DNA from: Desulfomonile tiedjei
GTDB lineage: Bacteria; Desulfobacterota; Desulfomonilia; Desulfomonilales; Desulfomonilaceae
NCBI GenBank assembly: GCA_016218715.1
Contig: JACRDG010000104.1
Span: 62,001 to 126,000, forward strand
DNA: 64,000 nucleotides
Direction of reading: 5' to 3'
Positions 1 to 64,000 of this stretch are shown here, in pieces. Numbering within the stretch: position 1 is the first letter of the stretch; every line of letters starts with the position of its first letter. Under the pieces are notes generated by a model that worked only from the letters and a program-made list of their open reading frames with translations, had not been told where the DNA came from and made no database searches. A program made the position numbers and the translations under genes.

Positions 1-67
1 GCATTACTCTTGGCAAGGGGTATATCACTGCGGACAGACGTAGCAGATCGGCCTGTCGAGGATCGAA

Positions 68-292
68 GTGATCGAGAGTCGGTTCTATAACGTTGCCGGT
101 GTGAAGTGGGAAGCGCGCTTCTTTCGAAAAGGAGAAGAGTTTCCCGACACAGACAGGAAAGCGCCCCGGCAAGGGGTATGGGCGCGGCCCATGCATCAGG
201 GCTGGGATCGATCGCGCTTTGTGGCTGATTCCTGGCGCTTCGTTAATATAGACCCGGACACGCTCTACCTCGGCGAACGGGTCGAACGGTGA
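68..292 (+). CDS. Small hypothetical protein (doubtful)
   Basis: A 74-codon frame opening with GTG at 68; the frame is closed upstream by a TAG at 41-43, so it is not the tail of a longer gene in this phase. The product is basic and rich in Arg and Trp with no domain I recognise and no signal peptide. It ends convergently, overlapping the 3' end of the lipoprotein gene by 28 bases. It could be a spurious frame; there is no strong ribosome binding site. No function is proposed. Confidence 0.2.
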   Translation: MIESRFYNVAGVKWEARFFRKGEEFPDTDRKAPRQGVWARPMHQGWDRSRFVADSWRFVNIDPDTLYLGERVER

Positions 293-1181
293 CTGAGTTT
301 GGAAAGATCCGGAGATTCGGCAGCCGCCAGGTCCGCCGTGAAGCCTAATCGGCAGAGCAATGACTGCGCCCATGTGGGCATCGCGAGGGGGAAGGTGGCG
401 GGGGCCTGAGGCTCGGAACGGTCCCGACCGGCTGTTGCCGTCAAGGCGAGGACGGGACTTCGTTCAGGCATGATGCGGCTCAACCGCTCATCGAGCTGCT
501 GGATATCCGGGTGGTCCGATGCCAACGCCTGCCAATCCTGGAAGATGGTTTCGTCTCGGTTACCGTCTTTGAACAGGAGCGTGACCTTTCTGATCTGTCC
601 CGATTCATTGAGGACGAGCGTCACGCGTTCGATGCGCTCGAAATAGCGTTGCCCTCTGGGTTCACCCTGCACCAGGAGCGAGGGTTCCTCCTCGATAGCT
701 TGCACGGCTCGGAATTCGCGGAGCCCTCCGTTACCGATACTCTCGATCAAGGCCATGAGAGGATCTGCGAAGCGCGCGATATCTCGGTCCCCTTGGACTT
801 CGAACGTCTCCCTGTCCCGCTGATCGTGAATCACCGTAATCCGGGCTCCGTCGGATAGGAGTTCGACGTTTACATCGCCCGTCATGGTCAATTGAAATTT
901 ATTCGGCTTCTGGAAGACGAGGGATCCGCGGATGGTGAGCGCGCGGTTAAAGACGTCGGAAAGCCGTGTCTTCACGAAAGTTGTTTTGAATCGGTCCACC
1001 AGACGGGATTTCGCTTCCATGCTCTGGACGAGATCCTCGAAATCGGAAACCCGCACCGGACCGGTGCCGCTGCAAGCGCCCAAGAGCGCGGCACAGAGCA
1101 CCAGGAGGGCCGGCGATCGGAGGTAGGGAAGCCCCCCCTGTCGGCGGCGCGACTGGGCTCTGTCGAAGTCCCTGCCGACAC
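265..1181 (-). CDS. LolA-like outer-membrane lipoprotein, apparently frameshifted near its start
   Basis: The product is a secreted lipoprotein: a hydrophobic stretch (residues PALLVLCAALLGAC) ends in a lipobox with the lipidated Cys, followed by a beta-rich domain resembling LolA/DUF4292 lipoproteins. The reading frame that carries the lipobox has no ATG, GTG or TTG close enough upstream to make a normal signal peptide: the nearest are a GTG at 1101, which is too short, and a GTG at 1281, which is too long. A good ATG at 1181 lies in another frame and joins the lipobox frame exactly across a run of seven G (plus-strand C at 1132-1138). I therefore annotate from 1181 with a +/-1 shift in that run, which may be a sequencing error, slippage or a real mutation. 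The C-terminal ~40 residues are low in similarity to anything I know. Role in lipid or lipoprotein trafficking is inferred only. Confidence 0.6.
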
Positions 1182-1472
1182 CCTCTCCCCTGGAGGAGGG
1201 GCTGCGCGGGAGTAAACGTCCCAGCGACGTCGCGATGCAGGTCAGGCGAAAACGAAGTTCCCGGATAACCCTCAAAACCACCCTCAATCGGAATTGGACG
1301 ACGTAAGATGAATCACGTTGAAATCTTGAGAACAACCCCCTTGAACAATCATAACACACGATGGGGTTCTCGATCCAGCGAAACCGGCACGAGCAGGAAC
1401 TATGCGGCCGCTTGTACGAATCGATTCCAGGCCCTGTGCATCCATAATTAGGGAAGCGTGGTCGAGAATCCC

Positions 1473-1499
1473 TTGAAGTGCAAAACCGGGTCTGATAAT
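1473..1499 (+). promoter_or_regulatory. Possible sigma-70 promoter of nifU-nifS
   Basis: TTGAAG at 1473-1478 and GATAAT at 1494-1499 lie upstream of nifU, but the spacer is 15 bases, shorter than the usual 17. The region 1182-1543 holds no convincing gene, so a promoter is expected here; this is the best candidate seen. Confidence 0.3.
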
Positions 1500-1543
1500 T
1501 TTCGACTGCACAGCCGATCGTATCAGCCAAAGTTGAGGTGCCC

Positions 1544-2389
1544 ATGTGGGAATACAGCGACAAGGTTAAGGACCATTTTTTCAATCCGAGAAACGTCGGT
1601 GCTCTCGAAGACAGTAACGCGGTCGGAGAAGTAGGTTCTCTTGCCTGTGGGGACTCTTTGAAGCTCTTTCTCAAGGTCGATCCGGATACCGATCGTATCA
1701 TTGACGCGACCTTTCAGACCTTCGGATGCGGCAGCGCGATCGCTTCCAGCAGTGCGCTGACCGAGATGCTTAAAGGTAAGACCGTCCAGGAGGCCATGGA
1801 TATAACAAATAAGGATATTGCGGACTTCCTGGGTGGCCTTCCCAAGGAAAAGATGCACTGCTCGGTTATGGGCCGAGAGGCGCTTCACGCGGCTATCGCC
1901 CACTATCGTGGACAGCCGTCCCCCGCGGAACAGCTCGAAGGTGAGCTCGTCTGCCAGTGCTTCGGCGTCACGGACCTCCAGATCAAGCAGGTGGCCACGG
2001 AGAACAAACTTACTACGGTGGAGGAGGTCACCAACTACACCAAGGCAGGGGGCGGCTGCGGACTTTGTCACGAGAAGATTGAGGAAATCCTGTTGCAAAT
2101 TCGCGGTGAACAGAAGAAGGACGAGGCGCCACCGGTTCCTGCCGCTAAACGCATGACCAATCTGCAGAAGATAGCGAAAATACAGGAAGTAATCGAGAGA
2201 GAGATACGCCCGATGTTGCAGCAGGACGGGGGGGACGTCGAACTGGTCGACGTGGAAGGGGCTCGCGTTCTGCTGGCGCTGAGGGGTATGTGCACGTCGT
2301 GTCCAAGTGCCGCGCTCACTCGGGAAGGTATCGAAGCGAAACTGAGGGAACTCGTGCTTCCGGACCTCGTCGTCGAGGAGGTAGCGTGA
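1544..2389 (+). CDS. nifU: NifU-type iron-sulfur cluster scaffold protein
   Basis: Full-length three-domain NifU (281 residues). The N-terminal IscU-like domain has the cluster ligands in [14 protein letters not shown] and KMHCSV. The central BFD-like [2Fe-2S] domain has CQCFGVTD and GGGCGLC. The C-terminal Nfu domain has CTSCPSA. It builds transient Fe-S clusters with sulfur from NifS and passes them to apo-proteins in the cytoplasm. ATG at 1544 (MWEYSDKV) matches the usual NifU start; an in-frame GTG at 1538 is less likely. The stop overlaps the ATG of nifS, so the pair is co-translated. The neighbourhood has no nif structural genes, so this is probably the housekeeping Fe-S system of an anaerobe with many Fe-S enzymes. 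Confidence 0.96.
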
Positions 2390-3579
2390 TGAACCCGGTT
2401 TACCTGGACAACAATGCCACCACTAAGGTTGCTGCGGAAGTATTCGAGGCCATGAAGCCCTTCTTTTGCGAGAGATACGGCAATCCTTCCAGCATGCATT
2501 CGTTCGGCGGGAACGTCGCCCGCGACGTCGCTGCCGCCCGAGCGGCCTTGGCCGCATTGTTGGGAGCCTCCTCTCCCCAGGAGGTGGTGTTCACGTCAGG
2601 CGGGACGGAATCTGATTCCACGGCGATTCTGAGCGCATTGGCAACCAGCCCCGAGCGACGGGAGATCGTCACCAGTCGGGTCGAGCATCCTGCAGTGCTA
2701 AATCTGTGCAGGTACCTGGCCAGGGACAAAGGATACACCGTTCGATGGTTGTCGGTGGATCGAGAAGGGCGGCTGGATATGGAAGAGGTCCAGAGTAAGA
2801 TCTCCGACCATACCGCCATCGTCTCGGTCATGTGGGCCAACAACGAGACCGGCGTGATCTTCCCCATACAGCAGATCGGGGAAATCGCCCACGAGCGCGG
2901 TGCCCTGATGCATACGGACGCGGTCCAGGCAGTGGGCAAGATCCCCCTGGACTTGAAGGCTTCGGCAATTGATTTCATTTCCCTGTCCGGGCACAAACTT
3001 CATGGACCCAAAGGGATCGGGGCCCTCTACGTGAAGCGAGGAACTCGATTCTCTCCCTTTGTGTTGGGAGGGCACCAGGAATCCAACCGGAGAGGTGGAA
3101 CGGAAAACGTTCCCGGAATCGTAGGTCTCGGGACGGCTGCTCGCCTTGCAGCGAAGAACCTGGACGAGGAGAACGACCGGGTCAGACGATTGCGCGATAA
3201 GCTCGAGCAGGGAGTCATGGCCGGAATCCCTTTTGCCCATCTGAACGGCCACAAAGAGGCGAGACTCCCCAATACGCTCAACGTGGGGTTCGAATTCGTC
3301 GAGGGGGAGGCGATCCTCATGCGGCTGGACGAAAAGGGGATATGTGCTTCATCGGGATCTGCCTGCACATCGGGGTCTCTCGAACCATCGCACGTTCTTC
3401 GGGCCATGGGGGTACCGTTCACGTCGGTGCACGGTTCGATTCGATTCTCGCTATCGCGATACACAACCGCGGAGGAAATAGACTACGTCCTGACGGAATT
3501 ACCGGGAATAATTCACTTTCTCAGGTCAGTCTCGCCGTTCGGACGAGAAAACCTCGAGGCAATATGCAGAGTCCACTGA
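2389..3579 (+). CDS. nifS: Cysteine desulfurase NifS
   Basis: A 396-residue PLP enzyme that converts L-cysteine to L-alanine and delivers persulfide sulfur to NifU. Visible marks are the N-terminal YLDNNATTK, the PLP lysine in SGHKLHGPKG and the catalytic cysteine in SSGSACTSG, which is the class I (NifS/IscS) loop. The start ATG overlaps the nifU stop as TGATG, and GAGGAGG lies just upstream inside nifU. A longer open frame begins at 2290, but it lies within nifU and the family start is at 2389. Confidence 0.96.
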   Translation: MNPVYLDNNATTKVAAEVFEAMKPFFCERYGNPSSMHSFGGNVARDVAAARAALAALLGASSPQEVVFTSGGTESDSTAILSALATSPERREIVTSRVEHPAVLNLCRYLARDKGYTVRWLSVDREGRLDMEEVQSKISDHTAIVSVMWANNETGVIFPIQQIGEIAHERGALMHTDAVQAVGKIPLDLKASAIDFISLSGHKLHGPKGIGALYVKRGTRFSPFVLGGHQESNRRGGTENVPGIVGLGTAARLAAKNLDEENDRVRRLRDKLEQGVMAGIPFAHLNGHKEARLPNTLNVGFEFVEGEAILMRLDEKGICASSGSACTSGSLEPSHVLRAMGVPFTSVHGSIRFSLSRYTTAEEIDYVLTELPGIIHFLRSVSPFGRENLEAICRVH

Positions 3580-3749
3580 AGTGGCTTCCCGGCAGAGACA
3601 TACTGGCCAACCCTCCCACTGCCTGACTGGCGGCCTCGGTGGAAGTACGCGAACCGCATACGTGCAGGATCGCCGGCATACGCAATCCTTCCGCAGCGAA
3701 GACCGCAGTGCCAATCATTTCAGAGAACTCGGAGAGTGCGCAAAAGGGG

Positions 3750-5252
3750 TTACTTCTTTGCGGTCAGCGCCTTGAGACGTTCACGCAATCGGCCCAGGAA
3801 TTTCCCATCCATTGTGAAGACCGCCCCGTGCAACTCATGAGGTTCGGCCTGGGCGTAAACGGTTTCCGGTTCCGGGGTTGTCTCCAGTGGCGCGGGAGGC
3901 CTATCGACTTCCGCAGCGGGCTTCGCGGTCTCCTGCGGCTCGCTGCCCGCAGGTTTTGAAGTCATTTCCGCGGCCTCGGGTTCTGACGGCTTGGTCTTCC
4001 AACCTGCCTTCAGCAGCATTGGATGCTTGTCATCCTTCTTGAACAGGGAGATGGTCAGGCGGGGCTTATCCAGGAAGACGGTTGCCAGGTCCGAAGGAGC
4101 CGGAGAGGTCACGGACTTCCATTCCAGGTCCTTGAGGTCCCAGAGGATGCCGGTAACGGCCCACGCATCGATCTTGTCTTTTTTCTCCGGTTCCTCCAAC
4201 GTCCAGGTCTTGTCCTTGCCGAGCAGTGCAACCAACCGGCGACCATCCAACTCGATTTCAGCTTTGTTGATCTCCGTGGGATTGAAATCAAGCACGGACC
4301 GATCCCTGATTTTGTCGGGATCGAGGGTGAGGCTGTTCAGTACCTTGCCGTCGACAAGATAGATGGTGTCCTGCCCCTTGATCCGAGTGTAGCGGTCTGA
4401 ATCCGGGGAAACCGACTCCGGTCCCTTCGTCTTGGCCTTGCCGACGAGAAGTGTCTGCTGCACCTTGTTTCCGCCGAGGAAAATGGTCTCGCCCGGATTG
4501 TCGAGGCCGTATGGGTCTCCCTCTTTTTGGGGCTCGTCAATGATCTCTTTGGCCGTGAGAGCAGTCAGGGTCTTGAGATTCCGGCGCGCCGCCTGATACT
4601 TGACGGCAAACGAATCAGGCTTGGTCAGGACCCATTTGTCGGGCGCCTTCCGCTCGAAGTCGGTCACTGCTCCCTGCCGCTGGATCACCATGCGGTCCAC
4701 ATCGGCTTCGGCTACGCGAAATACGGATTTGTCCCGGAGGTCGAAGACGGACCTGTTGAGGCTGTTTTTCAACGTGTCTGCGACCAGCAGCAGCCGCGGC
4801 TCCTTGTCCACCCGCACGTAATATGAGGTTTTCGCTGCATTGAGCGCGCCAAACGAAATGTCGGCTCTTTGATCCTCGGTAGAAACAACGAGGGAAAACG
4901 CCGGCTTGTCGAGGCCATAATCAAGCCATTTCACGTCCTTTTCGAGGACCACCTTTTCCGATTTGGCCTCGGCGAGGGACTGTAGCATTCCCAGCACTTG
5001 CGGTTCGTCGGCTTTGGTCTTCACGGGGTCGTTCATGACCCAGATGTTCGCAGGCTTCTCGATCTGGATCGTTCCCCCGTCCCGCGAAATCAGCTCGACT
5101 TTGACGACCTTTTCGGTGACGAGGGAAACTATCTTCTGCGATTTCTCTTCGATCGCCTCTTGCTTCTGCTTCTCCCTGATTTCCACCACGTAGACGTAAG
5201 CCCCTAGAGCTACAAGAATTACCAAGTATATAAGGATCTTGCTCGGCTTCAT
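3750..5252 (-). CDS. DUF4340 membrane-anchored protein of a Gld-type ABC operon
   Basis: A 500-residue protein with one N-terminal membrane anchor (IYLVILVALGAYVYVVEI) and a large extracytoplasmic domain of the DUF4340 kind, followed by a Pro/Glu/Ala-rich linker near the C-terminus. It is the last gene of the operon ATPase - permease - GldG-like - DUF4340. DUF4340 proteins commonly accompany GldG-like proteins; their biochemical role is unknown. Start ATG 5252 follows GAGGACTGGAT. It probably works as an accessory subunit of the transporter on the periplasmic side (inferred). Confidence 0.85.
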   Translation of the reverse strand: MKPSKILIYLVILVALGAYVYVVEIREKQKQEAIEEKSQKIVSLVTEKVVKVELISRDGGTIQIEKPANIWVMNDPVKTKADEPQVLGMLQSLAEAKSEKVVLEKDVKWLDYGLDKPAFSLVVSTEDQRADISFGALNAAKTSYYVRVDKEPRLLLVADTLKNSLNRSVFDLRDKSVFRVAEADVDRMVIQRQGAVTDFERKAPDKWVLTKPDSFAVKYQAARRNLKTLTALTAKEIIDEPQKEGDPYGLDNPGETIFLGGNKVQQTLLVGKAKTKGPESVSPDSDRYTRIKGQDTIYLVDGKVLNSLTLDPDKIRDRSVLDFNPTEINKAEIELDGRRLVALLGKDKTWTLEEPEKKDKIDAWAVTGILWDLKDLEWKSVTSPAPSDLATVFLDKPRLTISLFKKDDKHPMLLKAGWKTKPSEPEAAEMTSKPAGSEPQETAKPAAEVDRPPAPLETTPEPETVYAQAEPHELHGAVFTMDGKFLGRLRERLKALTAKK

Positions 5253-5346
5253 ATCCAGTCCTCGATTAAGGCCGCTAGAATCAGCCTCGTACCAGTCCGT
5301 TCTGTCTTACCATCAGGTTGCTGGGCCGCGTTGCGAGCCCCCAAGG

Positions 5347-6828
5347 TCACGCCGCGATGGATCGCCGCCGGTAGAGGAAAACCAGGACTCCGGCAATAAT
5401 CCAGGCCAGCGGAACGAGCCCCATCGGAATCAGCAGCGTAAACAGGGATTCGCTCGGTGTCAGGACGATCGGCTGGGCGTGCAATGATTTCGGCCGAATG
5501 GCAATGAGATTTTCGTCCTCGGCCAGCCAGGAGACCGTGTTCATGAAAAGGTCGCCGTTGCCCTGGAGCTTGAAATACTTGTTCGCAGCGAAGAGCGAGC
5601 TACCGGCCACGACCAATCGCCCCTTCTTGATTGTGGTATCCGGGTCTTGTCCTTCAGCCTTTTCGTCCTGTTGCTCGGCTGTCGGCTCTTTCTTGGCCGA
5701 CTCATCCCCCTTCTTGGGGCTCTTCATAGCCGCCTCGGGGTCGAAGTGGCTTACCACCCCCATCACCGGAATCGGCCCTTTCTTGCCGGTTTTCTCGTCG
5801 AAGTTGGCCGTGCGCAAATCAAGCTGCTCTTTACTAATCGTCCACGAGTCCTGACTGGTGAGGGCCAATTCTTGCCCTTCCAACCCGGGTGCCAGTTTCT
5901 CGGGAACGCGTACGGAGCGCGCTTCGGGAAAGAACGAGGCCAACTCGAAGTTCTTGGTTATCGGGAAGTCGATGTACGTCGTAATAATGGGCATCAGGTA
6001 GTCACCACCGACCGCTCGACTCATGCGGTCGACCACGATATCTTCGGCAGTCTCGAACCCGTAGTCTTTGAGGAACTCACAGAGTTTGGGTGTCTGGAAA
6101 GGATTCAGGAGCACCAGGACGCTCCCTCCCCGATCCAGGTAGCCCCGGATCATCTCGAATTCCGCATCCATGGGATCGGTCTTTGGGCCTCCGATCACCA
6201 GGATGGCTGCGTCCTCCGGAACCGAGGGGGATTGCATGAGGACGAGGTCGGCAGTCTTGTAGTTTTGTTTTTCGATTTGCTCCTTGGCAATCTTGAAGCC
6301 CACGGGCTCAGCCGAATCGGTCGCGTGCTCGCCGTGGCCCTTCAGAAAATAGATCTTCTTCACTTCCGTTCTGAGCAACTTGACGAGGCCGTTGGTCAAG
6401 TTCTCCTCGTCCAGGGTGGTTATCCTCGTGTCTTGTCCGGCCGCCTTAATGACAAGGGTAGGGTAGGACTCCACCTTGTTCGCAAGAGCCAGTGCACGAT
6501 CTTGGTCGGGATCCGCAAAAGTATAGACGAAACTGGAGTCGACGTCCCGGTATTGGTCCAACAGCTCCTGCGCCGCGGCGCGAGCCTTGAGGTTCTTGAT
6601 GTCGTAAAACCCTATCACTTCGATGGGGATCTTCTTCTCCTTGAATGTCTCCAGGATTTTCTTGCTCTGAGGTGAGAGCGTGTACCTCCCCCCTTGTGTG
6701 AGGTCCCATCGCTCGGGATGCTGCAGTGTGATGTACTGAACCGCCACGATGATCGCCAGGAAAATGATCGCGCCAATCAGTGTTCCCGCGCCCAATACCA
6801 GTTTTCTCTTAGAGTATTCGCCTTCCAC
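5347..6828 (-). CDS. GldG-family ABC transporter auxiliary protein
   Basis: 493 residues: an N-terminal membrane segment (about residues 12-33), a long extracytoplasmic region of the GldG/DUF4350 type (start of the domain near RWDLTQGGRYTLSPQSKKIL), and a C-terminal membrane segment followed by a short basic tail (VFLYRRRSIAA). A low-complexity charged insert rich in Lys/Glu/Asp lies around residue 390. The start is GTG at 6828, three bases after the permease stop, with GGGGA upstream. In Bacteroidetes GldG belongs to the gliding ABC complex, but homologues are widespread and gliding cannot be inferred here. Confidence 0.87.
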   Translation of the reverse strand: MEGEYSKRKLVLGAGTLIGAIIFLAIIVAVQYITLQHPERWDLTQGGRYTLSPQSKKILETFKEKKIPIEVIGFYDIKNLKARAAAQELLDQYRDVDSSFVYTFADPDQDRALALANKVESYPTLVIKAAGQDTRITTLDEENLTNGLVKLLRTEVKKIYFLKGHGEHATDSAEPVGFKIAKEQIEKQNYKTADLVLMQSPSVPEDAAILVIGGPKTDPMDAEFEMIRGYLDRGGSVLVLLNPFQTPKLCEFLKDYGFETAEDIVVDRMSRAVGGDYLMPIITTYIDFPITKNFELASFFPEARSVRVPEKLAPGLEGQELALTSQDSWTISKEQLDLRTANFDEKTGKKGPIPVMGVVSHFDPEAAMKSPKKGDESAKKEPTAEQQDEKAEGQDPDTTIKKGRLVVAGSSLFAANKYFKLQGNGDLFMNTVSWLAEDENLIAIRPKSLHAQPIVLTPSESLFTLLIPMGLVPLAWIIAGVLVFLYRRRSIAA

Positions 6829-6831
6829 GCT

Positions 6832-7602
6832 TTATCCCCTCCACCTGTGGGCTTCCACCGAGCGTACCGTCAAGAACAGGAAGAAGGCCGTAAACAGAAC
6901 AAAGAACGAGACGTCGCTTAGTGACAGAACACCCCTGTTGAAAGAATCCAAATGTTCCAGAATCGACAGCTCCTTGATTATCGCGCCTGCAGTTTTGCCT
7001 GCTACGGTCGAGGTCCAGCTCAGTATCCAGCACAGCAGGGCCGCACCGAATGTCACGACCGCCGAGATAATCTGGTTTTCGGTGAGCGATGAGATGAAAG
7101 TGCCGAGTGCCATGAAGGCCATCCCCATGAGAAACAACCCGAGGTAGCACGTCAATACGGTTCCCATGTCAGGCTTTCCAATGGCAGTTAACAACAGCAC
7201 CGATGCTCCTGTCCCGAGCAGCATGACCAGCAGCACGAACGCTGCGGCCAGAAATTTCCCTACCGTAACTCCCGTGTCGGTGATCGGGTAGGTCAGGAGT
7301 AATTCTATGGCGCCGGACTTCTTTTCTTCCGAGAAGAGCCGCATGGTAAGGAGCGGCATCACGAAGAGGAGCACAATCGCCAGGTTCTGCACGAGTGGCC
7401 GGACCACCACGTCGGTAAGATTGATACGCTCCGCCAGCATGGGGTTCCCGGTTGCCTGCAGGCTGAGAATGCTCATGAACGAAATGTTGGCCCAAAAGAA
7501 GAAACCGGAAATGAACAGGAAACTCGCTATCACCACATAGGCGATGGGGGAGACGAAAAAACTCCCCATCTCCTTACGGAACACGGCATAAAAACCTCGC
7601 AT
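6832..7602 (-). CDS. ABC-2 type permease, GldF-like
   Basis: A 256-residue integral membrane protein with about six hydrophobic segments, including FVSPIAYVVIASFLFISG and MPLLTMRLFSEEKKSGAIELL, the latter being the hallmark ABC-2/CcmB-like cytoplasmic loop. It forms the membrane channel of an ABC exporter with the ATPase encoded immediately upstream. ATG at 7602 overlaps the ATPase stop (TGATG) and has AGGAGG seven bases upstream; a TTG one codon earlier is less likely. Confidence 0.9.
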   Translation of the reverse strand: MRGFYAVFRKEMGSFFVSPIAYVVIASFLFISGFFFWANISFMSILSLQATGNPMLAERINLTDVVVRPLVQNLAIVLLFVMPLLTMRLFSEEKKSGAIELLLTYPITDTGVTVGKFLAAAFVLLVMLLGTGASVLLLTAIGKPDMGTVLTCYLGLFLMGMAFMALGTFISSLTENQIISAVVTFGAALLCWILSWTSTVAGKTAGAIIKELSILEHLDSFNRGVLSLSDVSFFVLFTAFFLFLTVRSVEAHRWRG

Positions 7603-8585
7603 CAAGCCACCTCCTGCTGAGATGCTTCCTGCTGGGAGGAATCCACTTCGCTCTCTTCCGTTACCAGGTCAATGAAAACATCCTCGAGCGTCACCTGGAC
7701 GGCCCCAAGTTCCAGCAGGTCCCAACCTTTTTCCAGAACTGCCCGTGCCACCAGCGGCCGAACATCGCTTTCAGCGTCCGCCTCGATGATAGCTTCCACT
7801 TCACCTCCCGGACCGCTACTGCCGAGACGGACCCCAGTCACTTTCTCAACATGAGTCAGCACGTCCTCCACCTGGCTCTCCGGAGCTCTGAGCACCACCC
7901 GGCACCGCGAGGACTTTCCATGCCCCCGGGTCAGGTTCGTCGGGGAGTCTTCCGCAACGATGGTTCCTTTGTTGATGATGAGCACGCGATCGCAGACCTG
8001 GCCCACCTCGGGGAGTATGTGCGTGGACAGAATCACGGTTCGATTCTGAGCGAATCCTTTGATGAGCTGCCGGATTTCCCGTATCTGTCTCGGGTCCAGC
8101 CCGATGGTGGGTTCGTCGAGGATGAGGATCGGAGGATCGCCTATCAGTGCTTGTGCGAGCCCAACCCGCTGTCGGTACCCCTTGGAGAGCCAGCGGATCA
8201 GCTTGGGCATCACTCCGGTTAGCCCAACCGACTCGGTTACTCGCTCGATTTCCTGCTTTCTGGATGAGGAACGGACTCCCTTTGCCCTCGCGACGAAATC
8301 GAGGTAAGATCCAACACGCATCCAGTCGTAGAGAGGCACGTTCTCGGGGAGATAGCCCACCTTCTGCCGAATCTCCAATGAATCCTTGCGCACGTCCTTG
8401 CCGAGAATGGTCACCGTCCCCTCGGAGGCGGGCGTAAAACAGGTGAGGATTCGCATCGTGGTGGTTTTGCCCGCACCATTTGGGCCGAGGAATCCAACAA
8501 TTTCACCAGATCTTATGCGAAAACTGACGTTCTTTATCGCAGCGAGGCGGCCATAGTACTTGGTCAGGCCTTCGACTTCGATCAT
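7602..8585 (-). CDS. ABC transporter ATP-binding protein, GldA-like
   Basis: A 327-residue ATPase. Walker A GPNGAGKTT, Q-loop, signature LSKGYRQRVGLAQ and Walker B ILILDEPTIGLD are intact, followed by a C-terminal extension of about 100 residues typical of GldA/CcmA-type ABC-2 exporters. First gene of the four-gene minus-strand operon. ATG 8585 is preceded by AGGAGG with seven bases spacing; a TTG two codons upstream overlaps the spacing region and is rejected. The substrate cannot be read from the sequence. Confidence 0.92.
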   Translation of the reverse strand: MIEVEGLTKYYGRLAAIKNVSFRIRSGEIVGFLGPNGAGKTTTMRILTCFTPASEGTVTILGKDVRKDSLEIRQKVGYLPENVPLYDWMRVGSYLDFVARAKGVRSSSRKQEIERVTESVGLTGVMPKLIRWLSKGYRQRVGLAQALIGDPPILILDEPTIGLDPRQIREIRQLIKGFAQNRTVILSTHILPEVGQVCDRVLIINKGTIVAEDSPTNLTRGHGKSSRCRVVLRAPESQVEDVLTHVEKVTGVRLGSSGPGGEVEAIIEADAESDVRPLVARAVLEKGWDLLELGAVQVTLEDVFIDLVTEESEVDSSQQEASQQEVA

Positions 8586-8816
8586 CGCCAATCCTCCTCG
8601 GGACTTGTCTTGAAAAGACCGTTCTACCCATACTCAGTGGTTTGTCAAGCCCTTGCCTTCCAGGCTCGTCAAAATCCGCGGCAAAAGCACCGCGTGGAGC
8701 CTCGTACCGTTGACCCAGCCCCAGGCTCGTGATATGGGTCGTTCGCGAGGAAACGTTCCTCAGGCGCCGCAGAACTTGGCCGCCACTATCCTACCGAGAA
8801 AGGCGATCATCTGTCC

Positions 8817-10250
8817 ATGAGATCAAGGAACCCCGCACGATCTTTCGGCCTGTGTGCGCTTTTTGTCACGATGGTGCTCTTGGCGCCGGATCTCGCCTCG
8901 TATGCTGTCGAGTCTTCCAGCGCTGCCGAAGCGGAAAACGCGTTCTTCCAGGGGAGTCATCTCCTCTCCAGAAACAGCCTGGCAGAAGCGGTGGCTGCCC
9001 TGGAAAAGGCCATGAAACTGGACCCGGATAACATCAAGTACCGCCAGGTGCTTGCTGTGGCGTACAACAACCTGGGTCTGAAACTTAAGCGAGACGGCAA
9101 TGTAGCAGCGGGGATTCGCACGCTCGGAAAGGCACTTGAGCTGGCCCCTGAAGACCCGGACATCCATTCGAATTTCGCCACGGCGGTGATGCAGGCGGTT
9201 AAACTACCAGACGAAAAGATGAAGGTCACCGAGAAGATCGAGGCCATGCGGCTCGTACTGGAGAGGGACCCCAACAACGCTTCCGTTCAGAAAGCCCTGG
9301 CTACTCTATTGAACAATGCCGGGGTGAGCCTCGGGAGGAAGGGAAACTATCAGGCAGAGGTCGCTGAACTCGAGAAAGCCTTCCAGTTGGATGCGGGCAA
9401 TGACATGATCAAGCGGAACCTCGCGACCGCTTATTTCAATTTGGCTGTGCAGCGCGGCAAGGGGAGTGATTACGAAGAAGAAACGACATTCCTCAGGAAG
9501 GCACTCAAACTCGACCCAAAAGACAAAGCGGCCGTTGAAAACCTGGCAAAGGCGTTGTCCAATCTTGCGGTGCTGAAGGGAAAGAGCGGCGATGTCACAG
9601 CACAGATCGGCTTGTTAAAGGAATCTTTGGCAATTCAGCCCCAAGATGCCGTTACGAAGAAGAACCTTGCCGCTGCGCATAACAACCAGGCGGTGGATCA
9701 AACCAACGGTATGACGTTTCAAGAACGGGTGGCTGCACTTGAGGAGTCACTTCGCTTGGATTCCAAGAACCGGGCCACCGTCGGTAACCTGGGCAATCTT
9801 CTGGTCCAGGAGGCAGTGAGGGAGTTCAAGGGCGGTTCAAGCCCGAAAGCCATTGAACTCCTGGAAAAGGCCGCCAAGGTCGATCCCGGGAACAAAACAG
9901 TCGAGAAGAATCTCGCGGCGGTCTACCACGAAGAGGGTCTCAAGAAAGGCGAAAAGGGGAATCATGAGGAGGAAATGCGCCTCCTTTCAAAAGCACACCA
10001 GGTCGCGCCCGGCAACGAGTCAATAAAGACCGATCTGGCCATGGCCTACAATGATTATGCAGTAAGCCTAGGCGAAAAAGGGGACCATGAAAAGGAGATT
10101 GTCTATCTAGCGAAGGCACTCAAACTTGTCCCCGACAATCAAACCATTAAGGACAACCTCGATCGGGCCAAGGCCAAGAGCCCTTCCAAGGACCTCAAGA
10201 AGCAAGCAACTCCACCTGGGAGCACCAAGAAGAAGAAAGAAGGTTCATAA
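8817..10250 (+). CDS. Secreted tetratricopeptide-repeat protein
   Basis: 477 residues with a signal peptide (MRSRNPARSF then a hydrophobic core ending near ASYA) followed by about eight TPR-like units with recurring patterns such as ALELAPEDPDIHSNFATAV and ALKLDPKDKAAVENLAKAL, each unit ~50-55 residues. The C-terminal ~25 residues are Lys/Ser/Pro-rich. TPR arrays mediate protein-protein contacts, so a periplasmic scaffolding role is likely, but no partner is evident. The gene stands alone, divergent from the ABC operon. Confidence 0.8.
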   Translation: MRSRNPARSFGLCALFVTMVLLAPDLASYAVESSSAAEAENAFFQGSHLLSRNSLAEAVAALEKAMKLDPDNIKYRQVLAVAYNNLGLKLKRDGNVAAGIRTLGKALELAPEDPDIHSNFATAVMQAVKLPDEKMKVTEKIEAMRLVLERDPNNASVQKALATLLNNAGVSLGRKGNYQAEVAELEKAFQLDAGNDMIKRNLATAYFNLAVQRGKGSDYEEETTFLRKALKLDPKDKAAVENLAKALSNLAVLKGKSGDVTAQIGLLKESLAIQPQDAVTKKNLAAAHNNQAVDQTNGMTFQERVAALEESLRLDSKNRATVGNLGNLLVQEAVREFKGGSSPKAIELLEKAAKVDPGNKTVEKNLAAVYHEEGLKKGEKGNHEEEMRLLSKAHQVAPGNESIKTDLAMAYNDYAVSLGEKGDHEKEIVYLAKALKLVPDNQTIKDNLDRAKAKSPSKDLKKQATPPGSTKKKKEGS

Positions 10251-10370
10251 GTCAGGACCCGTCCGAGAAGATGTCCCACTACCGGCTCAATTCCCTGCTA
10301 ACGGTGGCCTGGCAATGATGCTGCGGCCAGGACGCCGGTCCCCAAAAAGGGAAAGCGTCGCAACACGTTG

Positions 10371-10399
10371 TTGACATTTCCCAAGACCAGTAATAGAAT
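10371..10399 (+). promoter_or_regulatory. Strong predicted sigma-70 promoter of the primase gene
   Basis: Perfect -35 TTGACA (10371-10376), 17-base spacer, -10 TAGAAT (10394-10399), with the start codon 46 bases further on. This separates the primase gene from the upstream TPR gene as its own transcription unit. Confidence 0.6.
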
Positions 10400-10444
10400 G
10401 GCCGCAGAGCGTTACCCCCAATCCTTATCTTCTAAGGTCTTCTC

Positions 10445-11608
10445 ATGATCTCGAAATTCACGCGAAAGGATTTCCTGGACGCCCTTTTCTCCGAATACTA
10501 CAAAGATCATCGGGGGTTTATACTCGTCAAGAGTTTCAAGCGCGGGGATCCTAAACAGAGTACGCGTTACTTTCCCAACATCGAGATCCTGGCCAAAGAG
10601 CACTATGGGGAGGAAAGAGACGTATACTTCGGTATCTCTCCCCGGGAGCGAATGAAAGCGGAAAAGGAGCATATTCATTACGTCGTGGCGCTGTGGGCGG
10701 ATCTTGATATCGGCCAGGAAGGGCACGAGGACAAACAGAAGTTCTTTGAAGGCCCCCAGGAAGCGGCCAAGGCTATCCGCAGCTTCCCGAGAGCACCCTC
10801 CATCATTGTGGAATCCGGTAGAGGAGCACATCTGTATTGGCTGCTCAAACACGTCACCGAGGTGAGTGATCCGGAGAGGATCGAAAGGGCGCTCAGGAAT
10901 ATCAACGAGTACCTCAATTGCGATACCGACGTAAGCCTCGACACGGTGTTGCGGCTCCCCGAGACGGTCAACACCAAGATCCCGGGCAAGCCGGTGAACT
11001 GCGAGGTGAAGTTCATCAACACCAATTTCCGGTACTCCCTGCAAGATTTCGAAAACCTTGAACCACGGGCCACGGCGGCTGCTCCCAAGGCCGGATCAAC
11101 CTCCAAACCCCAGCCCGTGGGCGCGTCGGTCCCTTCGTACTCAGACGAAGAGACATCGGACACGACCCCTCATTACGCGGAACCGATGTCTCCTTCGCTC
11201 GACGACTCTTTGGTTTTGGACGAGACGATCATCGACGAACTCATCGACGACATATCCATGGCGGGTAGTGTCGTGGCCGATGTCTCCTCCGGAGTAGTTC
11301 CAGGAGAGTACAACACCGAACCAGAAGCGGAAGTGGAAGGGGAGGTGGAGATGGAGGCCCCTACGGCCACGCCACGACCTCGAGTCGCGCACTTCCGGCC
11401 CCAACCAGCACTCGTTCCGGCTACGAACAGCGTCCTCGAACGACTTTCCTCGTCACAGACTGAAGTAGAGATTCTCTTGCTTGGGTCGGAGACAACCATC
11501 ACAGGGGTCCTGGTCTCCAGCGGGAACGGGGTGGTCGAAGTCGAGGCAGGCCAGTACGTCTACGCCATACCGCTGTCCAGCATCTCCTTCATCAAAAGCA
11601 AAGCATAA
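10445..11608 (+). CDS. RepB/AEP-type DNA primase with C-terminal Sm-like domain
   Basis: 387 residues. Residues ~1-205 look like a RepB-type archaeo-eukaryotic primase: the metal-binding pair D86/D88 in ALWADLDIG, the SGRGAH motif (residues 124-129) and RLPETVNTK (170-178) come in the order expected for the catalytic core. Residues ~210-325 are an acidic, Pro/Ser/Glu-rich linker. The last ~58 residues (TGVLVSSGNGVVEV... IPLSSISFI) look like a small Sm/SH3-type beta barrel. No helicase domain, replication origin or phage gene is nearby, so a chromosomal repair, priming or RNA-linked role is possible. Domain calls come from motif reading; the tail assignment is the weaker one. Confidence 0.7.
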   Translation: MISKFTRKDFLDALFSEYYKDHRGFILVKSFKRGDPKQSTRYFPNIEILAKEHYGEERDVYFGISPRERMKAEKEHIHYVVALWADLDIGQEGHEDKQKFFEGPQEAAKAIRSFPRAPSIIVESGRGAHLYWLLKHVTEVSDPERIERALRNINEYLNCDTDVSLDTVLRLPETVNTKIPGKPVNCEVKFINTNFRYSLQDFENLEPRATAAAPKAGSTSKPQPVGASVPSYSDEETSDTTPHYAEPMSPSLDDSLVLDETIIDELIDDISMAGSVVADVSSGVVPGEYNTEPEAEVEGEVEMEAPTATPRPRVAHFRPQPALVPATNSVLERLSSSQTEVEILLLGSETTITGVLVSSGNGVVEVEAGQYVYAIPLSSISFIKSKA

Positions 11609-11748
11609 GTACCTGGTGGGGAAGCAACTCCTGATACCCGCGAGGCAGGAGCTCAAATCCGATCCGCGCCCGAGCGAAATGGCGCTATAGTGGAGCGCCT
11701 CGAGAACCTCGGGAGAGTTCCGGCAGGCCGTCCTGAAGGGGAATAACC

Positions 11749-12372
11749 ATGTTGAACGTCATCTGGTTGGTGCTTCTCGTGGGATCCGCGTTGTGCGGGG
11801 TACTGACGGGCCATCTGAACGACGTCGTGATTGCGGTGACCCAGAGCGCGAATTCCGCGTTTAAACTCGCTCTGGGATTCACGGGGATCATGGCCTTGTG
11901 GCTGGGCATCATGCGCATTGCTCAGGAGAGTGGGTTAGTCACCCGTTTCACCGCCGTCATAGCGCCTGTGATGCGATTCCTGTTCCCGGCTCTCCCGCGC
12001 GATCACCCGGCACTGGGGAGTATGGCGATGAACATCGTGGCCAACATGTTCGGGCTCAACAACGCAGCGACCCCTCTGGGCCTGAAGGCTATGGCTGACC
12101 TCGACTCCGTGAATCGCGAGCCGGGAACCGCCAGCGACGAAATGTGCATGTTCCTGGCCCTCAACACCTCGAGTCTGCAGTTGATTCCCGCCGGCGCCAT
12201 TGCCCTCCTCGCCGGAGGTGGCTCATCGGATCCCACGGTGATCGTTTTTCCGGCACTTCTGGCGACCTGTGTCTCCACTGCGGTAGGGGTGATTGCCGCG
12301 AAAATCCTGGCTCGCGTGCGACGATTTCGCACAGCCGCATCCGAAGGATCTGAGGATGACAACATTACCTGA
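11749..12372 (+). CDS. spmA: Spore maturation protein A-like (nucleoside-recognition/Gate domain)
   Basis: A 207-residue polytopic membrane protein. Features typical of SpmA are the N-terminal membrane segment, GFTGIMALWLGIMRIAQ, and the conserved NIVANMFGLNNAATPLG motif of the nucleoside-recognition (Gate) family. The next gene is spmB and overlaps it. Many non-sporulating Gram-negatives carry this pair and nothing else here suggests sporulation; a membrane transport or envelope role is more likely (inferred). Confidence 0.9.
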   Translation: MLNVIWLVLLVGSALCGVLTGHLNDVVIAVTQSANSAFKLALGFTGIMALWLGIMRIAQESGLVTRFTAVIAPVMRFLFPALPRDHPALGSMAMNIVANMFGLNNAATPLGLKAMADLDSVNREPGTASDEMCMFLALNTSSLQLIPAGAIALLAGGGSSDPTVIVFPALLATCVSTAVGVIAAKILARVRRFRTAASEGSEDDNIT

Positions 12373-12898
12373 GTTTTCCGCACTGGCTTCCAATGTTCTG
12401 TTTCTCACGTTTGTCTTGGGAATCCCTCTGTACGGTCACTTCAAAGGGGTCAGGGTCTACGAGACCTTTGTACAGGGCGCGAAAGAGGGCTTCGATGTGG
12501 CTGTCAGGATCATTCCCTATCTCGTCGCCATCCTCGTGGCGGTGGGCATGTTCCGAGCCTCCGGAGCGATGGAGTTGATTGCCAGGGGTGTTCCCGAAGC
12601 ATTGAAGAGTATCGGGCTGACACCGGACGTGCTGACCCTAGCGGTGATGAGGCCTCTCTCCGGCTCCGCGACGCTCGGGATGTTGGGAGAAATCATCGCA
12701 GCTCACGGGCCCGATTCGTACCCGGCTCGCCTCGCTTCAGTGATCGTAGGAAGTACGGAAACCACGCTTTACGTCATAGCGGTCTATTTCGGAGCCGTGT
12801 CGATCACCCGGACGCGTTACGCGCTCCACGCCGGCCTTCTCGCGGACGCCGCGGGAATCGGTGCATCGGTGGCGATCTGCCGACTTTTCTTCGCTTGA
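12356..12898 (+). CDS. spmB: Spore maturation protein B-like (nucleoside-recognition/Gate domain)
   Basis: A 180-residue membrane protein of the same family as its neighbour, with the signature RPLSGSATLGMLGE and GSTETTLYVIAVYFG. ATG 12356 lies inside the end of spmA (17-base overlap, different frame) with GAGG just upstream, so the two are translationally coupled and probably form a heteromeric membrane complex. A longer frame from 12293 would lie inside spmA and is not used. Confidence 0.9.
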   Translation: MTTLPEFSALASNVLFLTFVLGIPLYGHFKGVRVYETFVQGAKEGFDVAVRIIPYLVAILVAVGMFRASGAMELIARGVPEALKSIGLTPDVLTLAVMRPLSGSATLGMLGEIIAAHGPDSYPARLASVIVGSTETTLYVIAVYFGAVSITRTRYALHAGLLADAAGIGASVAICRLFFA

Positions 12899-12918
12899 AA
12901 TTCCGAGTGGGGATGACG

Positions 12919-13011
12919 TGGCGGAGAGAGAGGGATTCGAACCCTCGGTAAGGATTTTGACCCTACACTCGCTTAGCAGGCGAGCACCTTCGGCCTCTCG
13001 GTCATCTCTCC
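12919..13011 (-). tRNA. tRNA-Ser (anticodon GCU)
   Basis: Read on the minus strand from 13011: acceptor stem GGAGAGA pairs with TCTCTCC, then discriminator G and an encoded CCA. The anticodon arm is CTCGC-CTGCTAA-GCGAG, giving anticodon GCT, which reads AGC/AGU serine codons. A long variable arm and T arm GAGGG-TTCGAAT-CCCTC are present, as expected for a class II serine tRNA of 93 bases. Confidence 0.97.
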
Positions 13012-13091
13012 GCTGCAAGCCGATATGTGAAGACACTTGTTAGACTATTGGTCCTGGGCTCGAATGTCAAGGCCTTTTGGGCAGGTCGGCC

Positions 13092-13293
13092 GAGGAGGTT
13101 GTTGCGTAACGCAATGTTTTCCTGAAGAAGTGCTACCAAGCTCTTCGAGTTGCAGAACCCGGACAGGAGGCAACCAAGGTAACCCATTGGTCTATCAGAA
13201 TTTTTGGGAGCCGTTGTTTGCCGTGGCAAGAGTGCCGGTAGTACCCGCGCCGCAGGATCAAGCGTCAGGTCGGGGTTTGGCGACAGGCTCCTA
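13092..13293 (-). mobile_element. ~200 bp inverted-repeat element, copy 1 (MITE-like)
   Basis: This stretch is colinear, almost without gaps, with 55550-55750 in reverse orientation. Shared blocks include TTGCGTAACGCAATGTTTTC, GTGCTAC, TTGCAG and GCGACAGGC. Its ends are imperfect terminal inverted repeats: read inward, TAGGAGCCTGTCGC at one end and GAGGAGGTTGTTGCG at the other. No coding frame is present. The TAG at the gene-proximal end (13293-13291) is the stop codon of the helicase gene. Target-site duplication could not be established. Confidence 0.65.
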
Positions 13294-15219
13294 AGCCGAG
13301 GCGGTGCGGAAGTGATCCTGGGGAACCTCCTGGAAGAATCGCGACAGAGTGGTCGGCACCCGTCCCACGCGACGATCCAGGACGCTCACGGGGGCTATGA
13401 CCACCAAGTTCTGCTTCGCCCGCGTCGTGGCCACGTAGAGAATCCGGCGTTCCTCTTCCAGATCGTCTTCCGATTCCAGGGCCATGGGAGATGGGATGCG
13501 CCCTTCTGTAGCCCAGATGATAATCACCGTGTGCCATTCCAGTCCCTTGGACGAGTGGATCGTCGAGAGAACGAGCGAGTTGTTCTTGCTCGGCGACTCG
13601 GTCATCTCGTCGTCGGGTGGTTCGAGCGCCATGTCGTCGAGAAACCGATGCAAACTACGGTACGGAACGGTCAAATCAGCGAGGTTCTCCAGATCGCGCA
13701 TCCTTTTCGGATAGTTATCGTAGGCTTCCTTGAGGAACGGGAAGTAGTATCGGTTCACGCGCTCGACCTTCTCTGAGATGGGGCCGGCGTGGTTTCTCAA
13801 CTCGGTGATCAGGCTGTGGAGTTCTGAGAAGTGAGCTGAAAACTTCTTACCCGCCGGGACCAGCGCCGACGCTGCATCGGGCATCCCTCCCTCGACGATT
13901 CGACCAGCGAGGCCCAAGGCCGTCTTGAGTCCTACCCCAGGCAACAACTTCAGGATGCGTATCCAACTCAGACGGTCTCTCGGGTTGTTCAATACCTTGA
14001 GGTGTGCCAGCACATCCTTGATGTGCTGGCTCTCCAAGAACTTGAAGCCGCCGTACTTGACGAAGGGTATGCCGTTTCTCGTGAGTTCCCCTTCGAGGTC
14101 GAAGGAGTGAAAGCCGGCTCGAAAGAGCACGGCAACCTCATTGAGCGGAACGCGATGCGCGTGGAGCTCGCGGACGCACTCCACCACGAAACGGCTCTGG
14201 TCCCGTTCGGTCTCAGCACGCACCGCGAGCGGTAAGAGCCCACCGGCCTTCCGGGTGAAGAGCCTCTTCGGATACCCCGTGGCAGCTCGCTCGATTATGC
14301 TGTTGGTCACGTTGAGTATGGGGAGCGTGCTCCGGTAGTTCTCTTCCAGTTTGATGATGCGCGCGCCGGGAAAGAGTGTGGGGAACTCGACGATGTTGGT
14401 GAAATCCGCACCGCGGAATGAGTAAATGCTCTGGGAATCATCTCCCACTACCATCACATTGTCATGTAAGTGTGCGAGAAGACGGACGATATTCGCCTGA
14501 AGGCGGTTGGTATCCTGGTATTCGTCCACGAGGATATGCTGCCACCGGCTCGAGATTTCCCTGCGCACGGGTTCGAACTCCTCCAGGAGCCTGACCGTGT
14601 TCCCCAGAAGGTCGTCATAGTCCATGAGCTGGTTGGACTTCTTGTACTCCTCGTACATGGCGCCGATTCGCTCGATCTCCGCCGCGTAGCCTTCCAGGTG
14701 CGGGTACCTTCTCCGCAAGACTTCCTGAACCGATTGCCCCGAGCCTCGAACGCGACTGATGGTCTCCGCAATCGTCCTGGCTTTCGGGAAACCCTTCATA
14801 TCGGCAATGGGAGGTGAGAGCGTCTTGCGCATGTGGTCGATCGCTTCAAGCGAATCACCCTGATCCATGATGGAAAACGTCGCGCCAAACCCGAGGAGCG
14901 CTGCGTACTTGCGCAGGAGCAGGTTCCCCACGGAATGGAACGTGCCGCCGGCAACTCGCGTGACTCTTCCGTCCAGCAACTGCGCGGCGCGAGAGAGCAT
15001 CTCTTCGGCCGCCTTTCTCGTGAAGGTGAGGAGCAAGATCGACTCGGGGTCCACGCCCGAGTCCACCAGCCAAGCAACACGGTACACGATGGTCCGGGTC
15101 TTTCCCGAGCCTGCTCCGGCGATTACCAGAATGGGCCCGCCGGGAACCGTGACGGCTTCCAGTTGGGCAGAGTTGAGGTCTCGGTCGTAGGCGACGCGTG
15201 AAGGGGGCTGCGTTTTCAT
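13291..15219 (-). CDS. UvrD/PcrA/Rep-family superfamily 1A DNA helicase
   Basis: 642 residues, 3'-5' DNA helicase family acting in repair or replication restart. Motifs in order: Q-motif region LNSAQLEAV, Walker A AGAGSGKT, Ia LTFTRKAAEEM, II DEYQDTN, III SIYSFRGA, IV LEENYRST, V STIHSSKGLEW, VI ILYVATTRAK. It is slightly shorter than PcrA/UvrD and lacks an obvious C-terminal RNA-polymerase-binding tail. The stop codon TAG lies inside the end of the inverted-repeat element, so the original C-terminus may have been changed by insertion. Confidence 0.93.
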   Translation of the reverse strand: MKTQPPSRVAYDRDLNSAQLEAVTVPGGPILVIAGAGSGKTRTIVYRVAWLVDSGVDPESILLLTFTRKAAEEMLSRAAQLLDGRVTRVAGGTFHSVGNLLLRKYAALLGFGATFSIMDQGDSLEAIDHMRKTLSPPIADMKGFPKARTIAETISRVRGSGQSVQEVLRRRYPHLEGYAAEIERIGAMYEEYKKSNQLMDYDDLLGNTVRLLEEFEPVRREISSRWQHILVDEYQDTNRLQANIVRLLAHLHDNVMVVGDDSQSIYSFRGADFTNIVEFPTLFPGARIIKLEENYRSTLPILNVTNSIIERAATGYPKRLFTRKAGGLLPLAVRAETERDQSRFVVECVRELHAHRVPLNEVAVLFRAGFHSFDLEGELTRNGIPFVKYGGFKFLESQHIKDVLAHLKVLNNPRDRLSWIRILKLLPGVGLKTALGLAGRIVEGGMPDAASALVPAGKKFSAHFSELHSLITELRNHAGPISEKVERVNRYYFPFLKEAYDNYPKRMRDLENLADLTVPYRSLHRFLDDMALEPPDDEMTESPSKNNSLVLSTIHSSKGLEWHTVIIIWATEGRIPSPMALESEDDLEEERRILYVATTRAKQNLVVIAPVSVLDRRVGRVPTTLSRFFQEVPQDHFRTASA

Positions 15220-15383
15220 AGCCGACCTTGGGTATGATTAATCATTCTAAAGGCTTTCTGGTAAGAGAAAAAGTGACTTTTGAAGAAAAGCATGGTCAAA
15301 AGCCGTCGTTTATGATATGCTATGTTCGTCGCTGACTCTTGGGGGAGGTGTAGTAAAGGTGAAAGAGTTCGAAGGAGGATTGC

Positions 15384-16187
15384 GTGACTAGTTCTCTCAC
15401 CGCCGTTTCTTGCCCTCTGTGCTACAATCAGTTCTCTCATGTCCGTGCGACGAGCGCCCTGAAGATGGAAGTGTTCGGGTACGGATTGGACTTTCGATCC
15501 GTGCCGCGGGACTGCAACCGTTCCGCGGACATCGCGATCTGTCCGGATTGCTTCTTCACCGCGCGCGTCCAGGATTTGGACCAAAAGGTACCCGGCCATG
15601 TCAGGGAGCTGGTGCGATCCAAGGGATACCTCAAGATTCTCAAGTCCGATTCCGACGAGGAATTCCTAGCCAGAGGCTGGCTCGCGCTCATATCGGTCCT
15701 CACCGCGAAAGGGGTCAATCCTCGGGATCTCGGCTTGTTGAGCCTGAAGGGCTCATGGGTCGCCCGCGAACTCGGATGCCTCGAAACCGAGCAGGAGTTG
15801 CTGCAATCAGCAGACGCAGCATTGGACGAAGCGCTCCGCCGCGGGCTCACCAAGGGCGATCCCGGTATGGTGATGTACCTCCTCGGCGAAATCAATAGGC
15901 GTCGCGGGGAATTCCTCCGCGGCAGAGAGATGCTCACTTTTCTCGGCAACAATCCCCGGTACCGCTATCCCGCGCTCCTCTTGACCGTACTCGTTGAAGA
16001 AGAAGATACCACACCCTACTGGTCTTTGTACTCGCCCGATCAGATGGAACAGTACTCCCCCAGGTTCAAAGGCCTGTTTCCTGCCCTGAGAAGCGTCCCA
16101 CCGCGCAAGACCGAATTCTCCCCGGATGAGCTGAGCGATCAGGACCATGTGGAACAGTCGGATGAGGATGATGGCCGGCTGACCTGA
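15384..16187 (+). CDS. DUF2225 family protein
   Basis: 267 residues. The N-terminus has paired Cys motifs CPLC and CPDC (about residues 10-13 and 49-52), suggesting a metal site, and the body is helical and TPR-like (for instance MVMYLLGEINRRRGEFLRGREML), as in DUF2225 proteins. GTG at 15384 has GAAGGAGGA a few bases upstream, which decides the start. Divergent from the helicase gene. Function unknown. Confidence 0.8.
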   Translation: MTSSLTAVSCPLCYNQFSHVRATSALKMEVFGYGLDFRSVPRDCNRSADIAICPDCFFTARVQDLDQKVPGHVRELVRSKGYLKILKSDSDEEFLARGWLALISVLTAKGVNPRDLGLLSLKGSWVARELGCLETEQELLQSADAALDEALRRGLTKGDPGMVMYLLGEINRRRGEFLRGREMLTFLGNNPRYRYPALLLTVLVEEEDTTPYWSLYSPDQMEQYSPRFKGLFPALRSVPPRKTEFSPDELSDQDHVEQSDEDDGRLT

Positions 16188-16279
16188 TCTTCCGGCAGTA
16201 CGATGTTCAGCATGGCGGACTTTCCGTCCTCTTCGGGACCCCTGTTTCCGCGTGCTTATCGTACTGCCCGTTCTTCTAC

Positions 16280-16308
16280 TTGAAAAGTGAGAGGCAAGCT
16301 GATATTCT
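16280..16308 (+). promoter_or_regulatory. Predicted sigma-70 promoter of gcdA
   Basis: TTGAAA (16280-16285), 17-base spacer, TATTCT (16303-16308); the start codon of gcdA is 50 bases downstream. Confidence 0.4.
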
Positions 16309-16357
16309 CCGATCGCTGACTTACCACGCCTGAGTGAGGGTTTCGGGAGGAAATGGG

Positions 16358-18091
16358 ATGAGACCGTACTTCGAAAAGATGACACCGTTCGGGAAAGCGC
16401 TCAGCACATCCAAAATCAAAAGCACCGAACAGAACCTGGCACAAATACGGGAAGTGGAAGGGGAGATCGAAGCAGCCCGTGCAAAGATCAAGGCATTGGG
16501 TTTGCCGGAAAAGAAGATCAATGAACGAGGACAACTGACGGTCTGGCAACGACTGGAATACCTCGTGGACCCCGGTACCTGGACCCCGCTTCACTCCGTA
16601 TTCAACCCGGATGACAACGAGGAAGGGACCACCAGCGTTGTGGACGGGCTCGGCAAGATCAACGGAAGATGGGCCGTTATAATCGGTTTTGACAACAAGG
16701 TCATGGCGGGCGCGTGGGTCGCTGGACAGGCGGACAACGTGCTCAGGGTGACAGACCTGGCCAAGAGGCTCCGAATCCCACTTGTTTGGCTGGTGAACTG
16801 CTCCGGAGTCAAGCTCACCGAGCAACAGGAAGTGTATCCGGATCGGCGAGGCGGTGGCGCGACGTTCTTCCGACATTCAGAATTGGAGAAGCTCGGCATA
16901 CCGGTGCTCGCGGGCATTTACGGCACCAACCCGGCGGGGGGAGGGTACCACGGAATCAGCCCCACGATCCTCCTGGCCCATAAGGACTGCAACATCGCTG
17001 TGGGGGGTGGCGGTATCGTCAGCGGCATGAGCCCTAAGGGCAGCTTCGACGTCGAGGGCGCGGAGCTACTCATCGAGGCCACGCGGCATTTCAAGGAAGT
17101 GCCTCCGGGCAGTGCCAAGATCCATTACGATTCGACGGGTTTCTTCAGAGCGGTCTACGAAACCGAACAAGGGGTCCTGGACGCCCTGAAGGAGTATATG
17201 AGCTACGCTCCCGCGTACGATCCGAGGTTTTTCCGGGTTGCTCCGCCTGCGGAGCCGAAGTTCTCGGGAGAAGATCTCGGCCGCCTGGTCCCATTCAACC
17301 AGAAGGCGGTGTACAGTTTCGAGGAGGTGCTTGCGCGTCTGACAGACAACAGCGAGCACATGGAGTTCAAGCCTGCGTACGGTCCCGAGGTCTACACCGG
17401 TCTGGCCAAGATCGACGGGCTGCTCGTCGGAATCATTGGCAACAAACAGGGGATGCTTCCACCTGGGTACCCCGATTATGCCGACTATCCCGGTATCGGC
17501 GGGAAGCTCTACAGGCAGGGGCTGATCAAGATGAACGAGTTCGTGACGCTCTGCGGCCGGGATCGGGTTCCCATTGTGTGGTTCCAGGATACCTCCGGCA
17601 TCGACGTGGGGGACATCGCGGAAAAGGCGGAACTGCTCGGCCTCGGTCAGTCATTGATCTACTCCATAGAACAGACCAACGTTCCGATGATGCTCTTTGT
17701 GCTCCGCAAAGGGACCGCGGCGGCCCACTACATTATGGGAGGCCCCACGGCGAACAATCACTGCGCGTTCACCATCGGCACTCCGACTACGGAAATTTAC
17801 GTGATGCACGGCGAGACCGCGGCCGCTGCCTCGTTTGCGAGACGTCTGGTAAAGGAAAAGGACTCCGGGCGCCCCTTGGAGCCCGTGATCGACAGGATGA
17901 ACGCGCTCGCCCAACAGTACTACGAGCAGTCACGGCCCGTGTACTGTGCGAAACGCGGCTTTGTCGACGAAGTGGTGACGTTCGCCGAGATGCGCCAGTA
18001 CATGGTGGCCTTTGCCGGCTGCGCCTATCAGAACCCGGATTCGATCTGCCCCCATCACCAGATGATGCTTCCCCGCATCATCAAGGGATAA
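16358..18091 (+). CDS. gcdA: Glutaconyl-CoA decarboxylase alpha subunit (carboxyltransferase)
   Basis: 577 residues, close to the 587 of Acidaminococcus GcdA, with the same landmarks: CSGVK, YPDRRGGGATFFRH, GIYGTNPAGGGYH, GGIVSGMSPKG, YRQGLIKMNEFVTLC, GIDVGDIAEKAELLGLGQSLIYS and QNPDSICPHHQMMLPR. This subunit transfers carboxyl from glutaconyl-CoA to a biotin carrier, giving crotonyl-CoA; in the complete enzyme a membrane beta subunit then decarboxylates biotin and pumps sodium. Neither the membrane subunit nor the biotin carrier is in the window. ATG 16358 is chosen over GTG 16334 because of GGGAGGAAA upstream and the family start. It suggests benzoate, glutarate or amino-acid degradation via glutaryl-CoA. 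A related acyl-CoA carboxyltransferase is possible but less likely. Confidence 0.9.
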   Translation: MRPYFEKMTPFGKALSTSKIKSTEQNLAQIREVEGEIEAARAKIKALGLPEKKINERGQLTVWQRLEYLVDPGTWTPLHSVFNPDDNEEGTTSVVDGLGKINGRWAVIIGFDNKVMAGAWVAGQADNVLRVTDLAKRLRIPLVWLVNCSGVKLTEQQEVYPDRRGGGATFFRHSELEKLGIPVLAGIYGTNPAGGGYHGISPTILLAHKDCNIAVGGGGIVSGMSPKGSFDVEGAELLIEATRHFKEVPPGSAKIHYDSTGFFRAVYETEQGVLDALKEYMSYAPAYDPRFFRVAPPAEPKFSGEDLGRLVPFNQKAVYSFEEVLARLTDNSEHMEFKPAYGPEVYTGLAKIDGLLVGIIGNKQGMLPPGYPDYADYPGIGGKLYRQGLIKMNEFVTLCGRDRVPIVWFQDTSGIDVGDIAEKAELLGLGQSLIYSIEQTNVPMMLFVLRKGTAAAHYIMGGPTANNHCAFTIGTPTTEIYVMHGETAAAASFARRLVKEKDSGRPLEPVIDRMNALAQQYYEQSRPVYCAKRGFVDEVVTFAEMRQYMVAFAGCAYQNPDSICPHHQMMLPRIIKG

Positions 18092-18255
18092 TTCCGCTCC
18101 GACCGTGGGCAGAGCAATCTATCGTCTTCCGAGGCGATTGACGCACTGCCCACTTCACCGATCGACTCCCTGCAAGAGATGGCATCCCGGGGCGCTCTTC
18201 CTTCCGGAACCGTGCCCCTCCATGACCGTCCGCGTCCCCCTTGCTCCTCGAACAC

Positions 18256-18284
18256 TTGTGACCGAGACGTGCGGGCGGTATAGT
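18256..18284 (+). promoter_or_regulatory. Predicted sigma-70 promoter upstream of citrate synthase
   Basis: TTGTGA (18256-18261), 17-base spacer, TATAGT (18279-18284). It would give a leader of roughly 195 bases before the gltA ATG. The rest of the 394-base gap 18092-18485 shows no gene or repeat that I can support. Confidence 0.45.
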
Positions 18285-18485
18285 AGAAGTATGCGGCCCG
18301 GTCGGCGAAAGCGTGTCGCTTTCGCCCAGGGAATGACAATTCGGTTTGCAGACGCCAAAGGACGGGGAACGTTCAGGGACTTCCGCGGGTAAGCGATCGC
18401 CGGGGCGGGACAAGGGGACTGCGCTGGTATGGCGTTGTAGGACGACTGAACTCGAAGGCATCACGACGTGTGACAAGGGGGAAAC

Positions 18486-19682
18486 ATGAAACAGACGGTT
18501 TCGGTAAAGAACATCGGTTTGCGCGGGGTGACGGTCGCTGACACCAAGATCAGCTTTATCGACGGGGAAAAAGGTATCTTGATCTACCGCGGGTACCGCA
18601 TCGAAGAACTTGCCGAGAGGTCTACCTTCATGGAAACCGCGTTCCTCCTCTTGAACGGTTACCTCCCCAGCACCAAAGAACTCGATAATTTCGAGAATCA
18701 GATGCGGAAGAACAGAGAACTTCCTGATTATATTTATGATTGCCTGAGAAGACTCCCCATGGACGCCGACCCCATGGACATGCTCCAAGGAGCCGTTCCG
18801 TTGCTTGCCATGGTGGACCCGGACCTTCACGAAGATTCCCGTGATGCCAACTTCCGGATGGCGCAGAGACTGATAGCCTGGCTCCCCGCGGTCACCGCCG
18901 CGTGGCACCGGATCAGGAACGGAAGAGACCCGCTGCCCCCGGATACCACACTTTCCCACGCGGCGAACTTTCTCTGGCAGCTCACCGGCACCAAGCCCGA
19001 CGCTGAAATGGCCCGGTATCTCGACTGCTGTCTGGTACTCCACGCGGATCATACCTTCAACGCGTCTACGTTTGCCTGCCGGGAAGTGTGTTCCACGCGC
19101 GCACATATGTACGCAGCAGTCGCGGCGGGCATAGGTGCTCTGTCCGGGAGCCTTCACGGCGGAGCGAACGCCCGTGTCATGGCAATGCTGCTGGACCTCG
19201 AATCGGAAAAAGATCTGGCAGGGTGGGTCAAAGACCACATCGACCGCGGAGAACGCATCATGGGATTCGGCCACGCGGTGTACAAGACCATGGACCCGAG
19301 AGCAGCCTATCTCAAGGACATGGCGACCAAGCTCGGCAAGAGCAAGGGAATGGAGAAATGGGACCGACTCTCCAAGGACCTCGAACGCATAGCCACGACT
19401 GAATTTGTGGCCCGCGGCAAGACCGAGATCAAACCGAACGTCGATTTCTTCAGCGCACCGGTCTACTTCATGATGGGGATCCCACGGGACCTCTTCACCC
19501 CCATCTTTGCCATATCCCGCATCGCAGGATGGTCGAGCCACGTGATCGAGGAGAAGTTCGCGGAGGCTCAGGACAAACCCATGCTCTACCGGCCGCAGGC
19601 AGAATACGTCGGCAATTACTGCGGGCTGATGGGCTGCGTTTACGACCCGTTGACCGCGCGCCAGGAGCAGGAACTCTCATAG
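18486..19682 (+). CDS. gltA: Citrate (Si)-synthase
   Basis: 398 residues, condensing oxaloacetate and acetyl-CoA to citrate. Catalytic motifs are visible: GSLHGGAN with the first His, GFGHAVYKTMDPRA with the second His, and VDFFSAPVYFMMGIP with the catalytic Asp. Length fits the short bacterial/archaeal-type enzyme. GGGGGAAAC precedes the ATG. It sits upstream of sdhAB, giving a small TCA block. It is the Si-type, unlike the Re-citrate synthase used by some syntrophs. Confidence 0.95.
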   Translation: MKQTVSVKNIGLRGVTVADTKISFIDGEKGILIYRGYRIEELAERSTFMETAFLLLNGYLPSTKELDNFENQMRKNRELPDYIYDCLRRLPMDADPMDMLQGAVPLLAMVDPDLHEDSRDANFRMAQRLIAWLPAVTAAWHRIRNGRDPLPPDTTLSHAANFLWQLTGTKPDAEMARYLDCCLVLHADHTFNASTFACREVCSTRAHMYAAVAAGIGALSGSLHGGANARVMAMLLDLESEKDLAGWVKDHIDRGERIMGFGHAVYKTMDPRAAYLKDMATKLGKSKGMEKWDRLSKDLERIATTEFVARGKTEIKPNVDFFSAPVYFMMGIPRDLFTPIFAISRIAGWSSHVIEEKFAEAQDKPMLYRPQAEYVGNYCGLMGCVYDPLTARQEQELS

Positions 19683-19843
19683 CTTGCTGTCCGCTCCTGA
19701 GGCTCTGCACCGCGGGACAGGGCGGCCATGGCACCCGCGCTGCGGGGCACAGGAATTTCTAACTCGGTCTACGAGCCATTTCACGACGTCGCGGTGACGA
19801 TACATTCCGGCCAGGCACGCGCCTTGCTGGGGGACGCGAGATC

Positions 19844-21565
19844 ATGATCTTTGAACACGACGTGGTTATTGTGGGTTCGGGTCTTGCCGGCTTGCGGGCA
19901 GCCCTGGAGATCGCTCCTGTCGCAGACGTGGCAGTGATCTCGAAGGTGTTTCCGACCAGGTCCCATTCGGGTGCTGCCCAGGGAGGGATCGGAGCTGCCC
20001 TCGGCAATGAGGAGCCCGACTCCTGGGAATGGCACATGTACGACACCGTCAAAGGCGGGGATTACCTCACCGACCAGGATGCAGCCGAAGTGCTGGCCAC
20101 CGACGCTATTCGTGCGGTGTACGAACTGGAACATTTGGGGGTTCCATTCAGCCGAACTGCCGAGGGACGGATCGCGCAGCGGGCTTTCGGGGGCCACACC
20201 AGCAATTTCGGCGAAGCTGCGGTAAAGCGAGCATGCTACGCTGCGGACCGCACGGGGCGAGTCATCCTTGACACCCTATACGCCGAAGCCCTCAAGCGCG
20301 GGATAAAGGTCTATTCCGAATTCAACTTGATGGACCTTGTCCTGAACGGAGGCGCAGTGAAAGGGGTCGCGGTGTACGAACTGGCTACCGGCGAAATACA
20401 CCTCTTCAAGACTCGAGCGGTTCTCCTGGCCACCGGCGGATTCGGCAAAGTCTACAAGGTCACGTCCAATTGCTTCGCCAATACCGGTGATGGCGTCTAT
20501 CTGGCCTACCGTGCCGGAATTCCCCTGGAAGACATGGAGTTCGTGCAGTTCCACCCGACGGGAATCTACGGTCTGGGGGTGCTGATCAGCGAAGCCGCGA
20601 GAGGAGAGGGCGGGGTCCTTCGCAATCGGGAGGGTCGGCGCTTTATGGAGGAGTACGCTCCCACGATCAAAGACCTCGCGCCGAGAGACATGGTGAGTCG
20701 GGCCATCATGACCGAGATTAGGCAGGGTAGGGGAATAGACGGTCGCGACTTCGTGAACCTCGATCTTACCCACATCGGGAAGGATCGACTCGCGGAGAAG
20801 CTGTCGGACATCTCTTCCTTCGCACGGATCTACCTGGGAGTGGACACCGCGACGGAACCGATACCGGTCAGTCCGACCTGCCACTACATGATGGGCGGTA
20901 TACCCACCGATGTGGACGGCCGCGTCCTTGACGAAAGGAACGCTCCGGTTCCGGGTCTCTATGCAGCCGGCGAATGCGCGTGCGTATCGATCCATGGAGC
21001 GAACCGCCTCGGCTGCAATTCGCTCGTGGATCTGGTGGTATTCGGTCGTCGCGCGGGGAAGATGATAGTCCGGGACCTCGAGCACCTGGAACGGAAGGAG
21101 TTCCCCGAGACTGCGGGCACGGATGTAGTCCGGCAGATCGAAACCTTGAAAACCCGCACCAAGGGAGAGCGGGCAGCCGCGATCCGCGGCGCGATGCAAC
21201 AGGTCATGACTGACCATTGCTCGGTCTTCCGAACCGAACGGGGTCTTCAAGATGCGCTTGCCGAACTGGAGATATTGAAGGAGCGGTACCAGAGTGTTTG
21301 TATCGACTATCGGAGCGATTCGTTCAATACCGATCTCCTGGACGCGATCGAGCTGGAATACCTGCTCGGCCTCGCAGAGACCATGGTGCGTTCCGCTTTG
21401 GCCAGAAAAGAAAGCCGCGGAGCACACTACCGTGAGGATTATCCGGAGAGGGACGACGATCGATGGCTCAAGCATACCCTGATCCGGCGCACGGATCGCG
21501 GTCCGGAGATCTCGTACAAGCCCGTGACCATAACCCGCTTTCAGCCGAAACCGAGGACCTACTGA
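19844..21565 (+). CDS. sdhA: Succinate dehydrogenase/fumarate reductase flavoprotein subunit
   Basis: 573 residues. FAD-binding [12 protein letters not shown] at the N-terminus, [14 protein letters not shown] (the covalent-FAD histidine region), active-site HPTGIYG, and C-terminal [21 protein letters not shown] are intact. It interconverts succinate and fumarate in complex with SdhB. The stop overlaps the sdhB start. No cytochrome b or membrane-anchor gene lies in the 161 bases upstream or after sdhB, so the anchor must be encoded elsewhere. Confidence 0.95.
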
Positions 21566-22275
21566 TGATCGACATGAACTTCAGGATATTCCGATTCGAC
21601 CCGGAAAAGGACAAGGAGCCGTACTTCCGCCACTATACGGTCCTTGCCGAACCGTGGGAGCGCCTGCTCGACTGCTTGAACCGCATTAAATGGGAGCAGG
21701 ATGGGACCCTCGCGTATCGGATGTCGTGCGCGCACGGAGTTTGCGGTTCCGACGCGATGAAGATCAACGGCAGGTGCGCGCTCGCATGCCAGAAGCTGGT
21801 GAAGGACTATCAGGGGACCGAAGTCGTGCTCGAACCCTTACCGGGACCGGGATTTCCGGTCCTGAAAGACCTTATGGTGGATATGGCCGCGTTCTTCAAG
21901 ACGATCGAATTGGTCCGCCCGTTTCTCAACGCTTCCGGCACTCCGGAGAAAGAGCGACTCCAATCGCCGGAAGAGCGGAAGAAGGTCGATGAGGTCATCC
22001 GCTGCATCCTCTGCGCGTGTTGCGTGGGCGCATGCCCGGTTTCCAACGAAAACGAGAAGTTTGTCGGACCGGCAGCGCTGGTGCAGGCCTTCCGGAGGAT
22101 CTTCGACTCGCGGGACAACGAGAAGGATCAGCGCATGAAACAGCTCGACTATCCCGACGGCGCGTGGGGGTGCGTGAACCACTTCGAGTGCACCCGCGTC
22201 TGCCCGAAGGAGATCCCCGTCACCAAGTCCATCAACCTGATCAAGCGGGAGATTCAGAAATCCAAACTTTCGTGA
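21565..22275 (+). CDS. sdhB: Succinate dehydrogenase/fumarate reductase iron-sulfur subunit
   Basis: 236 residues. [2Fe-2S] ligands are in SCAHGVCGSD and the following CALAC; the two further clusters use CILCACCVGACP and CVNHFECTRVCP. It carries electrons from the SdhA flavin to the membrane quinone site. ATG 21565 overlaps the sdhA stop (TGATG); the longer frame from 21463 lies inside sdhA. The expected membrane anchor gene is missing nearby. Confidence 0.95.
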   Translation: MIDMNFRIFRFDPEKDKEPYFRHYTVLAEPWERLLDCLNRIKWEQDGTLAYRMSCAHGVCGSDAMKINGRCALACQKLVKDYQGTEVVLEPLPGPGFPVLKDLMVDMAAFFKTIELVRPFLNASGTPEKERLQSPEERKKVDEVIRCILCACCVGACPVSNENEKFVGPAALVQAFRRIFDSRDNEKDQRMKQLDYPDGAWGCVNHFECTRVCPKEIPVTKSINLIKREIQKSKLS

Positions 22276-22427
22276 CAAAGGCGCATCACGCCCTGTGGAG
22301 GTTTATCCCGATCCACCGGTTGAACGCTGAACGATCCCGTGTGCAAGATTCTTGACGCCCCAGAACGGAGAGTTCAGGATATTGGTCATTCGTTCGGTGT
22401 GCGGTAACGCTGCAGAGAGGACCTTCA

Positions 22428-22643
22428 ATGAGCAGACAACTGACTGCAATCGTAGCCCGAGAGGCTGACGGGTACGTGGCATTGTGCCCGGAGCTGGACA
22501 TTGCAAGCCAGGGGGACTCCATCGAGGAGGCGCGCGAGAATCTTCGAGAGGCCCTGGAGCTTTTCTTCGAGTGCGCGTCCCCCGAGGAAGTGAGGGATCG
22601 TCCCCACGATGAGGTCTGCGCAGCGAGTGCGAGGCTTGAATAA
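22428..22643 (+). CDS. HicB-like antitoxin-family protein, no HicA partner seen
   Basis: 71 residues with the HicB fold pattern: ARE-DGYVALCPELDIASQGDSIEEARENLREALELF, matching the partial RNase H fold of HicB antitoxins. There is no C-terminal DNA-binding helix domain. GAGAGG lies seven bases upstream of the ATG. A HicA toxin of ~60-80 residues would normally adjoin it; none is readable on either strand. It may be an orphan antitoxin or a relic. Confidence 0.75.
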   Translation: MSRQLTAIVAREADGYVALCPELDIASQGDSIEEARENLREALELFFECASPEEVRDRPHDEVCAASARLE

Positions 22644-22775
22644 CGTCCCTCAAGTGCGAACGGCACGCTGGCCGACCCCTCGAGCAAGTTGGCATAGCAA
22701 CGACTGCGACAGGCCTGACGTGAAGGCGACAACGAATACCTGTCGTCCCTTGCGTCATCGATTTGGAGGCCTCCA

Positions 22776-23642
22776 TTGACAGACCAAATTGCTGAGCTTC
22801 AGACCCTACTGACGGAAGCAGAGGATCTCTTCAAGCGCCTACAGGATCGCATCAAGATTATCGACGCACTCAACCTCGCTCCATTGGCTCTGTTCAGACA
22901 GATCATCGACATGGGGGACGCTGTACGCCTGCTGGCGGAAGCAAATGAAGGACATGGCTCAATCCAGATGGTTCCTCTCCTCCGATCCATGCTCGAAAAC
23001 TTCTTCAGCCTGGAGTACATCTTGGCCAGAGACTCCAAGAATTCTCAAGATCAGAGCACGAGGTCACTGGCATGGTTTTGGTTCTGCATTCACCAGGAAA
23101 TAAAATTCAGGGAGCGGCTCAATCCGTCTACAGCGAGAGGAAAGGATTTCAGGCAGCAACTGAAGTCTGCTGGCAGTTTGGGCGAAGCGTTGCTCGACCA
23201 TGTCCGGGGTCGGTCAAAAAAAGCCTACGATACCAAGGACCTCTACGAGCGGCTTGAAGAGAGTGATTTGGTTGACTTGGAAAGGACGTATCAGCAAAAG
23301 AAGAAGCAGAAGAAGAAAGAGGGCAAGAACTGGGAGCCCAGATATTTCTTCGAACTAGTCGACTCAATTCGAGGAATCGAGGGACTGGCACGAAAGATCG
23401 GGCGATGGCCCGTGTATGAGATCTACTACCGATGGTTTTCCGCGGGTGTGCACGGCACAGATCCTGTGAGCCTACTTCGACAAGAACCCGCCGGAACCGT
23501 AAGATTTCGCCCGCTTACGGCAAACGACGAGCCAGGACGTTGCGTGGAATGGGCCAGTTATCTTCTTTATTTCTCGGCATTCGCAGTACTTGGTCACTAC
23601 CGCCCCATCCTCGAAGAAGACGCGATGGATCCACAGACATAG
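22776..23642 (+). CDS. DUF5677-like hypothetical protein
   Basis: 288 residues, mostly helical. The pattern LLRSMLENFFSLEYILA near residue 70 and WFSAGVHGTDP near residue 225 resembles DUF5677 proteins, whose function is unknown. A charged Lys/Gln-rich loop lies around residue 175. The start is TTG at 22776, supported by GGAGG about seven bases upstream. Lies in an accessory patch with antitoxin-like genes. Confidence 0.65.
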   Translation: MTDQIAELQTLLTEAEDLFKRLQDRIKIIDALNLAPLALFRQIIDMGDAVRLLAEANEGHGSIQMVPLLRSMLENFFSLEYILARDSKNSQDQSTRSLAWFWFCIHQEIKFRERLNPSTARGKDFRQQLKSAGSLGEALLDHVRGRSKKAYDTKDLYERLEESDLVDLERTYQQKKKQKKKEGKNWEPRYFFELVDSIRGIEGLARKIGRWPVYEIYYRWFSAGVHGTDPVSLLRQEPAGTVRFRPLTANDEPGRCVEWASYLLYFSAFAVLGHYRPILEEDAMDPQT

Positions 23643-23767
23643 TCCGTTTCGGCCGTGCGTTCACTGCCATGCCCCGACCCCACGCCCCTTTCCGTCAGGT
23701 TGGACTCTGCTTATCCGCTTACTTGACCAAGGGCAGAATTGGCTGCTTCATCTGGGCAAGTCGGTGG

Positions 23768-24058
23768 TCATAGCGGGACGGCCTCCCGGATCACACGGTC
23801 CTTGATTCTCTCTCTCAGTGCCCTTTCACTCACCACGTGGACGTCGCGGCCGAGGAGGCTCCTAAGTTCCCTCATGAGGGCAGCATGCTTCAGGAGGGTG
23901 GTTCCCGGTTCCAGGCGCACGAGAAAGTCCACATCGCTCTCGGGCCCCGCGTCGCCTCTGGCGACGGAGCCGAAGATGCGCACGTTGGCCGCGCCGTGTT
24001 TCGCTGCGAGCCGCAGGATTTCTTCTCGTTTCTCGTTCAGGAGCGCCTTGATCTCCAT
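23768..24058 (-). CDS. MNT-type nucleotidyltransferase (MntA-like antitoxin)
   Basis: 96 residues with the minimal nucleotidyltransferase signature GSVARGDAGPESDVDFLV, giving the GS and DxD metal-binding residues. In complete HEPN-MNT toxin-antitoxin modules this protein AMPylates its HEPN partner. Here the stop overlaps an ATG (CTATGA) as in real modules, but the downstream frame closes after seven codons, so the HEPN gene appears lost. Confidence 0.85.
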   Translation of the reverse strand: MEIKALLNEKREEILRLAAKHGAANVRIFGSVARGDAGPESDVDFLVRLEPGTTLLKHAALMRELRSLLGRDVHVVSERALRERIKDRVIREAVPL

Positions 24059-24141
24059 GGACCACCCCGCGCTGGTTTGCTCTCAGACCAGCCTAAGTAC
24101 TTGTTTTCATGAATACGGTCTCGGTTGGAGGCTCTGCACCT

Positions 24142-24209
24142 GGCTGTTCAGTGGGGCCGGCATCTTGCCGGTCCATTAAGAAGTGACAGGCAAGATGCCT
24201 GTCCCACCA
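24142..24209 (+). repeat. REPIN-like repeat, copy 1
   Basis: 68 bases consisting of two inverted palindromes: CCGGCA-TCT-TGCCGG and GACAGGCA-AGA-TGCCTGTC. The second half is nearly the reverse complement of the first. A second copy of exactly the same length lies at 40646-40713. Similarity extends weakly to flanking AATACGGT and AATCCGCGA. Confidence 0.75.
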
Positions 24210-24310
24210 GGAAACCTAGAATCCGCGAACTGACTTCCGAAATGGTGTACTAAGCTGGCAATACCCTATGACAGTTCCCGTGTCCGGCTGTTCCGGGTGC
24301 GCATGCTCCC

Positions 24311-25045
24311 CTACGGTGCTTCCGCGACAAAAAGCGTCACGATTCCGCCGGTTACGTGAATGGTTTGGATGTTGACGTAGCCGGCCTCGTGCATCAGGTT
24401 GGAGAAGACCTCAGGCGCGGGAAAGTCTGCCATGGAGTCGGCCAGGTACCGGTACGCGGACACAGACGACAGAATCCGGGTGACCAGCGGCATGACCACT
24501 CGGGCGTAGATGCGGAAGAGCGGCTGCATGACAGGTCCCCGCGGTTCGGTGAGTTCAACGATGACGAACCGAGAGCCGGACTTGAGCACGCGCCGGATCT
24601 CTTCAAGGCCGCGGCGCCTGTGCGTCACGTTTCGGATGCAGAACGACGTGATGGCCCCGTCGAACGAGGCGTCTTCAAACCGGAGGTTCAACACGTCGCC
24701 TTCTTCGAGCGAAATCCGGTCGGAAAGGCCTGCGTCTTCCACCTTGCGCCACCCGATCTCGAGCATGTTTCGTGACGGATCGATCCCTACCACGCGGCTG
24801 TCCGGCCGTTGGCGCAGGATCTCCAGCGCGATGTCGCCGGTCCCCGCGCCCACGTCCAGGTACCTGCCCTCGGGTTTCGTGTCGAGCAAGGCGACCCCTC
24901 GACGCCTCCAGTACGCATCCAACCCCAGTGAGAGGATTCTGTTGGTTCCGTCGTAATAGCCGGCTATCGTATCGAACATGGCACGATTCTGATCGGCAGG
25001 GATCAGAGAATCATGCGGTCGCGGTCTTTGATCTGTGTCTGCCAT
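24311..25045 (-). CDS. ubiE: Demethylmenaquinone (UbiE/MenG) methyltransferase
   Basis: 244 residues. The family signatures are clear: YDGTNRILSLGLDAYWRR, SAM-binding YLDVGAGTGDIALEI, and SFCIRNVTHRRRGLEEIRRVLKSGSRF. It performs the last C-methylation of menaquinone, the quinone expected to serve SdhAB in an anaerobe. ATG 25045 has GGAG six bases upstream; further ATG/TTG codons up to 25060 lack one. It lies downstream of the glt operon, beyond a long hairpin. Confidence 0.92.
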   Translation of the reverse strand: MADTDQRPRPHDSLIPADQNRAMFDTIAGYYDGTNRILSLGLDAYWRRRGVALLDTKPEGRYLDVGAGTGDIALEILRQRPDSRVVGIDPSRNMLEIGWRKVEDAGLSDRISLEEGDVLNLRFEDASFDGAITSFCIRNVTHRRRGLEEIRRVLKSGSRFVIVELTEPRGPVMQPLFRIYARVVMPLVTRILSSVSAYRYLADSMADFPAPEVFSNLMHEAGYVNIQTIHVTGGIVTLFVAEAP

Positions 25046-25149
25046 AGGAGACTCCATCAAAGCAACACTACCACGAAAACCAGTTCATGTTGAAGAGAAG
25101 GCTCAAATGTCGGGATTCGGCTGCAATTATGGGTAAGTATGGGGAGGGG

Positions 25150-25187
25150 CCCGAGAAGGGTCTCGTTGCCACGAAACCCTTCTCGGG
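25150..25187. terminator. Long hairpin between the glt operon and ubiE
   Basis: A 17-bp stem (25150-25166 with 25171-25187) with one wobble-type mismatch and a 4-base loop. It lies 20 bases after the stop of the last glt gene in the minus-strand reading direction. There is no U-run, so it may be a 3'-end stabiliser, an attenuator or a chromosomal palindrome and not a classical terminator. Confidence 0.5.
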
Positions 25188-25207
25188 GACGTTTCGAGAA
25201 TTCTCTG

Positions 25208-27883
25208 TCAGTGGCCCGCAGCCGCGGACTTGGCCGACCAGACCGAGTCGTCGGTTTCGGGAATTTGGGTGAGCACAGCGAGAGGCACAGCCTCTACTTT
25301 GCGGTATACCTCGTGGGGAAGCCTCCGCACTCCGTCCACGGTTAGCAGCTCGTCCACGGGGATGCCGAAATGTTTCTCGTTGGCCTGGAGATAGGGGAGG
25401 ATCAGGTCCCAATCCGCGTCTGACAACTTGGCAAGCCGGCCGCCATTGAGTTGCTCGTCGACGATAATCTTGTTCGGGTCTCGAATATAGATCGCACCCC
25501 CGGATGCCAACGAAAAGAGGTTGGAACCAGGGTACGGACGGTCGAAGAAGATGACCTTCCCGTCTTCGTCCAGCGTCAGCCCGTTCACGATCACGAAGCC
25601 ACCACCCTTGAGCGGGTCGCCGGCCATGAAGCTTTCTGCGAGGAAGTCGAGCGCTGTGCCGTTGATGACCACTCTCGGGTGGCCCGCTGCGTTGATGAGA
25701 GGCCGGCCCGCTGCATTGCCGAGCACGAAAACCTCGCCGCCTTTCGCGCCGTACATGAAACACTGCCCTACGTCTCCGTGGATCACCAGGAGACCTCGCT
25801 TCATGATCTGGCCGATCTGATCCTGCGCATTGCCGTGGATGTGAATCTGCATCCCGTCGATGCCGCTGGCAGTATAGTCGCCGGAGGAGCCGTACAAATC
25901 GATCCGCACGGTATCGGTCATGGACCCGAAACCACAACCCTCGAATCGCTGTCCTCGCAGGTCGAAGATGATGAACCGGCGCCAGCCCAACTGATACGCG
26001 TCGGAAATGAGGACCGCGTCGCAGTCGTCTCCTTCGGGTCGGAAGTCACTGGCATCCACCACGAGCGTCTTTTCCACCGATATGGGCGGGCGAAAATCGT
26101 TGCGAGTCGCGAAATCCACAAGGCAGTACGAGCCCATTTGGGTAGCGTCTGAGATCCTCGGGAGCGACCGGAAGATCTCGAACAATTCATCCACCACCAG
26201 CCGCACTAGGACGGATCGCTTCTTGTCGGCGAGCGGGAAACGGCGGTCCAGGACCATGGTGAGCCCTTCTATCACCACGTTCAGGACCTTAGGCTGAGTC
26301 CGAGCGCGGAAGCCCAATCTGCCGATCATCCATCTCAGCATGTTGTAATCCCACCCCGCCGCGTTTTCCGAAACGAGACGAAACACTCGTTCAGGCTCGT
26401 CGGAACCGAGCACGTCGGTGAGCGTTGGCCGAATCTCCGATTCGTGGTTATCCGGCCTGATCACTTCGACGGTCACGTCGAGCGGCTTACGAGGGGCCAC
26501 GGTCACCTGGTTCCCGAACTTGTCGAAGCACTCCAGCTTGTGTGTGCCGTTGCCATTCGGGCTTACGTTGAACATGAACGCCCCGCCGTCGGAAGATGAG
26601 CCGCCTCTCGCATTCCAGTACTTGTCCGCCACCGGGCTGAAACGCGGGTCGTCTTCCGAGAGGGACCGCAGGGTCGCGTCTATGGCTTGTTTTTCGGAAC
26701 AAATGAGCCCGATCTGGACCTCTCCGTCATAGAGAGCGAAGACCTGGGGTCGGAGCATGGCCGTATCGGTAATCCCGAGCAACTGATAGGTGTTGCTCTC
26801 GGTAATGTTCCTCGCGATGATGAAGAACCACGGTCCGTCAGGCGATGCGTGGAGATGGGTCATCTGAATCTTGTCGTACAGTTCTTGTTTCTCGGGCGGC
26901 AGGAGATCGAAGTCCAGCTCGCCGGTGGGGGCGAGCGCCTCGATGATCACCTCCAGCGGATAGCCGTACACGCGATTCCAGAGATCGAACAGCATCACGC
27001 TGACTTCGGTATCGGTCATGAAAAGCGGTTCCAGCCCGCGCTGTTTGAGGTAGTCGCAGGTGGCGTGATAGTTCGCGAAGTCCCCGTTATGCACCAGGGC
27101 TTCATTGAGACCCGTAAACGGATGAGCCCCGCCCGGATGCCACACTCGACCGCGGGTGGGATAGCGTTGATGCGCAATCCAGACATGGGCCTGGAAATCA
27201 TCCATCTTGTAGTATCGGACGACGTTCTCCGCGTAACCGACGATCTTCATGATCATGACGTTGCGGCCGTGGGACAGGACAAAGGCCTCTTTCTCACCCA
27301 AAGAGCTGTAGAACTGCCTGTTGAGACGCAGGGAGTTGCGGCTTACGAACTCATCTTCCGCCAACCTTGCAGGAATGCCCTGAAGGCCGTTCTCTTCGAT
27401 GAACAGCTTCAAGACCTGCGGTTTCACGCGCACAAAGGCTCTCCAGATGTCCGGCGGCCGCACGTCCAGGCCTTCGAGTTCACGATAGTCCGGGATGTGA
27501 CCCACGAGTTCCTCTCGGGCCACATCGAAAACGGGGTTCACGAAGCCTTCCTTCAGCGCGGACAGGCACTGGGGTTCCAGCAGGGCCACGTTGAGCAGGT
27601 AATGAGAATCGAGTACTTCGCGACTCACTCCCAGCATGTCCGGATTCATGCCCGCGGCAGCGACGCCGCCTCCCTTGCCGTTGCCTCGATTGTGCATGCA
27701 AACGGACGGTTCGAAGATGTATCTGCCTGCCACCGGAACGTTGCAAGCAAAGCCGGTAACGCCACAACCGCCTTCGTCTTCCCGCTTGAGGTTCGCAGAA
27801 AAACCGCCCCTCTGAAGCTCTCTGACCCGCGAGCCAATTATTTGTTGAGCAAAAGAGCCGTCGTATTTCATCTCAAACCTCAT
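25208..27883 (-). CDS. Glutamate synthase-like protein: glutaminase domain fused to GXGXG domain
   Basis: 891 residues. The N-terminal half is a class II glutamine amidotransferase with candidate nucleophile Cys40 in EGGCGVTGFA, and NRGNGKGGG and HNGDFANY motifs. The C-terminal part is the GXGXG beta-helix of glutamate synthase (GSSGDYTASGIDG, GNAQDQIGQ, GAKGGEVFVLG). The central and FMN domains are absent and are encoded by the preceding gene, so the usual GltB order is broken into a GATase+GXGXG fusion and a separate FMN subunit. ATG 27883 overlaps the stop of the FMN gene; the open frame extending to 28150 lies within that gene. No GltD-like NADPH subunit is present. Confidence 0.85.
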   Translation of the reverse strand: MRFEMKYDGSFAQQIIGSRVRELQRGGFSANLKREDEGGCGVTGFACNVPVAGRYIFEPSVCMHNRGNGKGGGVAAAGMNPDMLGVSREVLDSHYLLNVALLEPQCLSALKEGFVNPVFDVAREELVGHIPDYRELEGLDVRPPDIWRAFVRVKPQVLKLFIEENGLQGIPARLAEDEFVSRNSLRLNRQFYSSLGEKEAFVLSHGRNVMIMKIVGYAENVVRYYKMDDFQAHVWIAHQRYPTRGRVWHPGGAHPFTGLNEALVHNGDFANYHATCDYLKQRGLEPLFMTDTEVSVMLFDLWNRVYGYPLEVIIEALAPTGELDFDLLPPEKQELYDKIQMTHLHASPDGPWFFIIARNITESNTYQLLGITDTAMLRPQVFALYDGEVQIGLICSEKQAIDATLRSLSEDDPRFSPVADKYWNARGGSSSDGGAFMFNVSPNGNGTHKLECFDKFGNQVTVAPRKPLDVTVEVIRPDNHESEIRPTLTDVLGSDEPERVFRLVSENAAGWDYNMLRWMIGRLGFRARTQPKVLNVVIEGLTMVLDRRFPLADKKRSVLVRLVVDELFEIFRSLPRISDATQMGSYCLVDFATRNDFRPPISVEKTLVVDASDFRPEGDDCDAVLISDAYQLGWRRFIIFDLRGQRFEGCGFGSMTDTVRIDLYGSSGDYTASGIDGMQIHIHGNAQDQIGQIMKRGLLVIHGDVGQCFMYGAKGGEVFVLGNAAGRPLINAAGHPRVVINGTALDFLAESFMAGDPLKGGGFVIVNGLTLDEDGKVIFFDRPYPGSNLFSLASGGAIYIRDPNKIIVDEQLNGGRLAKLSDADWDLILPYLQANEKHFGIPVDELLTVDGVRRLPHEVYRKVEAVPLAVLTQIPETDDSVWSAKSAAAGH

Positions 27884-29415
27884 CGGAGTTGATCCCGGAT
27901 GTCGTCGTCCGGCACGTCGGAAGTGTAGTCCAGGTGAGCCAGGAGGTCGGTTCGGCCGACCAATTCTCTGATGCTGCCCAATCCGAACCGATAGAGTATC
28001 TCCCGAAGCTGCTCTCTCCAGCAGGCCAGCATATTGATGATCCGCTGAGAGGCCCACTGGAGATCCATGAGACCGACGAGTTCTAGGTCGGTCGTCGCGA
28101 TCCCTCGAGCGCATCCGCGGCCGCTTTCGCAATTGTGGCAACGCAGGCATTCGAGCGATACCAGGTCGGACGTTCCCGTCACCACGCCGTCGGCTCCCAA
28201 CGCGATCGCCTTGGCAATGTCGAATGCGGTGCGGATACCGCCGGAAGCGATGAGGGTAATTTCTTTGCGCACCCCTTCCTCAACGAGGAAGTTGTGAACC
28301 TTCGGAATGGCATATTCCACCGGCATGGCAATGTTCTTCTTGGCCACGTCCGGAGCCGCGCCGGTTCCGCCGTACGATCCGTCGATATGGAGGATGTGTG
28401 CGCCGGCATGATAAGACCCGATGGCAACCATGTCGACGTCCGAAGGGGTGGAAACCTTGACCGATACCAGCGCCTTGGTATTCACGGCCTTGACCCAGTC
28501 CACGTGCTTCTTGTGATCCTCGACCGAATACACCGAATGGAACGGAAAGGGACTGAACAGCGACGAGCCTGGAACTGTCTCGCGAATGCGGGCAACCGCT
28601 TCGGTTACCTTGGGGCCGAGCAGATGGCCGCCGAGGCCGGGTTTCGCGCCCTGGGCGTACTTGAACTCGATGATCTTGACGCGCTGGAGCGTCTCTTCCC
28701 TCACGCCGAACAACCCTGTCGCCACCTGCGTGATGATATGATCGTCAAAGGGGTAGAGAGCTTCCGGGTAACCGCCTTCTCCAGTGCAGGTGAAAGAACC
28801 CCACGCTGCAAAAGCTCTGATTCGCGCGAGCATGGTGATCTGGCTGATAGACCCGAACGACATCCCACCGCCGTACACCGGGATCGGTATATCGATCTTG
28901 TGCCTTCCGTCGTTACGCCTGTTCAGCGTGACGGAAGTGTCGATGCTGTCTTTGTCCAGCGAAGGTCGAGGCAGACGCCGCGGAAAGACGAGCCGAAGCT
29001 TGTCAAAGCCGCCGCCCGATCCACCGATCCTGTATTCGAGGCCGTTCTTGGGGACTCGCCCCGTCTCAGCCATGTGCCAGGTGCTCATCAGCAGGTCGGA
29101 CGTCCATCGCCGGTCACCCAGGGCTCGGGCGTCGGGGTTGATGCCCACCCTGATGGCCCCCACCGGGCAGCTCCGAACACATCTGGTCGATTTGGTCGAA
29201 CAGTCTATTCCAAGGCAGAGGTGATCTTTGGGAGGTGCAAGCTTGCCTCCTCTGCTTTCGAACACTTTCTCCGGGCAGGCCGCGGTGCATTTGAGACAGT
29301 GATCGCACGCGTCCGAAATCACGACGTTAAACGGGCCTATCGCGTGATCGAATCTCGACGGGGTATTGACAACCTCAGCAGGAGGGACTTCACTCCAGAC
29401 GTTTCTGTAGCGCAT
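27880..29415 (-). CDS. Ferredoxin-fused FMN subunit of glutamate synthase (archaeal-type GltB)
   Basis: 511 residues. The N-terminus has two ferredoxin-type motifs (CDHCLKCTAACPEKVF and a second set ending CVRSCPVGAI). The rest is the FMN TIM-barrel with GGGMSFGSIS, KPGLGGHLLG, HIDGSYGGTGAAP and ASGGIRTAFDIAKAIALGAD, plus the 3Fe-4S cluster motif CLRCHNCESGRGC. It makes glutamate from 2-oxoglutarate using ammonia channelled from the GATase subunit, taking electrons through the ferredoxin domain. Fourth-to-sixth gene order and overlaps show one operon with metF. Confidence 0.88.
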   Translation of the reverse strand: MRYRNVWSEVPPAEVVNTPSRFDHAIGPFNVVISDACDHCLKCTAACPEKVFESRGGKLAPPKDHLCLGIDCSTKSTRCVRSCPVGAIRVGINPDARALGDRRWTSDLLMSTWHMAETGRVPKNGLEYRIGGSGGGFDKLRLVFPRRLPRPSLDKDSIDTSVTLNRRNDGRHKIDIPIPVYGGGMSFGSISQITMLARIRAFAAWGSFTCTGEGGYPEALYPFDDHIITQVATGLFGVREETLQRVKIIEFKYAQGAKPGLGGHLLGPKVTEAVARIRETVPGSSLFSPFPFHSVYSVEDHKKHVDWVKAVNTKALVSVKVSTPSDVDMVAIGSYHAGAHILHIDGSYGGTGAAPDVAKKNIAMPVEYAIPKVHNFLVEEGVRKEITLIASGGIRTAFDIAKAIALGADGVVTGTSDLVSLECLRCHNCESGRGCARGIATTDLELVGLMDLQWASQRIINMLACWREQLREILYRFGLGSIRELVGRTDLLAHLDYTSDVPDDDIRDQLR

Positions 29416-29431
29416 CGAATACCGTTCCTTA

Positions 29432-30820
29432 CTACGATTTACTGTTTCCGAGGAGCCGGGCGAACGTGTCTTCCTCGAGATCTTCGATGAACATTACCCG
29501 ACCCTGTTCCCCCCGCAATCTTCTGGCCTCGCGAATTCCCATCGCGCCCATCATCTCCAGCAACTGGTTGTGCCACGCGCCCATGAGATTAACGATGCGC
29601 CGGGACCCCCACCGGGGATCGATGGAGGATATTTGCACCGGGCACCGAGCGCCTGCGACGCAGTTGCGGCAGACTCGGCATTCCAGAGCGACCAACAGCG
29701 GCATATCCACTGCGACGAGGTTGGCGCCGCAAAGCATTGACTTGATAACGTGTTCGGCCATCGCTATGCCGCCGGACACCATGAAAGTCGCCTGATCCCG
29801 CAGTCGTTCCTGCAACAAGACTCCATGCACGTTTCTGGCCACGTCCTTGATGTGACGGCCGTTCTCCACGCCGGCCTCGTACCCGCGTTCGTCCGCCGTG
29901 TAGTGTACGAGATCCACGCCGGCTCGCGTCAACTCCGCGGAGCGGGCCGCCAAGTCCGGACCGCCTGCTGCACCGATCCTCACGGAAACCAGGAGATCGG
30001 CTTTCATGGCCTTGAGACGACTCACCCGTTCGATGGCATTCTCGCCGTCCGGGATCTGCACCATTCGGTGACGTTCGATCAACGCACCATCAAGCCGATC
30101 GTCTTCAAGAAACGGTACCAGGTGATGCGAGAATTCTGCCAGTGCTTGAGCCTGCTCCGCAGGGACCACCATCATGGTGTCGATCTCCGCCGCAGCCAAA
30201 GCCATGGCCTGCCATACGCGCTCCGAAAGGTCACCGAATCGCGGAAAGTCGAACATGATGGGAAGGGGAATCCTGGCAAACGGCCACTGGCCTGTGCGAA
30301 TCTTTCCGACGCTGTCGAACTCGAGGTTGAAGGGACGGTTGGAAATCTCCACAACGGTGGAAATATACTCACGGCCATGGATGCCATCCCGGGTAGGTCG
30401 GACGATCTCGCTCATGTCGGTCCACATTGAGTCGAAGCCCGGCCCGGAGAAGGCACCTCCGTACCCTGCACCGGATACGGGAATCTTGCCGGTCTCGGCC
30501 TGAGTCCACGTCGCCGAGACGATCTCGGGCGTGTAAATGTCGTCACCCAGCGCTTCCCATTCCGGGTTGAGGGTCTTGTGGATGAGCCTCTTGGGACACC
30601 CCTGCACGCATCGGAAACAGTTCTTGCAGAACTGATCGATGGTATCCGCGAGAATGTCCGAAGAGAACGATCGTTCTCGATAGACGTTGTACACGCACTG
30701 GTACTTGACGCATTGGGCGCATTTCAGACATCCCTCGCCCCAGTCGACAATTCCGGACCTCCCGATCACGGGATAGCGATTCGGCGTGGCTTGCACATCA
30801 ATGTGATATTTTCTGGGCAT
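29432..30820 (-). CDS. Divergent glutamate synthase FMN-domain paralogue with ferredoxin domain
   Basis: 462 residues. N-terminal cluster motifs CLKCAQCVKYQC and CKNCFRCVQGCP; C-terminal ALECRVCRNCVAGARC resembles the 3Fe-4S motif of the neighbour. The barrel is recognisable (VSGGIAMAEHVIKSMLCGANLVAVD), but the conserved FMN/2-oxoglutarate region MSFGSIS and the KPGLGG loop are missing. It may serve as an electron-transfer or regulatory partner of the active FMN subunit encoded 16 bases downstream. A catalytic role is uncertain. Confidence 0.7.
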   Translation of the reverse strand: MPRKYHIDVQATPNRYPVIGRSGIVDWGEGCLKCAQCVKYQCVYNVYRERSFSSDILADTIDQFCKNCFRCVQGCPKRLIHKTLNPEWEALGDDIYTPEIVSATWTQAETGKIPVSGAGYGGAFSGPGFDSMWTDMSEIVRPTRDGIHGREYISTVVEISNRPFNLEFDSVGKIRTGQWPFARIPLPIMFDFPRFGDLSERVWQAMALAAAEIDTMMVVPAEQAQALAEFSHHLVPFLEDDRLDGALIERHRMVQIPDGENAIERVSRLKAMKADLLVSVRIGAAGGPDLAARSAELTRAGVDLVHYTADERGYEAGVENGRHIKDVARNVHGVLLQERLRDQATFMVSGGIAMAEHVIKSMLCGANLVAVDMPLLVALECRVCRNCVAGARCPVQISSIDPRWGSRRIVNLMGAWHNQLLEMMGAMGIREARRLRGEQGRVMFIEDLEEDTFARLLGNSKS

Positions 30821-30869
30821 TTCTCAGTCTCTCACTGCATGAGATCCGCGAGCGGTCGCCGCGCGTTCA

Positions 30870-31793
30870 TCACACCTCGGGCCTCTTGGACAGGCCGGCA
30901 GCCTCGAGGATTTCAGGCACTCTCGCTTCCCATTCGATCGCCATGAGATGAATGCCTGCGATCCCTTCCATCTCCCTGACTTGTTGAATCGTTTCGACGG
31001 CTATTTTGATCCCCTCAGCCGGCTGCTTCTCCTTCGGGACGCCTGCCATTCTCTTGATGAGCTCTTCCGGAACGTCCATGCCGGCCACTTTGTTGGCCAT
31101 ATAGCGCGCCATGCCGACATTCTTGATCGGGGTGATCCCGGCGAAGATCTTGACGCTCTCGGTGAGGCCCATGTCTCTGGCCTGGCCCATGAACTCACCG
31201 AAACGATCCAAGTTGAACACGCACTGAGTCTGAATGAAGTCCGCACCGGCTTCGACCTTCTTCCCCAGCCGGACTACACGCCACCAGTGCGGGTCTGCAA
31301 AGGGATTCGCTGCGGCGCCGATGAAGAACTTCGGCGGCCCCTGAATCTCTTCTCCGCCGATGATCTTGCCGTTGTCGCGCATGTCTCGGACGGTCTTGAC
31401 GAGCTGAATCGAATCCAGATCGAACACTCCCACCGCTTCTTTCTGGTTTCCGAAACACTGGTGATCGCCGGTGAGGCAGAGCACGTTTCGGACACCCAGC
31501 CCATAAGCTCCGAAGAGATCGCTTTGGAGCGCGATCCGGTTCCGATCTCGGGTGACCATCTGCAGGACCGGCTCGTGTCCCATTCCTTTGAGGATGGCGC
31601 AGGCTGCTACGGAAGACATCCGCACAATGGCGGTTTGATTGTCCGTGACGTTCACTGCGTCAACACAACCAAGAAGATGTTTCCCCTTTGCCTGCAGAGC
31701 AGCCACGTCAGCGCCTTTAGGCGGACCGCACTCGGCAGTAACGGCAAAATGTCCAGCGGCTAGTACTTTTTCCAGACGGCTTTCGGTCTTCAC
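30870..31793 (-). CDS. metF: Methylenetetrahydrofolate reductase MetF
   Basis: 307 residues, TIM-barrel flavoprotein reducing 5,10-methylene-THF to 5-methyl-THF. Landmarks: AVTAECGPPKG at the N-terminus, NVTDNQ, CLTGDHQCFG and ADFIQTQCVFNLDRF. It is of the type that works with MetV. The ATG overlaps the metV stop (ATGA). It serves the methyl branch of the Wood-Ljungdahl pathway and methionine synthesis. Confidence 0.93.
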   Translation of the reverse strand: MKTESRLEKVLAAGHFAVTAECGPPKGADVAALQAKGKHLLGCVDAVNVTDNQTAIVRMSSVAACAILKGMGHEPVLQMVTRDRNRIALQSDLFGAYGLGVRNVLCLTGDHQCFGNQKEAVGVFDLDSIQLVKTVRDMRDNGKIIGGEEIQGPPKFFIGAAANPFADPHWWRVVRLGKKVEAGADFIQTQCVFNLDRFGEFMGQARDMGLTESVKIFAGITPIKNVGMARYMANKVAGMDVPEELIKRMAGVPKEKQPAEGIKIAVETIQQVREMEGIAGIHLMAIEWEARVPEILEAAGLSKRPEV

Positions 31794-32458
31794 GGTTTCT
31801 GATCCTCCCTGACAACGCGACGCGGCCCACCCGAATGGGACGTAGCCCAGTTAACGGGGGGCACGTACTCTTTCAGTCGGTCCAGTTCTCCAATGGCCTC
31901 CAGGCGGCGCATGATCATGTCCCATCCGCAGGGGACATCGGGATCGACCTCGCACCGGCCTCCCTTGGACCCTCCACACGGGCCGTTCATGAGCTTCTTC
32001 GAGCACCGGGTCACCGGGCAAACGGCGCCAAAGTAGCCCAGCTTGCACTGCCCGCACCCGAGGCAGTTCTCCTGCCACACGCCGCGCATTTCCGTCTCAC
32101 CGATGAACAGCGTATCCAGCGCGGGAATGATCGGCTTGTCCGTGTACACCCGTGCCAGGGCCTGAACGCCGGCCCCGCACCCCAGTGAAAGTATGACATC
32201 GTGTTCCGGAACGAGATGCGCGATGCGTTCGATGAAATCATCGACGCACTGGCGATCCAGGCATGCCTCGGTAATGACCGGATTCTTCCGATCCTTCTTA
32301 TACGAAAGCTTGAGCGCAGCCGCCAGGAGCATCGTCTCCCGATTTCCGCCGGCCGCACACTCGGCTACACAGGAATCACAACCTACCACCAGTATCGCTT
32401 CGTACCGGTCGATCATTTTCCTGATCTCATTGATCTCTTTGAGTTCTGCAACAATCAC
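31790..32458 (-). CDS. metV: MetV, zinc/iron-sulfur partner of MetF
   Basis: 222 residues of the methylene-THF reductase C-terminal family. Cys-rich motifs VVGCDSCVAECAAGG, GCGAGVQ and, near the C-terminus, CLGCGQCKLG followed by CPVTRCSKKLMNGPCGG. MetV relays electrons to MetF in acetogens and related anaerobes. GTG 32458 has AAGGAGGAAATCT directly upstream; a longer frame from 32500 is rejected. Confidence 0.9.
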   Translation of the reverse strand: MIVAELKEINEIRKMIDRYEAILVVGCDSCVAECAAGGNRETMLLAAALKLSYKKDRKNPVITEACLDRQCVDDFIERIAHLVPEHDVILSLGCGAGVQALARVYTDKPIIPALDTLFIGETEMRGVWQENCLGCGQCKLGYFGAVCPVTRCSKKLMNGPCGGSKGGRCEVDPDVPCGWDMIMRRLEAIGELDRLKEYVPPVNWATSHSGGPRRVVREDQKP

Positions 32459-32560
32459 AGATTTCCTCCTTGATCGGCTGAACCGGGCCGATCGTTCCAA
32501 GTTATCCGACTACCTTCAACCGGAGTGTGCAGGTAGGAGCGAATCCTCGAGTGACAGGCT

Positions 32561-32977
32561 TCAACCGGCCTGAGCGCCGTTGAGTGTACCCTTGAAGGAC
32601 TCCAATTTCGTGACGAATTCCTTCAAGACCCTGTCCAATGCGGCCAGATCCATCGGCGGCAGATGAACGAACTCAATCCGATCGGGTTCTATGGCGAGTT
32701 TTTCCAGCCACTTGCGAGCGTAATCCGCCCGCTTGTGGGAACGCTTGGACCCTTCCAGGTATTGGCAGGCCTGTTCTGCACAGGCCAGAACCAGCACGCC
32801 CTCGGCGTTTGCGGCCAAGGTTTTCAGGAGGTGGTGTGCTTCCAGCTTTCCAGAGCAGGGCACGGCCACGAGGCTGAGGCCAGGCATGGAGCGAGCAAAG
32901 TTCTTCTGTTCTCCGGCATCAAAGAGGCGCAGATTGCGACAGTGATACACTACAATTCTGGTAGGTTCTGTTTCCAT
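32561..32977 (-). CDS. MvhD/FlpD-like hydrogenase iron-sulfur subunit
   Basis: 138 residues of the MvhD family: an N-terminal IVVYHCRNL, VPCSGKLEAHHLLKTL, GVLVLACAEQACQYLEGS and a C-terminal FVHLPPMD. MvhD carries a [2Fe-2S] cluster and links hydrogenase or formate dehydrogenase to heterodisulfide reductase. Only four Cys remain, and the usual first CxxC pair is reduced to one Cys. ATG 32977 follows ACAGGAATT. It is the first gene of the operon, suggesting it is the electron entry point for MetFV. Confidence 0.82.
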   Translation of the reverse strand: METEPTRIVVYHCRNLRLFDAGEQKNFARSMPGLSLVAVPCSGKLEAHHLLKTLAANAEGVLVLACAEQACQYLEGSKRSHKRADYARKWLEKLAIEPDRIEFVHLPPMDLAALDRVLKEFVTKLESFKGTLNGAQAG

Positions 32978-33338
32978 AATTCCTGTAGGGAAACCTCGTC
33001 TGAGATATACGCAATTTCTTAGTATGCACACTCGGTCCGATGATTCCAACCCCTTTTTTGTTACGCGTTTGAGTCGCTTCGGAAGCCGTCGGCTTCAGGT
33101 TTCTCTGTTTTCCCTTCGCGGCGCGCGGTCGCTGCCGCGCCAAGAGACCGGAATTCCATACGCTACACAGGTTCTCGGCAACCAAGACGTTCAGTCAAAC
33201 TAACAAATGGTCTGAGCTGTTAGAAACGGCCTGGAAGTTGCGCGCTGGGCTTCGCACGGTCGGTGCATACTCAGTATACTCTGAACCCGTCCGACAGGCA
33301 AGCACAGCGACCGGCATTTCGCGGAGTCTTCTCGCCTG
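32978..33338. other. Intergenic region upstream of the mvhD-met-glt operon
   Basis: 361 bases between the gatB stop and the mvhD start, expected to hold the operon promoter. I find a short stem GAAGCC-GTC-GGCTTC at 33082-33096 and another GC-rich inverted repeat around 33118-33143, but no convincing -10/-35 pair, riboswitch or gene. Confidence 0.4.
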
Positions 33339-34784
33339 CTATTTCCCTTCTGCTTTTTTCCGCAGCTCTTCCGCAAGGATCTGATTCACCACCGCCGGGT
33401 TGGCCTTCCCTTTGGTCGCCTTCATCGCCTGTCCCACGAAGAAGCCCATCAGTTTGGTCTTACCGCCGAGGAATTTTGCCACCTCCCCTGCGTTCTCATC
33501 GAGGACTCGACGTATGACCGCTGCGAGTTCTTCCTTGTCCGAAACCTGAACGAGACCTTTTTCTTCTATGATTACCGCGGGATCTTTCCCCGTTGCGTAC
33601 ATCTCCTCGAAGACCGTCTTCGCGATCTTTCCGGAAATGGTCCCGTTGTCAATCAGTTGCAGCAACGCGGCCAACTGCTTCGGATTCACCGGACAGCACG
33701 CGATTCCGGTCTCCTCGCCTTTGAGAGAACGCATGAGTTCCGTCATGATCCAGTTGCTGACCAGCTTGGGGTTGGGAAAGAGCGAAACCGTCTCTTCGAA
33801 GTACTCGGCCAACTCTCTGGACGCGGTCAACACAGCGGCGTCATATCCGGGAATTCCAAACTGTTTGATCAGTCGTTCTTTCTTCTCGCTCGGGAGTTCC
33901 GGCATGGTCGCTTTCAAGCGGTCGATGAGCGCGGGTTCAACATGGAGCGGCAGCAGGTCGGGGTCGGGGAAATAGCGATAGTCGTGCGCCTGTTCTTTAC
34001 TCCTCATGGACGAGGTGGTACCGCTGACCGGGTCAAAGAGTCGGGTTTCCTGGACGATTCGTCCGCCGTCCGTCAGCACCTCGATCTGGCGATCGATCTC
34101 ATACTGGAGGGCCTTCTGGACGTTGCGGAAGGAGTTCATATTCTTGAGTTCCGCCTTGACTCCGAACGCTGTCTCTCCGCGGGGCCGGACAGAGACATTT
34201 GCGTCACAGCGGAAGCTCCCTTCCTGCATATTGCCATCACAGATCCGCAGGTACACCAGGATGGAATGGAGGGCACGCAGGTACGCGGCGGCCTCTTCCG
34301 GCGATCGGATTTCCGGTTCGGAGACGACCTCCATGAGCGGCACGCCAGTCCGGTTGAGGTCAACGTAGGAAACGGGCTTCTGTTCGTCGTGGATGAGTTT
34401 CCCCGCGTCCTCTTCCATGTGGATCCGTGTTATGCCGATACGCCTGACCCCTTCAGGGGTTTCCACGTCGACCCATCCGTGCTCGGCGACCGGCAGCTCG
34501 TACTGCGATATTTGATAGTTCTTGGGGAGGTCGGGATAGTAGTAGTTCTTCCGCGCAAAACGGCTGACCTCGTTGATCTCGCAGTTGCACGCGATGGCCA
34601 TCCGAACGGTGAACTCCAGGGCTTTGCGGTTCAGGACCGGCAGCACACCCGGCATTCCCAGGCAAATGGGGCACGTGTTGCTGTTCGGTTCTGCTCCGAA
34701 GCGGGTCGTGCACGAGCAGAACGCCTTCGAGTCGGTCAGCAGTTGAGCATGGACTTCCAGTCCTATTACAGTCTCGTAATCCAT
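33339..34784 (-). CDS. gatB: Asp-tRNA(Asn)/Glu-tRNA(Gln) amidotransferase subunit B
   Basis: 481 residues. Family marks [10 protein letters not shown], the zinc-site region [37 protein letters not shown] and the C-terminal YqeY-like tail ending KKAEGK. GatB binds the misacylated tRNA and activates it for amidation with ammonia from GatA. It begins nine bases after the gatA stop, with AGGATGGTG as ribosome binding site. Confidence 0.97.
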
Positions 34785-34793
34785 AACACCATC

Positions 34794-36254
34794 CTATAGA
34801 GAGGGTCGCTGCAGGTGATGATCGGTTTCCTTCTGGAACGCCGCGGCCAACTGAACCAGTCGCGCCTCCTCGAAGTGAGGCGCCACAAGCTGGAATCCGA
34901 CCGGCAGCCGATCGCCGGATAGACCCGCAGGGACCGAGATTCCGGGCAGACCTGCCATATTGACCGGAATTGTGAACACGTCGGTCAGGTACATCTGAAT
35001 CGGGTCATCGATCTTCTCTCCGATCCTGAACGGAGGGGACGGTGCGGTGGGGCAGAAGATCGCGTCACACGTCCGGAAGGCCGTCTTGAAATCGTTCGTG
35101 ATGAGCGTCCTCACCTTGGCGGCTTTGAGGTAGTAGGCGTCGTAGTAGCCCGATGAGAGTGCGTAGGTGCCCAGCATGATTCGTCGTTTAACTTCCGCGC
35201 CGAAGCCTTCGGCCCTGGTTTGGCAGTACATGTCGATCATACTGTCGAACTTCTCCGCCCGGTGGCCGTACTTTACTCCGTCGTACCGTGCCAGGTTCGA
35301 CGAAGCCTCGCTGGGCGCGATGATGTAGTACGCTGCTATGCCGTAGTCGAGATGGGGCAGGGAAAGCTCGGTGAACTTCACGCCGAGTCGCTCGAAGATG
35401 GAACGCGCTTCCGCGCAGGCCTTGGACACATCCGGATTCTCAAGCTTGCTGAAAAACTCCGTCGGGACGCCGAGGGTCATGCCCGCCACCGGCTTATCCA
35501 GGTAGGTGGTGAAATCGGGATGCGGCCGCGGAACGGAGGTGGAATCCTTCGGATCGTGACCGCAGATCAGGTTCAGCAACAGGGCAAGGTCCGCGGTGTC
35601 TCGCGCAAAGGGGCCAATCTGGTCGAGGCTCGATGCATACGCGACCAGCCCGTACCGGGAGACCGAGCCGTACGTGGGTTTCATTCCCACGACTCCGCAG
35701 AAAGACGCGGGGAGCCGGATAGAGCCTCCGGTGTCCGATCCCAGACTGACCGTTGCGATGCACGCGGCTACAGCAGCGGCGGAGCCGCCGCTGGAGCCCC
35801 CCGGCGTCGTGTCGAGATTCCAGGGATTGCGCGTCGGTCCCCAATAGGAGGTCTCGGTGGACGAGCCCATAGCAAACTCATCCATATTGGCGGTCCCGAG
35901 GATCACCATCCCTTCTTCTTTTATCCGCGTGACAACCGTGGCGTCGTACGGAGGGACGAAATTGGCCAGGATGCGGGACCCGCAGGTGGTCCGGTGACCT
36001 CGGAAGCACATGTTGTTCTTGATGAGTATGGGTATTCCCGTCAGCGGCCGGACATCACCCGAGGCCAACCGCCGGTCGGCCTCGCTGGCCATCTCGAGGG
36101 CGGTCTCGCGAGTCACGTCCACGTAGGCACGAATGTTGGGCTCGACCGAATCGATCCGGTTGAGAAGCGATTCGGTTATCTGGACGGAAGACGTTTCCTT
36201 CTTCCGGAGCATTCGTGCCAGCTCGATAGCAGTCAGTTCATACAAATGCGCCAA
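34794..36254 (-). CDS. gatA: Asp-tRNA(Asn)/Glu-tRNA(Gln) amidotransferase subunit A
   Basis: 486-residue amidase-signature enzyme that releases ammonia from glutamine. The Ser-cisSer-Lys triad is visible: Lys in IPILIKNNM, cis-Ser/Ser in [15 protein letters not shown] and [14 protein letters not shown]. The start is TTG at 36254 with AGAGGA nine bases upstream; no ATG fits. Between gatC and gatA there are 148 bases including a perfect small hairpin. Confidence 0.96.
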
Positions 36255-36273
36255 GATCTCATTCCTCTCTACG

Positions 36274-36289
36274 AGACCCTTCGGGGTCT
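36274..36289 (-). promoter_or_regulatory. Small perfect hairpin ahead of gatA
   Basis: AGACCC-TTCG-GGGTCT on the plus strand, or loop CGAA on the transcript, about 20 bases before the gatA start codon. It could modulate gatA translation or mark the end of a gatC-only transcript; no U-run follows. Confidence 0.3.
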
Positions 36290-36402
36290 ATCTTAATCGG
36301 CGATTTCCCCAGAGACTGAAGGGGCGCTGCTTCGGGCGCCTCCGCGTCAGCAGGTTGCGAACACGTTCCTCCGCAACCGCGACGCCGGTCCAGGCCCGGT
36401 CT

Positions 36403-36690
36403 CTATTCGATGACCTTGGGGACGCGAAAGGAGGTCCCCGTGCGTGCCGGGGCATTGCTCAGGGCTTCCTCGATGGGCAAGGACGTATTGACCTCGTCCT
36501 CGCGCAGTGGCGTGTACATCTGCACGGGACCGGCCATTGGCTCGACGTCGTCGGTGGGGACCTCGGCCAGCATGTCCATGTACTTCAAGATATCGTCCAG
36601 CTGACCCTGGTATTTGATCTTTTCTTCCGGCTCGAGGGCCAGTCTACCCAGATGAGCCACATAGTCGACCTGATCGGAGGTGATTTTCAT
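36403..36690 (-). CDS. gatC: Asp-tRNA(Asn)/Glu-tRNA(Gln) amidotransferase subunit C
   Basis: 95 residues, the helical belt that stabilises GatA-GatB. MKITSDQVDYVAHLGRLAL at the N-terminus and the C-terminal NAPARTGTSFRVPKVIE are characteristic. ATG 36690 fits the family; the longer frame to 36807 is not used. First gene of gatC-gatA-gatB. Confidence 0.95.
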   Translation of the reverse strand: MKITSDQVDYVAHLGRLALEPEEKIKYQGQLDDILKYMDMLAEVPTDDVEPMAGPVQMYTPLREDEVNTSLPIEEALSNAPARTGTSFRVPKVIE

Positions 36691-36923
36691 GCTTAAACTC
36701 TCGAAACTGAACCTGAACGGCCGGTCGTGCGACATGGTGTTTCCGTCGGTATGCCTCCACTGAAAGCAGTCGAAGGGGTGCCCGACCAAAGGCTTATAAT
36801 ACCACAAAATCTTCGCAGTGGTGCCTCAGCCCATCGTGCGTCCTCGACTTTCGGTTCGACACCTTGTACCAATCCGCTTTCCGATATGAGCGATCACGCG
36901 ACGTTACGCGCCTCGGAATGACC

Positions 36924-38825
36924 TCATGGTCGCTTATAGCGGGCACCTTCCAGGAAGCGATGCCACAACGCCCGATGCCGATCCGACGGATGGAGAAGCT
37001 TCCGCACCGTCTCTGCGTCCAGGGGCCCGGCTCCGGGATGGCTGCTCCTCTGAAGGGGATGACCCTCTTCATCAACGAGCGCTCCCCACAGGAAGCGGTG
37101 CCCGGGCACGTCCTGTTCGGGCCGCCACAAGGGTTTGAACCCAGGTTTCTCTCCTCCCATGAGTCCCTCACCGAGTCCGGCCGCCTTCGGGTTTCCATGG
37201 CATTCGTGGCACGGTCTTCCCGTCCGGGACGTCGTGTGGGGCGTGTATGGGTTCACGATCAAAGCCGGAAAGCCCCCCCCCGTGACCGGCACGTGTCTAT
37301 CCAGGATGAGAACTCCCTGTTGGTCGACGTGGGAAACCACATATTGATAGAAGGGACGCATGATCGACACGCGCCCGCGACTGTCGAGTCCCAGCGGCGG
37401 CCTCTCCCACAACCGTGCCGTGAATCCGCGAAACCATGCGCCTGGCCGGTCTTCCCTCGTCAGCCAGTCTCGGGTTATGGGAGGCTCCCATTTTTCCATC
37501 GGCTTTGAAGGGATCTGACCATCCCGAGGGGGCACCAGTTCCACCTCGGTCCCAACGTTTCTCTCGAGCAGTTCCTGGACTTGAGGATCGTTCTGAGCAG
37601 CAGTAGGAGCCCATTTCCAGTAGTCGGCTCGCTCTTCCAACATGAGGTGGAAACCATAGTCTTGAAAAGACCAGGCAGCGTGGCACGCGGAACACCTGAG
37701 CTTCTCCCGATGTTCCTGCACGCTGTGAGGTATCGTATCCGATTTCCAGGGCGGAACCGGCCGCCCTGGCCCGCGCAGGAGGGTCATGGTTCCGTCGGAG
37801 TTCTTCAGAATCGCCGGATGGTCCCCCCGAACATGGCAACCCTCGCAGGAAATCGTTACCCCTGCTGCGGGTGACCTGGAAACCTGGCCGCTCCCGTGGA
37901 CCTCATCGAGGGTGTGGCAATCCATGCATTGCATGCCTGCTTTGAAGTGGAGGTCGGTGCTGAGGCGATGCTGCTCGGAACCGTATATCCGGTGAGCCTG
38001 CCTTCCGTTCACAACGGGGGATCTAAACCCGCGGTTCGCGTCCTTTTCGAATAGACCGACGAAATCGCATCCCACGTGATTGGAATTGTGGCATTTCAAG
38101 CACGCGGTCAGGCCTCCATTCCGGGAAACCGCATGGGTCGCGGCTTTTCCCTCAGCGCCGTTCGGGCGCGGAAAGTGACACGCAGAACATCCCTGTCCGC
38201 GATGCTCGCCCCATCTTGCGGAACCGCTGGTGTACAGATGGCACCGGAGGCACGAGCGCCTCAGAAGGTCGTCGCCGAGGTTCCCGGAGCGGGCGGGATC
38301 CGGCACCTGGAGAAGCTCTCCGGCAGCGACGGTAGCGTAACCGCCGTCAGACGTCGGTTGCGCGCCGAAGCCAAACCGCGTGTGGTTTATCATGCGTGGG
38401 GCCAACGCCATAGATGAAGTCTTGACTCGCCTCACTTCGTCGCGGTGGCATTTGCCGCAGGTCGTCTCCGCGATCCTTAAGTCCCCGGGATCAGGGATGA
38501 GCCCCTTATGGGCTTCTTCTTTGGCGTCCGCCTCTGGATTTCCTTTGTGGCACTGCACGCACGCGACCGCATGGGAAGGGTCCATCGAAGCAGTAGACTC
38601 GTGGCATTCGACGCATTTGCCCGGGTTTCGGCACGGCACTACCTGCGGCGTTTCGGAGGGCACGCCCCACCACGCAGGGTAAGACATTTCAGCAGAACGC
38701 GCAGAGCCGGATGACGGCTCTTGCTCGTTCGAATAAGATCGCGTGGCAGCCGGGCTCGCAAAAGCCAGAGCGGCAGCGATGAGCCAAACCCAGGGCTTCC
38801 ACCACTGGCACAACAAACCGGTCAT
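36924..38825 (-). CDS. Decahaem c-type cytochrome
   Basis: 633 residues with a hydrophobic N-terminal signal/anchor (WLIAAALAFASPA) and ten CXXCH haem-binding motifs: CVECH, CVQCH, CGKCH, CLRCH, CSACH, CLKCH, CMDCH, CEGCH, CSACH and CHECH. The first nine lie in the N-terminal two thirds; a long haem-poor region of ~170 residues precedes the tenth. It is exported and probably carries periplasmic electrons to or from a quinol oxidoreductase or external acceptor (inferred). ATG 38825 is preferred to TTG 38855 because it puts the signal peptide close to the start, though neither has a strong ribosome binding site. Confidence 0.9.
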   Translation of the reverse strand: MTGLLCQWWKPWVWLIAAALAFASPAATRSYSNEQEPSSGSARSAEMSYPAWWGVPSETPQVVPCRNPGKCVECHESTASMDPSHAVACVQCHKGNPEADAKEEAHKGLIPDPGDLRIAETTCGKCHRDEVRRVKTSSMALAPRMINHTRFGFGAQPTSDGGYATVAAGELLQVPDPARSGNLGDDLLRRSCLRCHLYTSGSARWGEHRGQGCSACHFPRPNGAEGKAATHAVSRNGGLTACLKCHNSNHVGCDFVGLFEKDANRGFRSPVVNGRQAHRIYGSEQHRLSTDLHFKAGMQCMDCHTLDEVHGSGQVSRSPAAGVTISCEGCHVRGDHPAILKNSDGTMTLLRGPGRPVPPWKSDTIPHSVQEHREKLRCSACHAAWSFQDYGFHLMLEERADYWKWAPTAAQNDPQVQELLERNVGTEVELVPPRDGQIPSKPMEKWEPPITRDWLTREDRPGAWFRGFTARLWERPPLGLDSRGRVSIMRPFYQYVVSHVDQQGVLILDRHVPVTGGGFPALIVNPYTPHTTSRTGRPCHECHGNPKAAGLGEGLMGGEKPGFKPLWRPEQDVPGHRFLWGALVDEEGHPLQRSSHPGAGPLDAETVRKLLHPSDRHRALWHRFLEGARYKRP

Positions 38826-38856
38826 AGGAGATGGTCCGTTTGCCGCACAGGACAAC

Positions 38857-39432
38857 TCACCGCGTCTGCTTGAACTGGCGCAAGATCCGTTCCAGTTGGG
38901 CGGTGGGAAGACGGCCGCCCTGCGGGTTCGCTCGCACGAAACCGATGAGAACCTGCTCCATTTGCTGGACAGCGGCCATGAAGTTAGGATTTTGCGGTGG
39001 GATCCCGTTGAGGGTCAGAATCTGGGCGGCAGCGTCCCGTTCTCGGCCCGGCACGAGATTCAGCGGAGTAGGCCACCTGAATTTCGGTGCCGGAGCTTCC
39101 GCGGCTGTCGGCGCGGGTTCGGGTTCGGGTTCGGGCTTGGGTGCTACCTTCGGTGCCACCTCGGATCCAGGCAATCGTGACGAGCGGTTGCCTGTACAGT
39201 GGTCCGGGTGCCGGTAGCAGAACAATCGACACTGTTCCAGGTAGTACTCGTCGTAGCCGCCTTTCCTGCAGCACTCCTCGCACTGCTCCCTGGTCTGGTC
39301 GCTAAACGCAGGTGAGACGAGCAAGCTCACCACGAACAGGCTCAGGAAGCTCATGCCGACAGCCTGTGCGAAATAAGAAACGGAAACGCCCTTTGACCTT
39401 CTTTTCAACTGCTGTGTGACGGTCGACCTCAC
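38857..39432 (-). CDS. Secreted Cys-rich protein with Pro/Glu linker, function unknown
   Basis: 191 residues. GTG 39432 has GGAGG eight bases upstream and gives a basic N-region (QQLKRRSK) and a hydrophobic signal core (FLSLFVVSLLVSPAFS). The mature N-terminus has six Cys in ~30 residues (CEECC, then C, C, C), followed by a PKPEPEPEPAP linker and a helical C-terminal domain (about 70 residues, AAVQQMEQVLIGFVRANPQGG). The adjoining decahaem cytochrome gene begins 31 bases downstream, so they may be cotranscribed. Confidence 0.6.
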   Translation of the reverse strand: MRSTVTQQLKRRSKGVSVSYFAQAVGMSFLSLFVVSLLVSPAFSDQTREQCEECCRKGGYDEYYLEQCRLFCYRHPDHCTGNRSSRLPGSEVAPKVAPKPEPEPEPAPTAAEAPAPKFRWPTPLNLVPGRERDAAAQILTLNGIPPQNPNFMAAVQQMEQVLIGFVRANPQGGRLPTAQLERILRQFKQTR

Positions 39433-39581
39433 GATCTGAACCTCCAAACGCTGGTACGCGGCTTCCCAACCGAAACCCTGAGACCGGTACGGTCCGAGCG
39501 GTGGTGGGAACAAATAAGACGGCCTCAGTTCCGAATCGCCCGAACGCGGCTCATCCAACCGCACGGACATGGTAGGCATTC

Positions 39582-40589
39582 TCATTTGCTGGAGCCGGTC
39601 TGGCGGCCACTCCCTTTGATGACCGTGCAATCCTGCCGAGCGGCCGCAAGTTTCAGATGCTCTTCCCACTGGGACATGGGCCATTTGTTCGAGGTGTAGT
39701 CCTTCTTCCATTTCTCGTCTATTTCATCCCACTCGTAGGTTACGAACGAGAACGTTTTCCCATCCATGTAGTAGAGGGTGAGGGACCTTTCGTCCGTCAC
39801 GGAGTTGCGGCAGAGGCGGGCATAGTCGCACTTGCCATCCCTGTTAACCTGGTCGATTGCTTTGTTTTTTAATGATTCCACATACTTTTCGTGATCGTGT
39901 TTCTTGAACAACTCTTCCTTGCCCGCACCCTCAGCCTCTTTGGAGGCATCATTCGATCCTGATTTTCCCGGTTTCTCGGATGCTTCCGATGGGGTAGGGC
40001 GGATTGGTTGCTTCTCTCCTTTTCGGTCGGACCCTTCGCTGCCATCTCTGGATGCGCGTTCCGAAGGGGCAGACGTTTCCTGGTTACCCGCGCCTGCGTC
40101 CCGTGTTGAAGGCCGTGACGCTTCCGATACACCTTCCGAGCTACCGGGACTACCCGATTCGGCCGCGGCGCTCGATGGCTTGCGATCGGCTTCGACCTTC
40201 GGGTCCGAACTCTCGGAAGCCTCAGGCAGTTGCGGCTTCATCAGCTCCGCTCGTTCCGTCTTATTCTCCGGTTTCTTGGAGGATGCCTTTCCACCGAGGA
40301 ACGCGGGTACACACCCCATCAGTCGCAGCGTACAGACGAACACGATCAAGAGAGTTATGAGCGCCTTGACCACGGCGAAGCGGTCCACGTCTTTCGCATG
40401 AGATCGCTGAACTCGTGACGATGCTCTCAAGAATACCTTCTGCAACGACGACTGCATCCCGAAGGGGCTGTAAGCGGGTTCGGCCCACAAGCCGTCCGGC
40501 AAGTCTGTGGTATACGTTTTCACCGCAAAAGGCAACAGGTGAGGAGAGGAGAGGCCGAAAAACAGCGTTTCTTTCGACCGGTCTTCCAT
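39582..40589 (-). CDS. Probable lipoprotein with long low-complexity linker, function unknown
   Basis: The 335-codon frame starts with ATG at 40589, but the hydrophobic stretch VVKALITLLIVFVCTLRLMGC ends in a lipobox only at residue 93, so the true start is probably a GTG at 40388 or 40373. Residues ~100-235 are Ser/Glu/Pro/Lys-rich and probably disordered. The last ~100 residues are a folded, aromatic-rich domain (SLTLYYMDGKTFSFVTYEWDEI). Not recognised. It precedes the Cys-rich and decahaem genes on the same strand. Confidence 0.55.
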   Translation of the reverse strand: MEDRSKETLFFGLSSPHLLPFAVKTYTTDLPDGLWAEPAYSPFGMQSSLQKVFLRASSRVQRSHAKDVDRFAVVKALITLLIVFVCTLRLMGCVPAFLGGKASSKKPENKTERAELMKPQLPEASESSDPKVEADRKPSSAAAESGSPGSSEGVSEASRPSTRDAGAGNQETSAPSERASRDGSEGSDRKGEKQPIRPTPSEASEKPGKSGSNDASKEAEGAGKEELFKKHDHEKYVESLKNKAIDQVNRDGKCDYARLCRNSVTDERSLTLYYMDGKTFSFVTYEWDEIDEKWKKDYTSNKWPMSQWEEHLKLAAARQDCTVIKGSGRQTGSSK

Positions 40590-40645
40590 GCTGACTTAGC
40601 ACTCTTTTTCGCAAATACGGTGTCTCACTTGGCGTCCCTGCCGTT

Positions 40646-40713
40646 GGCTGTTCAGCGGGGCCGGCATCTTGCCGGTCCATGAGGAAATGACAGGCGGGAC
40701 GCCTTTCCCACCA
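40646..40713 (+). repeat. REPIN-like repeat, copy 2
   Basis: 68 bases aligned end-to-end with 24142-24209. The first palindrome CCGGCA-TCT-TGCCGG is identical. The second is GGCG-GGA-CGCC where copy 1 has GGCA-AGA-TGCC, so both arms changed together and pairing is kept. It occupies part of the 507-base gap between the lipoprotein gene and pckG; the remainder shows no gene. Confidence 0.75.
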
Positions 40714-41096
40714 ATACAGCCAGCGAGGCCGCGGTGGTGAACTGAAACCGCGTCCCAACGGAATCCGCGACCGTATTTATGAAGCGCAGTACTTTGGACG
40801 AGAAGTGTGCTCCGTTCCAGAGATGGGCGATCCTGGGCCAAAAGATCTTCTCAGGAACACGTTTCGTGTGATATAACGACCGTTGTGCTCGAGCCGGCCG
40901 CTCCGTTGCGCCCGCGCTCGACGCCACAACGTGACGCACCCAACTGTCGTTCGATCTCTTTGAGTCCGTCCGTATCAGCCCGACCGGTTTCCCCTTCCTT
41001 CCCAGCGGGCTACGCGGAGTTCTCCGCGTCCGTTTTCTTGTGCGACCGGGTGCACGCCGGGTCGCCTATCTCAGTGCCACACATGAAGGAGTTGCC

Positions 41097-42896
41097 ATGA
41101 CGGGTACGAACAACAAGCTTGCAGATCTGGTCCGAGAAGTGACTGAATTGTGCCAACCGGACCGGATACATTGGTGCGAAGGTTCTGACGACGAATATCG
41201 ACTGATGCTGAGGATGATGATCCACGCGGGCACTGCGATTCATTTGAATCCGGAGAAGCGGCCCCACAGCATTTTCGTTCGGTCCGATCCCGCCGACGTA
41301 GCCCGCGTGGAAGACAGTACCTACATATGTTCCAAACGAAAAGAAGACGCAGGGCCCACCAATAACTGGGCCGATCCGCAAGAGATGAAAGCGAACCTCC
41401 GGCAGTTGTTCTCCGGATCCATGCGCGGACGAACCATGTACGTGATCCCGTACAGCATGGGGCCGACGGGTTCACCCATCGCGAAGATCGGCGTGGAAAT
41501 GACCGATTCTCCGTACGTCGTGGCGAATATGCATATCATGACCCGTGTGGGCACGGAGGTCCTTGAGGTACTGGGACGGGACGGTGATTTCGTGACCGGC
41601 TTGCACAGTGTGGGCGCGCCGTTGGACGGCAAGATGGCTGATGCTCCCTGGCCGTGCAATGCAGAGCACAAGTACATCTGTCATTTTCCCGACACGCGAG
41701 AGATCTGGTCCTTCGGCTCCGGGTATGGCGGCAACGCGCTCCTCGGCAAGAAATGTCATGCCCTCCGCATCGCCTCGGTACAGGCCCGCGACGAGGGTTG
41801 GATGGCCGAGCACATGCTCGTGCTCAAGATCACCAGTCCTGAAGGCGAAGTCAAATACCTTACCGGCGCGTTCCCGTCTGCATGCGGCAAGACCAATCTG
41901 GCCATGTTGATCCCCACCATCGCGGGCTGGAAGGTGGAGACCGTGGGAGACGATATCGCCTGGATGAAGTTCGGTCCTGACGGTCGATTGTACGCGATCA
42001 ACCCCGAAGCAGGCTTTTTCGGCGTCGCTCCCGGAACGAGCATGAAGTCCAACCTCAATGCGATCCTTACCGCGTCCAAGCATTCCATATTCACCAATTG
42101 CGCCATCACAACCGAGGGTGACGTCTGGTGGGAGGGGATGACCGACGAAGAGCCGCCGGAGTTGACCGACTGGCTCAGGAGACCCTGGGACCCGAAGTGT
42201 GGCCGCGTGGCAGCTCACCCCAACGCTCGCTTCACCACTCCGGCCAGGCAATGCCCCGTCATCGCGCCCGAATGGGAGGATCCAAACGGCGTGCCTATTG
42301 ACGCCATCCTCTTCGGAGGACGTCGCGGTTCCGTGGTCCCTCTCGTGACTGAAGCATTCGACTGGCAACACGGCACCTTTCTCGGCGCGATCACCAGCAG
42401 TGAAACCACGGCTGCCGCGGCCGGAAAGGTAGGCCAGCTCCGCAGAGACCCCATGGCCATGCTCCCATTCTGCGGCTACCACATGGGCGACTATTTTGCT
42501 CACTGGCTGAGGATCGGCGTTAGCGCGAACCCGGCAAAGCTGCCGAAGATCTATTACGTCAACTGGTTCCGAAAGGATGCGAACGGGAAGTTCCTCTGGC
42601 CGGGTTTCGGCGATAACAGTAGAGTTCTCAAATGGATTTGCGAACGCACGCGGGGAACCGCTGCTGCCATAGACACACCCATCGGACGGCTTCCCGGTCC
42701 AGGATCGCTTGACCTTTCCGGAATCGAATTGGCTCCGGGAGCCCTCGATGAACTGCTCCGCGTGGATCGGGACGACTGGATGGCGGAAGTGCCGCTCATC
42801 AGAGACCATTTTCAGAGATTCGGCGATCGATTGCCGGCAGCGCTCAAAAGCGAGGTTGACCGCCTCGAAGAGCGTCTCAAGAACGCCGAGGGCTGA
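41097..42896 (+). CDS. pckG: Phosphoenolpyruvate carboxykinase (GTP)
   Basis: 599 residues, the GTP-dependent family. The P-loop with the hyperreactive Cys is [10 protein letters not shown], metal and substrate residues lie in [10 protein letters not shown], and [12 protein letters not shown] is the nucleotide/PEP region. It converts oxaloacetate and GTP to PEP and CO2, or the reverse in fermentative anaerobes. ATG 41097 follows GAAGGAG with ideal spacing; the frame open to 41040 is not used. Confidence 0.96.
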
Positions 42897-42954
42897 TTTC
42901 CGGAGGACTGAAGAACTCTATTTTTTTCTCAGAAGTAATTTCGGAATGAGATCG

Positions 42955-42977
42955 CACTGCTGGACAAGCCAGCAGTG
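42955..42977. repeat. Perfect 9-bp palindromic hairpin downstream of pckG
   Basis: CACTGCTGG, five-base loop ACAAG, CCAGCAGTG, 59 bases after the pckG stop and after a run of seven T. It resembles dispersed REP-type palindromes and may protect the 3' end of the pckG transcript. Only one copy is in this window. Confidence 0.4.
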
Positions 42978-43142
42978 GCACCCCGGAGTCAATCCGTGAT
43001 TGCTTTCGAGAACTGCTGTAGGTCTTGCAAGGGAACAGCTGGCAGGGTAGGGGCATCTATAGGCGGTTGCGGCAGGTTGACCCCGTGATCCTCACGACCA
43101 CAGCCAGGCCGGCATAATGTCGATAACATTTTTCAAGCGGCA

Positions 43143-43176
43143 GCGGGGAACTCCTCTTGAAACCGAAGTTCCCCGC
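43143..43176. terminator. Hairpin between convergent pckG and a membrane-protein gene
   Basis: Perfect 10-bp stem GCGGGGAACT / AGTTCCCCGC with a 14-base loop, placed 14 bases from the stop of the minus-strand gene. It could end transcription from both sides, although no U-run follows on either strand. Confidence 0.4.
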
Positions 43177-43189
43177 GACACCACTTGTC

Positions 43190-43675
43190 TTAATGCGATT
43201 CGGTACTGCCGGTGGTCCCGCCTTCCTCGGGAGTGGAACTCGGCGATGAGGACGGCGCGGCTCCGGTAGGTCCGGGAAGAGGCGACGCGGTCTCGGTCGC
43301 AGGGGCCGGCGGGGCGGCGCTTCTGGGCCCTTTGATCCCGACACTATCGAAGAGGCTCCGCACGATATTTCCCGCCCACTCGTGGGGAAGAATTTTCTCG
43401 ATGACCCAGCCTATGACGAAGACGATGGCCGCGATCACTCCCGCAACGATCAAGAACGCGACGAGCGCAACCAGCCCGCTCAAGAGCAGACTGAAGTAGA
43501 CAGGGAAAAAGAATCCATAGTAGAATCCTCTGCCAATACGGCTTTCCACCTTGGGATCTTCTTCTCTCCCGATAATGTCGTCGAAAATCCTGACGTAGTA
43601 ATTCTTTCCGTAATAGCTCAGAGCTGCACTCAGCAGGCCCAGCAGAACAAAGCACAACAACTTCACCAAAATCAT
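43190..43675 (-). CDS. Small membrane protein with Pro/Ser/Thr-rich tail
   Basis: 161 residues: two or three membrane segments (ILVKLLCFVLLGLLSAAL; FSLLLSGLVALVAFLIVAG; VIAAIVFVIGWVIEKIL) and a C-terminal tail of ~50 residues rich in Pro, Ala, Ser and Thr. ATG 43675 has GGAGG five bases upstream; the frame extends further to 43723. Downstream of ffh on the same strand. No recognised domain. Confidence 0.7.
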   Translation of the reverse strand: MILVKLLCFVLLGLLSAALSYYGKNYYVRIFDDIIGREEDPKVESRIGRGFYYGFFFPVYFSLLLSGLVALVAFLIVAGVIAAIVFVIGWVIEKILPHEWAGNIVRSLFDSVGIKGPRSAAPPAPATETASPLPGPTGAAPSSSPSSTPEEGGTTGSTESH

Positions 43676-43813
43676 AGCCGCCTCCGTGAAGAATGATGCC
43701 GGGTCAACTCGGGTTGACACCATCAGATGGTTGATCTGTACAGGTTAAGGGAACGCGGCAAGCGTCGGCGCCTGATGGCTCCACGAATCGTCGCAGATCC
43801 CGTCGGTGCCTCT

Positions 43814-45352
43814 TTACCGTTTTCTCCCTTTCTTCCGATCTTGTTTGGCCAGCTTGGCTTTTTTTCGCTTTTTTTCCAAGGCCTTCTTGGAAACTACCTT
43901 GCCTTTTTTCGCGTCCGGCAACCCGAACGGGTTCCCGGGCCCGGCGGCCGACTCGGCACCGCCTGCCATGCCGTCGAAAGCACCGCCCAAGGCGCCCCGG
44001 AGCCCTTTCATCCTCTTCCAGAGGCTCTTCCGGACCTTCCCTCCACCCATCGCGACCATAAACTCGCGCATGTCCCTGAACTTGTTGAGGAGGTCCACAA
44101 CTTGTGGTTCGGACCGGCCCGATCCCTTGGCAATGCGGCGAATGCGGCTGCTGCTGATCAGGTCAGGGTTTCCGCGTTCAGCCGGGGTCATCGAATTGAT
44201 GATGGATTCTATGCGAACAAGCTCCCGATCGTCGACTCGCGCCGAGTCAGGAAGGCCGCCAGAGAAGAAGGGGAGTTTCTCCACGAGATCTTGAAGCGGC
44301 CCCATTTTCTTGATGGCCTTGATTTGACCGAGAAAATCGCTGAGAGTGAATTGGCCTCTCAGCATACGCATGGCGTCTTCCTCGGCCTGTTTCTCGTCGA
44401 CAACCTCCTCGAAATCCTTTACCAGGCCGACAACGTCACCGAATCCGAGAATGCGTGAGGCAAGTCCGTCGGGTCGGAACTCTTCCAGCCGGTCCATTCC
44501 CTCGCCCATTCCCACAAACTTGATAGGGACCCCCGTGGCCTCCTTGACGGAAATCGCCGCACCACCGCGGGCATCTCCGTCCAGTTTGGTCAGGATGAAC
44601 CCCGTCAGATGAATCCGCTCGGCAAAGGCTTTTGCGACATTGACCGAATCCTGGCCGATCATGGCGTCGCAAACCAGCAGGACATTGTCGGGAGGAGCCA
44701 ACTCCTCTATCCGGCGGAGTTCCTCCATGAGGGGTTCGTCCACCGTCAATCGGCCGGCGGTGTCGAAGATGGCCACGTCGCAGCCCATCGAGGCAGCTGC
44801 CGCCATAGCTGCCCTGCAAATCTCCGGCGGCGCGGCTCCACCGTCGGAAAAAACGGGGATTTCCAGGTCCGCGCCAAGCTTCTTGAGCTGGTCCACCGCA
44901 GCGGGTCGATAGACGTCCGCTGCGACCAGCATTGGTTTCTTTCCCTTTTTCGAGAGGAAACGGGCGAGTTTCGCCGCGGTGGTCGTCTTGCCGGACCCCT
45001 GCAACCCCACCATCATGATCGGACTGACCGGCTTGGAGACGAACCTCAGCGATGAGTCTTCCGGCCCCATGAGCGAGATGAGTTCTTTGTGACACAGGCT
45101 GATGAAGTGATCGCTCGGGGAGACTCTCAGGTGCTTGTCCCGGTGTTTTACCGCGACCTGAACGATTTCACCCAGCGCCTTTTCCTTGACCCGATCGAGG
45201 AAGGAACGGGTCACCTGGAATTCTACGTCCGCCTCCAGTAGCGAGACGCGAATCATCCGCAAGGCCTCTGAGAGATTCTCCTCTGAGAGGGTGCGCACGC
45301 CTTGCAAGTATTCTCGGACGTCGCGAAATCCGCGGGTCAAAATCTCGAGCAC
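43814..45352 (-). CDS. ffh: Signal recognition particle GTPase Ffh
   Basis: 512 residues. N domain, then G domain with GLQGSGKTTTAAKLA, VAADVYRPAAVDQL, DTAGRLTVDEPLMEEL, TKLDGDARGGAA and GMGEGMDRLE, then a Met-rich M domain and an unusually Lys-rich C-terminal tail. It targets ribosomes making membrane proteins to FtsY. The start is GTG at 45352. The 4.5S RNA gene is not visible in the window. Confidence 0.97.
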   Translation of the reverse strand: MLEILTRGFRDVREYLQGVRTLSEENLSEALRMIRVSLLEADVEFQVTRSFLDRVKEKALGEIVQVAVKHRDKHLRVSPSDHFISLCHKELISLMGPEDSSLRFVSKPVSPIMMVGLQGSGKTTTAAKLARFLSKKGKKPMLVAADVYRPAAVDQLKKLGADLEIPVFSDGGAAPPEICRAAMAAAASMGCDVAIFDTAGRLTVDEPLMEELRRIEELAPPDNVLLVCDAMIGQDSVNVAKAFAERIHLTGFILTKLDGDARGGAAISVKEATGVPIKFVGMGEGMDRLEEFRPDGLASRILGFGDVVGLVKDFEEVVDEKQAEEDAMRMLRGQFTLSDFLGQIKAIKKMGPLQDLVEKLPFFSGGLPDSARVDDRELVRIESIINSMTPAERGNPDLISSSRIRRIAKGSGRSEPQVVDLLNKFRDMREFMVAMGGGKVRKSLWKRMKGLRGALGGAFDGMAGGAESAAGPGNPFGLPDAKKGKVVSKKALEKKRKKAKLAKQDRKKGRKR

Positions 45353-45436
45353 TGGGCGAAGCCTCCTGGTAAGTCAGTTCTCCAGAAACTTCTTCACATA
45401 TCATAATGGCGCTCAAAAGGTAAGCCTTTTCTTTTG

Positions 45437-45465
45437 TTGCTCGGCCGTGGGTTTTCTGTTATAAC
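45437..45465 (+). promoter_or_regulatory. Predicted sigma-70 promoter of the kdn cluster
   Basis: TTGCTC (45437-45442), 17-base spacer, TATAAC (45460-45465), 45 bases before the kdnB ATG and divergent from ffh. Confidence 0.4.
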
Positions 45466-45510
45466 CGGACTGCCTTCAGGAGATAGAGCTTTTCTACAGC
45501 CGAGGTTTGC

Positions 45511-46674
45511 ATGATCGGAACTTTGAAACAGTTTAGCGTTCGCACGAACATTACCTTTGGTTCGGGCGCGATCTCCCAGCTTGGAGAGATTGCCAAGGAC
45601 ATAGGGGCTCAGCGATTCCTGATGGTCGCTGACGCTGCTCTTGAAAGCCTCGGTTTACTCAGGCCAGCGCTCGATAGCCTCAAGCAAGCAGGACTTCAGG
45701 GGGAGATCTTCCAGAATGTAGACCCTGAGCCGTATTTGGACAACGCGGACGATGCGGCGGGGCTCGGGCGAGCTGTTGACGCCGATCTCGTAGTGGGAAT
45801 CGGCGGCGGCTCAGCAATGGACACGGCCAAAGCCGCGGCCATTTTGCTGACAAACGAAGGCAAGGCCGAAGATTACGTTGGCCTGAATCGAGTCAACTTT
45901 CCCGGCATTCCCACCATCATGGTACCCACCACAGCCGGCACCGGGTCTGAGGTCACGTTTACCGCGGTTTTTGCCAACAGGGAGACCAAGGCCAAAGGCG
46001 GTATCAACAGCCCCTTTCTCTTCCCGCAGATGGCTCTGCTGGATCCCGAGCTGACCTTGACCTTACCTCCCGCGGTCACAGCTTACACGGGGATGGATGC
46101 CTTGACTCACGCCATTGAGTCTGTGACGAGCCGATCATCGACGCCGTTTACCGAGGCGCTGGCTCTGACTGCGGTTCGCCTGATCGGCGGTAGTCTGAGA
46201 CGCGCGGTATTTCACGGTGATGACACGGTAGCGAGGGAAAACATGCTCATGGGGAGCTTGCTGGCCGGATTGGCACTGGCGGACGCCGGAGTGGGCGCAG
46301 CCCACGCCCTGGCCTATCCCCTGGGAGGCAAGTACAGGGTCCCTCACGGGCTGGCAAACGCGATTCTGATCCCTTCGGTCATGGAGTTCAATCTACCGGC
46401 TGCCGAAACCCAGTTCGCATTAATCGCTCGGAGCATGGGTGAACCTGTCGATGGAGTTCCGCCGCGTCATGCCGCCGAAGCCGCGGTGGACGCAGTGCAA
46501 ACCCTGTGTTCAGACGTCGGAATTCCTGAGTTCCTGTCGGACATCGGGATCCCCAGTTCGGACATACCAGAGCTGGTTGAAGCTGCCCTGAAAGTGACTC
46601 GACCTGTCGAGAACAACCCGAGGCTTCTCGCAGCGGAACAGGCCGAGTTGATTTACCAGCGGCTCTTCTACTAG
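45511..46674 (+). CDS. kdnB: Iron-containing alcohol dehydrogenase family, probable Kdo 8-dehydrogenase KdnB
   Basis: 387 residues. NAD-binding GIGGGSAMDTAKAAA, VPTTAGTGSEVT, and metal-binding residues in GMDALTHAIES and AHALAYPLGGKYRVPHGLANA mark the iron-dependent ADH family. Context gives the role: the next genes are a KdnA-like aminotransferase and a CMP-Kdo synthetase, as in Shewanella, where KdnB oxidises the C8 hydroxyl of Kdo so that KdnA can aminate it. Taken alone, a general alcohol dehydrogenase could not be excluded. Confidence 0.8.
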   Translation: MIGTLKQFSVRTNITFGSGAISQLGEIAKDIGAQRFLMVADAALESLGLLRPALDSLKQAGLQGEIFQNVDPEPYLDNADDAAGLGRAVDADLVVGIGGGSAMDTAKAAAILLTNEGKAEDYVGLNRVNFPGIPTIMVPTTAGTGSEVTFTAVFANRETKAKGGINSPFLFPQMALLDPELTLTLPPAVTAYTGMDALTHAIESVTSRSSTPFTEALALTAVRLIGGSLRRAVFHGDDTVARENMLMGSLLAGLALADAGVGAAHALAYPLGGKYRVPHGLANAILIPSVMEFNLPAAETQFALIARSMGEPVDGVPPRHAAEAAVDAVQTLCSDVGIPEFLSDIGIPSSDIPELVEAALKVTRPVENNPRLLAAEQAELIYQRLFY

Positions 46675-46822
46675 GCTTGCAGCGCTTCGGCGCATCGAGG
46701 AGCGTGGGGGGTCGCTGTGCAGTACTGGTCGTCCAAAAAGTTGGGTTGGCCGCTCTTTTGTTCAGTGACAATGCGCGGGACTTGATAGTCTTTGTCGGGA
46801 GCCGAGTAATCAGGAGGATTGC

Positions 46823-48028
46823 ATGCCCGGATATGAATGGCTGGGTGAATCGGAAAAAGAACATATAAATGATGTCCTGGACACCGGGATCCTTTTTCGC
46901 TACGAATTCAAGGACGATCGCAAAGGCGTCTATAAGGTGAGGGAGTTTGAGGAGAAGTTCGCACAATACACCGGAGCTGCCTATGCCCACGCGGTGCCTT
47001 CCGGCAGCGTAGCGCTCAAGGTTGCTCTGACCGCGCTCGGCGTGCGGCCTGGGGACGAGGTGATCACGCAAGGGTTCACCTTCATCGCGACCTTCGAGGC
47101 GATCATGGAATGCGGCGCGGTTCCGGTCCCTGCGGAGATCGATGACACCCTGAATCTCGACCCCGAAGATTTCGAGAGGAAGATCACCGACAAGACCAGG
47201 GCAGTTATTCCGGTTCACATGTTGGGGTCACCGGCGAGGATTCCGGAAATCATTGATATCGCTAGGAAACATAACATTAGAGTGGTCGAAGATACCGCCC
47301 AGGCTCTCGGCGCAGCGGTCGGTGGCAAGAAGTTGGGCACCTGGGGCGACATGGGGACATTCTCCTTCGATTTCTATAAGACGATCACCACAGGGGAGGG
47401 CGGCATGATCGTGACCAACGACCGCGACCTGTACGTTCGCGCGTCGGAGTACGCGGATCACGGTCACGACCACAACCCCGATGTGGGCAGGGCAATGGAA
47501 GGGAGAAACTTCCTCGGCTTCAACTACCGCATGAACGAACTTCAAGGCGCGGTCGGGCTCGGCCAGTTGGGCAAACTGGGAGACATGATGCAGAGGCAAC
47601 AGGAAAACCAGACACTCATCCGCGAGACGCTGGAAAGCCTCGAAGGCGTGACGATGCGGGCTATGCCGGAAAACGGCAAGGACAGTTACACGCACATCTG
47701 TTTCTCTCTCCCGAATGCCGAGAAAGCGATGGCTTTCCACAAGCATCTTACGGAGAAAGGCCTGAGCGCCATCTACTTCAAGAACAATTTCTGGCATTTT
47801 CTCCCCAATTGGGAGCATCTTATCGAACGAAAGACCGCATGGAATAGCGAGTATCCGTTCGCCGGCGGGCCGTATGGCGGGGATTTCCGTTATTCCAAGG
47901 ACATGCTTCCCAAGAGCAGCGCAATCCTGGAGAAATTGGTAGTGATACCAATACTCCTTCAAATGGACGAGGATCTGATTCAACGCATCGTCATGGAATT
48001 GCAGGCCACTGCGGAGGAGATCCTCTAG
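46823..48028 (+). CDS. kdnA: 8-amino-3,8-dideoxy-manno-octulosonate (Kdo8N) transaminase KdnA
   Basis: 401-residue DegT/DnrJ-type PLP aminotransferase. It begins MPGYEWLGESEK and continues with FRYEF, SGSVALKVAL, VVEDTAQALGA, and the PLP lysine in TFSFDFYKTITTGEGG, closely following the arrangement of Shewanella KdnA, including ADHGHDHN and NNFWHFLPNWEH. It aminates the C8 aldehyde made by KdnB to give Kdo8N for lipopolysaccharide. AGGAGG lies five bases before the ATG. Confidence 0.88.
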   Translation: MPGYEWLGESEKEHINDVLDTGILFRYEFKDDRKGVYKVREFEEKFAQYTGAAYAHAVPSGSVALKVALTALGVRPGDEVITQGFTFIATFEAIMECGAVPVPAEIDDTLNLDPEDFERKITDKTRAVIPVHMLGSPARIPEIIDIARKHNIRVVEDTAQALGAAVGGKKLGTWGDMGTFSFDFYKTITTGEGGMIVTNDRDLYVRASEYADHGHDHNPDVGRAMEGRNFLGFNYRMNELQGAVGLGQLGKLGDMMQRQQENQTLIRETLESLEGVTMRAMPENGKDSYTHICFSLPNAEKAMAFHKHLTEKGLSAIYFKNNFWHFLPNWEHLIERKTAWNSEYPFAGGPYGGDFRYSKDMLPKSSAILEKLVVIPILLQMDEDLIQRIVMELQATAEEIL

Positions 48029-48151
48029 ATTCCTCCGGGGCGTGGACGCAGTGTCCGGTCTCGTCAGTGACGGCCCATCGAGTTATGGGCCCAAAGAATG
48101 GCGGCAAGACCGGTCCGGAGTACCGCTACAAACTGGTTCGAACCGTCGCTC

Positions 48152-48907
48152 ATGTCAGATCAGGCAATTCGAATTGTTGGATTCATTCCCGCCCGAGCCG
48201 AATCCACGCGTTTTCCAGGCAAACCTCTCGCGGACATCCACGGCAAGCCGATGATCATGCGGGTTTTTGAAAGGGCAGCTCCGTCACCCCTCCTGGATGG
48301 CGTCTATGTGGCGACGGATTCCCGGGATATCCTGGACGCGGTCACCCGACATGGCGGAAAAGCCCTGATGACGGCCAGAGAGCATGCGTCGGGAACCGAC
48401 CGCATCGCTCAGGCCGCCCGGGGGATCGGTTTGGGGAGCAACGATATCGCGGTCAATATCCAGGGAGATCAGCCCTTGTTCGATCCGATCATGATCGAGG
48501 AGGTAGTCCGACCGCTCCTCCTGGAACCGTCGATTCCGATGAGCACGCTCATCTACCGGATTGTGCGGGACGAAGAGATCACGCATCCCAACGCGGTCAA
48601 GACGGTGATGGACCGAGAGGGGTTTGCCCTGTACTTCTCTCGTGCAACCATACCGCATTTCGATGGATCGAAGGTAACCGAGGAGTACTTCAAGCATCAT
48701 GGGATCTACGCGTACCGGAATGATTTCCTCCAGCGATTCAGCGAACTTCCGCGGGGAGTTCTCGAACGAGCGGAACGTCTGGAACAACTGCGGGCACTGG
48801 AGAACGGGTACCGGATCAAAGTGGTGGTGACCGAGAAGGACTCGATCGAAGTGGACACCCCCGAGGATCTGGAACGGGTGCGGGAAACTTATGCAAAGAT
48901 GATTTGA
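48152..48907 (+). CDS. kdsB: CMP-Kdo (or CMP-Kdo8N) synthetase KdsB
   Basis: 251 residues. FIPARAESTRFPGKPLADI is the nucleotide-binding N-terminus; VYVATDS, SGTDRIAQAA, VNIQGDQPL and the C-terminal EKDSIEVDTPEDLERVR are standard. It activates the sugar acid with CTP before transfer to lipid A. In this context it probably accepts Kdo8N. ATG 48152 fits the family; the frame open to 48098 adds residues without conservation. Confidence 0.93.
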   Translation: MSDQAIRIVGFIPARAESTRFPGKPLADIHGKPMIMRVFERAAPSPLLDGVYVATDSRDILDAVTRHGGKALMTAREHASGTDRIAQAARGIGLGSNDIAVNIQGDQPLFDPIMIEEVVRPLLLEPSIPMSTLIYRIVRDEEITHPNAVKTVMDREGFALYFSRATIPHFDGSKVTEEYFKHHGIYAYRNDFLQRFSELPRGVLERAERLEQLRALENGYRIKVVVTEKDSIEVDTPEDLERVRETYAKMI

Positions 48908-49037
48908 CAAAAAAAAATGGTGAGTGATATTTCGGATGAGCGATCGAGACTTGGCACAGCTCTTGAGGCGCCCGAGACGCCCGGTTGGCCGCAGACATAC
49001 AACTGACCGATAAGGTTGGACATAAAGGGTGGTGTAA

Positions 49038-49256
49038 GTGAGTAGAGATGACAACGTCAAAGTAGAAGGAACCGTGGTCAAGGTACATTCCGGCGGAATG
49101 TACCAGGTGGAAACCGATGACGGCAGGAGCATCAGAACCAAGCTTTCGGGCAGGATGTCCCGGTTCAGGATCAAGGTGCTCCTGGGCGACCGCGTTACGG
49201 TGGCTCTCTCCCCTTACGACCTCACCCACGGCCTTATCGTCTACAGGGGCAAGTAA
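49038..49256 (+). CDS. infA: Translation initiation factor IF-1
   Basis: 72 residues, the usual length, one S1/OB-fold domain: DNVKVEGTVVKV, MYQVETDDG, ISGRM-type RMSRFRIKVLLGDRV and SPYDLTHGLIVYR. It binds the ribosomal A site during initiation. GTG start at 49038 with AAGGGTGG upstream. The 292 bases downstream hold no gene that I can support. Confidence 0.95.
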   Translation: MSRDDNVKVEGTVVKVHSGGMYQVETDDGRSIRTKLSGRMSRFRIKVLLGDRVTVALSPYDLTHGLIVYRGK

Positions 49257-49548
49257 CACTCTCCAGCAAAGCAGAGCGGTTCCTACTGCCCGTCAGGGCT
49301 CGGGGACCATTCCGAGGACCTTATGGGTCGGGGTGCGAACGCGTCTTCTCGGATCTCCGGGCCGGGCACTGACGCGCGACGCCCGGGTCACGACCGGGGA
49401 GGGGAAAAGAGGTTGACCGATTCGCAGGGGCGGACACACGCTCGGCCACAAGGTAAGACCTTTGCTTTCCAGCCGGGCGGCGGCGGTTGGGATTTAACGG
49501 AAACGGCCGGATTGTCACATAATCCCGACCCGTCCCCATGTAGGGCTC

Positions 49549-50589
49549 ATGATGAGCGACCATTCTCTATCGTTTGAAAAAGAGACGGTTACCGCAAGAT
49601 TCATCGCTCCTTCCGGCGATGAGATTCAGAAACACATCGAAATCCGCATCAATCCCGTCACGGGGCGAACCAGCAGAATTGCCGTGGGCCGGGGCGCGGA
49701 AAAAGAACCGGGAACCGAGACCCTACCGCTGCCGCCGCCGAACGCCGACGATACTGCGGCATGTCCTTTTTGCAGGCCGCAAGTCATGTCAAGAACTCCG
49801 AGAATGGCCTCCGACATCTTTCCCGGCGGGCGTTTATGTTACAAGGATTCGATCTTGTTCCCGAATCTTTTTCCTTACGGCAGTTATTCGGCGGTCAGCC
49901 TTTTTGACAACCGGCATTTTGCGGAAATCGGCACTGCGTCAGTTGGTTCCTATACCGACTGCTTCATCAACTGTCGGAATTACCTGCGCCACGTCCTTGA
50001 GCATGATTCCGAGGCGATTTACCTGGCAATTACGCAGAATCACTTGCCGTCAGCCGGCGGCTCCCTGCTTCATCCCCACCTTCAGATCAATGCAGACAGG
50101 ATTTCTCCCAATCATCATCGCTCATTACGGAAAAGAGCTGAAGAATATTTTCACGAGACCGGTTCTCGTCTGTTTTCCGACTATCTCCTGCATGAACGGC
50201 AGGATCGCAGCCGCTATATTGGGAAGACCGGTTCATGGGAATGGGTAGCCGCGTTTGCTCCGGAAGGCTTTTTTGAAGTCTGGGGAATCTTGCCGAAGAT
50301 CACGTCCCTGTTTCAGATAACGGAGTCGGACTGGCTTGCTCTCGCTCAGGGAGTGGTAAACGCTCAGAGATTCTACCGAAGCCTTTGCAGAAACGGGTAT
50401 AATCTCGGCATGTTGTTCGTGGAAGACGGGAAACCTTGTCTTGAAATGCGGGTCGTGATTCTTGTCCGGTCGAATTATGCCGCCTGGGTACGGAACGACC
50501 ACACCGGCTTCGAGGTCATGCTCGGAGACATGACGACCTTCACATCGCCTGAAGATATTGCAAAAAGCGCTGTAGAATTCTGGACATGA
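49549..50589 (+). CDS. GalT/HIT-superfamily nucleotidyltransferase-like protein
   Basis: 346 residues resembling galactose-1-phosphate uridylyltransferase: CPFC near residue 73 (zinc site) and the active-site histidine motif LLHPHLQ near residue 175, in place of the classical HPHPHGQ. It would transfer a nucleotide monophosphate to a sugar phosphate or act as an Ap4A phosphorylase-like enzyme; the substrate is open. Its base composition (many TTT, AAT, ATT codons) looks more AT-rich than neighbours, a possible sign of transfer. Weak ribosome binding site; a second ATG follows directly. Confidence 0.75.
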   Translation: MMSDHSLSFEKETVTARFIAPSGDEIQKHIEIRINPVTGRTSRIAVGRGAEKEPGTETLPLPPPNADDTAACPFCRPQVMSRTPRMASDIFPGGRLCYKDSILFPNLFPYGSYSAVSLFDNRHFAEIGTASVGSYTDCFINCRNYLRHVLEHDSEAIYLAITQNHLPSAGGSLLHPHLQINADRISPNHHRSLRKRAEEYFHETGSRLFSDYLLHERQDRSRYIGKTGSWEWVAAFAPEGFFEVWGILPKITSLFQITESDWLALAQGVVNAQRFYRSLCRNGYNLGMLFVEDGKPCLEMRVVILVRSNYAAWVRNDHTGFEVMLGDMTTFTSPEDIAKSAVEFWT

Positions 50590-50666
50590 ACGTTACACAC
50601 AGCACCATCGAGGGTCGTGTCGGCGTTTCGCGACGGGCTCAAAGTGTGCTGTAGAAGGTGAAAGAA

Positions 50667-51608
50667 ATGGAGATCGTATTTCTCGGGACCGGCGCGGCGT
50701 GGAGCCTGCCCGAGCACTCATGCGGATGCGCGATCTGCACGAAGATGACCGAGTTGGGCGAATACCGTGCCCGGACTTCGCTCCTGATCCGTAGCAGCCG
50801 GACAGTGTTGTTAGACTGTGGCCCAGATCTGGGAATCCAGATGAGAAGGAACTCCATGGAAAAGCCCGATCTCGTGCTCTTAACCCACGAACACGGAGAC
50901 CACTATCTAGGAATGGATGATTTGGTAGCCTTCCGCAGATCTGTTCCCGCGAAAGAGTGGACTCCGATTCCCGTTTACGCGAGCGAGGAAACCTGGGAAG
51001 CCGTCGAAATTCGTTTCGGGTACTTGCTCGAGGCGCTCATCGAGAAACGGATAGCCGTTCCCGGTGTGCCGCTGCCGGAAGCGAACCTGCGAATCACTCC
51101 GTTCAAGACCGACCACGGTCCCAATGCGAAAGGATCGGTCGGATACGTGCTGGAAGAGGGCGAGGGGGATGAGTCGGTCAAGTTCGTGTACACCTCCGAT
51201 TTTTTGCGCGTTGAAGAGGAGACGGAATTGCTGCTTGAACCGGACGTGTTGGTCATCCAGTCCCATTGGTTCAACGAGCCCACAGTGAACCGACCGCACC
51301 TCATGAGCTTTCAACGAGCCCTTGACTTTATACGCAGGTGGCGGCCGCGGTCCGCTACCTACCTCGTACATTTCTCCGATGGGGACCAGGTGCCGGGTGA
51401 CCCGTGCAACTCGTTCCTAAAAAAATACGAACCACTCTCCCCAGTGGCGGAACCAGTCTCGGGAAGGCCGTATCCGGTCCCTCGATGTCATGAGGAGTGG
51501 CAAGCTGTGGTGGACAGGATTTGCACGGATTTCGACGTCAAGGGCCCCGTGTTGGTGGCCCGGGACGGATTGACCGTGCACCTCAACCGCGATCCTGGGC
51601 GCTCCTGA
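50667..51608 (+). CDS. Metallo-beta-lactamase fold hydrolase, PhnP-like
   Basis: 313 residues. MEIVFLGTGAAWSLPEHSCGCAIC at the N-terminus and THEHGDHYLG (the HxHxDH zinc motif) define the PhnP/cyclic phosphodiesterase branch; TDHGPNAKGSVGY and YTSDF give further metal ligands. Probable phosphodiesterase acting on small phosphate esters. ATG 50667 is preferred over GTG 50658 because GAAGGTGAAAG then serves as ribosome binding site. Confidence 0.85.
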   Translation: MEIVFLGTGAAWSLPEHSCGCAICTKMTELGEYRARTSLLIRSSRTVLLDCGPDLGIQMRRNSMEKPDLVLLTHEHGDHYLGMDDLVAFRRSVPAKEWTPIPVYASEETWEAVEIRFGYLLEALIEKRIAVPGVPLPEANLRITPFKTDHGPNAKGSVGYVLEEGEGDESVKFVYTSDFLRVEEETELLLEPDVLVIQSHWFNEPTVNRPHLMSFQRALDFIRRWRPRSATYLVHFSDGDQVPGDPCNSFLKKYEPLSPVAEPVSGRPYPVPRCHEEWQAVVDRICTDFDVKGPVLVARDGLTVHLNRDPGRS

Positions 51609-51938
51609 TCCCCTTTCGTTTTCCAACAAGTAACATCGAGGCGAAGTGTTTCAAAGAGGTTTGCCCGAGCTCACTTCCTCAAAAGCGAAGCGGTGTGGCA
51701 CCGATGAGGCCGAGCAGAGGAGGAAATACCGCCCCCTTTCCTCCTGCCGCAAAGCGTGGCATACTGTCGTTGCGGGACCGCGGAGCGCAGGCAGATAAGC
51801 CTCGGCGTGATCTCCACCGTGGCTTAGGATTCTGCGACCCGTTATAAAGCGCTGCACCATGACCGGTAAGGGCAGTCGTTCGCGGACGCGTGGGTCGTCT
51901 CGTTTCCCCACGAAGGTCGATGCAAATGGGAGGCACTC

Positions 51939-52340
51939 ATGGATGAAGATCTCAAGTCCAAGACGGAAAGAACCGCGAAACTCTACTTTGGAGACTACAC
52001 CGAGGAAAGGCCCTTTGACCTCTGGCGTTCGTTTGACAAGGGTTTGGCCAGGGACTTTTCTCTATTCATAACCGGACAGGTGTACGCGCGGGAAAAGATT
52101 CCGCATCCAACGCGCCAGCTGGTTACGGTCGCCGCCCTGACGGTGCTGGGAAGGACGGAAGAGCTCAAGCTCCACATCTACGCTGCTCTCAACGTGGGAT
52201 GCAACCCCCGAGAAGTGGCTGAGGTAATTTTCCAGTGTGGCATCTACGGGGGAATGCCCATAGTCAATCAAGCCTTGAAAGTACTCAGAGAAGTGCTTCA
52301 AGAAAAAGGACGCTGGCCGCTTGGCGAGCAGGAGGAATAA
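51939..52340 (+). CDS. Carboxymuconolactone decarboxylase (CMD) family protein
   Basis: 133 residues, all-helical AhpD-like fold: REKIPHPTRQLVTVAALTVLGRTEELKLHIYAALNVGCNPREVAEVIFQCGIYGGMPIVNQAL. Only one Cys (GCNP) and FQC lie in the region; there is no CxxC, so it resembles the decarboxylase branch more than the peroxidase. GGGAGG lies five bases before the ATG. Substrate unknown. Confidence 0.88.
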   Translation: MDEDLKSKTERTAKLYFGDYTEERPFDLWRSFDKGLARDFSLFITGQVYAREKIPHPTRQLVTVAALTVLGRTEELKLHIYAALNVGCNPREVAEVIFQCGIYGGMPIVNQALKVLREVLQEKGRWPLGEQEE

Positions 52341-52528
52341 CTGTTCCCACTGCTCTGCTCCCCACTGCCGCCCCGTTCCGGTGACGAGGCGTGCGCGCAA
52401 AGGAGGACCGGCTGAGGGCAACCCCCGCAGCTGTCAAGAATCGGGAGGACGCGAGCTCGTCCGCGGTTTTCGGCTCACGCAAGGCTGCTCCACCAGGGAT
52501 TGGCAGGGCGCTGGCGGGACTTGCATCC

Positions 52529-52549
52529 CCGAGACCGGCTGCGTCTCGG
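52529..52549. terminator. Hairpin between convergent genes
   Basis: Perfect CCGAGAC / GTCTCGG 7-bp stem with a 7-base loop in the 272-base gap between the CMD gene and the zinc-ribbon gene, which face each other. No U-run; possible bidirectional terminator. Nothing else is recognisable in the gap. Confidence 0.35.
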
Positions 52550-52612
52550 AACAACGTTTCGAGTGGTAGTGACTTCCAGGAAAGAATCGACCCGAACGTC
52601 GCAGCAGGAGCC

Positions 52613-52876
52613 TCAGTCGTCGAGGGTGAATTCGAAGTCGTCTCCCACGGAGTCGAGATCGAGTTCAGCTTCCTCGTGCTTGGCTGCCGCCGGAGCGGCC
52701 TTCACCGCGGACTTTGCGACATCGGACGCTCCGGTAAAGAAACCCTCCAGACCGACTTCCGGCGGAAGATAGAAGATCCCGAGGCGACTGCGGACCTGCG
52801 CGAGGTCCTTGTTGCAAGCCGGACAGGCGACGTTGTAATCGAAGCTCACGTAACCGCATTTCTCACATTTCACCAT
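52613..52876 (-). CDS. Small zinc-ribbon protein
   Basis: 87 residues. MVKCEKCGYVSFDYNVACPACNKDL is split here as CEKC and CPAC, a four-Cys zinc ribbon, followed by an Ala/Lys linker and an acidic C-terminus (DDFEFTLDD). ATG 52876 is next to GGAGG (three bases spacing). Divergent from the M48 protease gene. It could be a regulatory or protein-binding factor; no function proposed. Confidence 0.75.
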   Translation of the reverse strand: MVKCEKCGYVSFDYNVACPACNKDLAQVRSRLGIFYLPPEVGLEGFFTGASDVAKSAVKAAPAAAKHEEAELDLDSVGDDFEFTLDD

Positions 52877-52933
52877 GCACCTCCAGGGATGCCGAACGGT
52901 TTTAACTAGATGAGACCATACTACCATGAAATA

Positions 52934-52947
52934 CTTGATAAATCAAG
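52934..52947. promoter_or_regulatory. Operator-like palindrome in a divergent promoter region
   Basis: CTTGAT-AA-ATCAAG, 13 bases before the start of the M48 protease gene and 57 bases before the zinc-ribbon start. Its symmetry and place suggest a repressor or activator site; the regulator is unknown. Confidence 0.3.
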
Positions 52948-52960
52948 CAATGGGGTTGGC

Positions 52961-53797
52961 ATGAGGAGCGAACCCCGTTGGGTGAGCACGTTGTGGAGGT
53001 CCCTTCCTCTGGTAGTGCTCGCCATGATAAGTGCTTGTGCGACGGTCCCTCATACGGGCCGCAATCAGTTCAACATGGTTTCCGACGCGCAGCTCAATGA
53101 GCTCGCGCTAAAAGTATTCGACGAGATAGGCTCTAAGGAACCCGCCAGTACAGACAAGCGCCTTGGAGAAATCGTCAAACGCGTGGTGGATCGCGTGAGC
53201 AAGGCGGCCGAAAGTCTCGATGGTCCTGCCTTCAAATGGGATATCCGGGTGATCGACAAGGACATACCCAACGCGTTTTGCCTTCCCGGAGGAAAGATAG
53301 TGGTCTATTCCGGGATCGTTCCGTACGCGAAGAATGAAGCCGGACTGGCCGCGGTGGTGGCCCACGAGGTCGCCCATGCTGTGGCACGGCACGGCGGGGA
53401 ACGCCTGAGCCAGAAACTTGCGCTTCGAGGGGCGATAACCGCCGGCGGAGAGGTTTTGAAGGGAAAGGACGGGAAACTCGACCCCAAGGTACAAATGGCT
53501 TTGGGCGCGCTGGGCATGGGTGCTACCATCGGCGTCGTGCTCCCTTACAGCCGTCTCCATGAACTGGAAGCGGATCGCATTGGACAGATATACCTGGCCA
53601 AGGCCGGTTACGATCCCGCGACTGCAATTGACCTGTGGGATCGGATGTCCAAGATCAAGAAACCTCCCATACCGGTGTGGCTCTCGACACACCCCGCGGA
53701 TGAGGAGCGAGTCGAGAAGCTGAGAGAATCCCTGCCGGAAACGCAGAAGTACTATGACGCCGCGACGGCAAAATACGGAAGGGGCGTGCCCCTGTAA
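52961..53797 (+). CDS. M48-family metalloprotease lipoprotein
   Basis: 278 residues. Basic N-region and hydrophobic core end in a lipobox (MISAC, Cys26). The catalytic zinc motif is HEVAHAVARH (H135, E136, H139), with the third ligand in HELEADRIG. It resembles LoiP/YcaL-type proteases that degrade misfolded outer-membrane proteins in the periplasm. ATG 52961 gives a normal signal peptide, unlike the earlier ATG at 52910. No TPR domain follows. Confidence 0.9.
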   Translation: MRSEPRWVSTLWRSLPLVVLAMISACATVPHTGRNQFNMVSDAQLNELALKVFDEIGSKEPASTDKRLGEIVKRVVDRVSKAAESLDGPAFKWDIRVIDKDIPNAFCLPGGKIVVYSGIVPYAKNEAGLAAVVAHEVAHAVARHGGERLSQKLALRGAITAGGEVLKGKDGKLDPKVQMALGALGMGATIGVVLPYSRLHELEADRIGQIYLAKAGYDPATAIDLWDRMSKIKKPPIPVWLSTHPADEERVEKLRESLPETQKYYDAATAKYGRGVPL

Positions 53798-53895
53798 CTG
53801 CGCGGTGGCAGCCGGAAGCACCTCGATTGGCCGAAACCCGCGGTCGAGATCCTGCGGCACCCGAAACGGGACGCTTTAAGTGGGGGTGGAAAATA

Positions 53896-54483
53896 ATGAC
53901 AAATAATTCAGAGGAGATAAGGGCTTTTGTCGCTATTGAGCTTCCGGAATCCGTGAAGTCGTTTCTTGGAAGGATCGCAGGCGGGCTTGAGCGGTGCCGG
54001 GCTGACGTGAAATGGGTGAAATCCACAGGCATGCACCTCACGTTGAAGTTCCTCGGTTCGGTCCGTACCGAACTGCTTCCGGCCATCCGTGAAGAACTCG
54101 AGCCGGCCTTCGGGTCTCAAGGGAAGATAGAGCTGGAGGTCCGGGGACTGGGCGCGTTTCCCGGTCTGGGGAGACCACGGGTCATATGGACCGGCCTGAA
54201 CGATCTGTCGGGCAGGTTGGCCGCGCTGGCCGCGGAGGTGGACCGGCGCACGGAATCGCTCGGATTTCCTCGAGAAAAGCGCGCATTCAGCGCTCATTTG
54301 ACATTGGGCCGCATTCGGTCCAATACCGCACGAGACCGAGAGCTCGCCGAAGCGGTTCGCCAGAAGATGGACCTCTCTGGGCCCACTTTTGTCGCTGACC
54401 ACGCTGTCCTCTTTCAAAGCGTGCTGAAACCATCGGGGGCGGAATACTCTCCCGTCTTTCGCTTCGATTTCTCGCAGCGCTGA
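53896..54483 (+). CDS. thpR: RNA 2',3'-cyclic phosphodiesterase (2H family)
   Basis: 195 residues with both catalytic HxTx motifs, HLTLKF and HLTLGR, and RAFVAIELPESV at the N-terminus. It hydrolyses 2',3'-cyclic phosphate ends of RNA to 2'-phosphomonoesters. ATG 53896 has GGGTGGAAA upstream; the longer frame from 53827 is not supported. Confidence 0.93.
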   Translation: MTNNSEEIRAFVAIELPESVKSFLGRIAGGLERCRADVKWVKSTGMHLTLKFLGSVRTELLPAIREELEPAFGSQGKIELEVRGLGAFPGLGRPRVIWTGLNDLSGRLAALAAEVDRRTESLGFPREKRAFSAHLTLGRIRSNTARDRELAEAVRQKMDLSGPTFVADHAVLFQSVLKPSGAEYSPVFRFDFSQR

Positions 54484-54616
54484 GAGACGCTGCCCGATCT
54501 TCCCCGAGTTGTTGAAGGCCCGCAGTCGACGGCAGTTGACACTTCCGCAACCGCACAGGAGTCCTCCGTGGCGACTGTCGGGAATTCGGCCTCTCCAGGA
54601 GCGTGGCTCCCATACC

Positions 54617-55552
54617 ATGAAACCCAGTCTCGTCCCCGTCGCTTGCCTCGTCTTACTGGCGATCCTCTCCTTCGGACCGGCAGCATGGCGGCCTGATTTC
54701 GCTCTGGCCCAGGAGGCGCCGAAGGCCACCACAGAGGCACAGGCCCCGCAAGCGCCGAAACCCGAGGAGGGGAGGGCTGACCCTCCCCCTCGTACGCCTG
54801 CAAGAGAGGAGGTCGAGGCGATCGTGCTGGATGGGGATCTGGTGGCTGGTCCGCGGTCTCTCCCCGCACCGAACGACCCATGTTTGCCCTCGCTGTATCG
54901 AGATTGGCACGAAGCTGCCCTGGATTGCAAAGGGGAAGCTCAGGAAAGAGGATTTGCCCGGCTGAGGATCGTGCTCGATCGTTCTGTATTTCGCATGAGC
55001 GTCGAAGGTCTCAGGAAAGATGGAGAAGCCGAGCTAATCTATGAAAGCCCGATCGGTATTGGCGATCTCCACACTCCCACTCCCGAGGGGGATTACCTGA
55101 TCAACCACATCTATCCATACCCGGACGTTCTCTATTTCAGTGAGGCGGGAGACAGGATTTCAGGCCTGTACAAAGGCTTCTTCGCTCCACTCCTCGTATG
55201 CGACGATTCGGGCGATTGCCGACGGCACCGAGACCTCGGCATGCACGGTTTCGATGTTTCCGCGTTTCCCGACTCCCGTGCGGTGCGGCACGAGAGCGAG
55301 GGTCCCGTTTCCGCCGGATGCATCAGGATTCCCGATCCTTGCGCATTCAAGGCTACCCTCATTCGACTGGTGGGGGTGGGGCCTCTCAGGAGGAACGACA
55401 GAGGATCGTATCACTGGCTGGACAAGCCAGTGAAGGTGGTCGTCAGGGGCGATTATCCAGGCACAGGGTCCACGCTGGCATCCATCGTCGAAGAGGGCCT
55501 GATTCAGGTTCACAACGGACTCAAGGGCCTGTTGGGCATCTTCGGACCCTAG
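54617..55552 (+). CDS. Exported L,D-transpeptidase (YkuD domain)
   Basis: 311 residues: signal peptide (LVPVACLVLLAILSFGP), a Pro/Ala/Glu-rich linker, then a YkuD domain with HGFDVSAFPD and the catalytic SAGCIRIPD. It would cross-link or attach proteins to peptidoglycan through meso-DAP. The domain is spaced unusually, with a long Asp/Cys-containing insert (CDDSGDCRRH) before the His motif. The stop codon TAG lies at the end of the ~200 bp inverted-repeat element. Confidence 0.88.
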   Translation: MKPSLVPVACLVLLAILSFGPAAWRPDFALAQEAPKATTEAQAPQAPKPEEGRADPPPRTPAREEVEAIVLDGDLVAGPRSLPAPNDPCLPSLYRDWHEAALDCKGEAQERGFARLRIVLDRSVFRMSVEGLRKDGEAELIYESPIGIGDLHTPTPEGDYLINHIYPYPDVLYFSEAGDRISGLYKGFFAPLLVCDDSGDCRRHRDLGMHGFDVSAFPDSRAVRHESEGPVSAGCIRIPDPCAFKATLIRLVGVGPLRRNDRGSYHWLDKPVKVVVRGDYPGTGSTLASIVEEGLIQVHNGLKGLLGIFGP

Positions 55553-55750
55553 GGGCCTGTCGCGTACCCCAAAATCATCATTGATCGTGCTACTCAGATG
55601 AAATCGGCAGTGTCGTCTGGACAAACGGCGGCTCCTAGAAAGTCTGACAGACTAATGGCTTGGCCCGGTTGCCCCTTCCCAAAACGCTGCAAATAAACCG
55701 GCATCGTAGCACATTGTCGGGAAAACATTGCGTTACGCAACAGCCCCCTC
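55550..55750 (+). mobile_element. ~200 bp inverted-repeat element, copy 2 (MITE-like)
   Basis: Homologous in inverted orientation to 13092-13293. Imperfect terminal repeats read inward as TAGGGGCCTGTCGCGTAC (55550 side) and GAGGGGGCTGTTGCGTAAC (55750 side), sharing 14 of the first 17 positions after alignment. Its first bases form the stop codon of the L,D-transpeptidase gene, and its far end lies two bases from the stop of a small minus-strand frame. No open frame inside. Confidence 0.65.
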
Positions 55751-55752
55751 GG

Positions 55753-55842
55753 TCACGGATAAACCCCGGCGAGCCACCTCAAGAAGAAGATGCTCCCGAT
55801 CAGAAAGAGGGCCATCACAATCCGCGAAATACACTCTCGCAT
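55753..55842 (-). CDS. Predicted 29-residue single-span membrane peptide
   Basis: ATG 55842 to TGA 55753. Basic and Cys-containing N-terminus (MRECISR), one hydrophobic span (IVMALFLIGSIFF) and a short tail (LRWLAGVYP). GGGAG lies about eight bases before the ATG. A good minus-strand promoter lies at 56175-56203, about 330 bases upstream. Such short single-span peptides often modulate membrane proteins, but no target is evident. Expression is unproven. Confidence 0.4.
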   Translation of the reverse strand: MRECISRIVMALFLIGSIFFLRWLAGVYP

Positions 55843-55988
55843 GACCTGACTCCCGAGTTCTCATTGCGTGATGACGCACCGCCGGGCGCTGCGCGTTGGC
55901 TCGTTCGCATGAGACCATACCTAACACTCAATAACGCAAGGGACAAGATCCGGTGAAGAGAGACCCGGCTCCAGGAACCAAACGCGCC

Positions 55989-56016
55989 GGTAGCGGCCCC
56001 GATTGGAGCCGCTACC
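55989..56016 (-). other. Perfect 9-bp inverted repeat in the leader of the small-peptide transcript
   Basis: GGTAGCGGC and GCCGCTACC separated by ten bases, lying between the promoter at 56175-56203 and the small frame at 55842. It would form a stable hairpin in that RNA; terminator, attenuator or structural element are all possible. Confidence 0.35.
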
Positions 56017-56082
56017 GACTGAGATGAAAAAGTGGGCCTGAAGAAAAAGCCCTATGATGGAAATGACCTCTAATCCCTGGGT

Positions 56083-56106
56083 GGGGGGGTTATGGGGGAG
56101 GGAGGG
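56083..56106 (+). other. G-quadruplex motif
   Basis: Plus strand G7-TTAT-G5-A-G3-A-G3, a canonical four-tract pattern with loops of four, one and one bases. It is the template strand for the predicted minus-strand transcript, about 60 bases after its start. Confidence 0.5.
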
Positions 56107-56174
56107 TGTCCATCCAGGTAGAGGTCGAAATCGAGGGCCATCAGCATTTGCCGAATGGCGCCTCACGGTTTGAG

Positions 56175-56203
56175 AATATAAGGGAAGGCGGCCTGAAAGT
56201 CAA
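56175..56203 (-). promoter_or_regulatory. Predicted sigma-70 promoter with AT-rich upstream region
   Basis: On the minus strand TTGACT (56203-56198), 17-base spacer, TATATT (56180-56175). Bases 56204-56280 just upstream are strikingly AT-rich compared with the window and could act as an UP element. It reads toward the small membrane peptide gene. Confidence 0.5.
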
Positions 56204-56488
56204 GAAAATACTTTAAGAAAGATATCTAATTAACTAATAACATGACATTATTTAGCGAATAGTAGGTTTTTCTTTCGTTCTGCTCATCCAGACTGATCGG
56301 GCAACTACCTAACAAAACTCCACTATTTTCGCGGGCGTCCAGGGTCCAGTCCGCGATCGGCAACCACATTTCGCGAAATCGGAGGGCCGAGGGTTCGGGA
56401 ACAGGCAATTCGCGGCCATCAGGGCGCGTTTACCGCGCCGCGCAGACCGGTTTTTCCTTGAAAACAGGGGGCCATCGGTTGAGCTTCA

Positions 56489-57778
56489 TCAGGGGGTGGC
56501 CTGACCGGCCAGGGTGAAACCTATCATGCAGAGGCTGAGCCCAACGAGCAGCGCGACCGCGATCCAGGAGATGAGATTGAGAACAGGCCCATTGGTATGG
56601 CCCTTCATGACGGTCGGGTCGTTGGTCAGGAAGATCATGAACACGAGCACCACTGGGAGCACCAGGCCGTTTGCCACCTGGGAGATGAACATGATGGGGA
56701 CGAGCGGGATGCCCGGCATGAGGATGATCAGTGCGGAAAAGACCACAATGAAGCAGTAGAGACCGTAGAACTGCGGCGCCTGGGAGAATTTCTGATCAAG
56801 GCTCGACTCCCATCCGAAGGCTTCACAGACGGTGTACGCGGTTGAAAGCGGTAGGATGGAAGCGGCGAAGACCGACGCGTTCAAGAGCCCGATCGCGAAC
56901 AACCACGTGCAATAGTCCCCCGCCAATGGCCGCAATGCCAGGGCCGCGTCCTGTGCGGTCTCGATCTTGATGCCGGCCTTGAACAGCGTGGCCGCGCAGG
57001 CCAGGATGATGAAGAACGCCACGATGTTGACGACCACCGACCCCGCGATCACATCGGTCCGGGCAGCCTTGAGGTCCTTGATCCCCAATCCTTTGTCCAC
57101 CATGGACGCCTGGAGATAGAACATCATCCAGGGTGCGATGGTGGTTCCCACCAGACCGACGAGCATCACGAGGAAACTCGTCTCAAACTTGACGGTCGGT
57201 TTGGCCACGGACGCGATCACCTCGGTCCATTCCGGCTGGACCAGAAATCCGGCAACCACGTACGCGAGATAGAACAGACAAGCCGTGAGAAACCACTTCT
57301 CAACCGACTCGTAACTCCCCTTGACCACGAGCCACAGCAGGAAGAGTATGCTCACCGGGACGGAGATGTAACGTGAAACGCCGAAAATCTCCAGTGCTGC
57401 GGCTATGCCCGCGAATTCAGCGAGACAGTTGCCGAGGTTGTTGAGGATCAACAGGATCATCGTGTAGAACGCGAGCCTGACGCCGTAGCGTTCCCGTATC
57501 AGGTCGGACAGCCCCTTGCCGGAGACTACGGCCATCCTTGCGCCCATTTCCTGAATGATTATGAGGAGAATGGTAATCGGTATCAGGGTCCAGAGCATGC
57601 TGAACCCAAAGCCGGCACCTGCGAGCGAATAGGTGGCTATACCACCCGCATCGTTGTCCACATTGGAGGTGATGATCCCTGGCCCCATGAGGACGAGGAA
57701 GGCCAGCAACGAGCGCCACCGCATCTTGAAAAAACCGATGTTTGGCTTCGCTGTTGGCTTGTCTGCTCGTTCTGTCAT
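56489..57778 (-). CDS. NRAMP-family transporter with altered metal-site residues
   Basis: 429 residues, about 11 membrane segments. TM1 reads GPGIITSNVDNDAGGIAT, aligning with canonical GPG...DPGN: the Asp is kept but Asn becomes Gly (DAGG). TM6 reads TTIAPWMMFYLQAS, aligning with the canonical MPH: the metal-binding Met becomes Ala and His becomes Trp. The TM6 Met is known to favour transition metals over Ca/Mg, so its loss points to magnesium or another hard ion. It starts 19 bases after the stop of the MgtE-N/CBS gene, in one operon. A hairpin lies at 56423-56439 downstream. Confidence 0.85.
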   Translation of the reverse strand: MTERADKPTAKPNIGFFKMRWRSLLAFLVLMGPGIITSNVDNDAGGIATYSLAGAGFGFSMLWTLIPITILLIIIQEMGARMAVVSGKGLSDLIRERYGVRLAFYTMILLILNNLGNCLAEFAGIAAALEIFGVSRYISVPVSILFLLWLVVKGSYESVEKWFLTACLFYLAYVVAGFLVQPEWTEVIASVAKPTVKFETSFLVMLVGLVGTTIAPWMMFYLQASMVDKGLGIKDLKAARTDVIAGSVVVNIVAFFIILACAATLFKAGIKIETAQDAALALRPLAGDYCTWLFAIGLLNASVFAASILPLSTAYTVCEAFGWESSLDQKFSQAPQFYGLYCFIVVFSALIILMPGIPLVPIMFISQVANGLVLPVVLVFMIFLTNDPTVMKGHTNGPVLNLISWIAVALLVGLSLCMIGFTLAGQATP

Positions 57779-57797
57779 GTACGGATGCTCCGCTGTG

Positions 57798-59087
57798 CTA
57801 TCTTCCCAGGTGGGGTGCGAGTATTTCCATGAGGGCCTTGAACCTTACCACCCCGTGTATGCGATTGTCTTCATCCAGGACGGGGATCGCACGAAATCCG
57901 TACTTGGCAAAGAGGTCGGCCACGTGGCTCGCGTCGTCATCAAGTTGTGTACTGATGACGCGCGTGGTCATAATTCTTTCCAGCGGGGTGAATATCTCAT
58001 GCGAGAGGAGTTCTCGCAGGTTTATTACGCCGAGGAGCCGTGTCTGTTCATCCACCACATAGATGTAGTAAATCACGTCGATTTCGTCCGCATTCTGCTT
58101 GATGTACGCCAGCGCGTCCACAATCGTCTCATCCGGCCGTAACGCGACGAATTCGGTGGTCATGAGGCCGCCTGCCTTGTCCTCTTCGTGGGCCAGCAGC
58201 CCTTTGACCTCTTCCTCGTAGTCCGGGTCCAGTTCCTTGAAAATTCCTGATGCCGTCTCTGCCGGAAGGTCTGCGATGAGGTCAGCGGCTTCGTCAGGGG
58301 ACATCTCTTCGATGATATCCGCGGCCTTTTCCGGTTCCAGGCCTCTCATGATGGAAACCTGAACCTTTGGGTCCATTTCTTCTAGTGCGTCGGCCAGGAC
58401 CTCACTCTTGAGAGACTCCACGACCGCGGCTCGCTCATTGACATCCATATCTTCGATGATGTCCGCGAGGTCAGCGGGGTGCAACTCGGACATTTTGCTC
58501 TGAGGTATCTGCAGCCGGAGACGGTCCGGATCGGCCAGCGGCTGTGCATAGTTCCAGGCAATCAGCCTTTCCTTGAGCGTGTAATCGAAGAACCACTCGC
58601 AGAAACGAACGACCGGACCCTCGAATCCGAGCCGCCTCAACAGCCCGCGGAAACCGACGTCCAGTTGAACCAGTTTAAGCTTGCCGTCGGAGCGGACAAA
58701 GTGAAGATCGTTGACTCGTTCGACCTTCGCTCCGTTGATGTCAACAATCTGCTTGTCCAGGAGGAAGTCCTTGAGGAGAATGTGGGAAGAAGGACGCGAC
58801 TCCCGGGCCGGAACGTGGGTCGATGCGGTGTCCGGATTGAGAACGATCTCGGAAGGGAGGATCGATTGGACTTGGCTCCACGCCACACACCAGCGTTCCT
58901 TGCTCCACCGATGCCGGTACACGAGGTTCACCACCTCAGGAAGGGGCAGATCCAGATCCACCATCAGATCCACGACCTTTCCCAACACCTGCCGCGAAGA
59001 AGCACGCACTTTCAATCCAAGGAGTGCGCTAAAGGAATGAAACCCATGACGCGGGTGTGCCACCGATATCCGGTCTGAAACCGCCAT
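57798..59087 (-). CDS. Soluble PRC-barrel / MgtE-N / tandem-CBS protein
   Basis: 429 residues without membrane segments. Residues ~1-150 contain two PRC-barrel-like units (LLGLKVRASSRQVLGKVVDL; IVDINGAKVERVNDL). Residues ~200-295 are an MgtE N domain (SELHPADLADIIEDMDVNERAAVV, GLEPEKAADIIEEMSPDEAADLI). Residues ~305-429 are paired CBS domains (GGLMTTEFVALRPDETIVDAL; RIMTTRVISTQLDDDASHVADLF). In MgtE, N plus CBS domains sense intracellular Mg and gate the channel; here the channel part is missing and the next gene is an NRAMP-like transporter. ATG 59087 has GAGG five bases upstream. Confidence 0.88.
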   Translation of the reverse strand: MAVSDRISVAHPRHGFHSFSALLGLKVRASSRQVLGKVVDLMVDLDLPLPEVVNLVYRHRWSKERWCVAWSQVQSILPSEIVLNPDTASTHVPARESRPSSHILLKDFLLDKQIVDINGAKVERVNDLHFVRSDGKLKLVQLDVGFRGLLRRLGFEGPVVRFCEWFFDYTLKERLIAWNYAQPLADPDRLRLQIPQSKMSELHPADLADIIEDMDVNERAAVVESLKSEVLADALEEMDPKVQVSIMRGLEPEKAADIIEEMSPDEAADLIADLPAETASGIFKELDPDYEEEVKGLLAHEEDKAGGLMTTEFVALRPDETIVDALAYIKQNADEIDVIYYIYVVDEQTRLLGVINLRELLSHEIFTPLERIMTTRVISTQLDDDASHVADLFAKYGFRAIPVLDEDNRIHGVVRFKALMEILAPHLGR

Positions 59088-59226
59088 CGCCGCCTCGATC
59101 CATTCTGCCTGAGAATCTGCGGATTATAACGCCAAGACCGCCTCATGGAAAGGACAAGTTCGCCGCAGCAACCAATGCTCACGAGAATATAATGATCCGC
59201 GATGATCGTGGACAACAGGAGAGATC

Positions 59227-59337
59227 ATGTGTGAATTGACCGACTCTGTGCTCTGTCCAGCCGCTTACGCCACGCACCGTTCGGTCAACCGCGTTATCGC
59301 GCGAGGTATGATTTCGGTTGAGCCTGGAAGAATTTGA
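59227..59337 (+). CDS. Possible 36-residue small protein
   Basis: ATG 59227 with AGGAG at good spacing, and a perfect TATAAT at 59188-59193 upstream (no clear -35). The peptide begins MCELTDSVLCPAAYATHR and has two Cys; no known domain. It lies between divergent genes in a 297-base gap. Low confidence. Confidence 0.2.
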   Translation: MCELTDSVLCPAAYATHRSVNRVIARGMISVEPGRI

Positions 59338-59345
59338 GGCATAAT
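59318..59345 (+). promoter_or_regulatory. Predicted sigma-70 promoter of the ACT-domain gene
   Basis: TTGAGC (59318-59323), 16-base spacer, CATAAT (59340-59345), 39 bases before the ATG. Confidence 0.4.
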
Positions 59346-59384
59346 AGAGAACTGTCCCCGAAGAGAATCCTCAGGAGATAGGCG

Positions 59385-59879
59385 ATGACCATCAGGAAAC
59401 AACTCGAGGTAATGCTCGCGGACGCTCCCGGCGAACTGGCCAAGCTGACCGCAGCGCTCAACGACGAGCACGTCAACATCGAGGCGATGAGCATCCAGGA
59501 CGCCAACGAGTACCTGCAAGCGCTCTACGACGTGCGCAGCCAAACCGGCCGCCGCGTCGCCCCACTGGAATACTACGAAGCGATCCTGAAGGAATCGGCC
59601 AAGTATTCCATGATCCGTCTGATAACCGACAACCCGACCAAAGCAGTCGAGGCGCTCACCAAGGTGGGATACCAGGTGAAGGTCCATGACGTGCTTGGGG
59701 TAATCCTGGACAACCGGCCGGGCCAGCTCAACCGGGTATCCAAAATGCTTGGCGACGCGGGGATCAACATCAGCTACACCTACGGCTCGGGGTTTGCTGA
59801 TAGTGAAGCGGCCTTGTTCATTTTCCGAGTTTCGGATGTGGAGAAGGCCCTTGCCATGTTCCCAAATGGAAGGCTTTGA
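59385..59879 (+). CDS. Tandem ACT-domain protein
   Basis: 164 residues consisting of two ACT domains only: LEVMLADAPGELAKLTAALNDEHVNIEAM and VLGVILDNRPGQLNRVSKMLGDAGINISY. ACT pairs bind amino acids and control metabolism or transport. AGGAG lies before the ATG. The gene overlaps the ClpS-like gene by 14 bases. Ligand unknown. Confidence 0.9.
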   Translation: MTIRKQLEVMLADAPGELAKLTAALNDEHVNIEAMSIQDANEYLQALYDVRSQTGRRVAPLEYYEAILKESAKYSMIRLITDNPTKAVEALTKVGYQVKVHDVLGVILDNRPGQLNRVSKMLGDAGINISYTYGSGFADSEAALFIFRVSDVEKALAMFPNGRL

Positions 59880-60195
59880 GTGCTATACAACCAGGCGCGT
59901 TTCTCCCATTCGCTTGGGCGGCGAGCCCGATGACGAGCGTTCGCGGGATACCCGCGACCTCTACGAAGTGCGCATCATAGACAACGATCACAATACGTAC
60001 CAGGAGGTCATCGAGATCTCGATGATCGCCCTGGGGGTCAGTGAAGAAGAAGCCTTCGCGATCGCGTGGGAGGTGGACCATAGCGGGAGCTGCGCAGTGG
60101 CTCGTGCCCCTCGCGACACCGCAGAGGCTGTTGCGGACGTGATCAGGATGATCGGGATTGAGGTTCAGGTGAATCGGATGGGGGGCGAGGCGTGA
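59866..60195 (+). CDS. clpS: ClpS-like Clp protease adaptor
   Basis: 109 residues; the core YEVRIIDNDHNTYQEVIEISMIALGVS and AFAIAWEVDHSGSCAVARA follow ClpS, in which an NDxxT loop and His line the N-degron pocket. It would pass proteins with destabilising N-termini to a ClpAP-type protease. The N-terminal ~35 residues are basic and extended. ATG 59866 lies inside the end of the ACT gene, so coupling is likely; no ClpA lies in the window. Confidence 0.82.
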   Translation: MEGFECYTTRRVSPIRLGGEPDDERSRDTRDLYEVRIIDNDHNTYQEVIEISMIALGVSEEEAFAIAWEVDHSGSCAVARAPRDTAEAVADVIRMIGIEVQVNRMGGEA

Positions 60196-60274
60196 GTTGC
60201 GGTCCCCTCCCCGATCAGCGTCCGATAAGATATATTATGTTAACTCAAACCGGCCGCCGCCCTTTGCCTTGCAA

Positions 60275-60303
60275 TTGACATCCGAGGCCGTCGCTTCTAT
60301 CAT
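60275..60303 (+). promoter_or_regulatory. Strong promoter giving a nearly leaderless glycosyltransferase transcript
   Basis: TTGACA (60275-60280), 17-base spacer, TATCAT (60298-60303). The ATG is at 60312, eight bases after the -10, so the transcript should start at or within a few bases of the start codon. Confidence 0.55.
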
Positions 60304-60311
60304 CTCCGCCC

Positions 60312-61145
60312 ATGAACGAGCCGCCATCACACCACACTCCTCCTCTCCTCAGTTTCGCGGTAATCACGAAGAATGAGGCGGACCGCGTGGGACGACTCCT
60401 CGCGAGCGCCGAGATCGCGGACGAGGTTGTTGTGGTCGATTCGGGGAGCACCGACGATACTGTGGAGATTTGCCGGTCGTGGGGTGCGCGAGTCCTCGAT
60501 CGTGACTGGACAGGGTACGTGGCTCAGAAACAGTTCGCGATGGAAATGACCACTGGTGAGTGGATCCTGAACCTCGACGCTGACGAGGCGTTGTCCGAGG
60601 AATCGCGTCTCGAGATCCTCCAGGCCATTCAGAACGCAGCCGCGGACGTGAACGGATTCGCCATGCCGCGACTTAGCCGATACCTGAACCGCTGGATACG
60701 ACATGGTGGCTGGTACCCTGACCGAAAGGTGCGTCTCGTGCGCCAAGGTTGTGCGCGCTGGGTCGGCGATGGGCTGCACGAACGGATCGAGGTCTTCGGG
60801 CGGGTCGGGGAACTGAAACACCCCCTACTGCATTATGTCTATCGAGATGTTTCCGACCAAGTGAGAACCATCAACCGGTTCTCCAGCGTAACTGCGGATC
60901 AACGCAGATCTCCCGCTTCCGGATGGTACGTCCTGTGGGGTGTGGTACATGCGCTCGGCAAATTCCTCGAGTGCGCGATATGGAAATTGGGCGTTCTCGA
61001 TGGGATAGCCGGCCTGGTAATCGCTATGAACAGCGCCTTTTACGTGTTCCTGAAGCATGCCAAAGCCTGGGAAAAAGGACTCGACACTCGTTCCGAGCAG
61101 CCATCCGCCTCGGAGCCGCGCCCTCCCAAGACAGACAGCAGGTGA
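60312..61145 (+). CDS. Family 2 glycosyltransferase, WaaE/KdtX-like
   Basis: 277 residues. LLSFAVITKNEADRVGRLLAS, VVVDSGSTDDTVEI and LNLDADEALS mark a GT2 fold with an additional C-terminal segment (ECAIWKLGVLDGIAGLVIAMNSAFYVFLKHAKAW) typical of lipopolysaccharide-core glucosyltransferases. It acts in the cytoplasm on core sugar chains. Followed immediately by a second glycosyltransferase. Confidence 0.88.
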   Translation: MNEPPSHHTPPLLSFAVITKNEADRVGRLLASAEIADEVVVVDSGSTDDTVEICRSWGARVLDRDWTGYVAQKQFAMEMTTGEWILNLDADEALSEESRLEILQAIQNAAADVNGFAMPRLSRYLNRWIRHGGWYPDRKVRLVRQGCARWVGDGLHERIEVFGRVGELKHPLLHYVYRDVSDQVRTINRFSSVTADQRRSPASGWYVLWGVVHALGKFLECAIWKLGVLDGIAGLVIAMNSAFYVFLKHAKAWEKGLDTRSEQPSASEPRPPKTDSR

Positions 61146-61152
61146 TACACGC

Positions 61153-62316
61153 ATGAGAATTGCGCTTGCACTGGAGCGGTTCGGTCGCCATGCAGGAGGA
61201 GCTGAGTCCTATGCCGTAGAGCTTGCCCGGACCCTCGTTTCCCATGGCTGGGAAGTCCATATGTACGGCCATGAGTGGGACGGCGAGCCAGCCGAAGCGT
61301 TCTTTCACCCGATCGCCCGGCTTCCGAAATGGATACCCCCTTCGATACGCATTCTGCACTTCGCTTTCACGCATCGGCGCATGATCGCCCGTGAACACTT
61401 CGACATAGTTCTGGGCTTCGGCAATACGCTGGCTATGAATGTTTATCAGAGCCACGGAGGCGTACACCGCCTCAGCAATTTGCGGAAACTCGAGGCCATA
61501 CGGAACCCTTTTCTCCGTGCGGTGAAGGCGATGGCGCTCCTGGCGACGCCCAAGTACCATGCCAGGGCCTGGATCGAGTCGGCTCCATTCAGAATGCAGC
61601 AACGGCCTGTAATCATAGCCATTTCAGACATGGTGAGACAAGACATGGCCGACTATTTCCGGGTCGACAAGAAAACGATCCGCCTTGTGTACAATGGAAT
61701 CGACCACGCTCGATTCGTCGCTCCAGGCGGTCCGACGCGGGATCAGCTCAGACAGAGGCTCGGCTTTGGACAGAACGAGGTGCTCTTCCTCTTCATGGCG
61801 TACGACTTCAGGAAGAAAGGGGTCCGGTACCTGGTTGAGGCTGCAGCGAAGTTGCGGCACAAGGTCGGGCCGGGCTCATTCGGAGTTGTCGTGGTGGGCA
61901 ATCACCCCTCCCCTCTCCTGTCGACGCTTGTCAGGAGGCTCAATCTGGACGGAACGGTGAAGTTTCCGGGGCCGACTCGAGAACCTGAGGCGTTCTACGC
62001 CGCGTGCGACGTCTTCATCCTTCCCACCTTCTACGACGCGTGCTCGCTCGTGGTGTTCGAAGCCATGGCAGCGGGCTTGCCGGTAATCAGCACCGTATTC
62101 AACGGCGCTTCCGGGGTCCTTACCGAGGGGGCCGACGGTGCAGTGTTGAAAGATCCCCGGGATATCGACGCGATGGCAGCATCGATGGAGCGGTTTCTCG
62201 ATCCGGAGTTCCTGGAAGCCGCCTCGTCCGCGGCCAGAGAGACCGCTTCGAAGTACACCCTCGAGAACAATCACCGCCAGATGCTTGATATTTTAGCTGA
62301 AGTATCAGCCGGTTAA
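61153..62316 (+). CDS. Family 4 glycosyltransferase, WaaG-like
   Basis: 387 residues, GT-B fold. FGRHAGGAESYAVELARTL at the N-terminus, VYNGIDHARF, FMAYDFRKKGVRYLVEA, and the donor-binding EAMAAGLPVISTVFNGASGVL are characteristic of lipopolysaccharide-core glycosyltransferases. ATG 61153 follows AGGTGA; it lies seven bases after the stop of the family 2 gene, so the two probably form one operon for core assembly. Confidence 0.88.
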   Translation: MRIALALERFGRHAGGAESYAVELARTLVSHGWEVHMYGHEWDGEPAEAFFHPIARLPKWIPPSIRILHFAFTHRRMIAREHFDIVLGFGNTLAMNVYQSHGGVHRLSNLRKLEAIRNPFLRAVKAMALLATPKYHARAWIESAPFRMQQRPVIIAISDMVRQDMADYFRVDKKTIRLVYNGIDHARFVAPGGPTRDQLRQRLGFGQNEVLFLFMAYDFRKKGVRYLVEAAAKLRHKVGPGSFGVVVVGNHPSPLLSTLVRRLNLDGTVKFPGPTREPEAFYAACDVFILPTFYDACSLVVFEAMAAGLPVISTVFNGASGVLTEGADGAVLKDPRDIDAMAASMERFLDPEFLEAASSAARETASKYTLENNHRQMLDILAEVSAG

Positions 62317-62431
62317 ACGCCCTGTGGCCAAGCCTCCGGCCAGGTGACCTCGGTAAGGCACTGTTCACACGTCGACGCCTCCGAAATCTCCGTACCCACC
62401 CGGTCTATCGAAACGAATCTTGCCGTTCGGA

Positions 62432-63988
62432 TTACGGTCGTGGCCGGTAGTATTCCGACAAGGCGGCCACCAACCCCTCGATGGTGTATTCCGATGCCTC
62501 CACATGAACCTGCAAGCCATTGGTTCGCAGCGTGCGCGACGTCACCGGACCTATGGAAGCCAGAGCCACTCCTTCCAGTAGACGAAGCAGGTCCGCACTC
62601 CCGATCATGTCGAGGAAATGGGTAACTGTTGAGGAACTGGTAAAGGTTATGACATCCACCTGTTTTTTCTGGAGCAGGGAGCGTGCACGCTCGATGTCCG
62701 CGGCTTCCGGTTGCACGGTCCTGTAGACCGGAACCACCTTCACCTCCGCGCCCATGGCTGAAATCCCCTGTGGCAAGGCTTCCCGCGCGGCCTCGGCTCG
62801 CGGGATCAGGACGCGCTTCCCCTGCATGTTTTCGTGGGAGAAGAGCTCCAGTATCCCTTCCTGCGTGAATTCCTTGGCCAACAGGTCCACCTTGATTCTA
62901 CGACTTCGCAGTGCATCCGCGGTGACCGGGCCGATCGCGCCGATCCTGGGTCCAGCCATGTCCCGGATGTCCTCTCGAACCTCGAAGAATCGCTGGAAGA
63001 ATCGCTCGACCCCGTTGACGGAAGTGAAGACGACCCAATCGAAAGAAGCTATGCTCCGGATCGCCTCATCCAAAGGGGCAAGATCCTTCGGCGAGACAAT
63101 GCTGATGGTGGGAAAAAGGAGAGGTTCTCCCCCGAGTTCGGCTATCCTGTCGGCCATCTTCCTGGATTGCTCGCGACTCCGGGTGATCATGATCCGTTTT
63201 CCGAACAGGGGCTTCGTCTCGAACCAGTCCAGCTTGGCCTTGAGTGAAGCCACGGACCCGACCACCAACACGGCCGGCGGTTTCAGGTCCCGGCGCTCGG
63301 CTTCTGCCGGAATCTCCTCGAGTGTGGAGACGATCGACACCTGCCGCGGGGTCGTCCCCCATCGAATCAGCGCTGCAGGGGTGCTCCCCGGCTTACCGTG
63401 TGATATCAGTGAGCTGGATATGTTCGCAAGGTTCTTGACCCCCATCAGGAACACCAGCGTGCCCGGATTGCGGGCCAAGATCGCCCACTCGATGGCTGAT
63501 TCTTCCTTTTCGGGATTCTCGTGTCCGGTTATGAAGGTGACCAGAGATGCATGATCCCGGTGCGTCACAGGAATCCCTGCGTACGCGGGCGCGGCCACGG
63601 CCGACGAGACGCCGGGAACCACCTCGAAAGAAATACCCGCCTCGACCAGTTCTTCGGCTTCCTCACCACCCCTTCCGAAGACGTAGGGGTCGCCTCCCTT
63701 GAGGCGGACGACTCGCTTCCCTTCACGGGCTTTGCGCACGAGAAGCTCATTGATATCGATTTGTTCGAGGGTATGGTCCCGGCCCTTCTTCCCGACGTAG
63801 ATCAGCTCTGCATCGCTCCTGGCTTCCTGGAGGAACTGGGTGCCGGCCAGGTAATCGTACACGATCACGTCCGCGGCACGGATCTTCTCCAGACCCTTCA
63901 CCGTGATCAGCCCGGGATCGCCGGGACCGGCTCCGACCAGTACGACGGTTCCGGGCGGGCTTGCCTTTTCTTTCTTGTCATCAGTCAT
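62432..63988 (-). CDS. cobA/hemD: Uroporphyrinogen-III C-methyltransferase / uroporphyrinogen-III synthase fusion
   Basis: 518 residues. Residues ~1-250 are SUMT/CobA: VLVGAGPGDPGLIT, VRLKGGDPYVFGRGGEE, PGVSSAVAAPAYAGIPVTHR. Residues ~260-518 are HemD-like: GKRIMITRSREQSRKMADRI, DWVVFTSVNGVERFF, TFTSSSTVTHFL. It makes uroporphyrinogen III and methylates it to precorrin-2 for sirohaem and cobalamin, which the MetF/Wood-Ljungdahl pathway would need. The usual partner hemC probably lies beyond the window end. Confidence 0.94.
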   Translation of the reverse strand: MTDDKKEKASPPGTVVLVGAGPGDPGLITVKGLEKIRAADVIVYDYLAGTQFLQEARSDAELIYVGKKGRDHTLEQIDINELLVRKAREGKRVVRLKGGDPYVFGRGGEEAEELVEAGISFEVVPGVSSAVAAPAYAGIPVTHRDHASLVTFITGHENPEKEESAIEWAILARNPGTLVFLMGVKNLANISSSLISHGKPGSTPAALIRWGTTPRQVSIVSTLEEIPAEAERRDLKPPAVLVVGSVASLKAKLDWFETKPLFGKRIMITRSREQSRKMADRIAELGGEPLLFPTISIVSPKDLAPLDEAIRSIASFDWVVFTSVNGVERFFQRFFEVREDIRDMAGPRIGAIGPVTADALRSRRIKVDLLAKEFTQEGILELFSHENMQGKRVLIPRAEAAREALPQGISAMGAEVKVVPVYRTVQPEAADIERARSLLQKKQVDVITFTSSSTVTHFLDMIGSADLLRLLEGVALASIGPVTSRTLRTNGLQVHVEASEYTIEGLVAALSEYYRPRP

Positions 63989-64000
63989 AGGTTATCTCGA

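Follow-up and report, generated by a model that had tools for sequence, protein, structure and literature searches.

Organization of the gene pair

The locus raises the question of which ion is carried by an NRAMP-type transporter whose ion-binding site departs from the classical one, and what is contributed by a soluble MgtE-like protein encoded directly in front of it. In the window, by which we mean the whole 64,000-nucleotide stretch of DNA analyzed, both genes are encoded by the minus strand, and each consists of 429 codons. The partner gene (57798-59087) is transcribed first and is followed by the transporter gene (56489-57778). The 19 nt separating the stop codon of the partner gene from the start codon of the transporter gene (57779-57797, minus strand) are consistent with both genes being read from one transcript. 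A promoter-like site, TTTCCA-17-TATAAT, is found by consensus match only at 59123-59151 on the same strand, about 36 nt before the start codon of the partner gene. The first-pass annotation had given the coordinates, the strand and the gene order correctly, with the partner gene upstream in the same operon. A scan of the region 55800-60400 for the M-box or any other known RNA yielded nothing except one sub-threshold chance match. PADLOC returned no match for the partner, and a link to anti-phage defence is unsupported.

Identity of the transporter

The TM1 segment of the transporter, NVDNDAGGIATYS, includes the motif DNDAGG, and TM6 reads GTTIAPWMMF. Canonical Mn/Fe transporters of the MntH/NRAMP type are recognized by DPGN in TM1 and MPH in TM6; at these places the window transporter carries DAGG and APW, the ligand Asn being replaced by Gly and the ligand Met by Ala. 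The altered site noticed in the first-pass annotation (DAGG in TM1 and TIAPW in TM6) was thereby confirmed. The clade of NRAMP-related Mg2+ transporters (NRMTs) is defined by DxxG and TxxA/T in place of DxxN and A/CxxM (PMC8806188). The window transporter fits the signature DxxG-TxxA with D43-A-G-G46 in TM1 and T212-T-I-A215, followed by P216 and W217, in TM6. It matches the Pfam Nramp family (PF01566) with 5e-94. Among solved structures, EleNRMT (PDB 7qia) scores 384 bits against it and the next solved NRAMP 79 bits; the identity to EleNRMT is 45% over the whole protein. Judged by its sequence, the window transporter is an NRMT. The site is also largely constant among 71 relatives, of which 66 have DAGG and 64 have TTIAPW.

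The altered ion site is already known biology, because NRMTs were discovered in 2014 (PMC4072509) and were structurally characterized in 2022 (PMC8806188). The signature and the clade are common to the window member and to the known NrmT/NRMT proteins Ca_c0685 (PMC4072509) and EleNRMT (PDB 7qia, 7qic, 7qji and 7qjj; PMC8806188). No essential sequence difference from these proteins was found; the window member is set apart by an operon without an M-box and by its host, a Desulfomonile-like bacterium.

The same genome encodes a second NRAMP, which is canonical (MDPGN...MPH), as well as CorA. The MgtE channel domain PF01769 was not found anywhere in the genome, and MgtE_N occurs only in the window partner. 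P-type ATPases are present, none of which reaches the cut-off for MgtA. The canonical NRAMP is encoded by an ORF of 629 codons (L001, contig C117, 811-2700, minus strand), which is much longer than the usual MntH.

Domain architecture of the partner

Pfam assigns MgtE_N (2e-27), CBS (7e-22, in two stretches) and PRC (7e-06, in two stretches) to the partner, and no match to the channel domain PF01769 was obtained in this protein. Each half of its N-terminus gives a weak match to the PRC profile. The architecture is PRC1-PRC2-MgtE_N-CBS-CBS, so that the soluble, channel-free protein with PRC, MgtE_N and CBS domains described in the first-pass annotation was recovered and refined to one with two tandem PRC barrels. 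The model of the full protein, built with AF2 on 62 orthologues, has a pLDDT of 88.6. The tandem PRC barrels occupy residues 1-195 (58503-59087, minus strand), as delimited by the AF2 model of this region (pLDDT 89.4, pTM 0.83), the fold match and the conservation. Residues 15-195 are closest in fold to CdpB, an archaeal protein with tandem PRC barrels (8qzo_F, Z 15.6, rmsd 2.7, 137 aligned residues); this likeness to the CdpB1/CdpB2 proteins (PDB 8qzo) is one of fold only and implies no common function. The conservation of the partner family peaks at residues 108-155 in PRC2, where 7 of the 16 invariant residues are located.

The MgtE-like sensor region spans residues 202-427 (57807-58484, minus strand), with MgtE_N at 202-303 and the CBS pair at about 304-423. 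Residues 187-423 match the cytosolic domain of MgtE, the ATP complex 5x9g (Z 22.8) being tied with the Mg2+-bound form 2yvy (Z 22.6). With the MgtE channel of T. thermophilus (PDB 2yvx, 2zy9, 5x9h) the partner shares MgtE_N and the CBS pair, the fold (Z ~22), the acidic residues of Mg6 and Mg7 and some of the ATP site. In contrast to MgtE, it possesses neither plug helix nor channel domain, is preceded by the two PRC barrels and, in the window member, has eroded Mg4 and Mg5 pairs. The chain stops where the plug helix of MgtE would begin, and the same holds for all partners examined.

Conservation of the Mg2+ and ATP sites

In T. thermophilus MgtE, Mg4 is bound by D91/D247, Mg5 by D226/D250, Mg6 by D95 and Mg7 by E59, and Mg2 and Mg3 are located in the plug helix (PMC5882242). 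These positions were compared between 53 partners and 20 complete MgtE sequences from the phylum of the window, and in a wider set of partners (n=62). The Mg6 Asp, Asp269 in the window partner, is invariant (53/53 and 62/62), and the Mg7 position is acidic in 52/53 and 48/62 partners. Both Mg4 positions are acidic in 21/53 partners versus 20/20 MgtE proteins (37/62 in the wider set), and the Mg5 pair is found in 4/53 partners versus 11/20 MgtE proteins (3/62 in the wider set). The Mg2 and Mg3 ligands are absent from all partners, which have no plug helix. The window partner has acids at MgtE positions 59, 91, 95 and 250. Position 226 is Gly and position 247 is Ala, so that both-acidic pairs are lacking for Mg4 (D91/A) and Mg5 (G/E). 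In the alignments, partners with Ser at position 91 have Asn or Ser at 247, and those with Asp at 91 mostly have Asp at 247 too. A Syntrophaceae-like group appears to have lost the Mg4 pair as a unit.

ATP is contacted in MgtE by Tyr170, Arg187, Phe227 and Asp188 (PMC5529423). The first three are present in the window partner, and Asp188 is replaced by Glu. Across the partners, the positions of Tyr170 and Arg187 are more uniform than several of the Mg2+ pairs, and Phe227 is often Leu. The partly preserved module is plausibly still a sensor of Mg2+ and ATP. Since its sites are kept only in part and the plug helix is gone, the partner, to go by these alignments, must be something other than an intact MgtE sensor, with an output route different from that of MgtE.

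Pairing of the two genes across genomes

Among 247 Desulfobacterota genomes, 55 carry a full-length partner, 56 an NRMT-like gene and 54 both (Fisher p=6e-51, a value which overstates the evidence, as the genomes are not phylogenetically independent). The first-pass annotation had named a lack of pairing in other genomes as an outcome that would speak against its reading; the 54 co-occurrences, together with an adjoining partner at 75 of 75 testable loci, clearly show the opposite. The latter figure comes from a scan with patterns around DNDA, of which the best 80 loci were kept and which speaks for the DNDA-type clade only; the 75 loci with room for a neighbour belong to about a dozen phyla, and the remaining 5 lie at contig ends. 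The pairing is thus nearly universal within one branch of the NRMT family. In the 54 genomes with the pair, the partner gene comes first in 36 and the transporter gene in 2, the genes are convergent in 8, and in 8 they lie on different contigs. In at least two of the latter (G097 and G224), both genes are well inside their separate contigs. Because convergent and different-contig arrangements also occur, the link between partner and transporter outlives the operon structure. The distances of partners and transporters correlate (Mantel r=0.84, 71 pairs). Homologues on plasmids of Arthrobacter, Leifsonia, Mycolicibacterium, Citrobacter and Alicyclobacillus likewise have a CBS partner beside DAG[GA]-TxxAPW transporters, the latter being 31-36% identical to the window transporter. 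Only two NRMT-like genes in the 247 genomes, those of G005 and G119, are without a partner, and their sites (DDDP...SPY) are those of another clade. Long open frames resembling natural fusions of partner and transporter were rejected, being two separate ORFs in G199 and G146 and convergent genes in G226.

Genomic indications of the transported ion

An M-box Mg2+ riboswitch precedes the partner gene in 8 of the 48 loci scanned (L158, L166, L168, L177, L178, L180, L185 and L187), and the transporters of these relatives are 53-57% identical to that of the window. Versions with an M-box are carried, among others, by relatives of Geobacter. The MgtE channel is found in 4/54 genomes with the pair versus 143/193 of the others (p=1.5e-19). 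Eight families hold both states; in a tally made by hand, in which genomes with neither the NRMT pair nor MgtE were left out of the count, none of their 15 pair-bearing genomes has MgtE above the cut-off, and 26 pair-less sisters have it. This suggests that the pair replaces MgtE, repeatedly within several families. Mg2+ as the probable ion, put forward in the first-pass annotation, is supported by this genomic context.

Earlier reports on the pair

The first-pass annotation had described the arrangement as not known to be characterized. This did not hold: the transporter class is NrmT/NRMT (PMC4072509, PMC8806188), and in Shin et al. 2014 an MgtE-like gene neighbouring nrmT is reported and feedback regulation suggested (PMC4072509, Fig S5; ACP2976/ACP2977). 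As in the window, the gene for the MgtE cytosolic domain is placed directly upstream of the NRMT gene in that mgtE-N-like/nrmT pair. That paper describes homology to the N-terminal cytoplasmic domain of MgtE, with no mention of PRC barrels in the available text, and names the role of the neighbour as an open question (PMC4072509). Compared with it, the tandem PRC barrels, the loss of the plug helix and the replacement of MgtE are new. NrmT of C. acetobutylicum (PMC4072509) and EleNRMT (PMC8806188) transport Mg2+ without the partner. NrmT of A. capsulatum is reported to have behaved mainly as an Mn2+ importer, fully rescuing an Mn2+ defect and an Mg2+ defect only at low millimolar Mg2+, and its co-expression with the MgtE-like neighbour brought no benefit (PMC4072509). 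Feedback may operate all the same, since a negative regulator could escape notice in an assay of growth rescue. In the literature searched we found no later test of the neighbour's role, and no paper on PRC barrels with MgtE or on NRAMP with the MgtE N domain; the sole later match was a paper on Mg2+ tolerance of S. aureus (PMC5122736).

Proposed function and alternatives

We propose that the two genes form an Mg2+ uptake system consisting of an NRMT importer and a dedicated cytosolic regulatory subunit, a reading that we regard as probable with considerable room for doubt. The observations on which it is based are the membership of the transporter by sequence, the near-universal pairing, the riboswitch context in relatives, the replacement of MgtE, the MgtE-like fold and the partial conservation of the sites. 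Counted against it are the co-expression result in A. capsulatum, the partner-free Mg2+ transport by C. acetobutylicum NrmT and EleNRMT, the missing M-box in the window, the eroded Mg4 and Mg5 pairs and the absent plug helix. By homology to other NRMTs, the transporter would move Mg2+ into the cell by means of the NRAMP fold, from which the transition-metal-selective Asn and Met have been lost. The MgtE_N/CBS module of the partner would read internal Mg2+ and probably also ATP. The tandem PRC barrels would replace the plug helix, which couples this module to the pore in MgtE; most likely, they would attach the partner to the transporter or the membrane and relay the signal, and the transporter would be subject to feedback inhibition at high Mg2+. 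The first-pass annotation had likewise suggested gating by a separate cytosolic sensor, a task that the partner may perform. The more specific version, a LeuT-fold secondary transporter feedback-gated through PRC barrels by a detachable MgtE sensor module without plug helix and pore, is tentative, and we give it slightly less than an even chance. If true, a channel and a carrier, which are unrelated in fold, are under the control of one and the same Mg2+-sensing module. The role of the partner can be put to a direct test on the basis of the near-absolute pairing, the mapped residues and the replacement of MgtE.

The partner could be a sensor of the nucleotide ATP rather than of Mg2+, or could serve the assembly or stability of the transporter, with the MgtE fold put to a new use. 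The uniform Tyr170 and Arg187 positions, the MgtE-ATP complex as top structural match, even if tied with the Mg2+-bound form, the conservation maximum in PRC2 and the missing plug helix would all fit such a role, which we nevertheless hold to be unlikely, given the invariant Mg6 Asp, the mostly acidic Mg7 position, the frequent Leu in place of the adenine-stacking Phe227 and the M-box operons, which tie the partner gene to Mg2+ levels. We give marginally less weight still to the possibility that the ion carried by the pair in the window lineage, and sensed by the partner, is Mn2+ or some other divalent cation. The A. capsulatum protein, described with an MgtE-like neighbour and a rescue that was weak for the Mg2+ mutant compared with the Mn2+-transport mutant (PMC4072509), points in this direction, as do the window operon without an M-box and the eroded Mg4 and Mg5 sites of its partner. 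Against it stand the separate canonical NRAMP of the same genome, the replacement of an Mg2+ channel by the pair in its phylum and the M-boxes in front of relatives with 53-57% identical transporters. That the two genes are mere neighbours with no functional link is strongly disfavoured and would be very surprising; the one negative co-expression experiment (PMC4072509) is opposed by the co-occurrence in 54 genomes with its convergent and unlinked arrangements, by the pairing at all testable loci among the best 80 across phyla and by the plasmid-borne pairs of distant relatives.

Divergent members and variants

The distant pair on the conjugative plasmid pPSV of Citrobacter freundii (L199, 3383-6095) adjoins genes for a heavy-metal P-type ATPase, a regulator of the ArsR/SmtB type and a Tn3 transposase. 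At L067 (G005), L116 (G119) and L200 (a Mycolicibacterium plasmid; 2006-3250), NRAMP-like proteins are encoded that are neither canonical nor NRMT, their TM1 having DDDP and their TM6 TPY or SPY. A full-length partner gene is missing from G005 and G119, and the DDDP protein of Mycolicibacterium is not the transporter that adjoins the partner. Partners from convergent arrangements (L034, L071, L072, L073, L107 and similar) carry a polybasic C-terminal tail, for example LLLPPASRRKRRKM, and, unlike the clade of the window, keep D91/D247/D250. The tail possibly reflects a different contact with the membrane or the transporter; basic tails also occur at some loci in which the partner gene comes first.
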